DNA of 64,000 nucleotides, from positions 4,423,501-4,487,500 of the forward strand of contig NC_089438.1 of NCBI RefSeq assembly GCF_026210795.1. The letters run 5' to 3'. Below, piece after piece: positions 1-64,000 of this stretch. The position numbers and the translations under genes were made by a program. The notes below the pieces were generated by a model that was not told the origin of the DNA, ran no database searches, and saw nothing but the letters and a program-made list of their open reading frames with translations. How positions within the stretch are numbered: the stretch's first letter is position 1; each line of letters opens with the position of its first letter. The stretch comes from Rhizophagus irregularis (taxonomy: Eukaryota > Glomeromycota > Glomeromycetes > Glomerales > Glomeraceae).

Positions 1-31
1 ATTTATAAAATTAATGATAATATGTTTATAG

Positions 32-1005
32 CATTTCATAGCAATAAATCATATGATTTTCATATTCCTAATAATAGTAAGTGCAATTATATTTATTTTA
101 AGACTATTTCTATTTGTACACTATCTTACCCAGTATCACCGACACTTTTCTGCCACGTGATCATAATAAAATATTTGTCACACGGTATCACACCTTCTGC
201 GTTTCCCTTCATAAGTATTCTGGGGACAGAGAGTTAGAGGTGTGAAAAATTATTTTTCGCATCCTTATTCATCACAAGGGTAATTTCTTAATTCCGTAAT
301 GCCGATAGAATAAATAGTAAAAATGGAAAACTATAAGGCGTGATATGGTGACAAATTATAGTTACGTGACACATGTTTTGCAACCTAGTGTATATTAAGA
401 AATTATCTTATTTAAAATATGAAGTGTAGTTTATTGATTTATTTTGCTTTTTTTTAGTTGATGATTTTAATAAATTAAATAGTAAGAAAAATAGTACCTC
501 AAAAATAAGTACCATATTTAAAGGTAATTAAATATTATATGTATTTTAAAATAGTCAAATGAATGTATAACTTATATTTAAGATTATTTTTATAGCAGAA
601 AAAAGTTATCCAATATATTTAAAAGAAGCTCAAAAAATGGCAAATAAAATAATTAAAAGTATTCTTATTACAACTTTGTTAACATTAAACATGATTTTAA
701 TTTATTTAGATACTCAAAATGATTTCAAGATTGAAACAATGCAACAGCAAATAAAGCAACTTCATATTGACGATGATGGTATTATAAAACAATTATTTAA
801 ATTCTTAAAATAATAATTATTCTACAGTATTTATGATTTTTAATTTATATTTGATAGACGAAGGTGAAGTACATAACAATCCAAATCTTCATTCGAAAGA
901 ACAAGATGAATTGGAACTTCCTGAAAGTAAGAATTATTTTTAAATTTACTTCTTAAATTATTAAATTTAACATAATATTTTTTTTTCTTAATTTTAGATA
1001 TTTAA
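32..1005 (+). CDS. 3' end of tandem protein kinase paralog K0 (cut by window start)
   Basis: These are the last exons of a kinase gene whose catalytic part lies before the window. By alignment with K1-K3 the exons are 32-76, 458-523, 596-778, 858-926 and 998-1005, and all junctions keep phase 1. Exon 32-76 encodes AFHSNKSYDFHIPNN, exon 858-926 encodes a segment containing NNPNLHSKEQDELELPE, and the last exon gives NI-stop. The exon at 596-778 is unusual: it reads straight through the sequence that is an intron in K1-K3 and so adds a hydrophobic stretch (SILITTLLTLNMILIYL) that could span a membrane. If the donor at 779 is not used, the frame stops at the TAA TAA near 811. The intron 77-457 is about 300 nt longer than in the other copies because of an insertion. 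The substrate is unknown. The exon model is an inference from four-way conservation of splice sites and phase. Confidence 0.75.
89..415. mobile_element. MITE-like insertion inside a K0 intron
   Basis: The corresponding intron in K1, K2 and K3 is about 70 nt, and here it is 381 nt. The extra DNA has imperfect inverted ends: CACGTGA, ATTTGTCAC and TATCACACCTT on the left recur in inverted order on the right as AAGGCGTGATA, GTGACAAAT and ACGTGAC. No clean target duplication could be fixed, so the limits are approximate. It carries no credible gene. Confidence 0.5.
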
Positions 1006-1629
1006 ATAAAAATGAATCATAAATTAGATAACCGACATTATTATATTTGATTTTTTTCTTATCATAAATTATTTAAACACTATGACTTGATGGAATTTCT
1101 TCAAGATTCTTAGTTTGTAATTTGAATAATTTATTATTTTATTTTTTATTTTTTATTTGTTTTTTCTTTATATATATTATTTATATATATTAGTAAAATA
1201 TCATGTGTGCAAACTGAATATGTTTTTATTAAATAAATTTATAGTTTATTTTTAAATATTAAAATTCTATAACATTTCATGCATGGTAATATGATTCACA
1301 CAAGAAAATATTAAATATAAATAGCTAGCCTTACTAAATCACAGTGATCGTTAATAAAATTCTTATCCGGAATTGTTAGAATTATCATAATTTTGGATTG
1401 TAACCATCACAGCCGCATCTCAGTATTATATCGCTCTCACTAACAAACATAACCAACATATATTTATTTTGGAAAGGGTTTAAAATTAAAGTAAATTATA
1501 TATATTATAAGCATTTATTTATTTGTTAAATATCTATATAATTTTTTTTTATAAATAGTAATTATTTTGTGATAAAATAAATATTCGCTACTCTTGTAAG
1601 ATTAAATAAAAATACTGTACCTACAACTA

Positions 1630-2700
1630 GAAAAGAAAATAAATAAGCAAAAAATTTATTAATTTTTTTTTTAAAAATAGTTTTTTTAATATAATGTATG
1701 AAATGTAAAATATAAAAGAATGAAAAGTAATATATTCGAGCGTGTTATTATGTACTTCCACCATTACTATTATTACTACTATTACTACTATTATTACTTC
1801 CAATACTGCTATTTTCATTAGATTATTCATTTTTTTTCAGACCATTTTTTTAATACTTTTCAACATTTTTAACTAACAGGTTTAGTTAAAATACATCAAC
1901 TCTACTTCTTGAGAAAATTGTTGAAACATATTTGTTGAAAAAATGATGGTAAGATACCACATCCTGTATCAGTTATCGTTATTATACTCCTGATTCCTGA
2001 ATGTTTCTTATATTGATCACTTTATGATGAATACAATAATGAAGATAACGAATTAAGACATCCTTTTTTCGTAAATTTCATGGAATTCCTATTAAAAAAA
2101 AGACAAAATATATTAATAAACTTCAATAACTTTTAATAAGACCGGTCCAACTTTACTATTTCTTAACTTCCCATTTATTTTTAATTTTTTTTTAAAAAAA
2201 AATTATGATGATGATATTATGTTCGCACAAAAAAGTATTACATTGATCAAATTGTATATCGGGTAGCCAATAATGAAATATCGACTTCATCGTTAGATGA
2301 TCAATAGAAGAAATTTGTTTTGATGAAAGTTTAAAACGAAATATTCACTTTTACGACAAGAAGATACAGTGTGGTGGTGGTTGTTATTATTCGTAATAGG
2401 AAAATTTTCTTAAAAGTTCCCATTCCACATCTTTATGATATTTACTCAAAATCGGTATTACTATAGATTTTCTACGAATAATAATATTATTATTAATTTA
2501 TTATATAGAATTTGTAATTTCTTTATCAAAATTTGTAAGATTTTTAAAAATATGGAAGTATCAAGAATTTTTTCGTACAAAAAATTTAATCGAATTTGGT
2601 TTTGAAGATGAGGATGAAGAACTTGATGATGATGGCACTTCTATTGGAATAAAATATTATACTAACAGTTTTATTAGAACCCACTAATGTGGATATGTGT
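1630..2700 (-). pseudogene. Hybrid histidine kinase remnant HK0, internally deleted
   Basis: Read on the minus strand, this resembles HK1 and HK2 but is a mosaic. About 2220-2690 is the N-terminal Asn/Ser-rich leader. About 1920-2090 is an ATPase-domain piece (MKFTKKG, then ITDTGCGI, the G1 box). This runs directly into the end of a receiver domain (LTKPVS ... VLKKW, about 1840-1900) and a low-complexity Ser/Asn tail (about 1740-1825). GAF, HisKA and most of the receiver are missing and several stops interrupt the frame. It lies convergent to K0, the same arrangement as in the other units. It is almost certainly non-functional. Confidence 0.7.
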
Positions 2701-3559
2701 CTAAAAAAAAAAAGAAAATACATACGTCATAGATATCATATAATATATATACTTATTTAAAAAAATTTATTTTGTTTTCTCGTTATTTTTTTTTTAATAT
2801 TTTATTGCAGATATTTTCGTCATATACACCTTATACAGATGTACAAATCAATTTAATTTTTTCTCGTTATAAAAAATGCGAATTTGATTTTTAGATACTG
2901 TCAGTAAGTAAATATTCTATAGAAAGTTGCTTTATTATAAGTAATAGTTATCATATTAATAATATTTTCATCATTAATACTTACAAGATAACAACAGAAA
3001 TATCACGAACATACATTTCTGATAAATACTCAAATTGGGAAATAGACGAATTGAAAGATTATGCTCTATTTTTTAGTTCCTCATTGCACAACATGATTTA
3101 ATCTTTTAAGATCACTTTAATCCAGCAAAAATTTTAGCATAAATTTTGTTCCAAAAAATTATTTTTTTTTTTTAATCTGCTTCATATTATCAGTTAATAA
3201 TAAATTTATTTAATTCTTCGGAATTGATAATTTGATCCGTATGTTAGTTTCTAACCCAATTTAGGTAAATAAAATTGATGTGCTGTATGCGACAAACAAA
3301 TTAAGAATAGTGAATTAGGAGACCATGAATTTTATGATGGTTTACACAGCCTTTTGTCCGGTGAAAAACAAAAACCTGCAAAAAAAGTATGATGAGAATG
3401 ATGAAGACCCCGAACCAACTTATTCTGATGCCACGAGTAAAGACCATTTAATTATGGATAATGTCGGTTATAATAACATTGTTGGTAAATATCTCTAAGA
3501 TTCAGTGAAGATAGTTTGCATCATGTAACGTGACATATACGCAAATTTTTATGTATTAG
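2701..3559. other. AT-rich spacer with unit-spacer remnant and an unidentified ORF remnant
   Basis: About 3095-3160 matches 45992-46070, so part of this stretch is spacer of the kinase/HK unit. Around 3270-3508 on the plus strand are degraded coding-like phrases (VCDKQIKNSELGDHEFYDG, then in another frame DNVGYNNIVGKYL) with stops and frameshifts between them. I do not recognise the family. Nothing else is visible. Confidence 0.35.
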
Positions 3560-3983
3560 AAATATTCTGGATTTGTATCACTGGTCGAAGTAGGGGGATG
3601 TGCAATACATTTACACTAGAGAAATTTTATATACACGTCACATTTCAAATTGATTTACCAGTAATTTCAATTAATTCCAATTAAAGTGTATATTAAGGAA
3701 ATTTGTTGTAAACTTGTCCAATTTCCATGAAGTGTATATGTCATTTGAAATTTACAAGTTTCTATTATATAAATGTATTTTAAATTGTGATAAAACCTTC
3801 TTTATATATCATTTAAACTTATAATACATTAAACAGAAATTTTTTATGATATAAGAAATGTTAATGAAATTTCGCTCATATTTGCAAATATATAGCTAAA
3901 ATATTAACAATAAATACAATAAATTATTATAAATTTTATATAAATTTTATGTATATTATAATGAAACTTCACTTCTATTTAAG

Positions 3984-4124
3984 AATCATAAACTTCGTAG
4001 CCACGCTCAATTAAGGCAATGTATTACTAGACCTACACTAAAGATGACTTTAGCAAGGCTTTCTTTGTGAATTAAAAGAAATTTCATACACTTTGCCAGC
4101 TGGTGAGAAAGCCTATGATCTCTA
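3984..4124 (+). repeat. Left inverted repeat arm of foldback element
   Basis: This 141-nt arm matches the complement of 6015-6157 with only a few differences (for example CTACACTAAAG against CTATGCTAAAG). The ends fall in AATCATAAAC and GATCTCTAA. Confidence 0.8.
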
Positions 4125-4239
4125 ACCTCAAACTTCTTTTCTACAAGATCCCTAAACATTTGATTCAGAGACCTAGACCATCTAAAAAAGAGAAAATTGA
4201 AATGTTAGTAAAAACATTTCATTGAAATGCATAATTAGA

Positions 4240-5235
4240 AACAAATCTCACCAAGTTTTCACGTGTTTAAAAAGTCAAAAAACCAACCATCTGAAAAAAG
4301 AAAGATGATGAATATTAGTGATCATTCTTTGTTAAAAGAAAAATTAAAGAAAAAAATTGAACTTACGAAATCCATGTTCAAAAATATCGTTGGATACCAA
4401 AGAGCAAGTCATCTATAAAAGAAAAAAAAGTCAGTAATCATTTTTTAATGTCAAAGAAAAAAAATATCTTACCGAAATCAGCCTCCAAAGAGCTGAAGAC
4501 TTATCCAAATAAGAACGAAAATGAAGTTGTTAGGTTAATATTATATTAAAAAAAAAGTTTAAGAATATAAAAAAAAGTACACCATAACCTACGTGTCTAA
4601 AGATCCAAATGAAGCCGTCTAAAAAACTGAATTCATTAAAAATAATTTAAAAATCACTTTCCCTTTTTTTAAATTAAAAAAAAGAACTTTAAAAAAAGAA
4701 TTATCAGAAGTCCATGTGTCAAAAAAATCCACGTTAAAATGAGAGAAAAAACTTCATCTTCCATTAACAAAATTCTGCTTCAAAGATCCAAAGTACCATA
4801 AGGCTAAAAAATAAAAAAAGAAAAATTTCATTAATAAAATTCTTTTAAAATAGGTTTCTTAAAGTCAATTCTGAATTCAAATAGCTTACCAAAGTCTGGA
4901 AATACAGAACCTATAAAGATTAAAAAAAGAAGCGTCAGACATTTCTTACAGATAAATGACGAATTCCTCTCAAAAGAAATAACTCACTATCCAAAAGTCT
5001 TCCACAGACAAGTCATTACCTACAAAAAAATAAAAAAAAAGGAAATTTAGTATGTTCCTCATAATTAATGGCGAAATTCTTTTCCCAAAAATTTTACTTA
5101 CTGTCCAAAAAGTCCCTCCAGAGAACATTACCTACCAAAAAAAAAAGAAGGAACATTTAATACATTTTTTATAGAAACTTTTTCCCCAATAATCACCAAT
5201 CGTCTGAAGATTCTCTGTTACCTTTAAAAAATTAA
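4240..5235 (-). repeat. Array of about ten micro-exon-like units (array 1)
   Basis: On the minus strand, blocks of 20-50 nt, spaced about 75-115 nt apart, are each preceded by a T-rich tract ending in AG and followed by a good donor. Clear cases are the block ending at 4372 (donor GTAAGTTC), the one near 4474-4500 (donor GTAAGA), 4889-4910 (GTAAGC), 4988-5018 (GTGAGT), 5101-5131 (GTAAGT) and 5188-5213 (GTGATT). Two neighbouring blocks share GTAATG at the start and ACTTTTTGGA-type endings, so they look like duplicates. Block lengths (for example 46, 27, 21, 32, 30 and 25 nt) are not multiples of three. It could be a real multi-exon gene, a decayed one, or a tandem repeat with splice-like edges. 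Confidence 0.5.
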
Positions 5236-5522
5236 AAAGAAATTTTAATACATTTCTAATACTAATAATGAACTATTAAAACAAAACTAACTTGCCATTT
5301 ATTTTAATTTCCAGTTCTTGTTTTATTGTAAAGTATAATTTTTACTTTTGTTTTCTTCAAGTCCAGCTATCATAGGCTTGGAAAAAATTTTATGAAAAAT
5401 AATAAGAAAAAAAAAAAAATTATAGTAAATAACGATAAAACAAAAAAAAAATTCAAAAAATTGATAAAAATAAAAAGAAATCACCTAAGAGAGCACTATT
5501 TGCGAAAATGTTCAGTTGAACT

Positions 5523-5756
5523 TCAACTTTGAGCCATTGGAATTATTTGTTCATTTCCTTTAATTTTTGTCAGTTGTTCATACCAATAGCTCATTGATGT
5601 CATTGTTGTGAAAAAAAAATTAATGAAGGAGAAAGAGGGAAAGGAATTATGGGAAAGAACAAACTTTTTTTTTAAAGAAAGATTATCCGTCATTGAACTG
5701 CGCCTATCAGTTATTATATCATGTGATACACATGACAAAATAGGACCCGATTCCAT
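5523..5756 (-). CDS. Unidentified 77-aa ORF inside the foldback element
   Basis: The frame starts MESGPILSCVSHD and ends NEQIIPMAQS. The middle is low-complexity (Lys, then Phe/Ser-rich), which suggests an unspliced intron rather than protein. It lies upstream, on the same strand, of micro-exon array 1 and could be its first exon. About 170 nt downstream, AG at the end of TTTTTTCCAAG precedes CCTATGATAGCTGGAC. There is no family recognition, and it may be chance. Confidence 0.2.
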   Translation of the reverse strand: MESGPILSCVSHDIITDRRSSMTDNLSLKKKFVLSHNSFPSFSFINFFFTTMTSMSYWYEQLTKIKGNEQIIPMAQS

Positions 5757-6014
5757 TTTGAGGATTGATATAACATATTAAACTATTTTAACTATTTTAA
5801 CTATTTTTAATCACGAATAAACTATTTTTTAATTTTCTTTACATTTTCTTTTATACTCTTCAAAATAATAAACTGCAATTATGGTTTTTGATGCTTGGAA
5901 TATGTTCAACTTAACCATCACAAAATGACACAAATAGCAAATACAATAATATAACATTAATTATTATTTCTCACAAACATTCTAGATTTTTTAATATAAA
6001 TTGACTTGAGATTA

Positions 6015-6157
6015 TTAGAGGTCATAAGCTTTCTCACCAGCTGGCAAAGTGTATGAAATTTCTTTTAATTTCACAAAGAAAGCCTTGCTAAAGTCATCTT
6101 TAGCATAGGTCTAGTAATACATTGCCTTAATTGAGCGTGGCTACGAAGTTTATGATT
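6015..6157 (-). repeat. Right inverted repeat arm of foldback element
   Basis: Complement of 3984-4124, beginning TTAGAGGTCATAAGC and ending near AAGTTTATGATT. Close similarity of the arms suggests a fairly recent or gene-converted element. Confidence 0.8.
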
Positions 6158-6530
6158 ATCTCTTTGCTTTTTTTTTGTAATTTTGTAATAATATAAATTT
6201 TGTTTTAGTATAGCAAAATTTCAATAATAGTAAGTAAATGGCTTGTTGCAAATTTAATATCATATTTCAAGTAAATTTCAAGCTATTATATGCGTAATAA
6301 ACATTGATATTAAATTTAATTAAAATTTATTTAGAATTTATACATTATAATTAGCGAATTAGTTTTAAAATCATAAAATTTACAATAAATTTTACCCGTT
6401 TCAATCTATAAATTAAATTTGATGGAGATTTCTTAAGCGTAATTGAGATCAACAAATGTATAAGCTATTTATGGGCAATAAACTTCATGCAAATCATCCC
6501 ACTTCGACCAGTGTATTAAAACCCATCGCC

Positions 6531-8109
6531 TTATAAAATAAAAATCACGTGTGTGTGACTTATGCAAAATATCTACAGCAGTAAAACGTCACACACATCT
6601 ATTTTTAGAGAGGAAGTTTGCTCGAAATTTCTGGCATATGTTTTTCATTACGCAGTTTCGAATTAATAAAAAAACCGCCCCTTAATTTGTATGTCATACA
6701 TTCACCCATCATGATTTTAAATCGTAAAACAGATCTCGAAATAAAAATATTAATTATCCTGCTGGCGTTAGAGAATTCAATATTACTTACACATGTATAC
6801 TAATTTATAATTCCATTTGAAGAATTACTCCAATTTTTTTCCATTTTCATGATGCGATCAAGGGCGTATTCTAGATCTAGTGTAAATTATATAAAAAGGT
6901 GTCCGCCCCAGTTAGTAAAATTTATCCGCCCTGTACAAATATAAGGAACCGCAAAGCAATAATAAGAAGGCTGATTTATTGTTTGCTACCTTCTTGGACA
7001 TGTCATCATGATGTTAATCGATTTTCGTGCCTCTATAGATGTTTCAAAATAAAATGGACATATTACTTTTTTTTGGGGAATATTACTCTTCTTGTTATAT
7101 ATTGGTATTTGATCTTTGCATCATCACGTGTGCAATAGACGCAGTGAAATTACTAATATGAATCTCGCCACGTGCAAAAAGCCTGGCGTAGCATATTAAA
7201 TAATTATTCTGTTAATGGTATCATAAGCATCTTCATGTGCCAAATTCTTGAACGTTCCGGAGATAACGTAGAAAAAATTAATCAATCAATTCCTTGTACC
7301 GGAATGGAATGTTGCGTAAATGAAGTATATCGGTAAGTGTGAGTTGGAAATGTTATTTTTTACCTCAATTGCTAATCTACCGAATTTATGCATGCTGTAG
7401 GTTCGAAATTACTTAATCTTGGAAAAGTTTTCTTGAGAGGAATATTATTTTACATAATCTGTGCATGTGAGTGATATAATTGGTGGATAATTTATCTTGG
7501 AGATCTAATGTAATAAAAGAGTGTGGATGAAGAATCTTGTAGTTAGCAATCGTGATAGAAATAAATCAGCAGTAGAAATTTATTGATACATGGGACTCGC
7601 ATTAAATGGTCTAGGATCCGCGTACTACCTCCCTCTTTGATAGCATCATTTATTTCAATTATTTCATTACTTTATATTACTTAACTAAGTTAGGTTTTGA
7701 GTTTTTAACAGAATGTATGAATGTGAAAAACCAATATAGTTATTTGGCTTTGCATTTCTTAGTATACGTAAAAAAGGCTAATTTTTAATTTTCATTATAA
7801 GCAAAGTTATGCTACTATGAATACAAGCAAATACAAGCATTTAAAAGATTTACAGGATTTAGAAAAGCAATCTAATATTTCTCGGATTCTACTACACTAG
7901 ACACAAAAAACACGCATTTATTTTAACATCATATTTTGAAATACAAGAAAGGTATTCTTTAACCAAAGAGACAAGCTGAAATTTTCTTCTGTCTTAACAG
8001 AGTTGCAGCCTATATGTTACTTAAGAAAGAACTACAATTTGAATAATAATTTGGAATTACATATTACAAGAAGGAATTATAATTCTTATACAGAGGTATT
8101 ATTATCTAC
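6531..8109. other. Intergenic DNA with one possible small exon
   Basis: Mostly AT-rich sequence without convincing genes. One stretch, 7235-7332 plus, reads MCQILERSGDNVEK ... CCVNEVYR and ends exactly at a GTAAGTG donor. Its acceptor candidate, TGCATGCTGTAG at about 7400, would close the frame after FEIT. Base composition is less AT-biased there than around it. It may be a small gene or a remnant, and I do not recognise it. Confidence 0.25.
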
Positions 8110-8661
8110 TTAGAGATTAAAGAATTTGAACCAAGGTTCTTTGGCTTCAGTTTGATCAATATTTGCAGTTGCAGTTTGTTCAGTTTTCAAGCGTTCTCCA
8201 CTTCCTGCGAATAAATATCCTTTGATAAGACCTATATCTTCTTTGATAACACCTATTTCATCACCCAATTTGTTGATTTTCTAAATTTGAATGAGATTAG
8301 TAGATTAGTATTAATTTTGTGCTTGGGGAATGATCATTAAAACTTCACCTACATATATGGTGATAAACGAACCACCCGCTAGTCCCACAATAGCGGCAAT
8401 ATTAACCACATTTCTTCCAAATGACGAATCTAATTTTTATTTAATAAATACAGTAATTATGTTATTATATCCTTATTACAACAACATACTGTACTATACA
8501 ATTTTGTCCTTACTTTTATTATCCAAATTATTAGTAGAAGACGTAGAAGCCGTGTTACTGGCGTCACTAGTAGACAATTTTCTTGTTGTAGTATTAGTAG
8601 ATCTAGCCGGGTTATTTCTTAAAGTATTTAAACTTCTTAGCGTTCTTGCGTATCTAAGCAT
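8110..8661 (-). CDS. Small mitochondrial-type membrane protein, 131 aa, three exons
   Basis: The model is join of 8514-8661, 8353-8429 and 8110-8280 on the minus strand. Introns are GTAAGG...TTAG and GTAGGT...TTAG, and the lengths 148+77+171 give 131 codons plus stop. The N-terminus (MLRYARTLRSLNTLRNNPAR) is Arg/Ser/Thr-rich with no acidic residue, typical of a mitochondrial presequence, and is followed by a Ser/Thr/Asn linker. Exon 2 encodes a single hydrophobic segment (VVNIAAIVGLAGGSFITIY). Exon 3 encodes a probable short coiled coil (KINKLGDEIGVIKEDIGLIK) and a tail ending EPWFKFFNL. Presequence, one membrane span and a short coiled coil suggest an inner- or outer-membrane mitochondrial protein. 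The exact family is not recognised. If the second intron is retained, a stop follows after about 13 residues. It has no obvious functional link to its neighbours. Confidence 0.75.
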
Positions 8662-10470
8662 AATTTTTTTTGCAATAGAAGTAATGATAAAATTAAAAAT
8701 TAAAAGAGTTTTTGAAAAAGTTGAGGTATATCTACACTTTTATTAGACTATTTATTATGACAAAGTGATATAGTAAAAGATAATTTATCAGTACCCAGAA
8801 AAAATGATTAATACGGTTTTATCATTACTCACTCAGAGTATTTATTAAAGAAGTGAAATTAACATTACGTAATTTTTCGGTCGTACGATTGATGGCTTTA
8901 GCGCAGTAACTCTTATGTCACTTTTTCCGAGCCGTTGCATTATTTTCTCCTTATGAACTCGTTTAAAGGAAACCGACATATCGAAGTTTGAAAGAAGCGA
9001 TAACGAAAAAATTATTGAAGTCCGGGCGAGACACCAATAATAAAATTCTATATATTAAAAAAAATTGATGATATTTGTGACGTCTGTCTGATCTATTCCG
9101 TGTTTATTATAGTTTTAAAAATTATTTGTTCCGTAATCATATTTCTTTTTGGACAACATGATCGGCTGCAGCAAGAACATTGATTTGAAAAAGCTTTTAC
9201 CGAATTTTTTTTTCAATTTATCCTGATTTTAGTTATTTTTTTCTTTATAATCCGTAATATTTTTTCCTAATTGATGACCGGAATACTGCGGTGCTATAAT
9301 TTTTTTTTTTTTAGATTATTTTTTTTTTTGCTAATATTTCTTTTTTCTTAATTATTTGTTTGTTCTTTTGCCTTTTAGGTTTAGACCGAGCCAATGCCGA
9401 TGTAATCAAAATAAGTATTTTTTTTATTTGAATAAATATATTCATATGAATTTTCTTTAGTTAGAATAAGCATGATTCTTAAAAAATATCTGGCCAAAAA
9501 GAAAAATAAATAAATTTAAAATTTTTTAAATAATAATTTTTTTTTTAAATAATTAGTACATTAATACTTATTTTAATATTATCCTTTATTATTATTAATT
9601 ATTATTATAGAATTTTTAATCAATTTTTTATTTTTCACTCATATCATAATTCAAATTATAAGAATTGTAAGTAATATATATCAAAAATTTCATCATAATG
9701 TTGATTTAAACTCATTAATCCTAATTGTAACACCAACAGTATATTAAGTATATTATCAATTTATCATAATTATTGTAGTTTCATAAGCCGTAGGACTATA
9801 GTAAACTTTTGTAACAGAATGAAAGAAAATGATAAAAAATATATTATGCAAACCAGATAAAATCACTCGTCATTATCATTAATATATTAAACTTACAGCT
9901 GATGTCAATTGATAGTAGTTTAATTTCTTTGAAATATTCTAAAATTTCTTTAGCAATAATAATAGTTTCCAAACCTAATTTTTTTTAAGTTCTTTCCTTA
10001 TTCTGTTTTTTTTTTATTTTAATTGATCTTAATTTTATTAATTTTATTACAAATATACTTTTACGTTCTTTATTTTTACCATTCTAATACCAAATAGAGT
10101 TTTAATCTATGAAAAAAAAGTTTATTGTTAATATATCACATCATACAATCATACGTGTATCTTCAGTTAATAATGCCACTTTACATATTAAAGAAAATTC
10201 GCTGTACGTAACTCGATAAATTAATGTGTGGAATAAAAATGTTGAATCAAGATTCTAATATATTATATTATGGATGGAAACGTTCTATAAATATTTTTGA
10301 TTTGTATTATGACAATTTTAAACTTTTAATGAATTACAATTTTTAATAATATCATCATTGTATTATTATTATATGTTGATATATGACATAATCCAAATAG
10401 AGACGCAAATTCAGCAGAAGTCATAATTATTACAGAAGAATAAATATAAATTTATTTATTATTTTTATAT
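8662..10470. other. Intergenic DNA containing a displaced unit-spacer fragment
   Basis: About 9780-9980 resembles 58860-59000 and 43900-44000 (shared phrases such as GTAACAGAATGAAAG and ACTTACAGCTGATGT). About 10075-10400 matches 45560-45960 (ACCAAATAGAGTTTT through ATATGTTGATATATGACA). These are pieces of the kinase/HK unit spacer. A small coding-like phrase on the minus strand near 9905-9975 (IIIAKEILEYF) matches the exon at 58961-59055. Between 8662 and 9780 I see only poly-T/poly-A runs and no gene. Confidence 0.55.
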
Positions 10471-12788
10471 TTATACTTCAGGGAAATCCTCAACCCATTT
10501 AATTGTAATATCAGTATGAGCAACATTTTTCATGCCTTGGAAAGTTTTATAAAAAGAACCATCTTTAAAAGGTCTATCAAAAGGATAACCAAAAGGTTTG
10601 ATATCAGGAACTTTATCCGTCCATTTTTCACCTCCACATAATAGTGTACTACCACATTGTGTATCGGTTCTTACTAAATCATTCGTACCATCGGAAACAT
10701 AAACGAAAAGTTTAAATGTTGATCCTTTTTTACTTCCACGTGGTATAATTAAATTATAAGGCCATCCACAATCACAGAATAATTTTTCCGCGATTTGAGC
10801 TAAATTAAATTGATCCAATTTTTCTTTTTTCCATGGTGTGATTGCTGTTTCATCCATTTGTTTTGTCGTTTTTTGTGCTGGCTTACGAATTCCCACCGCA
10901 TGATCACATCTTTGTGAAACGACAGTTTTTTCATAAGGTCCTAAAGTTCTCTTGAATTTATCAATTTCAATCCAATAAGCATGTTTATCTATCAAATCAA
11001 TTGGCGCAATCCAAATACGGAACGTTAATATCACAGGCTACAAAAGATAAATTAATTAATTAATCGATCAAAAAAAAAAAAAAATTGAATGAAATAAAAC
11101 ATAAATTCATCTTATTTATAACTTACTTTTGGTGAATCATTCTGAGCCCGAATAAACCATATCCAATCCCTTGGATATAAATGTTGAATTTTTTCATGAT
11201 CTTGACCATCTTCCAACCAGACATAATCTCGGATCTTCATTTTAGTTTGTAATGTTTTCGTGACCATGAGATGATTAGAAAGATCTTTATCAAAATATTT
11301 ACCACCAAATTTCTCGTTCGCGTATTTAACCCACGTATCATTCACTCCACTCTTATCAACTACAAGTAATATATCGGTAAATGAAAGAATTATATCTTTT
11401 TCTCTGATTGTTACCGGTGGTATATCATCATTAAAGTCACGAGGTCCTAATAAATTCTGCCACTTGGAATAAATGTTGTCAATATGACGATGCCATCTCC
11501 AAAATAATGGATCACGTGTTCCGGCACGAGCGCCGAAAAGAACACTTGGTTCGGCTATTTGATTAATCATTTTAAAAATAAAATATTTAGTTTTTTTTTT
11601 TGAAAGATTTTTTTTTTTTATGAAAAGTACTTACCATGTAATGTATAAGGATGCATAATATAAGCAAGCATGTTGTGACCAATATTATGTAAGACGACTT
11701 CGATATCACTGCCCAAGCTTGTTGCTTCATCGTCAGTTAAGTTTAATTTAAATGGATGCACCTGATCTGTTTTACCGTCAATCCATATTTCAAGTTCGTC
11801 CAGCATATATGTTAAATCTTTAACGCTGATTACAATTTCGGTGTTACCACCAGCCATTGTAACTAAAATATGATTAATATCATAAATAATTTTTTTAAAA
11901 AGAAAAAGGATTCCAATAAATTTACTAGAATTTAAAATGAATTTACCAATATCGCGAAAGACCTGATTAGGAGGACGAGCAGGGAAAGGAACCCGTACAC
12001 CATCCGGTCGTCCATCAATAGGCTGTGATAAGAATGGAGGGGGATAGAAAGCTTCAGGTATCGGATGAACGTAATCATTCAATGGATCTACGAGCGGCAT
12101 TCCAAGGCACCAACGATTTGCGTCATATCTAACAAAGGTTGAATTTAGTTTCACAATTTTAAAGAAAAGTTTTTTTTTTATTTAGAAAATTACCTGGCCA
12201 ACATGTATCTGTGCATATAAATAAAATTTTCTCCTTCTCTATCTTTTGTAGTCCCATTGTATTCTCCGGAAGGCATAACTAAATGCCAATGTTCATGATA
12301 TTGATTTAATACTGGGTCATTACGCCACCAAAACATTTTATCTTTAGCAGGATCATAAATATTTTTATCTGGCCATCCGTCAGCCATTATTTTTGCTTGT
12401 GGTGGATCTTTGAATAATTCTTTATAGTTGAGTTTCTTTCTCTTTTCCTTCTCTCTTTTTGTTGTTTTTATTGTTGTATTATCTGTATCCCTTTTTTTTA
12501 CAAAATTCTCTTTTTTAAATTGTACAATTCCATAATGAATTAATTCTTCTTGAAATGTCGATCTCTTTTGAAATGTGGTCCGTTTCGTCCATGGAGATAG
12601 TAGCTTTTTCTCAAAAATGTTATGAGAATTCTCTTTAAAATGTCTTATACATAGCTGCGAAAATTGGGTCAATAATAATCAATACGCATTATCATCATCA
12701 TCAAATTCTGTCTTGAACTTACCGGAGAAAGTTCAGCAATATGACTGCTACTACGGACTTGGTTATAACAATAATTAGAAACTGACAT
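10471..12788 (-). CDS. Arthropod-type hemocyanin / prophenoloxidase-like type-3 copper protein
   Basis: Six exons on the minus strand: 12723-12788, 12194-12654, 11947-12128, 11635-11862, 11127-11554 and 10471-11037. All introns are GT-AG and the total gives 643 aa, close to the usual 650-700. The copper A site is in exon 2: NQYHEHWHLVMP supplies an H-x3-H pair and YMHRYMLAR the third histidine, as in hemocyanin_M domains. Copper B is LHNIGHNM (H-x3-H) plus RWHRHIDNIY after RDPLFW. The C-terminal beta domain has CDCGWPYNLIIPRG, FKLFVYVSD and GYPFDRPF, all hallmarks of hemocyanin_C. All six ligands appear present, so oxygen binding or o-diphenol oxidation is plausible. A Lys/Arg-rich stretch (about residues 80-105) follows the short first exon. 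No signal peptide is evident, so it is probably cytosolic. The start at 12788 was chosen because exon 1 splices in frame; an internal Met in exon 2 is the alternative. Confidence 0.9.
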
Positions 12789-13085
12789 AACCCTCAAAGA
12801 AATAAATAAAAAAAAAAATTTTTTTTTTATTTTATTTCTTTTTAATTTTTTTTTTTAGGAGTCAAAAAAAAAAAAAAAAAAAAATAGTCATAAAGTCTCG
12901 TTTAAGAAAGAAGAGAAAAAAAGAAACACGTGAATTAAAGAAAAAACAAAAATTGAATAAAGACTCTTATTATTTCTGGTGGCTGTGTAATGTTATAAGT
13001 TTACAAGTGGCAAGATATATATATAATATATATATATAAATTCAAATAAACAAATGACACATATTTTGAAGGATGATATGATCGA
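12789..13085. other. Upstream region of the hemocyanin-like gene
   Basis: Low-complexity A/T runs (a poly-A tract near 12867-12884) and an AT dinucleotide stretch near 13015-13038. The promoter of the minus-strand gene must lie here, but no defined motif is recognisable. Confidence 0.3.
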
Positions 13086-13770
13086 CACGCTAAGGAATTT
13101 ACCAAATTTGCCCAAATTATTTATTATCTTTATTAACAAACACTATAAAAATGAATAAATTTAATTTTCATAATTATTAATTTCCTAAATATATTAGCAG
13201 TGATGCAATGTTAAATTTCAGTTATTTTCAGAAATTTTTATTAAAATATTATGAGTTTTATTGGAGACAGCAGAATTTTAAGTCGATCATAGATTAACAT
13301 ACGAATTTATTTTTTATTTTGAATAAGAGATCTTTGGTTATTTTTAATGGTCATATTTTTCATGAAACTATTGAAGGGATTGTTAATAGCTGATTATATT
13401 TTGGAATTAAAGATAAAAAAATTTTAAAAAAATTTTAGCTAATATTAAAGAGTTACCAAGAACTGAAGGTTTATTTGGATACCCAGATGTGAAGTAGTAA
13501 GTCAATGGGAACATAATCTGGTATTACTAAAAATATGAAATGAATGGGATAAGCTAATAAATCGTTGATTACACATTATGGAGCTAGTAAAAAGCCAAAT
13601 GCAGATTTGTACAGGGAAGTTTAGATAAATGGGTAGGCCAATATTTAGAGATCGGAGGAAAACTGAAAGATATTTGGTTTTCATCAGATTTATTGGATTT
13701 ATAGACACATCATAATCTAGTGGTTTTTATAAGTTCCTGATATGCAGAAAATTATTCAATATTAGATTAA
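13086..13770 (+). pseudogene. Remnant of a dispersed glomeromycete gene family, copy 1
   Basis: Shares about 260 nt directly with 26135-26372, and its next 410 nt match 26590-26990 in inverted orientation. Coding phrases are visible on the plus strand but broken by stops: GLFGYPDV, EWDKLINR, LDKWVGQYLEIGGKL. The flow resembles the N-terminal half of a large uncharacterised repeated family in Rhizophagus-type genomes, whose later half is seen at 27.0-27.8 kb. It is not functional. Confidence 0.45.
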
Positions 13771-13840
13771 TTAGAATCTCATAATTAATTATTATTATTT
13801 TATTTAATAAAAAAACTTACTATAATATGGAGAAACACGT

Positions 13841-13882
13841 GTTGCGAAATGGTTTTTTTAGTTAAATAAACCATTTCGCAAC
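13841..13882. repeat. Perfect 15-bp stem hairpin
   Basis: GTTGCGAAATGGTTT at 13841-13855 pairs perfectly with AAACCATTTCGCAAC at 13868-13882 around a 12-nt AT loop. It may be a small foldback or a MITE end. It is not followed by a terminator-like context. Confidence 0.7.
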
Positions 13883-13900
13883 GGTTTTTAAAGCCAAAAT

Positions 13901-14085
13901 CTAATCTATTGTTGTTGGAAAAAAAAATTAAAAGATTAAAAGGAATGACTAAACGAAAAAAAGAAATCCGATCTATTGTTGTTGGAAAAAAAAATTAAGA
14001 TAAAAAAGAATGACTAAACGAAAAAAAAAATAAAAAAAATACCACATAAAGTAAGGTCAAAGTCCGATCTATTGTTACAAAAAAA
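13901..14085. repeat. Tandem repeat of about 75 nt, roughly 2.3 copies
   Basis: The phrase ATCTATTGTTGTTGGAAAAA followed by an A-rich tract and GAATGACTAAACGAAAAA occurs at about 13902 and 13971. A partial third copy (CGATCTATTGTTAC) begins near 14065. Confidence 0.7.
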
Positions 14086-15036
14086 AATGTAAGAAAATCC
14101 CGAAGTTAATTCAACTATATGAATACGGAATAGTCCAGGCGCAGACAAATCATGTGTTGGACAATTCAAAATTATTTATACAGGTTAATCTAAACGTAAC
14201 GGTTGCACACCAATTTTTTTTAGTATATAATAATAACTAGAATTATACTTTCGAGTTTAGATGATCACTTACAATAATATATATAATAAATTTATTCCGT
14301 GTTTTTTATTCTGTTATTTCCGTAAATGTATTATATTCACGGAATTTATAGCCTCAAAATGTATAGATTTTTAGTTATTTTTCCGTAATATAGAAATTAC
14401 GGATAAATCTTTTACAGAAATGATATCTTCTAACAAAAATGTTAATTTTTCGTTACTTATAAAGATGATCAACTGGTCCTAATAAATATTGTGTATTTGC
14501 ATCAAAAAGATTACGTGATCAGCATAGAAAATTTTCTGTGTACACTATTAGAAAATTAGTTATGGTTTAGGCAACTTTTAAGAACCTCAAACTTGCCAAA
14601 ATTATTAGAATTTAGAACATTTTAAATAATGAATTTAAAGATGTGATTTTATTTTTAGAATACACAAACGATAAAATACAGATAGGTATGGCACGTAATT
14701 TGATTTTTTAACCTAAATTTAAGATTTAAAGCATTAAGCTTATAATATCGAAGTGTTTTAAAACATTTTTTAACACATGTTTTAAAACACCGAAATCATT
14801 TTAAAACATGTCCCTAAATACAGAATACAAAACAAAATATGTAATAGTGATTCGAATATTAAGTAATTTGATAATATAATAATAACGAAATATATATATA
14901 TAAAGTACAAATGTACAATGTATTATTACAAATAAATAGATAAACTATAGACAAATGATTATTTAACAATACATAAATGTTTAATTTCCAATCAGATCTG
15001 ACGATAAAATTCGTAAATGTAAAGAACTTTATTTTA
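14086..15036. other. Intergenic DNA with dispersed repeat motif
   Basis: About 14130-14215 (CAGGCGCAGACAAATCATGT ... CAATTCAAAATTATTTATAC) recurs in variant form near 16310, 16650, 17140, 32330 and 59475, so it is a dispersed repeat. A palindromic phrase lies around 14755-14790 (TGTTTTAAAACA-type arms). No gene is seen apart from the 3' UTR of the peptide gene at its right end. Confidence 0.4.
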
Positions 15037-15138
15037 TTACATAATTGTACAGCCACCAGATTCACCCGGTTTTTCAGTGGCTTCAGCAGTTGCGATAGAT
15101 GGAATGGATAGTTTAATGGTAACTTCAGTCTGATTCAT
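15037..15138 (-). CDS. 33-residue peptide ending in a CaaX prenylation box
   Basis: This minus-strand frame starts MNQTEVTIKLSIPS and ends EKPGESGGCTIM-stop. The last four residues (C-T-I-M) fit a farnesylation CaaX box at the exact C-terminus. The start context is AACAAAATG, and AATAAA overlaps the region just after the stop. Codon use is less AT-biased than the surrounding DNA, as expected of coding sequence. Short precursors ending in CaaX are typical of fungal a-factor-type lipopeptide mating pheromones. A CaaX tail also ends Ras/Rho GTPases and G-protein gamma subunits, so this could instead be the last exon of such a gene (AATCAG just after the ATG could serve as an acceptor). No gamma-type coiled coil or GTPase motif is visible upstream. 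The peptide function is a hypothesis. Confidence 0.5.
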   Translation of the reverse strand: MNQTEVTIKLSIPSIATAEATEKPGESGGCTIM

Positions 15139-17490
15139 TTTGTTAGGAAATTTAAAGAATTTAATTGATTTTAAGAGTTTGAATTATGCGAAAAAAACTA
15201 TCAAAGTATTTTTTCTTTTTCTTTTTTTTTTTTTGATTGAATTTTAATTTTTTGTCTTCTTAAGAAAATTTTTTGCTAATTTATACTTTTTCATACTTTT
15301 GGATTGAAAAATGTTTAATATTGTGTGCATTTACGCATGTCTCCGTGTTTGAAAAAACAATTGTAATTGATCTACAATACGTGTTACACTTTTTAGGAGC
15401 TGAAACATCACAACATACAAAAGAATTTCATACAGACAATATTTTCACCATATTTGTGTGTTAACAATATTTTTTAAAATTTAGTATGAGTATTGTCCTA
15501 AAATACTATATCATTATATTTTTTTTTTTTTTATATTGTTGTATTATCTTTATCTATATTATTTGAAATCATTGTAATCATATGGTGTCACGCTAAGACT
15601 CCTTTGAATTGTGTAATTGTGTAGCTTTTCTCCCACTCGTCAGTTATGTTATACAAACAAAAAAGGAATAGTATTCCTAAGGAAAATTTTTGGTCACATT
15701 AATTTCCAAAAAGGAAATATCGTCTCACGTCGCTTTTCAGCAACAGGGATGTTCCGCCTTTTTTTTTTATTTTGTAGGTACCTATCTGGACAATTCAACG
15801 GTAAATGTTGATCTGTAGAATTTATATAAAATAGTCACCTTTTCTTAGGTGACAATGTCAATAAATGATCGGCAAATTCGTGATGAAGAAATTAAAAATT
15901 AAATGTAAAATTTTTTTGAAAGAAAAGGTGGATTTTTTTTTAAAAGAAAAGGAATCTTTTTTTCGTCATGTGGGAAAATCCAAAAAAACTGAAAAATATT
16001 TTTTTTAAAAAAAAATTTGTCATATGGGAAAATTCAAAAAACCGAAATTTTTTTTTTAAAAAAAAACAATGACGATTTCTAAAAAGACAATGATGATTTC
16101 TCATGTGAAGAATTTCATTGTCACGATTAAATTATTTTTATAGCTTAACAAATTTTTTATTGGTTTATTTTAATTTCGTTGCTATAAATCTGTCCTACGC
16201 CAATCATTTATGCAGCCTAATTCAAAATTGTATTAGGATTAGGGATGCCCAATTAAGCTAATAAATGGCAAATGATGCGCCACTCTGAATCCTATATAAG
16301 AATCTGTAGCACAGGGCGCAGGCACATGATGATAAACGATCCAATTTAAATCCACCTTTTTATGCGGGTAGTCTAAACGTTATGGATTTTTTTATAAATA
16401 TAGATAGATAGATAGATAGATAGATAGATTTAATAAAAAAGAAAATTTTTTGAGTTTGGAAAAAAAATTAAACCTAAACGAGAAAAGAATGAGAAAAATA
16501 AATTTTTCGGTTGAAAAACAAAATTAAACTGAAAGAAGAAAAGGGAAAAAATAATCAAAAAAAAAAATTCTGATTAGATCAAATAGTTTTTTACTATAAA
16601 TAGATCAAGCGGGGGCTTTAATTATATGGCATGGGTTTCAAGTTACACAATTCAAATTATTTATACAGAGACTAATCCAAACGTCAGAGAAATTTTTTTA
16701 GTTATATAGATTTTAATATTGCAATAAAATTTATATACATTTCAAATACTAAGAATTGCAAAATATATAAATTAAGAAATACATACAAATGTAACAGTCA
16801 TAATTTTGCTATATTTTCTATATTTTTTGCATATATCCATAATAAATATTTTATTAGTTGTATTTCAGTATATCATAAAAAAATCAAATAACAAAAAAAG
16901 TGTTATTAAAAAAAATTAAATAAAAAAAAATCAAATAACAAAAAAAAGTCATAACGGGGAAAAAATATTTATATACGTAAAAGAAATGGGTTTTAGTCTA
17001 TAAAAAAAATATACCCGATCCGAATTTCGGTAACAATATTGATGATCTGCAATTCGGAATTCATACCTTGAACTTACCGATATTAACCTAAATAATCTAG
17101 AAAATAAAGAGCAAAAAAAACTTACGCTAACATGGAATAGATTAGGCGCAAGCAGAAAATATATTACACAATTCAAAACTATTTTTATGTATTTTTTTTA
17201 GTTATATATAGATAACCAAATCTATATCCGAAATTCTCTAAATAATCACCAGATTTTTGAATAAAGATTTTAATTCAAATGGTTTAGTTAAATTAATAAT
17301 TTATCGAGTAAAACAAGTATCAAAAGAATAATAATAAATGAAATGAACAGATTCTAACACATTTAATTATTCAAATATTTTTCCTAAGTTGATTATAAGT
17401 TTAAGATTGACGTAATATAAAATTATAAAATTTATAAAAATATTTGTAATATTTTCATGATATTAAAGTTTTTTCAAAAATACTTCTAAA
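15139..17490. other. Long non-coding stretch with short hairpins and repeats
   Basis: No supported gene. Contents: poly-T tract near 15220-15235; a perfect 15-nt palindrome AGGAATAGTATTCCT near 15665; a hairpin GTCACCT/AGGTGAC near 15833-15853; A/T-rich runs at 15900-16080 with repeated AATTCAAAAA-type phrases; a TAGA microsatellite; and copies of the dispersed repeat seen at 14.1 kb around 16310-16370, 16640-16690 and 17130-17190. Confidence 0.4.
16400..16429. repeat. TAGA tetranucleotide microsatellite
   Basis: About seven uninterrupted TAGA units following TATAAATA. Confidence 0.9.
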
Positions 17491-17504
17491 AAATTAATCA
17501 AAAA

Positions 17505-17710
17505 AAATAAGGGTGAATGAAAAAAATAGGGAAAGTGAAAGGGAGTAAAAGAAACGAAAGGGGAGTGAGGGAGGAACGAAATGGAGCAAAGGGGGAGCGA
17601 AAGAAACGAAAGGAACGAAAAGATTAAGTGGGAATGAAAAAAAAATGAAAAGAATGAAGGGGGACGAAATGGAGCAAAGGGGAAGAAAAAATGAAAGGAG
17701 CAAAAATTAT
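17505..17710. repeat. Homopurine-rich tract, about 200 nt
   Basis: Almost entirely A and G on the plus strand, built from drifting words such as GAAACGAAAG, GGAGCAAAGGG and GGACGAAATGGAGC. Repeated words (ACGAAATGGAGCAAAGGGG occurs twice) suggest expansion from a short unit. Open frames across it are compositional artefacts. Confidence 0.8.
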
Positions 17711-17879
17711 CGGTATTAGCATCGGTAATTTACTAAACAATTGGTCCAGTTTTGACCAAAATCAACACCAGTTGATAATTGCTGAAAGCTGGTTTGATTT
17801 ACCGATACATCAGTCCGATCCATTCAAGTCCAAGTTCAGAGACGTCCCTAGGGAGTCCAGAACCCGCAAAAAAAAGAAA

Positions 17880-19265
17880 AAAAGGAGTTAATGTAAAAAA
17901 AAATCATACCTGTTATATTGCATCCAAAGAAGTTATTGTAACCTACAAAAAAAAGAAAGGAAGAGTCAGTATAAGGTTACACGACTCAATAAAATATTTT
18001 TTAAAAAGTACCTGTTACACACTGTGTCTGAACGGAACCTGTAAAAAAAAGTTGTTGGTAGACTTTTCCAAATAAAGTTTATTTATTATATAGTTTAAAT
18101 AATAGATTAAAATATGATATATTATTATAAGCTTATTATATAGAAAATACTGATATTTCAATGATTACTTTCTATATTTTACCTTGATATAATGGAAGAA
18201 TCAATAACCTATCGGGTTGTTGATAGGTTTAGTATATTTTTCAAATATTTTAGTAATAAATCTTTAAAAGATTAGTAAAAATCATTGATATATCGGGTAC
18301 TGATATGCATATGATTTTAAACTGATTTTTAACATTGCCTATTACGCCATATCGGATTTCTGATATTTAATAGTTAAAGGTAGCTTGTTATATTGGGAAT
18401 CAAATTTGACCAGTTGATCTCGGGCTCCTGCGGAGCCCGGATCAACCAATCAAACTTGATTTACCCAATATAACAGTTTGCCGAATAAGTAGCGTTAGTT
18501 ATTCGGTTCGAAGTGCCGAATAAGTGATTTATCCGGTATACACGATTTTTTGCCTGATACACGATTTATTATAACCATTTTTAATTATAAAAAATCACGT
18601 GATACCGGATAAGTTTATAATATTTGACCGATATGCCATAGCCCGATGTTTCATCATTCGACCTGTGTTTCCGGAGCTACTTTTCGGCGTCTGGAACCTA
18701 TAAAATACAGAATCGAACATTAATCAACATTCGTTAAATAAAATTAAAAAAAAATAACGGTTTTACCTTCAAAAAAATGAGTCCAGAACTGTTCTTCAAC
18801 GTCCAGGACTTAAAAAAAAATAAAAATAAACGTTTAGTAATATTCGTTAAAACAAAATATAAAAAAAATTAAATAAATAAAAATTTGAAGATAAAACCTT
18901 CAAAATAGTGTCCGGAACTTGTATTTTGGCATTTCAGACTTAAAAAAAATGATAAACGTTAATGTTAATGTTCATTAAATAAAATAAATAAAAAAAAAAT
19001 TTTTTTTTAAGGGTTACCTTCGAAATGGAGAGTCTAGAATATACTTTTGGTGCTTTGGGCCCTATATTAAAGAAAAATGAATGCTATTAATGTTCATTAA
19101 ATATTGGAAAAAAAAAATTTTTATTTTTTGGTCACCTACCTTTGGCATTTTGGACTTTAAAAAAATAAAACAAACATTAGTATTAAAGTTCGTTAAAGAA
19201 AATATTTTTTTTTTCTTTTCTTTTTGAAGTCTACCTTTGAAATGCTTAGAGAAGGTAGGAGAAAA
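17880..19265 (-). repeat. Second array of micro-exon-like units (array 2)
   Basis: On the minus strand, short blocks sit between an AG and a GT donor. Examples are GTTACAATAACTTC...AACAG|GTATG near 17908-17941, GTTCCGTTCAGACAC...AACAG|GTACTT near 18012-18040, a block around 18665-18698, and blocks ending in TTTTGAAG|GTAAAA or GTTTT near 18770-18810 and 18900-18940. Later blocks lie near 19020-19060, 19142-19155 and 19232. From 18.66 kb on, the period is about 110-130 nt and the phrase TCCGGAC or TCTGGAC recurs. Frames do not run cleanly from block to block. The array is interrupted at 18.1-18.65 kb by other repeats. It is similar in style to array 1. Confidence 0.5.
18387..18474. repeat. 88-bp imperfect palindrome with GC-rich core
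   Basis: GTTATATTGGGAATCAAATT pairs with TTGATTTACCCAATATAAC, and the core CGGGCTCC-TGC-GGAGCCCG is a perfect GC stem. GC content is far above the surroundings. It looks like a foldback or MITE element. It is followed by CCGAATAAGT repeats and a CCGGTAT...ATACCGG pair at 18534-18611. Confidence 0.75.
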
Positions 19266-19830
19266 GGAGTTCAGAGCCTCAGAAACTACATCCCTGCATG
19301 TTGCAGATTATGTGCCGAACGTTGGATGAACCTACCCGATTCAGCGATTCTGTCCATTTAAATGACTTTGAAAAAATGGTGATGACTTCAAAAAAATGGG
19401 GTTTTTTTTTAAAAAAAAAATCACTTTAAAATCTCATGAACTTTGAAGATTAATAAAAACACTAAAAAATATTTTTTCTCAGACTAAAGTTAGTGTTGAA
19501 AAATAAGATTTTTTTGAAAAGTATTTTAAAAAAATTATTTATTGTAGTCCTGCATAAGGTTTAAGTGTAAAGGAGAATATTTCTTTAAAGTGCTGTAAAA
19601 AAGTTTAATAAAATAATAAGTTTATGTAAAGTTTAGAAAAATGTGCGTGATGAAATCAGAAAGTTTAAAAATTAAAAGTTGTTGAAAAACTTTAATGAAA
19701 ATAAATCAAAGTTTAATTAATTGTTAATGAAAATCATAATAGGAAGTTTAATTGTTAAATAATGGTTGTTGAACTAATTTTGCAAATCTTCACAAAACTG
19801 CACCATTTTAAATTTTGATTAAACGAGTTA

Positions 19831-20028
19831 TTTTTTGTGTCATTTGAAAAGGATGAACCACCCAACGCAGATCAATACTAAATCAGTGTGTTATTTATTT
19901 GTTGTAACTTTTATTGGTTAAATATTTCTTTTTTGTGTCATTTGAAAAGGATGAACCACCAACGCAGATCAATACTAAATCAGTGTGTTATTTATTTGTT
20001 GTTACTTTTATTGGTTAAAATATTTCTT
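19831..20028. repeat. 98-bp tandem duplication upstream of the Sel1-kinase gene
   Basis: GTGTCATTTGAAAAGGATGA through TTTATTGGTTAAA occurs at 19837 and again at 19935, with only a base or two different (CACCCAACG against CACCAACG). It lies about 120 nt before the start codon, so it may duplicate promoter or 5' UTR sequence. Confidence 0.85.
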
Positions 20029-20146
20029 TCTAGTAACTCTTTCAGAAAAAATTTAAAAATTCGCCTAAAATACTGTCTAATAAGATTTTTTTTCCAATTA
20101 AATAAATTCCTTAAAAAAATTAGCAGAAAATAACGACAAAGAAGCA

Positions 20147-23100
20147 ATGTTTAATTCAGCCATTTATTATAATGGAGAAGGAACAGAAAATAATCTAGAA
20201 AAAGCATTTCATTATTATCAAAAAGCAGCAGAAAATGGTTTTGCTGATGCAATGTTTACTTTAGCTATAGCTTATGAAATTGGAAAAGGAGCAGAAAAGA
20301 ATATAGAAAAAGCCTTCTATTGGTATCAAAAAGCAGCAGAAAATGGAATTACTGAAGCAATGTCTACTATAGCTTTATATTATAAAAAAGGAGAAGGAAC
20401 AGAAATGAATTTAGAAAAAGCCTATTATTGGTATCAAAAAGCAGCAGAAAATGGTTGCAAAGAATCAATGTTTAATTTAGCTTTATGTTATGAAAATGGA
20501 GAAGGAACAGAAATTAATTTAGAAAAAGCCTTTTATTGGAATCAAAAAGCTGCTGAAAATGGTTTTACTGATGCAATGTTTAATTTAGCTTTATGTTATA
20601 AAAACGGAAAAGAAACAGAAATAAATTTAGAAAAAGCTTTTTATTGGTATCAAAATGCAGCAGAAAATGGAATTATTGATGCAATGTTTAATTTAGCCAT
20701 ATGTTATGAAATTGGAGAAGGGACAGAAATAAATATAGAAAAAGCCTTCTATTGGTATCAAAAAGCAGCAGAAAATGGAATTACTGATGCAATGTGTAAT
20801 TTAGCCATCTGTTATGAAATTGGTGAAGGGACAGAAATGAATATAGAAAAAGCCATCTATTGGTATCAAAAAGCAGCAGAAAATGATAATGAAGTAGCAA
20901 TGTATAATTTAGCCTTATTTTATAAAAATGGAAAAGGAACAGAAAATAATCTAGAAAAAGCATTTCATTGGTATCAAAATGCAGCAGAAAATAATTTTAC
21001 TGATGCAATGTTTAATTTAGCTTTATGTTATAAAATAGGGGAAGGAGCAGAAATGAATTTAGAAAAAGCCTTTTATTGGTATCAAAAAGCAGCAGAAAAT
21101 GGTTGTGAAGAATCTATGTATAACTTAGCTTTATGTTATGAAAATGGAGAAGGAACAGAAATGAATTTAAAAAAAGCTTTTTATTGGTATCAAAATGCAG
21201 CAGAAAATGGTTTTGCTGATGCGATGTTCAATTTAGCCATATGTTATGAAGATGGAAAAGGAACAGAAATGAAATTAGAAAAAGCTTTTTATTGGTATCA
21301 AAAAGCAGCAGAAAATGGTATTACTGATGCAATGTTTAATTTAGCCAATAGTTATGAAATTGGAGAAGAAACAAAAAAGGATATAAAAAAGGCTTTTTAT
21401 TGGTATCAAAAAGCAGCAGAAAATGGGAATGAAGCAGCAATGTATAATTTAGCCTTATTTTATAAAAATGGAAAAGGAATAGAAAATAATCTAGAAAAAG
21501 CCTTTTATTGGTATCAAAAAGCAGCAGAAAATGGTTGTAAAAAATCAATAAATATTTTAGCTGGATACTATGGAAAAAAAACAGAAATAAATTTAGAAAA
21601 AGCCTATTATTGGTATCAAAAAGCAGCAGAAAATGGAATTACTGTTGCAATGCTTAATTTGGCTATATGTTATGAAATTGGAGAAGGAACAGAAAAGAAT
21701 ATAGAAAAAGCCTTCTATTGGTATCAAAAAGCTGCTGAAAATGGTGATGAAATGGCAATGTTTTGTTTAGCTTTATATTATGAAAATGGAGTAGAAACAG
21801 GAATTAATTTAGAAAAAGCTTTTTATTGGTATCAAAAAGCAGCAGAAAATGGTTTTACTGATGCAATGTTTAATTTAGCTTTATGTTATAAAAATGGAGA
21901 AGGAACAGATATGAATTTAGAAAAAGCTTTTTATTGGTATCAAAAAGCAGCAGAAAATGGAATTACTGACGCAATGAATAATTTAGCCATATGTTATGAA
22001 GATGGAAAAGGAACAGAAATGAATTTAGAAAAAGCTTTTTATTGGAATCAAAAAGCAGCTGAAAATGGTAATGAAGTAGCAATGTATAATTTGGCTTTAT
22101 TTTATGAAAATGGAAAAGGAACAGAAAATAATCTAGAAAAAGCCTTTTATTGGTATCAAAAAGCAGCAGAAAATGGAATTACTAATGCAATGCTTAATTT
22201 AGCCATATACTATGAAAATGGAAAAGGAATAAAGAAGAATATAGAAAAAGCCTTATATTGGTATCAAAAAGCTGCTGAAAATGGTGATGAGATGGCAATG
22301 TTTAATTTAGCTCTATGTTATGAAAATGGAGATGGAAAAGAAATAAATTTAAAAAAAGCCTTTTATTGGTATCAAAAAGCAGCAGAAAATGGTCATGAAA
22401 ATGCAATATTTTGTTTAGCTATATGCCATAAAAATGGAGAAGGAACAGAAAAGAATATTGAAAAAGCCTTGTATTGGTTTCAAAAAGCAGCTGAATATGG
22501 TAATGAAGTGGCAATGTTTAATTTAGCTTTATCTTATAAAAATGGAGAAGGAACAGAAATAAATCTAGAAAAAGCCTTTTATTGGTATCAAAATGCAGCA
22601 GAAAATAGTTTTACTGATGCAATGTTTAATTTAGCTTTATGTTATGAGAATGGGGAAGGTACAGAAATAAATTCAGAAAAAGCCTTTTATTGGAATCAAA
22701 AAGCAGCAGAAAATGGTTTTACTGATGCAATGTTTAATTTAGCTTTGTGTTATGAAAATGGAAAAGGAATAGAAAAAAATAAGGAAAAAGCCTTCTATTG
22801 GTATCAAAAAGCAGCTGAAAATGATAATGAAAGAGCATTGCTTTATTTAGCTTTAAACGATGTAGAAACAGAAAAGAATTTAAAAACAACATTTTATTGG
22901 AACCAAGAATCAGCAGAAAATGGTCTTGTTGAAGAAATGTTTAAGTTAGCATTATGTTATAAAAATGGAGAAGGAACAGTAATAAATTTAGAAAAAGCCT
23001 TTTATTGGTATCAAAAAGCAGCAGAGAATGGTTATAAAGAAGCAATGAAGACTTTAGCTATATGTTATGAAAATGGAGAAGGGACAGAAAAGAATGAGAA

Positions 23101-26100
23101 AAAAGCCTTTTATTGGTATCAAAAAGCAGCAGAAAATGGAATTACTGATGTAATGTTTAATTTAGCCATATGTTATGAAATTGGAGAAGGAACAGAAATG
23201 AATTTTAACAAAGCCTTTTATTGGTATCAAAAAGCTGCCGAAAATGGTAATGAAAAGGCAATGTTTTGTTTAGCTTTATATTATAAAAATGGAAAAGAAA
23301 CAGAAATAAATTTGGAAAAAGCTTTTTATTGGTATCAAAAAGCAGCAGAAAATGGTTATGAAAATGCAATAATTTGTTTAGCCACATGCTATAAAAATGG
23401 AGATGGAACAGAAAAGAATATAGAAAAAGCCTTCTATTGGTATCAAAAAGCTGCTGAAAATGGTAATAATGTAGCAATGTATAATTTAGCCTTATTTTAT
23501 AAAAATGAAAAAGGAACAGAAAATAATCTAGAAAAAGCCTTTGATTGGTATCAAAAAGCAGCAGAAAATGGAATTACTGATGCAATGTTTGATTTAGCTT
23601 TATGTTATAAATATGAAGAAGGAACAGAAATGAATTTAGAAAAAGCCTTCTATTGGTATCAAAAAGCAGCAGAAAATGGAATTATTAATGCAATGCTTAA
23701 TTTAGCTATATGTTATGAATTTGGAGAAGGAACTGAAAAGAATATAGAAAAAGCCTTTTATTGGTATCAAAAGGCTGCTGAAAATGGTAATAAAGTGGCA
23801 ATGTTTGGTTTAGCTTTATGTTATGAAAATGGGATAAAAACAGAAAATAATCTAGAAAAAGCCTTTTATTGGTATCAAAAAGCAGCTGAAAATGGTTTTA
23901 CTGATGCAATGTTTAATTTAGCTTTATGTTATAAAAATGGAGAAGGAATAGAAATGAATTTAGAAAATGCCATCTATTGGTATCAAAAAGCAGCAGAAAA
24001 TGGTTGTAAAAAAGCAATGAATAATTTAGCTGCATATTATGGAAAAGGAACAGAAAATAAGGAAAAAGCTTTTTATTGGTATCAAAAAGCTGCTGAAAAT
24101 GATGATGAAATGGCAATGTTTAATTTAGCCTATAGTTATGAAAATGGAGAAGGAACAGAAAAGAATGAGGAAAAAGCCTTTTATTGGTATCAAAAAGCAG
24201 CAGAAAATGGTAATACTCTTGCAATAATCAATTTAGCCAGTAAATATTATTATGGAGAAAGAATAGAAAAGAATATGAAAAAATGGGTTTATTTGAATCA
24301 AAAGGCAGCAGAAAATGGGTTTAAAAGAGCAATGCATAATTTGGCCTATAGTTATAAAAATGGAGAAGGAACAGAAAAAGATTTACAAAAAGCCTTTTAT
24401 TGGTATCAAAAAGCAGCAGAAAATGGAAATGCTAATGCAATGTTTGATTTAGCCAAATGCTATAAAAATGGAGAAGGGATAGAAATGAATTTAGAAAAAG
24501 CCTTTTATTGGTATCAAAATGCAGCAGAAAATGGTTTTACTGATGCAATGTTTAACTTAGCCTATAGTTATGAAAATGGAAAAGGAACAGAAAATAATTT
24601 AGAAAAAGCCTTCTATTGGTATCAAAAAGCAGCAGAAAATGATCATAAACATGCAATGTTTAATTTATCTAGATATTATATAAATGGAAAAGAAACAGAA
24701 AAGAATTTAGAAAAAGCCTTTTATTGGTATCAAAAGGCAGTAGAAGGTATTTCTAAAAATGAAGCTGAATACTGTTATAAATGCAAACAACCATATATTG
24801 ATTACCAGTGGTGCAAACAATGTAATACCAAACGATTTAAACAAAATTTTTCAAAGTGGACTAGTAATAATGAAATTATTGATAAATTTATTCAAGATGC
24901 ACAAATAAATGCTAAAAATAGTTATGAAATCTTAGAGTGGATACCTTATGATAGATTGTCAGATATTAATTATCATGATAAAGGAGGATTTGGTGAAATT
25001 CATAGAGCTATCTGGTCAGATGGACCTATTTATAGTTGGAATTCTGATGAACAGCAATGGAATAGACAAGCAGAATATAAGGTCGCTCTTAAAATACTTA
25101 AGGGTTCATCAAGTTCAAATAATAAATTTTTGGATGAGGTATAGTATTTATAATTATAATAAACTGAATTTTATTTTCTTTGCAAAAATTTATTAATTTT
25201 TTTGTTATTTAAATAGTGGAAATATCATTATAATTGTCAGAAAGGATCATTTTCAAAATTTATTCAATTTTTTGGGTTTACACAAGATCCAAATAATTTA
25301 AATTATATAATAGTAATGAGCTATGCAAAAAAAGGAACTTTGAAAGATTGTTTATCTGACATAATTAAATTTAAGTGGCAAGACAAGTTAGAATTATTGA
25401 AAAAAATTATTTTGGGACTTAAAATAATTCATGAATCAAAATTAACTCATGGTGATTTTCACGATCGTAATATTTTAGTGTCAGATGATTACGATGAGGT
25501 ATTTATTATTGATTTCGGATTATGTAAACCTATAAGTGATTTACAAGATTCTGACAATGATGATGATAAAATTTGTGGAGTTTTGCCTTTTATGGCGCCT
25601 GAAATATTAAGAAGAAATCCTTATACTTCAGCAAGTGATATTTATAGTTTTTCAATGATAATGTGGGAATTTACATCGGGTATCCCTCCATTTAATCATG
25701 AATGTGATCTTAACCTTGCTTTAAGTATTTGTGAAGGGAAACGTCCTGAAATTAAAAAAAGTACTCCAAATTGTTATGTAGATTTAATGAAAAAATGTTG
25801 GGATTCAAATCCTTCTGATAGGCCAACTATAGTAATGATTGAAAATATTTTATCTAAATGGATCAAATGTATTAATGAACATTATGAAATAAACAGGGAT
25901 GAAAATAATACTACCATGTTAACAAAGTATAGTGATGATCAATTGAAAAATAATATGTTGGAATTTGTAGAAGCAAACAAAGTTAATGTACAAGAACAAG
26001 CAAACAGTTCTAATATACAATCTCATCCACAATCTCATCCACAAACATATTATACAAGTCGTGAATTCTCTGAAATTTTAGTTCAAGAAGGGTCAGATGA

Positions 26101-26131
26101 GTCTCAGTGTTGGGATGAATTTAAAATTTGA
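20147..26131 (+). CDS. Giant Sel1-repeat protein with C-terminal protein kinase domain, 1968 aa
   Basis: Exon 1 is 20147-25138 and exon 2 is 25217-26131. The intron is GTATAG...AATAG, and the joined frame crosses KFLDE|WKYH. Residues 1 to about 1535 are 43 consecutive 36-residue Sel1-like (TPR-related) repeats of the type MFNLALCYENGEGTE...EKAFYWYQKAAENG; three are shortened. A Cys segment (CYKC ... WCKQC) follows, then a kinase domain: glycine loop GGFGEIHRA, VALKIL lysine, catalytic HGDFHDRNIL, IIDFGLC and PFMAPEIL. All catalytic residues are present. The C-terminus ends with the YTSREFSEI and CWDEFKI phrases usual in this fungal kinase family. Here the repeats precede the kinase, so they probably scaffold it. 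The start is doubtful: an in-frame half repeat (AENNDKEA) precedes the ATG after an acceptor-like TTAG, so an upstream exon may exist or the gene may be 5'-truncated. Confidence 0.9.
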
Positions 26132-26134
26132 AGA

Positions 26135-26372
26135 TTAACCAAATTTTGCCCAAATTATTTATTATCTTTATTAACAAGCACTATAAAAATGAATAAATTT
26201 AATTTTCATAATTATTAATTTCCTAAATATATTAGCAGTGATGCAATGTTAAATTTCAGTTATTTTCAGAAAGTTTTATGAATTTTATTGGAGACAGCAG
26301 AATTTAAAGTTGATCATAGATTAACATGCGAATTTATTTTTTATTTTGAATAAGAGATCTTTGGTTATTTTT
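26135..26372 (+). repeat. Direct copy of 13.1 kb repeat abutting the kinase stop codon
   Basis: Starts within 10 nt of the Sel1-kinase stop and matches 13086-13350 nearly base for base (for example GCAGTGATGCAATGTTAAAT). The dispersed family member was inserted at, or formed part of, the 3' flank of the kinase gene. Confidence 0.8.
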
Positions 26373-26589
26373 AATGGATATAAAAGCCAAATTTTTTTTT
26401 TTAATTTTAAAAACGGTTTTATTATTGAAATGGTTAAAATACGCAGAAATAATTAAATACATTAATTTTGTACCTATAATTTATACTGAATTATTTAACT
26501 ATTAAAGGTTATTTGCATTTTATACAAAATGTGAGGCCATCAATTAATTGTATTATCGTGTCAATAAAGTATCTATATATTCTAAACTA

Positions 26590-26990
26590 CTAACTAATCT
26601 AATACTGAATAATTTTCTGCATCAGGAACTTATAAAAACCACTAAATTATGATGTGTCTATAAATCCAATAAATCTGATGAAAACCAAATATCTCTCAGT
26701 TTTCCTCCGATCTCTAAATATTGACCTTCCCTGCATTTGGCTTTTTTACTAGCTCCATAATGTGTAATCAACGATCTATTAGCTTTTCCTATTCATTTCA
26801 TATTTTTAGTAATACCCGATTATGTTCCCGTTGACTTACTACTTCACATCTGGGTATCCAAATAAACCTTCAGTTCTTGGTAACTCTTTAATATTAGCTA
26901 CAAATTCTTTGAAATTTTTTATCTTTAATTCCGAAATATAATCAGCTATTAACAATCCCTTCAATAGTTTCATGAAAAATATGACCATTA
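26590..26990 (-). repeat. Inverted segment of the same dispersed family
   Basis: This stretch is the complement of about 13360-13770 (for example ACCTTCAGTTCTTGG here against CCAAGAACTGAAGGT there). At 13 kb the two blocks are contiguous and in one orientation, so an inversion, with about 220 nt of unrelated DNA at 26373-26589, happened here. Confidence 0.8.
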
Positions 26991-26999
26991 AAATTTTTT

Positions 27000-27800
27000 G
27001 GCTTACGCAAAATTCTTACTAAAAAGCAAAAACCATTTAAGGGTTGGTCTTTGGTCAAAGAATCTGTCAAAAAAATCTTTTTTTTAATTGCAAAGATCCT
27101 GAAGCATGTATGTTCATTAATCTTCTAGATGATGTAATTCCGTTAGTTTTGGATTTTTATCCAATAATTTTTCGAAGTGGATGTTGGGAAGTTTACGAAG
27201 AAGCAATGCTTCGTATGTGGAAATTTTTTATCGATACCGCCATAAAATTTATAATAAGTTACCATTGGCATTCTTAGTGACGTTTTTTATTGGCAGAAAT
27301 TATTAAAAGTTCTCTTCATATCTTTAATGATTATTATGTAGAAAACTTTCACAGTTGTATTAGAAATCAAATAATTTTAATACTGCTCAACAAATTATTA
27401 ATCAAGCAAAAATAATTGACCAGATGCGTGATAATAACTCCTTTACCGAAGTTTTTTCAAAAATCAGCGATTTTCCTTTTAAATTTCCAAAATGTTTGGA
27501 AAAATCGTGGATATAAAAAGAATTGTCAATACAATTTACCAACAATTGCCAAAATTGTGAATGAAAAAGTTCTGTCCCCCTAAATCAGACAAACTATGTG
27601 ATTGGAGCACTTTTTCATCAGAAGAGGCGTCAGGTAGTGGTCTATCATGTGGTATGGTTACCATACAGAATGTTTTAACTAAGTGAATCAGAGATGCCCA
27701 TATTGTTATAAATATCTTTGTAATGGTATTAATAAAGATAATTGCAAGATATTTCAGAATATGTTGAATATGAAATTTGATGATGATAAGGATAATGGAG
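27000..27800 (+). pseudogene. Remnant of a dispersed uncharacterised glomeromycete gene family, copy 2
   Basis: Three frames together give a recognisable protein. Frame 1 holds FINLLDDVIPLVLDFYPIIF and EEAMLRMWKFFIDTAIKF. A later frame holds YYVENFHSCIRNQ, then TAQQIINQAKIIDQMR and FPFKFPKCLEK, and finally NYVIGALFH. The succession (polymerase-free, with a VENFHS-type phrase) is one I associate with a large repeated family in Rhizophagus-type genomes whose function is unknown and which may travel with transposons. Frameshifts and stops show it is dead. It continues the family from the inverted block just upstream. Confidence 0.5.
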
Positions 27801-29879
27801 AAGATTCGGAGGACCAGCAAGTTTAGAGGATAATGATGATAATGTAGTTGTTTTCGCTGATGAAGATATAAACAGAAAATTGGAGGAGGCATTAAACCCA
27901 TGTTAATGATATAATTTGGAGTTAATTAAGGTTAATTTATTGGTTGATTTTATAATTAAGTTTACGTTAAAATTTATTTTACTTACGTTTAACTTCACCG
28001 TAAAATATTATAATTTAAAATTTATTTTTTAATATTTATATTTATATTTATTTGCTTGATTTAACATTTAAATTTATTTAAAATATTTATGGTTTTTACA
28101 ATTATTATAACTATTGACGTGTTAAAAATTTCGAATAACGGTGTAAGACCTAAGCCCGTGATAAATCACGTTGCCACCTTATCACGTTGCCACCTTAGGC
28201 TTAACAAAACAATTACTTTATTAATAATATAAATAAATACAATTATATGCTTGGTTTAACAATACTAAATATAAATAAAAATAAAATCTTTCATTCTCTA
28301 AGAAACATTTTATCCCTTTTTAATATTTCGGCACAAGATCTTAAAATTTTCTTCAAATCGCCTTCAAATCAAGTCATATGTATCTAAATCACCTGATATA
28401 ATCCCAATCACTAATCATTTCATTACGGACGTTACATTTGTAACGTCATACAATTTTAAACTACTAAAAATTTATATACTAATTCTAAATATAGTACTGC
28501 GCCTCATAATTAATAAATTTACTAGGTATATTACGGCATTACACTAGTTACTCTTTTTTTTTAAATACCTTTTTTTTACCGATTCTAATCATTTCTTATT
28601 TTTTTTTCAAACCGAGAAAAAAATATTTTAAATTATTTTTTTTTCTTTTTTTTTTTGGCTCAAACCGAAAAAAATGAATATTTTTTTTTAATTAGTTGTT
28701 TTATAAATTATCTAGTAATTCTTTTTTGACAATATGAAATGTTTGAATAAATAAAGTAATAAAATATCAAAAATGATGTTTTGAATCAATTTTTTACGTT
28801 ATTTAAAAAAAAGTGTTAATTTAAATATATATGTTTTTTTCTTTATTTGTAAATACTATTAATATTAAAATTTAATTTTATCTACCGGAAATGTAATATA
28901 TTTATTCATTTTATATTTTATTGTATTGAAAAAATTATTTGGGATGATATTTTATAAATAGTTTCTTTTTTTCAGAAACTCACTATTCATACATAATATA
29001 TTATTTGCAATTTAGATGTTAATAATAAATGAATAATATAGTAGTAACAAAATGTAATGAACAAGAATTACCAACCAAAGTTAATATTGGTACTGTTTAA
29101 AATCCCAAGTGGTTTTTTGTAAATAAGCATCACGTAAACCAGGATATGTTGAAAGTAACATGATTTTTACTTACTAGATTATTATATTGATTTCGAGGTC
29201 TTGATACTTATTAGCTCAAACATGTTTCAATAAAAGTTAAAATACACGGGAAAGCGCTAGGACGATCAATAAATAAATCTATCTTCTTTTATATTTAATG
29301 CATTTAAAATATATTACTAATTTGCAGCAAACAACAGTTTATGAATAAATTTACTCGAAATTATAACTAGAAACCAAATCCGCAAAATTAAAAATCATAT
29401 GATGTTTGAATTATATTCTATCTAATAAGTAAAGACACAAATAATAATATAGAATAAAAGAAAAAATTAAAAAGTTTAATAAAAGTTTAATTTTCTAAAT
29501 AATTTCTTACAAATATCGCAAAATAAGTTTAGAGCAGTACATGATTTAATAATTATTAGGCCACCTTTTCTTATTACTACAAGTACTTTAACAAAATTAA
29601 TTACTATTTGAAATTTTAAATATTAATATATATATGTGTTAAAAAAAAAATCTCTTAACCAGTTGCAATTCTAATAATCTAAGCACATGGATAATTTGTA
29701 TAGATTAATCCTGAATACAATAAATTCTTAAAATCCATTATTCTAAACTTGAATAACCCCGCACGAAGCAACGGGCTAGTCGAACCATTGCTAGTAAGCG
29801 CCTAGAAATATTCATAATTTGGTTTTTTTACCGTAATATAAAAATAATTTGTCAATATTCCTGGTCTTCAAGACTAGTA
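27801..29879. other. AT-rich intergenic DNA with small repeats
   Basis: No supported gene. Seen within it: a 16-nt direct repeat at 28165-28196 (ATCACGTTGCCACCTT twice) inside arms CCTAAGCC and GGCTTA; a near-perfect palindrome GACGTTACATTTGTAACGTC at 28428-28447; poly-T runs at 28550-28690; and a Helitron-like end near 29757-29780. Confidence 0.4.
29757..29780 (+). mobile_element. Possible Helitron 3' end
   Basis: CCCCGCACGAAGCAACGGGC is an imperfect GC hairpin directly followed by CTAG and then T, as at Helitron 3' termini (hairpin, CTRR, T). A similar but degraded phrase is at 61976-61992. No Rep/helicase gene is visible and the 5' end was not identified. Confidence 0.3.
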
Positions 29880-31870
29880 TTAAATTAATATCGTTATTAT
29901 ATCGATCATTCGTAAAATCCAGAATTATACTTCGGCACAAACTTATCCTCATATTATTATAAGGTCAATAATAACTGATAAACTAAGATTGACACAAATT
30001 CAAATAAAAATAAATAAATTTACCCGATAATCTAAATAATCAAATTATAAATTAGTTTATTAAGATTTTTTTTTCTTTTTTAAAAGTAATGTTATATTTT
30101 TATAACTTACATTCATTAATAATTGTTTTAATGCATCATCTTCAATCCCTTGGTTCAACATCAATCATAAGTAAAACATAATCAGCTTGTTGATGATGAG
30201 ATTGATTAGGATGTAATAAATCATATACACGTTTTTTCCTTGCTTGTGTTATATGATAGCAGTATTATTATTATTCTCCATTAATAAATTTTCTTCGTCA
30301 TTGTTTTTATTCATAGAATTGGTTATTTTATTATTATCATTATATATAGTAGCGGTAACCATCTGTTGACCTACGAAACAAGCTTCAACAGATACTTCCT
30401 CTAATAATTTAACGTTCCTTCTGTTCTTTCTTCTTTTTATTATTTTTATTCACTATTTTATTATCATTTTCTTTTCATTTAATTTCTTTTGGCTAATTGG
30501 ATCTTTGAAGAGGATTTCTTAATTCATGAGATATAGAAGAAACGAATGCACCTTTTGCTCTATCAGCAATGATAACTTTTCTTTTTAATACTTCATTAAC
30601 AATATTTATACCAAAATTACTCAAATAATCACGTTCTTCTTCTTCAAATTGTCTTTGTGGATCTTTGTCATAGCGATTAAGAAATCAAAAGCACTCTGTG
30701 TATCATCATAAATCGGTACAACAATACTGGAATGTACATCATCAGGAAAGAGGGTCGATAATGGGGTAAAGAATTTTGATAAATACAACCTCGTGAATGA
30801 GCTTGCATTAATAAGTAAAATAAGAAGTAATCATAGAAGCTTTTAAAACTTCAGGAGATAATTCAATTTCACCAGCAGAAGCTAGAGATCTTAAATGACT
30901 TGATGTACATCGGGAGGAGGAGCGTTTAAAATGAAATTATTTGAATCACGAGAAGTTATAGATAAAGGACGAGAGCCATCTCTAATAAATAAACTGAATC
31001 TACATTTAAAGTGTCTCTCATTAATTTAATTTAACAGCCATATTAAAATATTGTTTCATCAATAGTAGATTTTACTATCTTATTTTCATCATTATTACTA
31101 GAATTATTAGCCAATTGAATTTCCAAACAAAATTTACTAAATTCAACTATACTCTCTTGTATCTTATTTCTTACACGTAAATGTAAAGTATCGGTCCATA
31201 ATTCTAATTCTCTCATGAAAACTTTAACAATTTCCTTTAACTTTAACGACCATTTTTTGAAAAACTATCCCTAGGTTCACGATCGATCACACATATAGTA
31301 TTAATATTTTGACCATCATCGGTTCGTAAAGGGGTATTAGTATAAAATCTTATAAAGGAGACCAGTAACTAAAGGATTATTACGAAATCTCCAATCCTTA
31401 GTAGCAATCAAGTACTACAAATAGTTCATCATTTTCTTATAATACTACAAAAACTTATCCCACTAATAGTTTCACTACATCCCATACCATCTTCAACTTT
31501 AAACCATTGATGAGTCGTATTGAGAAGTGATATCATTGATATTGATGTCTTAAAATGTTCTTTTGATAATGCTACAATACGAGTAAAATTAACATCATTT
31601 GATGTATTAAGTATTTGAAATCTCCATAACGCTTTTCTACGTTCAACTTCATTAAGAGGTATGGGAGGAGGAAGGTAATGATTATCATCATCTTCTTCTC
31701 AGCAATTTTTTCGTAATTACCGTCTACTTCATTTTCTTAGATAAACATTTATTTTTGTTTATAATCATCTTCAAGCTCAATTTTTAAGCTATTAAACTAG
31801 GAAAACGGAAACCGTTGAAAGTCTGTAACAACTGAGACCAAGTTCGACTGAAAATTTTCAAATTTTAATT
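29880..31870 (-). pseudogene. Hybrid histidine kinase remnant HK'
   Basis: Minus-strand remains of the same HK as HK1. The GAF start is well kept (NEVERRKALWRFQILNTSND, about 31560-31670) and continues with HQWFKVEDGMGCSET. The H-box ISHELRNPL (about 30505-30535) runs directly into QRSN, because roughly 250 nt encoding the rest of HisKA are deleted. A residue of the ATPase N-box region (ALKQ-like, LMN equivalent) is near 30118-30150. ATPase and receiver are absent. Many frameshifts are present. Its partner kinase upstream is missing. At about 31780-31850 it is fused to the exon-like phrase seen intact at 58961-59055. Confidence 0.75.
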
Positions 31871-34286
31871 AAAAAAATATTAAATTATTTTTTTTTAAAA
31901 AAAAAATGAAAAAATGAAAAAATGATTATTATTCATATTATTCGTTACAAAGACAGTTATTTTTAGGGGTTAAAAGGAAATAACACGATTGTCAAAAAAG
32001 GAAACAGTGGTGATTTTTGTGGAATGACGTTTTTGCCAACCAAATTATTAACCAGGGGTTAACCAAAATTTACAATTTCGTCTCCAGAGAAAGTCCTTCG
32101 CTTTGCTTCGATTCGATATAAAAAAGGAATTACTTACATTTTCCTCCTTTTAAGTATAAAAACATCATTTTACGTAACATTACTTTATATTTTTTCTGTA
32201 GGATTATGGTAAAATTGTTTATTAAGTTCCATCACGAAAAAAATAGTAACGTAATATTGAATTTTGTAACAGAATGAGAGAAAAAAAGATAGAATTTAGT
32301 AAAATGGCGAATATAACAAAAAATAATTTGGTGTAACATGGAAACACATGATATTTCTGCGCCTGATCTATTGTAGATTTTCACAGTTCCATTAACGAAA
32401 TAAAGGTTATTTATCTTATTAATCATATTTCATTTTTAGCGGGAAATTTTTTTTTTTTTCAAATACTTTTTTTTAGTTCTTATCAAACCGAAAAAAACTT
32501 TTTAATTAGTTTTTTACATTATAACTATATTTAAATAAAATTATTAATCGGATAAATAATTTCGATTTTAAGAGATAGAAAAATGGCTTTTTCTAAAACT
32601 AAAAAAATATTATTTTTCTTTTGATATAAAAAAAATTTCTTAGACAAATTTTTTTTAAATCACACATAAAAAATTTAATAATCAATAAAACCTTTTTTAA
32701 AAAAATATATTTAAAATAAATAGAATTAAAAAAATTGAAAAAATTAAATGATCAGTAGGAATGATCTGACCGATAGTTAAAATGGATGTAAATTTCCCTT
32801 AAAAAATTTTTTTAATAAATCGTATAAAAAATTATTTTATTATAATAATATTTGTATATATTAAATCAAATAAATAATGTGGTGCATTCTTCCTAAGGTT
32901 TGGATTAAAAATTTTTTTTCTGATAATATTTATTCCATACGTGAATAACGTGATATGATAGGACGACCTACAGTATATCACTTATATGTGCTGTATCATC
33001 AGTTTTTATTACAAATATCCTTCTATCTAAATTATTCTTTAATAGAATCAAATATTACTACAGTAGTATATCCGTAATCAAATAAAGTTTTAATTACGAA
33101 AAAAATTTTTTTTTTTTGCATCTTTCAAACTTTCAGTTAAAATGCAATTTACATCATGTTAAAGAAGATTCGCTATAATTTAAAACACATAACTATGATA
33201 TGATGTAATCTCTATAGAATTAACGTATTGAATCAAATCTCTAATATCTGAATAGAAACAAATCACGATTAAACCTTAACATATTTATAATTTGTATTAT
33301 GAAATGGTTTTTTTTACCGTAATATTAAAATCATTTGTCAAAATTTCTTGCCTTCAAACTGGTATTAATTAATATCGTAAATCATCTGCATGACCCAATC
33401 GTAAGGTCATACTGCGGCTGAAGAACTAGAACTATGGCATTAAAATTTTTTTTCATTGTTTTCATTGTTAAGTTTGAAATCTTAGGTATATTGTAAACGT
33501 AAAGTATAGTAAAAGGTATTTAAACCTCTCTAATAATAAATAAAAATTAATTAATTAGTATGATCTAAAATTTTGAAGTCAGGTGAATTAAATTATAATC
33601 AAGTTCGTGTATCGACCCAAATACTTCGAGTCTATGCGTGTCTAAGGAAATGAATTATAATTATACATGACATGAAGACAGGTATTAATGGTTCAAATTA
33701 CCAAACTATGATAAATAATAATAACTGAATAAAATAATTTTTTAATAAATAATATGCATATTATTAATTATTATACATAATAATTAGACTTTTATTAACA
33801 AGAATCATGATGATGTGACTATTGCTGTTTTAGCACGATGGATTTCTGCAAAAAAATTAAAATTTATTAACTGTTAAAAAACGATGCCACATAAATTTCG
33901 AAGATCTAACGCTATACAAGGAACTACATCGCAATTCGCAACTATATGGTCTAAAATTAAACGGTTTCAGCAAAGTACTATTCCCTTATTTTTATTAAAA
34001 TACTAATTTTTAAAACAAATAAAATAAAAATTGTTTATCTTAGACCAAACTAATAATCTAAAAATACTGTCTAATTTTTTCACAGAATATTAATTGTCTA
34101 TACAATTTAATGTATTGATCCTGGTGTTCTAATAGAAAATTTGTAATCGTATTCAATATAATGTAATATATATATATACTAGTATACATAAAATAAGTGA
34201 AAATGCAGGGAAGAAAAAAAATTTTTTTTTTTAACAATAATAACTTAATAGAAATTTGTATTTTACGCATTCTGCACAAAATGCTC
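31871..34286. other. Unit spacer DNA
   Basis: No gene. Homologous with 59060-62040, sharing for example GTAACGTAATATTGAA, ATAATCTGACCGATAG-type phrases and GGAAATGAATTATAA-type phrases in order, with insertions and deletions. About 33580-33690 also matches 44575-44640. It contains long poly-T/A tracts. Confidence 0.5.
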
Positions 34287-34308
34287 TCATGCGTATTTAT
34301 CAACGAGA

Positions 34309-34593
34309 ATGGAGTATAAACAAGTAATAGCAAATATATGGGAATTTTGTTGTGAGAAAGTTATAACGAGGATATGGATTAAAAGATGCGAGATAGTAGC
34401 TGAAATAGAAAAAGAAAGGGGAGTTAATAAAAAGGATTTAAAAAAGCGTAAACAAATGGATAGGGATGAGAGGGATGAGAACAAAGAAGTAAAAAATAAT
34501 AAAAATAGAAAAGCAAATGATAATGATAAAAATCAAAAAAATTTAGAGAAAAAAATAAAATTAGTAACGAAAAATAAATTCTTAGTCAATTAA
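34309..34593 (+). pseudogene. C-terminal remnant of a non-LTR retrotransposon-like protein (tentative)
   Basis: The 94-aa frame begins MEYKQVIANIWEFCCEKV and continues RIWIKRCEIVAEIEKERG before a Lys/Asn/Asp-rich tail. Aromatic-basic phrases of the type IWxxRCE...EIEKExG are what I associate with the C-terminal ends of LINE polyproteins in Rhizophagus-type genomes. No reverse transcriptase precedes it, so it would be a 5'-truncated copy, which is usual for LINEs. It sits inside the unit spacer next to a FAR1/MULE remnant. Confidence 0.4.
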
Positions 34594-35009
34594 AAATAAT
34601 TGGTCGAAATTTTATAATTAGAGATTAGTTTAGATTATATAATTTTTTTTAGAAAATTTAGTTTTAGATTAAACTTAGTTATAGAGAATATTATAATGTA
34701 AATTATTTTATTTTCTAGGTGTTTTAAAAATTATGTAATCAAATTTTTATATTTGTTCTTAATTAATAGACGCGTTACTATTTTTTTTTTTATAAAAAAA
34801 AAGCTCTCATGCGTATTTTTTTATATGCACATATTTAAATATAATGCATATTTTTTTTGGTGCGCAGTCAATATGATCACGTGTATGATCATTTGGACTT
34901 TTAAGTAAAATCAAATTCTTGATCAATTTTTCTTACGTCTCTTCTTTCTCTTCTCTCTTCACCTTATCTTCGTCACTATTTTATAAATTTTATCGTAAAT
35001 ACTATTATA

Positions 35010-35979
35010 ATGAGTGATTCAGAATCAATTTCAAGCGATGGTTCTAATGATGCAATTTTTCAAAATGATTTTATTGAAAGTATTCCAGATGATAGTGATT
35101 CTAGTGAAAGTGAAAATGATGTTTATGATATGAATGTTTCACTTTGAGAAGGCTGCTTTTAAACATATTAAACTTTGGGCTCATCAACAAGGCTTTTTTG
35201 TTCGCAAAGGAAGGTCTGAAAAAGTACAATCTAGGCGAGGAAAACAGACAATTTTTGTCGTAGTGAAGGAGCTTATAATCAAATAAATCATCAAAATCAC
35301 ATCGAACAAATTGTAAATGGCACGTTAATCTCTCCCGGCCAAATAAAAACAATCTGAATGATATGAATTTTATTACTACACTTTTTAATGAGCACTTTGG
35401 ATATAATTTGGATACTTCTGCAAGTCATTTTGAAGCATCTAAAGCTTTTACAAAGCCTATGCTAAATGACATTGAATGTATGTAAGTGTTCATTTAAAAC
35501 CATTGGCAATTAAACGTATGTTGAAAGCCAAATAGTTCAGAATTGAATGATAATCCATATATTTCTCTTAGTAATCAACGCCTATATTATGTTAGTGTGC
35601 ATGGATTAGCCAAGAAAGCTAGTCAGATTGCCTGTAAGAGTTGTGACGATTCTTTTATCGCTTTACTTGAAGAATACATTAACAAAAAAAATAGAGAAGC
35701 ATTAAATTTAGAACAATCCAGATCAAGCCAAATCGTGATGATCATCAAATTACGAATGGTTTAGAAATTGATCAAGAAAATGTTGGCCAAATAGGAAATC
35801 CTATAATTAGGCGTCCTAAAGGAAGACCACCAGGAACAGCAAGATTTAAAAGACCTTTGGAAGCCTCTAATGAAGGTAATAAAAGCCGTAAATGTGGCTT
35901 GTGCAATGAGAGTGGACATAATCGTACCACATGTCCAGTAAACACCAATCGAAGGAAAGAAAGAATGATGATTAGATAG
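35010..35979 (+). pseudogene. FAR1/MULE-type transposase remnant with zinc knuckle
   Basis: An acidic leader (MSDSESISSDGSND) is followed, after a frameshift, by a FAR1-type DNA-binding segment (FEKAAFKHIKLWAHQQGFF, then VRKGRSE and RRGKQTIF, about 35140-35255). The transposase core is missing. The C-terminal part (LSNQRLYYVSVHGLAKKASQ, about 35560-35740, then RRPKGRPPGTARFKRPLE) ends with a CCHC-type knuckle CGLCNESGHNRTTC (about 35893-35935). At least two frameshifts and a large internal deletion make it inactive. The flanks at about 34841-34868 and 36247-36275 are loosely inverted (AATGCATATTTTTTTTGGTG against CGTACAAAAAAACATACTGC) and may be its worn terminal repeats. Confidence 0.75.
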
Positions 35980-37425
35980 AACATAGATTAATTAAGGTTA
36001 GTGAATTAGACGATGTTTAGTAATATGGATCGAATTACAGTAGTAATTCGAGCCCGGCTCCCTTCGGTCGCCGGTATCATCAGAAAATAGAACCTTGTTA
36101 CTTATTTTTTTCGTCTTATTAATCTTATAGGTAAATCTGAAAAGTTCACATACTCATTTTACAATTCAACAATTTAACGAAAAATTTTCATTTACAAAAT
36201 GTTATTAAATTTATCACGCTATGTATTATAACATAATTTTTAAGTATTAGAGGGGGGCGCGTACAAAAAAACATACTGCATTGTTTTAATTTTTAATAAA
36301 ATAATTGAAATTTTTATACCATGCGTAAAACATTGTGATTTAAATTTTATATATTTTTTACGCACCCCTGCATTTTGCGCAGGTGCGTAGAAAATAAAAA
36401 CCTTAACTTTATTAACTTAATGATTTACAATATAAACTAGTAGAATATAAGTCTCAGTGGACTTCATTAAATTTATATTTTTGATTAACATTTTAAATGT
36501 ATTATTTTATTTCTTTGTTAAAACTTCTAGTACTTACCAAATTAATAAAAAAATCGGTTTTTTTAATAAAGTTCGTTAACTTTAAATATTTATTCTTTCT
36601 ATTTAATAAATATTACACCTTGTTACAACATTACAAATATATATGTATATTCGAAGCAAAAATAAATAGTACGGGAAATTACTAAAAACAATGAGACATA
36701 ATGCCAGACTCAGAAAAATTAGAAGAACTGGTATTTCTTATTATAATCGCGTTATTTTAATTAACTCAAAATCTCATAAATCATAATTCAAATTATATTG
36801 TATATCCATCACTATTATGCAAACTCGAGCTGTTAGCATTTTTTACTGCTTTCACTGCCATTTTCATTTAAACTTTTACCGACGAATTTTTCAACCATCA
36901 TTATTCAGTTAGGATCGATATTCGTTCCCTTAATGCTATAAATTATTACCAAAAGTAGAGAAATTATTATTAAAGAAAACAATACTTCGACATACAAAAA
37001 TATATGACTATTATTTACCGCTCATTTTGTTTTAGAATTCACAATTATATTTTTAAAAGAAATTTAAAGTTTTATAATGCATTTAATAATGACCTATAAT
37101 CAGAAAGTTGAAGCTGCGCTAGTAGACGATTTTTTAAACTAAAAATTTATTTTTTTAAAACAAAAAATTTTTTTATTTTTTATTTTATTTAAAATGATGT
37201 CTATAAATGGACCAAGAAGAGTTAGTATTTACGAAAAAAATTTTTTTTTTTTGTCCTAACAAAGTGAAGTCTTGCTTTTTTTAATTACAAGCATAATAAC
37301 ATAATAACAAAGATATTGTGTGCATATCTGTATACAGTATCTGCATCTGCGTAAAATTTATGCCCGTGTATAGGTAGTACATTGTTGCACATACTACACA
37401 TGATTAATTTGATACATTTACGGAA
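35980..37425. other. Unit spacer and upstream region of K1
   Basis: No gene. 36420-36685 matches 62080-62360 (GTGGACTTCATT, then ATTTCTTTGTTAAAACTTCT and so on). 36760-36930 matches 44925-45090. A hairpin-like pair, TGCATTTTGCGCAGGTGCG, lies near 36370-36388. Confidence 0.5.
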
Positions 37426-37426
37426 T

Positions 37427-37449
37427 TTCGGAGTTAAGTCACTGACTTC
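37427..37449 (+). promoter_or_regulatory. Conserved upstream block of K1
   Basis: TTTCGGAGTTAAGTCACTGA followed by CTTCACC, about 65 nt before the ATG, matches the blocks before K2 and K3. Here the TGACTCA-like site is altered to TGACTTCA. The downstream leader AAAGCTTTATAACATATTTC is also shared with K3. Confidence 0.45.
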
Positions 37450-37510
37450 ACCTTTTTCGTTTCAAAATTCATATTTTAAAGGATTTTAAAGCTTTATAAC
37501 ATATTTCATA

Positions 37511-39744
37511 ATGTCTTCTAATCCAAAAGTTAGTGTTGCACTTAATAGAGCATATGCACTAATAGATTACAAAGTTTATAATGATACACACAAACGATAT
37601 GAATTTCAAAAACAAACACTTCTTGCTGATGAATCACTTACAGAAAATGAAAAATCCGAAGCAATAACAATAATAACTAGAACTTATGATCATAACAAAC
37701 TTATTTTTAATTCAGGAACAAAAAGAATTTGTGAAAATTGTAACCAAGAATGTTTAGCTACAACATTTTGTGAACTTTGTGTTCGAAATTATTTAAAAGC
37801 AAATTTTTCAAATTGGACATCTGGAAATGATATGATCAATAATTTAATACAAGAATGTCAAATGAAAACACTTGCACCAAATGGAATAGTAGAATGGATT
37901 CCATATAATAATTTACAAAATATTGAATACCTAACAAAAGGAGGATTTTCAGAAATTTATACAGCAGATTGGATTAATGGAAATTTTATTGAATGGGATT
38001 CTAAAAAACAACAATTAAAAAGATTTGGAAAACATATAGTAGTACTTAAAAAATTTGAAAAATTTGAAAATGCAAGTCAAAATTGGTTTGAAGAGGTTTG
38101 AATTTAAAATATTTTAAATTTCATTAATAATATCTTAAATTTTAATTATGTTTTTTACTTATAGGCAAGATCACATTTAAATCTAAGCAATAAATGGAAT
38201 GTTATTGTCCAATGTTTTGGATTAACACAAGATCCATCAAATGGGAATTATATGCTCATAATGCAAAATATGGACATAGATTTAAGAAATCATTTACAAC
38301 AAAATCATAATCAACTTACATGGAAAGAAAGAATTCAAATTGTCACTAGTATAATTGATGCACTATCAAAAATTCATGAAGAAAATGCAATTCATAGAGA
38401 TTTACATTCTGGAAATATATTATTTAAAGGTGGTAGATTTGATATAAGTGATCTCGGATTTTGTGGACCTGCAGATAAACCATTAATAAGTATATATGGA
38501 AATCTTCCTTATATAGCACCTGAGGTTATTATTGGAAGAGAACAGACTTATAAATCTGATGTTTATAGTATTGCAATGCTTATGTGGGAAATTTCATCTG
38601 GACAACCACCATTTAATAATTATGAACATGATTATGATCTTGCAATGAATATTGTTAATGGTATAAGACCAAAAATTGTGCCTGGAACTCCTTTAGAATA
38701 TAAAAATTTGATGAAACAATGTTGGGATGCTGATCCATCAAAAAGACCTGATATTATTACACTTCGGGATAAAATAAGAGAAATTAATTTATTATATCAA
38801 ACTAAATCAAGTGAATTATCTCAGCTTGAAGAAAATAATAATTTTGAGGTAGAAAACCATACCAGCAGTAGCAAACCATTTACAAGTAAACTTCATCAAT
38901 TTGACAATCTTCCTGAACCAAGAAATGCAACAGAAGGTATTATATTAATTTTTGTTAATTTTTAAAAAGGTGTATTAATGTATTTAATTAATTAATGTTT
39001 TTTTTTTAATTTAAATAATAACAGAAGAACAAGAAGGTATAAATTAAGCAATTTCTTATATAATTTTAATTTATAAATATTGATGATAATATATAATTTT
39101 TTTATAGCATTTCATAGTAACAAATCATATAATTTTCATATTCCTGATAATAGTAAGTGCAATTAAATTTAAATATTATATAACGAGGCGTTATTTATTG
39201 ATTTACTTTGCGTTTTTTTTAGTTAATGATTTTAATAAATCAAGTAGTAAGAAAAATAGTACTTCAAAAATATATAGCATATTTAAAGGTAATTGAATTA
39301 CATTTTATTTTGACATAATCAAATGAATGAATAACTTATATTTAAGGTTTTTTAGTTAGCAGCAAAAAGTTATCCAATATATTTAAAAGAAGCTCAAAAA
39401 ATGGCAAGTAAAATAATTTAAAATGTGTTGATTTTATTTTAATATTAAACATGATTTATTATCTAGATGATTATAAGATTGAATCAATGCGAAAGCGAAT
39501 AAAAAACCTTCATATTAATGATAATGGTACGATAAAACAATTATTTAAATTCGTAAAATAATTATTCTACAGTATTTTATGATTTTTAATTTATATTTGA
39601 TAGACGAAGAAGAAGTACATAACAATCCTAACCTTCATTCAGAAGAACAAGATGAATTGGAACTTCCTGATAGTAAGAATTATTTTTAAAATGTTTAAAA
39701 TTTACCATAGATTAAATATTTTTTTTTTTCTTTTAGATATTTAG
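37511..39744 (+). CDS. Protein kinase K1 of the tandem array, about 554 aa
   Basis: Nine exons: 37511-38095, 38165-38936, 39025-39036, 39108-39152, 39223-39288, 39360-39407, 39467-39526, 39604-39672 and 39737-39744. The frame stays open at every joint. The N-terminus carries a Cys pair motif (CENCNQEC ... CELC). The kinase domain follows: GGFSEIYTA loop, VVLKKF lysine, HRDLHSGNIL catalytic loop, ISDLGFC (DLG instead of DFG), YIAPEV, and MLMWEISSGQPPF typical of the TKL-like expansions of these fungi. The tail contains PEPRNATEEEQEAFHSN, NKSSSKKNSTSK, NNPNLHSEEQDELELPD and ends NI. All catalytic residues are present, so it is probably active; the substrate is unknown. If the sixth intron is retained the protein ends MASKII at 39421. 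It converges on HK1. Confidence 0.85.
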
Positions 39745-40169
39745 ATATGGATGAATTATATAAATTAGATAACATTATTATACCTGATTTTTTTTCTTAT
39801 CATAAATTATTTAAACACTATGACTTGATGAGATTTTCTTCAAGATTCTTAGTTTGTAATTTGAATAATTTATTTTTTATTTTTATTATTTGTTTTTTCT
39901 CATTATATTATTATTAGTAGCGTAAACTGAACACGTTTTTATTAAATAAATTTTAAAGTATATTTTAAATTTAAATTTTATGCGTTTTATTTAAGGATAT
40001 ATAAAAAAAAAATTCATTAAAGTCATGTTGATCGTTAATATGAATGAATTGTTGCAAATTTATTCTAACATGATATACTGTATATCTTTACGATCGCATC
40101 CCGGTGATATAGCGCTCTCACTAACCCAACATATATTTATTTTACATTTTTAAATGGAAAAAGGATTTA

Positions 40170-43100
40170 AAATTAAATTAAATTACTTTCAACAATTTCT
40201 TTTAATTTACCATCAACACATTTAACCACAACTCTTTTTTGTTTCACTTCTTTAAGAATAATACTAAGAAGAATTTTTCGTTGTTTTTCTTCAAAATCTT
40301 TAATTAAATTATCATTTTCATTAAAAGAATCCAAAGAATTAAAATTTCCTAAATCATCATTTTTAATATCTCTACTAATTTCTTCATTAGCTTGATCAGG
40401 ATCTAACCAAATTCTAAATCTTTTATCAACTCAAACTTCACTTTATACATCTAATTTACCTCCCATTTTTTCTACTAATAATTTTACGATAGATAATCTT
40501 ATTTGTATAATCCTGTACCAACCTGTAAAGTATTTTCTTGAGATAATGGTCGAAACATCTTTGTTGATAAAAATGATGGTGATATGCCACATTCTGTATC
40601 AGTTATTGTTATTAACGCGTGAATATTATTTGATGATGATGTATCCGTTGTTGTTGTATCTTGTACTCCAGCATGTTTCTTATATTGATCACTTAATAAT
40701 GAATACGATAATGATGCTAATGAAATTAAGACATATCCTTTCTTCGTAAATTTCATGGAATTCCTATTTAAAAATATACATATATAAATATAAATAAACT
40801 CGAATAACTTTTAATTAAGACCGTTCCAATTTAACTATTTGCTTAGCGTCTCGTTTTTTTTTTCAAAAAAAAAAAAAATTGGGAGGTGATGTTACGCTCG
40901 CGCAAACAAGTGAAAAGGGAATAACTGATAAGTTAAAAGGGAATAAGTTAAAAAGGATAGACATTAAACAAACAACCAAGTTGGAACGGGATTGAGTCAA
41001 TCCGTTATATCTGTTATTGTTACACTTACGATCTAATTTTCGTATAATCTGGGTAAAATCCAGAATATACCTCCCAAGCTTATATAAGATCAATAACTGA
41101 TAAACTACGACTCAAATAAAAAATAATAAATTTACTCGATAATCTAAATAATCAAATCATAAATTAGTTTAAACAGATTCTTTTTTTCTTTTGGAAAGTA
41201 GTGTTTTATTTTCATAACTTACATTCATTAATAATTGTTTTAATGCACCATCTTCAGCCATAACCCACCAACGAGCATCTCTTGGTTCAACGACAATCAT
41301 AAGTCAAACATTATCAGCTGTTGTTGGTGTGGAAATTAATAAATCATATACGCAGTATTATTACAGTATTCCCCATTAATAAATTTTCCTCATCATTGTT
41401 TTTATTCATAGAATTGGTTATTTTATTATTATCATTATATATAGTTGTAACCATCTGTTGACTCACAAAACAAACTTCAGATACTTCTAATAATTTAACT
41501 AAATCAACCCGTTCCTTCTTTTTTCTTTTTATTATTATTTCCATTTACTATTTTATTATCATTGTCTTTTTCATTTAATTTTTTTTTGGTTAATTGGATC
41601 TTCAACGTATTCTTGTTTTTCATTTTATAACTTCGCAAAATCTAATACACTATTAATAATACTTATTAAAGAAGTTCCACAACCTTGTATTGTTTCAACC
41701 AATCCAGCTTGAGCTTCATTTAATTTGCTTTCTTCCATTAATTCACAACTTGCTAAAATACCATAAAGAGGATTTCTTAATTCATGAGATATAGAAATGA
41801 ATGCACCTTTTGCTCCATCGGCAACGATAACCCTTCTTTTAACAACATTTACACCAAAATTGCTCAAATAAACACGTTCTTCATCTTCAAATTGTTTTTG
41901 TGAATCATTGTCATAGCGATTAAGAAAAAAAAGCATTTTGTGTACCATCATAAATCGGTACAACAATACCGGAACGTACATAATCAGGAAAGAGGGTTGA
42001 AAGAATTTGGATAAATACAACCTTGTGAATGAGCCTAAATAAGCGAAATAAAAAGTGATTAGAGAAGCTTTTACAGCTTCAGAAGATAATTAACTTCACC
42101 AGCACAAGCGAGAGATCTTAAATGATTTGATGATACATCAGGAAGCGGAGTATCCACTTGAAGTACGAGAAGTTATAGATCACATATCTATAAATAAACT
42201 GAATCTACATCTAAATAATTTAACTGCCATGTTAAAGAATAGGATCACCAAAGTAGATTTACCTTATTTTCATCGTTATTAGAATTATTAGCTAATTGAA
42301 TTTCCAAACAGAATTTGCTAAATTCAGCTATACTCTCTTCAGTCTCTTGCATCTTATTTCTTACACGTAAACGTAAAGTACTATTAGATCATAATTCTAA
42401 TTCTCTCACGACAACTTTAGCAAATTCTTTTAAACTTTCACGATCCTTTTTTGAAAAACTATCCCTAGGTTCACGATCGATCACACATATCGTACTATCA
42501 TCATCAGTTCGTAAAGGGACACCAGCATAGAATCTTATGAAAAGGAGAATCAGTAACTAAAGGATTATTACAAAATCTCCAATCTTTAGTGGTATCACAA
42601 ATAGTTCGTCATTTTCTTGTAGTATAGTACGACCACAAAAACTTATTTTCCCAGTACTAGTTTCACTACATCCCATACCATCTTCAGCTTTAAACCATTG
42701 ATGAGTCGTATTGAGAAGTGATATCACATCGATATTGAAGTCTTAAAATGTTCTTTTGATAATGTTACTATACGAGTAAAATTAACATCATTTGATGTAT
42801 TAAGTATTTAAAATCTCTATAACGCTCTTCTACGTTCAACTTCATTAGGAGGCATGGAAAGAGAAAGGTAATGATTATTAACTAAATCATCATCATCATC
42901 ATCGTCATCATCATAATTAATCTCATAATTACTATCTACTTCTTCAGATAAACATTTGTTTTGTTCACAATCATCTTCAAGACCTTTAATAAAAGAAGTC
43001 ATAGCATCAGCTTCAGCAGTACTAGAATTAAATAGTAATTAAATTCACAAACTATTTTACTCCGAAGACAAGAAAATTTAGTTTTTTTGGAGTAATCATA

Positions 43101-43600
43101 GGATTAAATTTTCCTTGAGCATAATTATAAAGGAATTCTTTCCATTCATCAGTATTATATAGATCAAATTGTATATCGGAATCAGGGGAGGTAGCCAATA
43201 ATGAATATTAACTTCACTACTACTAGATGATAATACATTATCAATAGAAGAAAGTTGTTTTGGAAAAGGTTTAAAACGAAATATCGCACATTGTTGTTTT
43301 ATTGTTATTATTGTTCGTGATAGAAAATTTTTGTTTTATTAAAGTTTTCCATTCCACATCTTTTATAATATTTACTTGGATTCGATATTAAAATCGGTAA
43401 CGCTATAGATTTTCTATGAACAATGTTGTTGTTATTAATATCGTTATTATTATTAATTCCTTGTATAGAATTTGAAATTTCTTTATCAAATTTGTAAGAT
43501 TTAAATATAGAAGTATCCAAGAATTTTTTTCGTACAAAAGATTTTATCGGGATTTAGTTTTGAAGATGAATAATATTGTTGTAAATTGTCATGTGATGGT
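40170..43600 (-). pseudogene. Hybrid histidine kinase remnant HK1 (GAF-HisKA-HATPase, no receiver)
   Basis: This is the longest HK copy. Minus strand order: Asn-rich leader (43308-43520, INNNNDINNNN), acidic run and PPNEVERRRAL (about 42840), GAF domain (about 42470-42840, with HQWFKAEDGMGC, FVIPDTTKDWRF, GVPLRTDD), HisKA with the phospho-acceptor box FISISHELRNPLYGI (about 41770-41815), end of HisKA at 41640, ATPase N-box start (GALKQLLMN, about 41225-41255), G1 box ITITDTECGISPSF and the F-box phrase MFRPLSQENTLQVGTGL (40500-40640), then a Gln/Lys-rich end near 40180. The receiver is absent. Premature stops include TGG to TAG and CAA to TAA in the GAF start, plus V-stop-SEV after the G2 box. 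Frameshifts break the rest. Upstream exons may have been lost too. It is non-functional as it stands. Confidence 0.8.
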
Positions 43601-46555
43601 ACGATTTGTTGTTCGACTGCGGGAAGTATGATAATAGGATTTGCTGTGTAACAAAAAATACGTCTTTTTTTAATCTAAAATTCTCGTATGAAAAATGTGA
43701 ATTTGAAAAAATATTTTTTTTTTTAGTTTGAAAAAAAGGGAAGAATATTACACATATATAATGTATATATATAAGTAAAGAATGATATATATTAAAGTGA
43801 TTATTTAAATTTTCCTCCTATTTAAGTATCAAAACATCATTTACGTAACATCACTATTTTTTTTGTAGAATTATAGTAAAATTGTTTTAAGTTCCATTGC
43901 ATGAAGAAATAGTAACGTAATATTAAATTTTGTACAGAATGAAAGAAAAATGGTAAAAATAGAAAAATATACAGAAATTAGAAAATGGCAAAAAAAAAAA
44001 GTTTTCGTACAATTTAAAGAATATGATTAACTAAAAAAAAAAATATCATTAAAATAGACTAGTTACAACGTCATTGTCTTATAACATTTTGAATGTATTT
44101 AGAAATAAAAAAAAAATTAAACTCTAAACTGAAATCAAATTTTTTTAAATTTTCATTCTGTTTATTTCGAACAGTTTGAGTTTCTCAAACCCAATTTTCC
44201 AAGTAACTTCATTTTTTAATTATTTAACTTTATTCTGTTTTTTTATTTTAATTAATCTTATATGTGTTGCATCATCGGTTTGCTCTTTTCCTTTCAATCA
44301 AATATTATTATATTCATTGCAAGATTATTATTTTGTTAAATAATAAAAATACAATATTACAAAATCATTTTCAAAAAAAAAGAAGATTCGCTATAACTAT
44401 AATGATGAGCTACGATATTAAAAAGGTTTTTCATTGTTAAATTTTAATGATTTCGTTATATTTAAATAAAAACAACTCAGTTTGAAATCCTTGTGAGCGT
44501 AAAAAATATTTAAACTTAAAAATGTTTAATTAAATATTAGATGTTATAATTAAAATTGTAAAATTTTAAGTATGCCGAGTTTTGTGAAATAAATTATAAA
44601 TTTATAATCGATTCGAATCAAGTTCAGGTTAAATGATCGACCCAAATATTCTCTTATAAGCATTAGTTGTTTACTATGTAGTAAATAACTTTTTTATCAT
44701 CCTGGCACGGGCATATAGTTTGATCAGTGATTGAACATATATAATAAACTATTTTGACTTTTGTGACTCTTGATTTGGAGGGAAATATCACTAATTGTAA
44801 TGTAACTATAAATATTAGTAGATGTATTCTAATAATATAAACCAATAAAAATCAATTAAACTATAATTACTATAGCCTATCATACTGATTACATAATTTA
44901 TAAACAGCAAAAAAATACTAGATGCCCATTGGCAAGGTGATAATTCAAATTATATATCTATCATTACTATGATTGCCCTACCGCCACTGCCACAACTTGA
45001 CTTTTAATTTATTGCTTTCACTGTCATTTTCGCTTAATAAACTTGTAATAACATTTTTTCGAATTGTTTTACAACCATTACTAGAATCAGATTTTGGTTA
45101 ATATAATGAGCAAAGTAAGTTGAACTTTTTATTGTAAAAGAAAAAATTTTTTATATAAAAAAATAGATAAATAAAAATGAAAATAAAAAGATGAATATGT
45201 TGTGCGTCAGGTGTCGATTTGCGTCAGATGACAGCTGACGCGCGTCAGATGCCAATTTTACCGGCTCAATCTTTTTTTTTTTAATTGTTTCAAAGTTGAT
45301 AAATATATTTTAATAGTCTTATAGTCAAAAGTTCAACAACGTTATGATACATCTTACATCAACTAGTTTAAGCATGCCTACATTATTTTAATTTTCAATG
45401 ACAAAACAGTGTCCGACCACATGACTGGCGAGATTGCGTTTTACCTCAGGAGGTGCCATTTTTTAGCATCCAATTTTTTTTCTGGGCGCAGTTTTTATTT
45501 GTCACAGGTTGAATAATAGAAGTATAGACATCACAATCATTACACCAACCGCAAAAAAATCATTATTGTAATATCAAATAGAGTTTTTGATTATGAAAAA
45601 AGTTTATTGTTAACTAATATATTTTCAGAAAAAAAGGTACATTTCGTTTTACATATATATACAGTTAATAATGTAAATTTTACGTATTAAAGAAGATTCA
45701 CTATAATTTAAAAAAGTAACTCTGTAAATTAATGTGCGGAATAAAGTATTGTATCAAGACTTTAAATACATAGATGGTAACAAATTACGATAAAATCTTT
45801 GGAACAATTAGATAAACTCTGTGAACCTTTACAATACGCGTCTAAAAATATTTTTGATTTGTATTATGACATAATCTTTTTTGTTATCAATAATATACAA
45901 TTAAATGGTTTAAACTTTTTATTGAATTTGTATTATACGTTGATATATGATAGCTTATCTGATTACATATAGTACTCATTGAAGAAAAAATTCATGATTT
46001 TATTTAATCATTTAAGATCACTTTAAAATTAACGAAAATTCTAACATAATTTTTGGTCACAAAAAATTTTGTGACTTGAATTTTAATTGAGTCAGAAATC
46101 AGTATTAATAATTTTGATTCACACGTCCTGGTTGTCAGCTTTAAACCCGGATCGAAGATACCACGATATTAAAATTTTTTTCATTATTAAATAAATAATA
46201 AAATAATAAAAAATTTAGACTAAACTAACTTATAGCTAGCACCAATTCTAGGCTAACTATATGGCATTAACCTTACACGTAATAAAGCAGTAAGCTAAGA
46301 TTCCGAATTGATAGATTCCATAAAATCCGAAAAATGGCAATACTAAGACAAGTCTCGGATTATTGAACGCTGCATTCGAAGACACGTAAAGAATTGATAA
46401 TTCAATTCTTTAAATTTTAGTGGACGTAAAATACGGAATAAAATATTTAAACCTGATGATTTTAATTTAATAAATAAAATCCTGTTTAACCAATTATCTG
46501 TTAATGACATTATATATTTATATCGTATTTAAAATTGGTTAAAAGAAAATTTTTA
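43601..46555. other. Unit spacer after HK1
   Basis: No gene. It contains spacer blocks also found at 31.9-37 kb, 58.4-62 kb and 9.8-10.4 kb. A short motif cluster at 45200-45255 holds GCGTCAG three times and its complement CTGACGC once. Poly-A/T runs are frequent. Confidence 0.45.
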
Positions 46556-46830
46556 AATTGAACCCTGAAAATGATTATATTGATAATTTATTACAAGAAT
46601 GTCAAATAAAATCATTTGCGCAAGTTTATTAGATTCCATATACTAATAATTTAAAAAATCTAACAAAAAAGAAACTTTGAAATTTATACAGCCAGCAGGC
46701 TGGATTGATGGAAAATTTATTGAATGGGATTTTAATATTAAAAGTTAAAAGACTTGGAAATCATAATACTATGGTACCTAAATTATTAGAAATTGAAGAT
46801 TTGGAGAAGTTTGAACATTATTAATTGAAA
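46556..46830 (+). pseudogene. Kinase N-lobe remnant of the tandem array
   Basis: A degraded copy of K1-K3 exon 1. NDYIDNLLQECQIKSFAQVY, then a stop, IPYTNNLKNLTKK, GWIDGKFIEWDF and a final LEIEDLEKFEH-like phrase line up with the WTSGND...LIQECQ to FEEV part of exon 1. The glycine loop is destroyed and the catalytic lobe is gone. It marks a former unit between K1/HK1 and K2. Confidence 0.75.
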
Positions 46831-47647
46831 TATTATAATGAAGTATCTTTTAAAGGCTAAAGGAAATTAACTATGGTAAACTTAGACTCAATGTAAATTA
46901 AATTCAACTTAATACAGTACCTTAGACGTGATATCACGTGATTAGAGCCCAGAGTTGGATTAGCGTTGGATTGGTCAATGGTCACGCTGTATTTTGTTCA
47001 CATAATATTATATGATTTGGGGTTTATATAGTTTTCGGGAGAACCGATCTAGTTTCAAACCGATTTATATGATTTTTCTATTCAACGAAAAATTACCAAA
47101 TTTTGTGTTCATCCCATATAATTTTTCTCGTAAATTCAATAAAAAAAGAAAAGAAAATTCAAATTTAAATAAATTATTTAGCTAAGATATTTCGCACCTA
47201 ATATTTTTCTTGATTTCATGCCGATTGATTATATTTAAATCATAAAAAGAACAGCGAAAATTAATTTAAAGGAAATGGATTTTTATTGAAAAGTTATTTT
47301 ATCTATATTGATAAAGCCCTAAAAGATGGATACTAGTCTAAAAGGAAAAAGTCATTTTTTTTTTGTAACCAATCAACAACTAATGTAGAATTACTCAATA
47401 TATTGAAATTTATCGTACTGAAATTTATTCGTCCATTTTAAGCTAAGATTAAAAAAGAAAAAATTTTCTTGATACGAGAGGATATGCAATATTCTACCTG
47501 TCACACGATTTCGCGATTATGTAAATTATGTAAACGCAAAATTTAAATTTTATTAATTTTGCCAATTTTTAATACATATATATACAATAAATTTGCCATT
47601 GCCCTAATTTTCTCATTTATATACTTTACCAAACTCATGAATTAAAT

Positions 47648-47730
47648 ATCCTGTCCAAACCCTAATGCAATAATAACGTCACGCACTGACCCTAATCCTA
47701 ACGCAATAATAACACCTGATCCTAACCTTA
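47648..47730. repeat. CCTAA-rich tandem repeat (telomere-like words)
   Basis: AACCCTAATGCAATAATAAC, GACCCTAATCCTAACGCAAT and GATCCTAACCTTAATGC follow each other at about 30-40 nt spacing. CCCTAA words recall the fungal telomere repeat, but the unit is longer, so it is a tandem repeat and not a telomere. Confidence 0.6.
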
Positions 47731-47734
47731 ATGC

Positions 47735-47852
47735 ATATTATTCTTGGGGGTGTACAATATTAACGTACGAACTGGCTGGAGTTAACGTTAACGCCATCAT
47801 GTGCAAATGCATAACTCCTATATTCTGGTAATATGTACGTGTACGTTAAGGA
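47735..47852 (+). repeat. Small GTACGTTAA-type element, copy 1
   Basis: Starts CTTGGGGGTGTACAATATT, contains CATAACTCCTA and ends GTACGTGTACGTTAAGG. It matches the complement of 48301-48412 over its whole length. GC content is well above the surroundings. Confidence 0.7.
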
Positions 47853-48291
47853 CGCCAATTATCATGTACTTCATATTAATAATAAGATAAGCAATTTCTT
47901 TATCATACTTTACACTCCTTCAGGGCAATTTCATGAATCATGATACCATGATTTACAAATAGAGCATTGTTTCTTATCCCTTTTCTTCTTGTATCCTAAG
48001 CTTCTTCCTAAACATTTTCATTTCAGGTTCATTGTCAATATCACTGGATTCATTATCATTATCATCATATTATGGTATAGGAGAAAATCCTGGATATCGT
48101 TCATCTAGATAAATATGCTAATAAATTTATTTTAGCAACTTAAATTATCAATTTTTAAAGAAAAAAAACAGCTAATGACATAAATGAGGGAAAGAACATT
48201 TATGAACGCGAAATTCAATGTAAATGAATAGATTATCAAAAAGTAAAAAAAAAAGCTTTAAATTAATGGGCGTCCTTATCTTACAGGGAGG

Positions 48292-48412
48292 GTGTACAAT
48301 CTTAACGTACACCTGGCGGCCCGAGTTTATTAGGAGTTATGTACGTGCACGTGCGTTAATTCCGGCCAGTTCCGTACGTTAATATCGTCCCCCAGTGTAC
48401 GTTAAGAAACCC
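48292..48412 (-). repeat. Small GTACGTTAA-type element, copy 2 (inverted)
   Basis: Opposed copy of 47735-47852; its own ends, GTGTACAATCTTAACGTACA and GTGTACGTTAAG, are also partly inverted, as in MITEs. The two copies are about 440 nt apart. Confidence 0.7.
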
Positions 48413-48506
48413 CCTAAATTAATCAGAATATCACGTGACAATTTACAAGACGTCATGACATAGCTACGTATATCAAAATAAATCAAATGAAAAAGACAAG
48501 AACAGC

Positions 48507-48704
48507 TTAGAACTGGCCTATAAACCGTTTATAAATTGGTCTAGTTGAAGGACCGGACTTTTTTGGAATTGTCAGGCAATTCATAATTTCATATAACAAT
48601 TCCACGTTAACTTGACAAGAATTACTTTGCATACGAAACATTTTTGTTAAGGTTTTTTTTTTATGATAAACGCATTTCTTTATAGGATGTAAATTATAAA
48701 ACAA
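48507..48704 (-). CDS. Unidentified 65-aa ORF
   Basis: Reads MFYNLHPIKK..., with a more protein-like second half from MFRMQSNSCQVNVELLYEI to IPKKSGPSTRPIYKRFIGQF-stop. The phrase KSGPSTRP faintly resembles the start of an HMG box (xRPxNAFxLF), but the box itself is absent. It may be a truncated gene remnant or chance. Confidence 0.25.
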   Translation of the reverse strand: MFYNLHPIKKCVYHKKKTLTKMFRMQSNSCQVNVELLYEIMNCLTIPKKSGPSTRPIYKRFIGQF

Positions 48705-49318
48705 ATGAATTTTGTTATGACTTTGTAAAAATTAATAGAAAATAATGATTTTATTAATATTTAAGATGGTATGAACGTATGTTTTTACAATACATGTAAT
48801 TTTCTGAAATATTAGAAACATGTATTGTATTCTAGTTTCATTAGGACGAAATATCTTTTTAAAGTTTTCGATATTTGCCCTAAGCCTCTAATTAACAAAA
48901 TCATATTTTGTGAGGTACTGTACGTACTAGTACGTACTAACTTTTTATAATTTTAAAGACAGCTCGACAATGACTCTTTATAAATTGTCTATTTCTTTTT
49001 TTTATTATGGTTATAACAGTATTATTCCATTTGAAATTTATTATACTTTACTGTAATAACCCAGCAAGATAATTTTGTAAGTATCATAGTTTTTGTTCAT
49101 TTTACTAAATGATTTACATTATAATAACTTGATACAAAATTAGTCCAACTTCACTCGACTAGAACCTGAATATCATGTGATTAGAAAAACAGGAACTATT
49201 CAAATTATCTTATTACGTATGCGAATTATTCCAAATAATTAATAAAAAATACCAAAATCTGACTTTAACTAACGTGATTCCCTAAAAGGACCAAGTAAAG
49301 TTTTAAAAATATTTTATG

Positions 49319-49884
49319 ATGACGATAAGACCCAGAAATATAGTATATACAGGGGTAGGGTACGCAGATGCGTCGCCATCATAGTGGAATAAGACGGAGT
49401 AAAGTTTTGATTTGCGTACAATTTTAGAATTTTTCATCTATAGTTAGGTTATCAAGATTGCGTATTTTTATCAAAATTTTTATATGTAAAAAATTAGTTT
49501 GCGTATTTTTGGCCTAAATTTGGCTAATCTTATATATAAAATATTTTTATTGTACGTACTTATTTAATTAACCGCATTGTAATATTTAGTATTAATTGAA
49601 AGAAATTTCTAATGGTTAAAAGTGAAATTTTAGAAAAATAATATTGAAAAAATGGTAAATTCTATTTTTTGATTTTTTCACATTAGTATTTGGATTTATA
49701 AATAATAGAGAAGCCATGATAAAATAATTAATAACTTAATGTCTGAAATTTTATTTGCGTATTTTTGCAGGATTTTCAATATCAGGTGTCAATTATGCAT
49801 ACTACTCATATAAAAAGTCTCTCATAGTAAAAAAATTTTTCGCCACCTGACCCCTATATATATATTTCTGGGTCCTATGACGAT
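49319..49884. mobile_element. Non-autonomous hAT-like element with 8-bp target duplication
   Basis: The element is 49327-49876 (550 bp), flanked on both sides by ATGACGAT (49319-49326 and 49877-49884). Its ends are inverted: AAGACCCAGAAATATA on the left and the complement of AGGACCCAGAAATATA on the right, with GGGGT(A/C)AGG further in. The paralogous region upstream of K3 has a single ATGACGAT at 54792-54799 and no insert, which is an empty site. An 8-bp duplication fits the hAT superfamily. There is no transposase ORF inside. Confidence 0.9.
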
Positions 49885-50189
49885 TCGAAAAATGTTGGTT
49901 CAACATAATACTATAATGAGAATTAATGCATGATGAAAATCATCACCTGAGTAAAAAACTTTAGCCCAAATTTTTGTATTTTTTTATCATAAATGATACT
50001 ACAGAACGGTCGTTTTAAGGAAAGCATAACAATTAATAAATAAAAGAATTTTTTGAAAATAATTACAATATAATAACATCTATGATTTAGTATCTTTTTT
50101 TTTTTTATATCAACGTAAATTTTTTTGGTAGTACATTGTTCTTTATGTAACATTTATTTGGGTTACACATGATTAATTTATATAAGTAT

Positions 50190-50219
50190 TTCGGAGTCGA
50201 TAACTCCGACACTGACTCA
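50190..50219 (+). promoter_or_regulatory. Conserved upstream block of K2 with hairpin and TGACTCA site
   Basis: TTTCGGAGTCGATAACTCCG forms a short inverted repeat (CGGAGT/ACTCCG), and TGACTCA, a bZIP (Gcn4/AP-1) type site, follows at 50213-50219, about 50 nt before the ATG. It is conserved before K3 and partly before K1. Confidence 0.5.
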
Positions 50220-50268
50220 ACCTTTTTGTTCCGAAATTTATATTTTAAAGAATTTAACATATTTTATT

Positions 50269-52529
50269 ATGTCATTAGGTCAAAATAAATTAATTAATAA
50301 TTCACTTAATAGGTCAATTGCATTAATGGATTACAATGTTCATAATGATATACACAAACAACATGAATTTAGAAAACAAACAATTCTTGCTGATGAATCA
50401 CTTACAGAAAATGAAAAATCTGAAGCAATAAGAATAATAACTAAAACTTATGATAAAAATAAACTTACTTTTAATGAAGGAACAAAAAGAATTTGTGAAA
50501 ATTGTAACCAAGAATGTTTAGCTACAACATACTGCGAACTTTGTGTTCGAAATTATTTAAAAGCAAATTTTTCAAATTGGACATCTGGAAATGATGTTAT
50601 CGATAATTTAATACAAGAATGCCAAATAAAAACACTTGCACCACGTCTAATACCAGAATGGATTCCATATAATAATTTTAAAAATATTAAATACCTAGCA
50701 AAAGGAGGATTTTCAGAAATTTATACAACAATATGGGTTAATGGAAATTTTATTGAATGGGATTCTAAAAAACAACAATTAAAAAGATTTGGAAATTCTT
50801 ATGTAGTACTTAAAAAATTAGAAAATATTGAAAATGCAAGTCAAAGTTGGTTTGAAGAGGTTTGAATTTTAAAATATTTTAAATTTCATTAATAATATCT
50901 TAAATTTTAATTATATTTTTTCGTTTATAGGCAAAATCACATTTAAATATAAGCAATAAATGGAATAATATTGTCCAATGTTATGGTTTAACACAAGATC
51001 CATCAAATGGAAATTATATGCTTGTAATGAATAAACTGGATACAGATTTAAGAAAATATTTACAACAAAATCATAATCAACTTACATGGAAAGAAAGAAT
51101 TCAAATTATTACTGATATAACTTTTGCACTTAAAAGAATTCATGAAGAAAATGCAATTCATAGAGATTTGCATTCTGGAAATATATTAGTTAGTGCTAAA
51201 TTTTTTATTAGTGATCTTGGATTTTGTGGACCTGCAGATAAACCATTGAAAAGTATATATGGAAATCTTCCTTATATAGCACCTGAGGTTATTATTGGAA
51301 AAGAACAGACTTTTAAATCTGATATTTATAGTATTTCAATGCTTATGTGGGAAATTTCATCTGGACAACCACCATTTAATAACCATGAACATGATTACGA
51401 TCTAGCAATGAATATTGTTAATGGTATAAGACCAAAAATTGTACCAGGAACTCCTTTAGAATATAAAAATTTAATGAAACAATGTTGGGATGCTGATCCA
51501 TTAAAAAGGCCTAATATTTTTACACTTCGGAAAAAAACGAGAGAAATTAATTTATTTTATCAAACTAAATCAAGTGAATTATCTCAGCTAAAAGAAAATA
51601 ATATAGACAACTATACCAGCAGTAGTAGCAATCTATTTACAAGTAAACTTCATCAATTTGACAATCTTCCTGAACCAAGAAATGCAACAGAAGGTATTAT
51701 ATTAATCATTCTTAATGATTTAAAAGATTGTTAATATATTAAATTAATGATGTATTATTTTTTTTAATTTAAATGATAATAGAAGAACAAGAAGGTATAA
51801 ATTAAGTAATTTCTTATATGATTTAATTTATAAGTATTGAAGTAATGATGATAATATATTTTTTTTATAGCATTTCATAGTAATAAATCATATAATTTTC
51901 AGATTCCTGATAATAGTAAGTGCAATTAAATTTAAATATTATACTGTATAACGAGGCATTATTTATTGATTTACCTTGCTTTTTTTAGTTGATGATTTTA
52001 ATAAATCAAGTAGTAAGAAGAATACTACTAGTACTTCAAAAATAAATAGCATGTTTAAAGGTAATGGAATTAGTATATTTTATTTTGAAGTAATCAAATG
52101 AATGAATAACTTATGTTAAGGTTTTTTAGCTAGCAGCAAAAAATCATCCAATATATTTAAAAGAAGCTCAAAAAATGGCAAGTAAAATAATTTAAAATGT
52201 GTTAATTTTATTATAATATTAAACATGATTTATTATTTAGATGTTTATAAGATTGAATCAATGCGGAAGCGAATTAAGAAACTTCATATTAATGATAATG
52301 GTATGGTAAACAATTATTTAAATTCTTAAAATAATTATTCTACAATATTTTATGATTTTTAATTTATATTTGATAGACGAAGAAGAAGTTCATAACAATC
52401 CTAACCTTCATTCAGAAGAACAAGATGAATTGGAACTTCCTGATAGTAAGAATTCTTTTTAAAATGTTTAAAATTTACCATAGATTATTAAATTTAACGT
52501 AATATTTTTTTTTCCTTTTAGATATTTAG
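50269..52529 (+). CDS. Protein kinase K2 of the tandem array, about 555 aa
   Basis: Exons 50269-50859, 50931-51693, 51783-51794, 51871-51915, 51989-52060, 52134-52181, 52241-52300, 52377-52445 and 52522-52529; all joints keep frame. Motifs: Cys pairs CENCNQEC ... CELC, GGFSEIYTT loop, VVLKKL lysine, HRDLHSGNILV, ISDLGFC, YIAPEV and QCWDADPLKRPN. Exon 5 has two extra codons relative to K1 and K3 (KKNTTSTSK). The terminal exons encode RKRIKKLHINDN and EVHNNPNLHSEEQDELELPD. The single-base deletion seen after the exon at 52241-52300 falls in the intron and is harmless under this model. It is very similar to K3, and the similarity extends about 1 kb upstream, indicating a recent duplication. Convergent HK2 lies downstream. 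Confidence 0.85.
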
Positions 52530-53269
52530 ATACGGATAAATTATATAAATAAATTAGATAACATTATTATACCTGATTTTTTTTCTTATCATAAATTATT
52601 TAAACACTTGACTTGATGAGATTTTCTTCAAGATTTCTTAGTTTGTAATTTGAATAATTTATTATTTTATTTTTATCTGTTTTTCTCTGTATTATTATTA
52701 TTAGTACTAATAGCGTAAACTGAACGCGTTTTTATTAAATAAATTTTCAAAGTATATTTTAATTTAAATTTTATAGCATTTCATGCGTGATAATATGATT
52801 CATACAAGGAAATGTATAAATTTAAAAAAAATAAATTCATTAATTGTTGAAAAATTTCTTTGTCAAAATTACCAGAATTATCATAATTCTGGATCTAAAG
52901 CACATGCAATAATATACTATATATCCTTCACGACCACATCTTCGGTGATATAGCGCTCTCACTAACTCGACATATATTTATTTTACATTTTTAAAAGGAA
53001 AAAGGATTTAAAATTAAATTAAGTTATATAATATTCGTTTATTTGTCTGTTAAAATATTTATTTATTTTTTTTTTTTTAAATAATTACTTTATAATAAAA
53101 TATTCGTCACTCCGTCTCTTGTTATAATTTTTTTTTCTTATTTTTTTTAAGGGTTTAATGAATAAAAATAAGTATAATGTGTGATAAATGTTTATCATAA
53201 TATATAATGTTTATATGAATTTTTTTTTAATACAAAAATGAATGGAAAGAAATCAAAAAAAAAAAATCT

Positions 53270-54060
53270 ACAACTAGAAATAAAAATAAATAAATAAAAA
53301 AAATTCTAATAATTTTTTTTTTAAAAAAAACAATAAAATGTAAATAAAAACGAATGGATAAAATAATAATAAATTAGTTTGGTTATGATTATCATGCACT
53401 TCCTCCACTACTACTATTACTACTACTATTACTACTTCCAACATTACTATTTTCACTTGATTGTCCATTTTTTTAATACTTTTTCCAACATTTTTAAACT
53501 AACAGGTTTAGTTAAAAATCCATCAACTCCACTTTCAAAAGCTAGATCTTTATCTTCTTCACGCACCAGCTAATCTAGTTAAAGCAATTATTAAAGGAGA
53601 ACGTTTAGTAATAGTATTGATAGTACTATTTTCAATGATAGGAAAAGTCGGTGATGGAGGTATTGGTGATGGGGACGGTAAAGGGATTTTGTTGTTTTTT
53701 ATCGATATTTTAGGTTTTAATAATAAACTTGTGATTGAAAATGAATTGTTTTGAAAAGAGAATTGATCAAGATTTGATACTCTTCTTTGTAAAAATCTAT
53801 TCTTTTGAGTAAATGGTTTTAAATGATTATTTGATTCTGAAACTGGTGATAAAGGTGCAGTTTTGTTAAATAATGATGATGGAGGAAATTCAAAATTTGT
53901 AATTGTAGGTGATACAGCCGGAGATTTAGTGAGTGTTGTATTTGTTGTTGTTATTGCTTGAAAATTTCGGATTGTGAATTCTTCTTCAATTTTACGTATT
54001 TCTGCTGTTGCTACATTACCGTTCATTACAGCATTTGCACTTTGTTAACAACCCAAAATT
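53270..54060 (-). pseudogene. Hybrid histidine kinase remnant HK2 (receiver end only)
   Basis: The minus-strand frame at 53559-54026 starts with the receiver-like phrase NAVMNGNVATAEIRKIEEEF (about 54010-54040), then a long Ser/Pro/Asn linker inserted in the domain, and SPLIIALTRLAGA. A frameshift at about 53565 moves the rest to another frame: EEDKDLAFESGVDGFLTKPV (the conserved receiver Lys in TKP), then VLKKWTIK-stop, with a low-complexity Ser/Asn tail further on. GAF, HisKA and ATPase parts are missing, and the phosphate-accepting Asp region is not found. It is converged upon by K2. Confidence 0.75.
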
Positions 54061-55124
54061 TCCTAAATACATCGTGAAATTAATAGTACAATAATATCAT
54101 AAAACATTGTATATAAACCATCATAAGATACTCTTGTAGGGGCATCGTACAACAGTCAGTATAGTAACATTAATTGTATTATTAATTTATTAACATATAA
54201 TATGACTTTGTAAAGGTCAATAGAAACTAATTGATTTTATTAATAATTTAAGATGGTATGAACGTATGTTTTCACAATACATGTAATTTTCTGACATGTA
54301 TTCTAGTTCCATTGGGACGAAATATCTCTTTAAAGTTTTCGATATTTGCCCTAAGCCCTATTTTTGTGAGGTATTTTACGTACTACGTACTAACTTTTAT
54401 AATTTTAAAGACAGCTCGACAAATGACCCTTTATAAATTGTCTTTTTTTTTTATTATGATTATGACAGTATTATTCCATTTGAAATTTATTTATACTTTA
54501 CTGTAATAACCCAGCAAGAAAATTTATAAGTATCATAACTTTATAATAAAAGATAATAGTTTTATTCATTTTATTAAATGATTTACATTATAATATCTTG
54601 ATACAAAATTAGTCCAGCTTCATTCGACAAGAACCTGGATATCATGTGATTAGAAAAAGAGGAATTATCCAAATTATCTTGTTGCGAATTATTGAATTAT
54701 TTCAAATAATTAGTAATAAAAATACCAAAATCTGACTTTAACTAACGTGATTCCCTAAAAGGACCAAGTAAAGTTTTAAAAATATTTTATGATGACGATT
54801 CGAAAAATGTTGGTTCAACATAATCATACTATAATGAGAAATTGAGAATTATGCATTATGAAAATCATCACCTGAGTAAAAAACTTTAGCCCAAATTTTT
54901 GTATTTTATCATAAATGATACTACAGACGGCCGTTTAAGGAAAGCATAACAATTAATAAATAAAAGAATTTTTTTTTATATGAAAATAATTACAATATAA
55001 TAACAGATAATAAAATCTATGATTTAGTATCTTTTTTTTTTGTATCAACGTAAATTTTTTTGGTAGTACATTGTTCTTTATGTAACATTTATTTGGGTTA
55101 CACATGATTAATTTATAATAAGGA
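54061..55124. other. Upstream region of K3, duplicate of K2 upstream region
   Basis: From about 54170 to the K3 start the sequence matches 48690-50268 (for example AAGATGGTATGAACGTATGT), except that the 550-bp element at 49327-49876 is absent here. Open frames here, such as 54258-54506, are not protein-like. Confidence 0.7.
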
Positions 55125-55157
55125 TTTCGGAGTCGATAATTCCGACACCGACTCAAC
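55125..55157 (+). promoter_or_regulatory. Conserved upstream block of K3
   Basis: TTTCGGAGTCGATAATTCCG then ACACCGACTCAACC, about 60 nt before the ATG, the counterpart of the K2 block with CGACTCA in place of TGACTCA. Confidence 0.45.
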
Positions 55158-55217
55158 CTTTTTGTTTCAAAATTCATATTTTTAAAAGAATTTTAAAGCT
55201 TTATAACATATTTCATT

Positions 55218-57446
55218 ATGTCATTGGGTAAAAATAAATTAATTAATAATGCAATTAATAGAGCATATGCATTAGTAGATTACAATGTTCATAATGATAT
55301 ACACAAACAACATGAATTTCAAAAACAAAAACTTCTTGCTGATGAATCACTTACAGAAAATGAAAAATCTGAAGCAATAATAATAATAACTAAAACTTAT
55401 GATAAAGACAAACTTACTTTTAATGAAGGAACGAAAAGAATTTGTGAAAATTGTAAACAAGATTGTTTAGCTACAACATACTGCGAACTTTGTGTTCGAA
55501 ATTATTTAAAAGCTAATTTTTTAAATTGGACATCTGGAAATGATATGATCGATAATTTAATACAAGAATGTCAAATGAAAATATTTGCACCACGTCTAAT
55601 ACCAGAATGGATTCCATATAATAATTTTAAAAATATTAAATACCTAGCAAAAGGAGGATTTTCAGAAATTTATACAGCAATATGGATTAACGGAAATTTT
55701 ATTGAATGGGATTCTAAAGAACAACAATTAAAAAGATTTGGAGAACAAATGATAGTACTTAAAAGATTAGATAATGTTGAAAATGCAAGTCAAAGTTGGT
55801 TTGAAGAGGTTTGAATTTTAAAATATTTTAAATTTCATTAATAATATCTTAAATTTTAATTATATTTTTTTACTTATAGGCAAGATCACATTTAAATATA
55901 AGCAATAAATGGAATGTTATTGTCCAATGTTTTGGATTAACACAAGATCCATCAAATGGAAATTATATGCTTGTAATGAATAGACTGGATACAGATTTAA
56001 GAAAATATTTACAACATCATAATCAGCTTACATGGAAAGAAAGAATTCAAATTATTACTGATATAATTAATGCACTTGGAAGGATTCATGAAGAAAATGC
56101 AATTCATAGGGATTTGCATTCTGGAAATATATTATTTGGAGAATATTTTTTTATTAGTGATCTTGGATTTTGTGGGCCTGCAGATAAACCATTAAAAAGT
56201 ATATATGGAAATCTTCCTTATATAGCACCTGAGGTTATTATTGGAAAAGAACAGACTTATAAATCTGATATTTATAGTATTGCAATGCTTATGTGGGAAA
56301 TATCGTCTGGACAACTACCATTTAATAATTATGAACATGATTATGATCTTGCAATGAATATTGTTAATGGTATAAGACCAAAAATTGTACCAGGAACTCC
56401 TTTAGAATATAAAAATTTAATGAAACAATGTTGGGATGCTGATCCATCAAAAAGACCTGATATTATTACACTTCGGAATAAAATGAGAGAAATTAATTTA
56501 TTTTATCAAACTAAATCAAGTGAATTATCTCAGAGTGAAGAAAATAATAATTTTGAGGTAGAAAACCATACCGGCAGTAGCAAACTATTTACAAGTAAAC
56601 TTTATCAATTTGACAATCTTCCTGAACCAAGAAATGCAACAGAAGGTATTATATTAATCTTTATTAATTGTTTAAAAGACTATTAATTATATTAATTATT
56701 TTTTTAATTTAAATAATAATAGAAGAACAAGAAGGTGTAAATTAAGTAATTCTTATACAATTTTAATTCATAAAAATTAATGATAATATTTATTTTTTTT
56801 TTAGAATTTCATAGTAACAAATCATATAATTTTCATATTCCTAATAATAGTAAGTGCAATTAAATTTATATATTATATAACGAGGCGTTATTTATTGATT
56901 TACTTTGCTTTTTTTAGTTGATGATTTTAATAAATCAAGTAGTAAGAAAAATAGCACTTCAAAAATAAATAGCATATTTAAAGGTAATTGAATTGCATTT
57001 TATTTTGACATAATCAAATGAATAAATAACTTATATTTAAGGTTTTTTAGTAAGCAGCAAAAAGTTATCCAATATATTTAAAAGAAGCTCAAAAAATGGC
57101 AAGTAAAATAATTTAAAATGTGTTGATTTTATTTTAATATTAAACATGATTTATTATTTAGATGATTATAAGATTGAATCAATGCGAAAGCGAATAAAAA
57201 AACTTCATATTAATGATAATGGTATAGTAAAACAATTATTTAAATTCTTAAAATGATTATTCTACAGTATTTTATGATTTTTAATTTATATTTATAGACG
57301 AAGAAGAAGTACATAACAATCCTAACCTTCATTCAGAAGAACAAGATGAATTGGAACTTCCTGATAGTAAGAATTATTTTTAAAATGTTTAAAATTTACC
57401 ATAGATTAAATTTAACGTAATATTTTTTTTTCTTTTAGATATTTAG
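55218..57446 (+). CDS. Protein kinase K3 of the tandem array, about 554 aa
   Basis: Exons 55218-55808, 55880-56645, 56723-56734, 56805-56849, 56918-56983, 57055-57102, 57162-57221, 57298-57366 and 57439-57446, with uninterrupted frame. The N-terminal Cys motif is CENCKQDC ... CELC. The kinase has the GGFSEIYTA loop, IVLKRL lysine, HRDLHSGNILF, ISDLGFC and YIAPEV. In exon 4 the first codon gives Glu where K0-K2 have Ala (EFHSNKSYNFHIPNN). The tail ends with KESMRK-like RKRIKKLHINDN, NNPNLHSEEQDELELPD and NI. The full set of catalytic residues suggests activity; DLG replaces DFG as in its sisters. Intron 6 retention would end the protein at 57116 after MASKII. HK3 is downstream on the opposite strand. 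Confidence 0.85.
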
Positions 57447-57899
57447 ATATGGATGAATTATATAAATTAGATAACATTATTATACCTGATTTTTTTTCTT
57501 ATCATAAATTATTTAAACACTTATGAAATTTCTTCAAGATTTCTTAGTTTGTAATTTGAATAATTTATTTTTTTATTTTTATTTTTTTCTTTCTCATTAT
57601 ATTATTATATTAGTAGCGTAAACTGAACGCGTTTTTATTAAATAAATTTTTAAGTATATTTTTAAATTTAAATTTTATAACATTTCATGCATGGTAATAT
57701 GATACAATATATATATCATATAAATATAAATATAAATAGCGTATAAGTTAAAGTCACGGTGATCGTTAATATGAATGAAATGCTGCAAAATGTCTTTGTC
57801 GAAATTTCCAGAATTATTCATAATTCTGGATCTAAAACACATACAATATCCTTCACGACCGCATCTTCGGTAATATAGCGCTCTCACTAACCCAACATA

Positions 57900-58370
57900 T
57901 ATTTATTTTACATTTCTTTCCATTTATCAGTATTATATTGATCAAATTGTATATCGGAATCGGGAAAGGTAGCTAATAATGAATTATCAACTTTACCACT
58001 AGGAGATGATAATACATTATCAATAGAAGAAATTTGTTTTGGAGAAGGTTTAAAACGAAATATCGCACTATTACGACGAGAAGATACATTGTTGTTACTA
58101 TTATTATTGTTATTATTGTTCGTGATAGAACATTTTTCTTTATTAAAGTTTTCCATTCCACATCCTTATAATACTTACTTGGATTTGATATTAAAATCGA
58201 TATCGCCATAGATATTCTATGAATGATATTATTATTGTTATTAATATGATTGTTATTATTATTAATTTCTTGTATAGAATTTGAAATTTCTTTATCAAAT
58301 TAATATAGAAGTATCCAAGAATTTTTTATCGTACAAAAGATTTTATCGGATTTGGTTTTGAAGATGGTGA
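57900..58370 (-). pseudogene. Hybrid histidine kinase remnant HK3 (N-terminal leader only)
   Basis: Minus-strand MENFNKEKCSITNNNNNNNS and SSRRNSAIFRFKPSPKQISS, ending DIQFDQYNTDKWKEM-stop, correspond to the leader of HK1 before its GAF domain. A frameshifted upstream piece (ISILISNPSKYYKDVEW) belongs to the same leader. Everything from GAF onwards is gone and replaced by the conserved post-kinase spacer. Not functional. Confidence 0.75.
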
Positions 58371-58960
58371 AGAATTCGGCGGAGATGTTGGCATTTTATT
58401 GGAATAAAATATGTGTGGTTGATAAAAGTTGTTATTATGTGATTGTTTTTGTGATTGTTATTTAGACTTCGGCAAAATATGATTGGAATGTCTTATTATT
58501 GGTTTTTTTTTTTAACAAAAAAAAGAAAGAAATAGGATTAAAAAAAAATATATCTGTATTTAAAAAATTTGTCTTCTTTTTTTTTCGTAATATAATTTTT
58601 TTAGTTTGAAAAAAAAAAGAAATTTATACTACTATACATATATAATCGTGTATATAAATTTAAGTAAAAAAAAAATGTTAAATGGTAAAATATAAAAATG
58701 TTATGTATATAATATATATAAAACGTGAATAAGGACGGAACAAAGGCAGTACACTTTCATAAGTTTCACAATATCAGCAGTAACTGGGAAAAGTAAAATA
58801 TATTATTATAATTATTATAAGTTATTTATTTTCGTAATATATTTTTTTTTTCAAGTTCATAAGCTTTCACTAGCAAAACGAAAAAATTATTATGCAACCA
58901 AATAAATCACCAGTAAAAACAGTAAAAAACTACAATCAGTTACACATATTGAGAACTTAC

Positions 58961-59055
58961 AACTGATGTAAATATTCTTCAATAATTTCTTTAGCAATAT
59001 TAAAACTAGGAATACGGAAACCGTTAAAGTCTGTTGCAACTGAAACTAAGTTCGA
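58961..59055 (-). other. Isolated conserved exon, probably upstream exon of the HK gene
   Basis: On the minus strand AATTTTCAG precedes and GTAAGTTCTC follows a 95-nt open block encoding SNLVSVATDFNGFRIPSFN then IAKEIIEEYLHQ. Degraded relatives occur at 31780-31850, where it is fused to HK' sequence, and at 9905-9975. The position, upstream of HK leaders in unit order, suggests it belongs to the original HK transcript. I do not recognise the domain. Confidence 0.45.
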
Positions 59056-60429
59056 CTGAAAATTTGTAAATTTTTAATTGTAAAAAAATATTAAAAACTT
59101 CTTTCTTTTTTTTTTTAAAAAAAAAAGAAGAAACAAAAGAAAAGATGATTAGTATTCGTGCAAAGACAATTATTTCAGGGGTTCAAAAGGACACGATTAT
59201 GCAAAAAAGGAAACAGTGGTGATTTTTGTGGAATGTTTTTCAGAGAAAGTCCTTCGTTCCTTTTTTATTCAGTGAATAAAAAAGGAACGAAGGAACTATT
59301 TACATTTTCCTCCTTTAAGTATCAAACCATCAATCACTTTATAATTTTTCTGTAGGATTATAGTAAAATTGTTTAAGTTCCATTGCGAGAAAGTATAGTA
59401 ACGTAATATTGAAATTTGTAACAGAATGAAAGTAAAAAGTTTATTCCGTACAATTTAAAGTAATTTGAATTGTGTAACATGGAAACATGATATGTCTGCA
59501 CCTGACCTATTTCGTATGTATTTATTATGGTTAGAGCCTATTAATAAAAAAGGTAATCATATTTCATTTTTAGTATTATTCCGGACAATGTGAGCGTCCG
59601 CAGCAGATCAACATCGCTGATTAAAGTATAATGGATTAATGGATTCTTTATAAACCGGGAGATTTATTTTTTTAAAAAATACCTTTTTTTCGGTTCTTAT
59701 CAAACTGAAAAAATGTTTTGTTTTTTATATTTAAATAAAATTATTTAATCTCGGCCGATCGATTTTAAGAGATGGAAAAATGACTTTCAAAAACTAAAAA
59801 AAAATAATAATTTCCTTTGATATCACGTATAAAAAATTTCTCAGACAATTTCTTTAAATCACATAAAAATTTTAAAAAAATTACTTATAATAAATAATAG
59901 ATACAGTAATTTAACGAATAATCTGACCGATAGTTTATTTATTCCAATACGTGAATAACTGAATAACGTGATATCTAACCATGTGCAAATTAATTTTTAT
60001 AGCTAATTAGTTACTATATCTGTATATCATTATCCAAAATAATTGTAAGTTAAATAAATGATTAACTTAAAATCTGTTGATATAATTCATAAATATAATT
60101 TATTACATCTTAATAATATATACAAATTTTACAAAATTTTTCCAATATCAACTGATTTCAACCAATAAAAACTTTTGAATAATTTTTTGTATAAATCAAT
60201 ATTAAGTGATCCTGACGCAATATAATTATAAATAGAATAGTTATAACGTTATCATTGTCGTGTAACATTTTGGATGAGTTAATTTTTAAATTTCTATTCC
60301 GCTTATTTCGAACCGTTTGACATTTTGTCTTAATTTTAAATATCATCAGGAAAATTTTTCACTTAAATCCACATGGAAATCCAAATAGAATATTGTGGCT
60401 CTAATATTTTCCAAATATCTGTAGTATTT

Positions 60430-60590
60430 TCGGGATCCGGTCAAAATCGCGACGGGTCAAAATCTCGAATTCTAATGCTGGTCAAAAATATCACGTGATT
60501 ACGCATAACTCTGCATAACGCGGGCCAACTGTCGGGATTTTGACCCATTCGGGATTTTGACCCGTCGCGATTTAGACCCATAACCGTATT
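60430..60590. repeat. GC-rich foldback element with GGTCAAAATC words
   Basis: CGCGACGGGTCAAAATCTCG on the left is the near complement of CGGGATTTTGACCCGTCGCG on the right, and TCGGGATTTTGACCC is repeated twice in tandem within the right arm. The GC content contrasts with the surroundings. It is probably a MITE-like repeat. Confidence 0.75.
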
Positions 60591-62639
60591 TTCGGCATAG
60601 ATCCACAAAATTCGATGTGAAACCGCGTAGGGTATATGGGAATGTGTGGAATTCCACATATTTCTGAACTAATCTATGTAGAATTACGCGGACTGATCTA
60701 CCTAAAAATTTCATGAATCAAATTTCTAATATCTGAATAGAAACAAATCCCGATTAAATCTTTGGAACAACTAAATAAACTCAAAATACGCGTCTAAATA
60801 ATTTGTATTATGAAATGGTTTTTTTTTACTGTAATATAAAATATTTCTTGTTCTTCAAAACTGGCGACTGGCGACTGAAGAATTATAGGCGTAAAGTATA
60901 TTGTAAGCGTAAAGTATAAGAAAAGGTATTTAAACCTCTCTGATAATAAATAAAAATTAACCAATTATGATATTAAAATTGTAAAATGTGAATTAAATTA
61001 TAAAGTTCGGGTCGACCAAAATACTTCTATGTGTGTCTAAAGAAATGAATTAATAGTTAACACCTAATTATACGTGACGTGAAGACAGACATTAATGACC
61101 AAACCATGTTAAATAATAATAATTGAATGAAATATATTTTTTTATAAATAATATGCATATTATTATACATCATTTTAAGTCTAATTTTCCTTAAATAAGC
61201 TTATTATTAATAAATTATAAATAAATTCGTTTTATAATAATTATTCTGCAATTTTTACAAAATTGACCATCATCATAATTGCTGTTTTGGCACGATGGAT
61301 TTCTGCCAACAGATAAGAATTTTTTACAATAAATATTAATATGGAAAAATTAACTAAATTGGTTCAAACTGCCTGTTCCTATAAAATATTTTTTATCACG
61401 TGGCTGAGTTTTTCAGAATTTTTTTTATAGGGTGTTTATCGCTATAAAATCAAAGATATTGATGCAATAAAAAATCTCGATAATATTAACCAAAGTCTTA
61501 TCCGTGCCATCTAGAAATGGGAATAATATTGCTAATAATTTATTTATCTAAATATTATTTTTATAATACAATTAATAAAATTATGTATTAATTAGTCATT
61601 TCATGTATTAAGCGACTTAAAAATTTAAATTCAATGTAGTAAAAACATAAAGTCATAAATATCGTTACAATGTGTATAAAATTTAAAACTATTTTGGATA
61701 ATTAAAAAAAAATCATTTTTTACAACATCGTATAATCACAACTCAACATATCGTATATATATTAAAATTATTTATTTAATTTCAAAGAACTAACGCTACA
61801 CAAGCAACTGTTCAGCAAAGTATTATTCCTTTATTTTTATTAAAATCCTAATAAATTATTTATCTTAGATCAAACTAATAATAAAAAAATTATCTAAAAT
61901 ACTGTTTAATTTTTTCATAAATAAATCACAGAATATTAATTGTCTATACAATAAAATACATTGGTTTAAGTTGATCCCGGTGCGAAAGCAACGGGTAAAT
62001 ATAAACATAAATTCGGTTTGGATTTTCTAATAGAAAATTTGTAAATTTTTTTTTTTTTTAAACTATCAAAATAATAACTTAATGATTTATAATATCAGTG
62101 GACTTCATTGAATTTTTATTCATTTTGGATTTTTGGTTACATTTTAAATGTATTATTTTATTTCTTTGTTAAAACTTCTAGTACTTACCAAATTGTCCTA
62201 ATAAAAAAATCTTAAGGAAACCGAAAGACTGACCTTTTTTTTTATTAAATCGGTTTTTTTAATAAAGTTCGTTAAAATATTAAACTTTAAATATTTGTTC
62301 TTTCTATTTACTAATGAATAATACGCCTTGTTACAACATTACAAAAATATACATACTATATATATATTCGAAGAGAAAAAAAAACTCTCTTCCCCCTTTT
62401 TACTATAAATCCGCAGTAAAATTAAATTTTTCGGAAGCTAAAAAATTTTTTTTTCCTTTATTAAAATACAGTATGGAGACGATATTAAAAAAGAAAGAGT
62501 TTTTAAAAAAGTTTTATTTAGCAACAAGTTACGCCTTATCAAAATACAGAAACATAGGTGGAAAAGTACGAGAGAAACCTATGAGAAAATAAGCAGTAAC
62601 TAGTAACTTCGATAATACTATAGTCAAAGTGAGCCTTTT

Positions 62640-64000
62640 CGAAGAGATAGGGGAAAATACGAACACTAGAGGCAGAATTGACGGAGCTTATTATAAAGGT
62701 TTGTGGTGAAATAGCTTATGAAAGCTACGAAAGAGACACTACTCACCTTGGGAAAAATAACGCTTCTTTTGAGAGGATGGCTGCGGCAGACGAAAAAGAA
62801 TGATAAGGAACATGTGGCAGGAGCCAAAAAAAGGGAAGGGAAAAGGAACGAATAATTGCAGAGATAACGTCGAACAATGATAACGCCAATCAGAAGCACA
62901 AAAATATAAAGAAAAGGAATCGGAAGACAAGGATGGATAAAACTTCCATAAACCTCCCGATACTGCCACCCGAGTATGACGTAAAAACAGATCATGTTCA
63001 CGAACTATTCTTGTATGACATACCGAAGCGCTGGAATGAAATTTAAGTTCAAGAAATGGTCAACAAGATTAATGATAAGGTGTACTCGATTTCGATCAAG
63101 AAACAGTATAAATATCAAACGGTTAAAATAAAGGTTAAGTTACAGGACCGTTTCGATAGATCGTTTTCAGGTGGAAATTTCGGGATAATTGTTAGCGGTA
63201 GTTTTGTAAGGTAGTATGATGGTAAGTCAACGGTGAAAAATAGGAGAGAACGAGATAAATGGCAGCTGTGGAGGGAGGTATCAGATAAAGAGATGAAAGA
63301 GATGGATGAGGATGAGCCGAAATACCTAAAAGCTTTGACGGCTTCATATCCTAAAATCGCATTTTCGAAAGTGATAAAAATCCGGCCTTGGAAAGTTTTG
63401 ACTTATTTTTTAAGTCGCAAAAGGACCTGGAAGACACACTATCGAAGGCGGCTGAAAAAGGAGATGGAACAAAATGGGCTTCTCAGACTTTCAAGGAGGT
63501 GAAAGACCAAGTGGAAAGAGAACGGAACGAAAGAAGGAACCAACGAAACTTTAGAAAACAAGCGCTATTCGAATGACAAGAAAGAAACCTCTCGTTTGGG
63601 TCGATAGATTCGGACAAAATTCAAGGTCGTCATGAGTGGAGCTTGGACAGGCTCTTAGGAAAAGAAGGAGAATATGAGTAAAGTAGTGATACATCCCTCG
63701 GTCGAACCTGAAGAAGTAGTAAACGTTGTCAACAACCTTAGGAACGACCTCAATCACGTGATCCGGAGAAGGCAGACGACGCAAAAAAAAGAATGCATCG
63801 AACGTCTTGTCAATAAATCAGATAATTACGAATTAATAGAGGATGATGTGGTTGAATTCATTAACTAATATAGTAAGATACAATACAAAGGAGCGGAGGA
63901 AGTAAATGAAGAGGGCGACCGCCATTCTGGAAGCAGATTACGCATCATTTGGTAATAAACGAAATTGTGGAGCATAATATTATTCCACAATTTAAACCAT
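62640..64000 (+). pseudogene. LINE (non-LTR retrotransposon) ORF1-type remnant
   Basis: Less AT-rich than the rest. Reading across frames: LPPEYDVKTDHVHELFLYDI then PKRW (about 62955-63030), then VNKINDKVYSISIKKQYKYQ, TVKIKVKLQD, SGGNFGIIVSGSFVR, a stop, YDGKSTVKNRRERDKWQLWR (63210-63270) and YLKALTASYPKIAFSKVIK (63325-63380). A shift of frame follows, then DLEDTLSKAAEKGDGTKWAS. The series of phrases (HELFLYDIPKRW, KKQYKYQTVK, FVRxYDG, RDKWQ) matches the ORF1-like protein of glomeromycete LINEs as I know it. Stops at 63045 and 63213 and a frameshift near 63385 show decay. A further frame at 63674-63868 (MSKVVIHPSVEPEEVVNVVN) may be its continuation. The copy runs to or past the window end. 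Confidence 0.65.

What the first reader, a model, noticed from the sequence alone, without database searches (positions are those of the whole stretch)
596..816. Intron of K1-K3 is an open, membrane-anchor-like coding segment in K0
In K1, K2 and K3 the segment after KEAQKMA begins with a GT donor (GTAAAATAATT), contains in-frame TAAs and ends in a TAG acceptor; splicing keeps frame into RKRIKKLHIN. In K0 the donor GT is AT, the homologous segment has no stop and encodes SILITTLLTLNMILIYL, a plausible transmembrane helix, before rejoining the shared coding sequence in the same frame. So an anchor-coding segment became an intron in three paralogs, or an intron was turned into coding sequence in one. 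Either would switch the kinase between membrane-bound and soluble.
Basis: partly seen in the sequence, partly recalled or inferred. Interest (0 to 1): 0.75.

Follow-up and report, generated by a model that had tools for sequence, protein, structure and literature searches.

The report
Kinase intron read as membrane helix
In one member of a large fungal kinase family, two damaged splice signals appear to cancel each other, so that a stretch normally cut out of the message would be read as protein and could anchor the enzyme in a membrane; no expression data were available to confirm it.

Summary
The bare observation holds: K0 has an uninterrupted frame where K1-K3 have an intron. The reading of it needs correcting. 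K1-K3 most likely do not use the proposed GTAAAA donor: exon 6 is read in another frame (VSSKKLSNIFKRSSKN) and the donor lies 4 nt upstream as G(C/T)AAGT (GC in 25, GT in 7, GCAAAT in 2 of 34 aligned paralogs). The intron is therefore ancestral, K0 derived. K0 differs twice: the intron-5 acceptor TAG of the other 33 copies is gone, leaving TATAG 4 nt later, and donor position +5 is A (GCAAAT, shared only with broken L020). Net -4+70 = +66 nt: read-through restores the frame and gives a 583-aa kinase with a hydrophobic 22-aa insert and a 48-aa tail. Hydrophobicity is ordinary for this intron and chance openness is about 2% per copy, so selection is not shown. Retention in mRNA is inferred only. 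Nearest precedent: yeast PTC7. My probability that K0 makes the anchored protein is about 0.5.

The parts
32..76 (+). K0 exon 4 (exons 1-3 lie upstream of the window, within L001 532-2078)
77..457 (+). K0 intron 4, 381 nt, enlarged by a repeat-like insert of about 300 nt
458..523 (+). K0 exon 5
524..595 (+). K0 intron 5; acceptor TATAG ending at 595 (50th percentile of family acceptors); the TAG 4 nt earlier, present in the other 33 aligned copies, is TTT here
596..778 (+). K0 fused exon 6 + intron 6 + exon 7, one open frame
640..709 (+). former intron 6 of K0 (70 nt), donor relic GCAAAT at 640-645, acceptor TTTAG intact; predicted to be retained, giving the hydrophobic insert
659..709 (+). 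rival cryptic intron: donor AAA|GTATTC, 51 nt, frame-preserving, would remove the hydrophobic segment; score 1.98, below all 48 distinct family donors
779..857 (+).
858..926 (+). K0 exon 8, conserved acidic tail
998..1005 (+). K0 exon 9 with the stop codon
39356..39403 (+). K1 exon 6, frame VSSKKLSNIFKRSSKN
39404..39466 (+). K1 intron 6, predicted GC-AG, 63 nt
52178..52240 (+). K2 intron 6, predicted GC-AG, 63 nt
57099..57161 (+). K3 intron 6, predicted GC-AG, 63 nt

Best explanation
K0 is a kinase gene with open exons, of a large family, in which intron 6 has become part of the coding sequence. Shown by sequence: the ancestral gene reads exon 6 as ...SKKLSNIFKRSSKN, has a G(T/C)AAGT donor and continues in frame through exons 7-9 to the shared C-terminus (...ELPDNI in K1). 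In K0 the usual intron-5 acceptor is gone and the best remaining one is 4 nt downstream, which moves exon 6 into another frame (KSYPIYLKEAQKMA). The intron-6 donor has decayed from GCAAGT to GCAAAT. Reading through the 70-nt intron adds 70 and loses 4 nt, net +66, so exons 7-9 come back into their conserved frame. Inferred: the mRNA retains the segment in most transcripts, because no GT or GC in the scanned stretch 590-715 reaches the weakest family donor. Inferred: the 583-aa protein carries a single helix (about residues 516-535) preceded by lysines and followed by a 48-aa acidic tail, and so would sit as a C-terminally anchored membrane kinase with its catalytic domain in the cytosol.
For: Acceptor TAG in 33 of 34 aligned copies, absent only in K0; AAGT donor core in 32 of 34, absent in K0 and L020. 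K0 acceptor TATAG at the 50th percentile; GCAAAT raw score 3.84 and GTATTC 1.98 against a family minimum of 4.93. Read-through model is frame-complete, 583 aa. Kinase domain nearly full-length, PF07714 E 2.8e-38, profile 4-255 of 258. Copy L021 is open to the end only if the same +4 acceptor is used, a 4-nt insertion in its exon 6 compensating the shift: independent support for the shifted acceptor. Tail exons 7-8 of K0 show 6 silent and 7 replacing differences from L002 and 8 and 7 from L003, per site dN/dS 0.19 and 0.13 over 42 codons; 0.31-0.36 against four further copies, as expected if still translated. KD19 1.91 in the insert against 0.77 for the best stretch among residues before 440.
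Against: No RNA or protein evidence. The +5 change still leaves a GC donor that some splicing could use (as if GT it would lie at the 40th percentile); that would truncate the tail (526 aa). Hydrophobicity is unremarkable for this intron: 15-residue maxima, stops skipped, of 2.5-3.2 in L004, L005, L010, L013, L018 and L028, which keep the normal donor, against 2.17 in K0. Openness by chance is about 2% in my simulation, and 9-13% of fungal introns are 3n and stop-free in PMC7072748. The tail dN/dS rests on 13-15 differences, most of which may predate the splice lesions. Kinase exons show weak constraint (dN/dS 0.52-0.79 against six copies), so relaxed selection or pseudogenisation cannot be excluded.
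Confidence: 0.5

Rival explanations
1. K0 still splices intron 6 with the decayed GC donor after using the TATAG acceptor. The result is a frameshift: a kinase ending after KMILKMISRLKQCNSK (526 aa) without the acidic tail and without an anchor.
For: GCAAAT keeps GC and positions +3, +4 and +6; scored as if GT it lies at the 40th percentile of family donors. Isoform computed.
Against: GC donors depend strongly on the rest of the consensus (recalled), and +5 G is lost; raw score 3.84 is below all 48 distinct family donors. The tail beyond would be untranslated, yet it is open and has a low dN/dS.
Confidence: 0.2
2. K0 uses a cryptic donor at 659 (AAA|GTATTC), removing 51 nt in frame. The protein has 566 aa, with a few extra residues (NKIIK) and no membrane segment.
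For: Frame-complete. GTATTT and GTATTA are the common donors of intron 2 in this family.
Against: Score 1.98, below all 48 distinct donors. 51 nt is shorter than every real family intron measured (218 measured; one 1-nt value is an alignment artefact, the next shortest is 60 nt).
Confidence: 0.08
3. K0 keeps the ancestral exon-6 frame by using the AAG at 582 as acceptor and the GCAAAT donor, giving a soluble 564-aa protein with a changed start of exon 6 (DYFYSRKKLSN...).
For: Frame-complete.
Against: AAG582 scores 0.67 (2nd percentile) against 8.84 for TATAG595, and the donor is also weak.
Confidence: 0.05
4. K0 is a decaying or unexpressed copy; the open read-through is coincidence.
For: Other copies of the family have stops in the tail (L020, L028). 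Kinase exons show dN/dS 0.52-0.79. Chance of an open frame is about 2% per copy with 34 copies aligned.
Against: All K0 exons are open and the kinase domain is nearly full-length. The open frame coincides with both splice lesions in the same copy.
Confidence: 0.17

Closest known systems
PTC7 of Saccharomycetaceae (PMC3597508, passages read; Juneau 2009 is cited there, not read)
   Same: Signalling enzyme of a fungus; a stop-free intron of 3n nt whose retention yields a nuclear-envelope form while splicing yields a mitochondrial form; after duplication in Tetrapisispora blattae one copy has no recognisable intron and the other must be spliced.
   Different: There it is a phosphatase, a choice within one gene conserved across many species, with localisation reported experimentally. 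Here the intron is not 3n (70 nt); the frame works only together with a 4-nt acceptor shift, the change is in one of 34 aligned paralogs, and nothing is shown experimentally.
RiCTR3A/RiCTR3B of Rhizophagus irregularis (PMC6531763, passages incl. part of the abstract read)
   Same: An intron-retaining transcript in (probably) the same or a related species, with altered predicted membrane topology.
   Different: There retention is optional and creates a premature stop; here read-through is open and the donor is damaged.
GC-AG introns (PMC7072748, passages and tables read: 1.0% of fungal introns)
   Same: K1-K3 intron 6 has GC in a full AAGT context, and GT in the same place in 7 of 34 paralogs.
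   Different: GC is the majority state at this site in this family (27 of 34 including the two GCAAAT copies).

Membership tests
Expanded fungal kinase family (PF07714-type) | Protein kinase domain | tested here: met
   for K0, for K1 exon 2
Expanded fungal kinase family (PF07714-type) | Shared nine-exon structure with the same junctions | tested here: met
   (34 copies, with exceptions in a few such as L017 and L027); K0 departs at introns 5 and 6
GC-AG intron (intron 6 of K1-K3) | GC at the donor in AAGT context, AG acceptor | tested here: met
GC-AG intron (intron 6 of K1-K3) | Frame kept when spliced there | tested here: met
   25 of 32 modelled copies full-length, K1-K3 among them, against 1 of 32 (K0) with the position 4 nt downstream
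GC-AG intron (intron 6 of K1-K3) | Splicing seen in RNA | not testable with these tools
   no RNA data held
PTC7-like membrane form by intron read-through | Stop-free read-through that keeps the downstream frame | tested here: met
   given the TATAG acceptor
PTC7-like membrane form by intron read-through | Retained intron is itself a multiple of three | tested here: not met
   70 nt by the family's donor position
PTC7-like membrane form by intron read-through | Retained segment forms a membrane helix | tested here: inconclusive
   Kyte-Doolittle 1.91 over 19 residues; no dedicated predictor or experiment
PTC7-like membrane form by intron read-through | Both spliced and retained forms made from one gene | not testable with these tools
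   no RNA data; donor score suggests mainly retention
PTC7-like membrane form by intron read-through | Conserved across species | not testable with these tools
   no relatives of this genome are held

The most novel reading that the evidence does not exclude
Two splice-site losses that would each break the protein compensate each other (-4 and +70 nt). By turning an old GC-AG intron that translates as a hydrophobic peptide into coding sequence, they created a membrane-anchored kinase within a gene-conversion-prone gene family.
Probability: 0.4. Interest if true: 0.6.

Novelty: new variant of a known kind. Interest (0 to 1): 0.42.

Why it matters
If retained in mRNA, it is a paralog-polarised case of an intron becoming a protein segment, with possible intermediate states visible among sister genes: GT donor, GC donor, shifted acceptor with a compensating insertion (L021), shifted acceptor with read-through (K0). 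AT-rich introns often translate as hydrophobic peptides, so such families may gain membrane anchors easily. It also warns that a gene finder restricted to GT donors would mis-frame exon 6 in most aligned copies of this family.

Tried and rejected
Rejected: an AT-AC type intron in K0; the acceptor is AG, not AC. The codon-position test on exon 6 was inconclusive: changes at positions 1/2/3 of frame B were 11/28/30, permutation p 0.12, and by this count alone frame C has the lowest second position (30/11/28). The frame was therefore decided by stops and ORF continuity. The tree of kinase exons 1-2 (L017 and L027 left out of 34) groups K0 with L021, while from the end of exon 6 K0 is closest to L002; support values were not read out, so I do not rely on the tree. 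A mosaic test found an L002-like tract from the end of exon 6 to the start of exon 8 (30 of 36 diagnostic sites inside, 26 of 103 outside; 0 of 400 shuffles as strong). The pair L021/L002 was chosen after looking at similarities, so that figure is optimistic, and other copies match K0 better in parts of the gene. Paper searches that returned no paper; one search listed 6, not read further. Errors of mine: wrong frame; K0 exon 7 was cut one base short, so the protein end and isoform table there are superseded.

Full report
What is there. The window lies at G000:C10:4423501-4487500 of a 146.7-Mb genome in 32 contigs. The size, A+T richness and large kinase and Sel1 families suggest an arbuscular mycorrhizal fungus close to Rhizophagus irregularis. 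That is recall and inference; that its tyrosine kinase-like genes are expanded is stated in PMC4219462 (passages read). A DNA search with window 590-910 gave 42 match rows at 40 places, a lower bound because only the best candidates are scored. Three of the places are K1-K3; the other 37, K0 among them, were fetched, and 16 more loci followed from the searches. 34 copies were aligned over the whole gene; 7 partial copies and 15 more distant or fragmentary loci (L039-L053) were left out of that alignment and of the counts made on it.

Gene structure. Most junctions recur across the family. K0 begins upstream of the window; its exons are open and the kinase domain is nearly full-length.

The intron-6 donor. 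Three results speak against this. First, over the last 14 codons of exon 6 the frame that this donor needs has stops in 7 of 31 copies (6 if L015, with a shorter exon, is set aside); the other frame (SKKLSNIFKRSSKN) has none in 31. Second, the proposed GT scores 2.05, below each of 48 distinct donors from the other introns; G(T/C)AAGT, 4 nt upstream, would score at the 94th percentile as GT, and 6.47 raw with GC. Third, with the upstream donor 25 of 32 modelled copies are full-length, two more (L017, L026) are open but end without a stop, and five have a stop (K0, L020, L021, L028, L032). L015 and L027 could not be modelled. Of 34 copies 25 have GCAAGT, 7 GTAAGT and 2 GCAAAT (K0 and L020). So this is an old intron that exists in GT and GC versions, GC being the commoner in the aligned set. 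GC-AG makes up 1.0% of fungal introns in PMC7072748 (table seen). The codon-position test on exon 6 did not settle the frame.

What changed in K0. The intron-5 acceptor TAG of the 33 other aligned copies is TTT in K0; the next AG is TATAG at 595, 4 nt later, and scores at the family median. The second AG at this place is missing in 12 of 34 copies, which supports the first one as the ancestral acceptor. K0 also has A at donor position +5. Either change alone breaks the tail in the models: TATAG with the old donor position gives 526 aa, and retention in the ancestral frame (modelled with the AAG acceptor at 582) gives 518 aa. Together, with retention, they give 583 aa in frame to the conserved C-terminus. 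Three other spliced forms are also frame-complete: the cryptic donor at 659 (566 aa), AAG582 with GCAAAT (564 aa) and skipping of exon 6 (545 aa).

A sister case. L021 is 96-98% identical to K0 in exons 4-6 and intron 5 and has a 4-nt insertion in exon 6. It is open to the end only if the same +4 acceptor is used (in one search I supplied its last exon from the family pattern). This suggests that the acceptor shift was already usable in the common ancestor, and that L021 and K0 restored the frame in different ways. From the end of exon 6 to the start of exon 8, K0 instead resembles L002. Gene conversion from an L002-like copy may have brought in the GC-type intron before its donor decayed. This order of events is inference.

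Is the anchor real? The insert NKIIKSILITTLLTLNMILIYL has a Kyte-Doolittle maximum of 1.91 over 19 residues; the best stretch among residues before 440 has 0.77. But the same intron read in the same frame, stops skipped, is more hydrophobic in several normal paralogs, and 22% of random open frames of this composition pass 1.6. The hydrophobicity is thus a by-product of a T-rich intron, not evidence of selection. The 48 residues after the helix and their acidity would fit a C-terminally anchored protein with the kinase in the cytosol; this is inference from general rules (recalled).

Selection. In exons 7-8, 42 codons, K0 differs from L002 by 6 silent and 7 replacing changes and from L003 by 8 and 7 (dN/dS 0.19 and 0.13); against L021, K1, K3 and L008 dN/dS is 0.31-0.36. 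In kinase exons it is 0.52-0.79 against the same six copies. The tail figures favour continued translation but rest on few changes and cannot be dated against the splice lesions. No population or species data were available.

Known or new. Retention of a stop-free intron giving a membrane form of a signalling enzyme is known from PTC7, including its sorting into paralogs in Tetrapisispora blattae (PMC3597508, passages read). An intron-retaining transcript is known in R. irregularis for RiCTR3 (PMC6531763, passages read). The listings showed no title reporting this kinase case; they cover open-licence papers only, and I did not open most of those papers. The difference here is that two separate splice-site losses compensate each other, and that possible intermediate states survive in sister genes.

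Noticed in passing
window 108-412: Intron 4 of K0 is 381 nt because of a repeat-like insert; the search scored 40 matches across the genome (K0 itself included), most of them covering only its last part, query 199 to about 305.
   Followed up: partly
L016, L019, L022, L025, L029, L030, L037, L051: Partial copies that hold only the 3' part of the gene from about exon 7 on. In six (L016, L019, L022, L030, L037, L051) the break lies just before ATTTTTAG|ATATTCAA, i.e. at the intron-6 acceptor. The opposite strand next to it gives a Sel1-like peptide in L016, L019, L030, L037 and L051 by eye; Pfam confirms Sel1 for L037 (E 1.8e-7) but not for the L016 peptide, and finds nothing in the L029 one (3 of 8 tested).
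   Followed up: partly
L021 (G000:C10:4381703-4385415): A 4-nt insertion in exon 6 restores the frame if the +4 acceptor is used: AEISYPILIFKRRSKN followed by the normal tail.
   Followed up: yes
L020 (G000:C10:4727701-4731407): Second copy with GCAAAT; its exon 6 is one base shorter and has a stop in the model, so its tail looks broken.
   Followed up: partly
   Followed up: yes
window 779-857: Intron 7 is 95-99% identical between K0 and L002, L003 and K1, more than the neighbouring exons (80-92%); against L004 and L021 it is 87-89%. Unexplained, perhaps recent homogenisation.
   Followed up: no
window 20147-25144: A 1665-aa open frame with 41 Sel1 stretches in Pfam.
   Followed up: no
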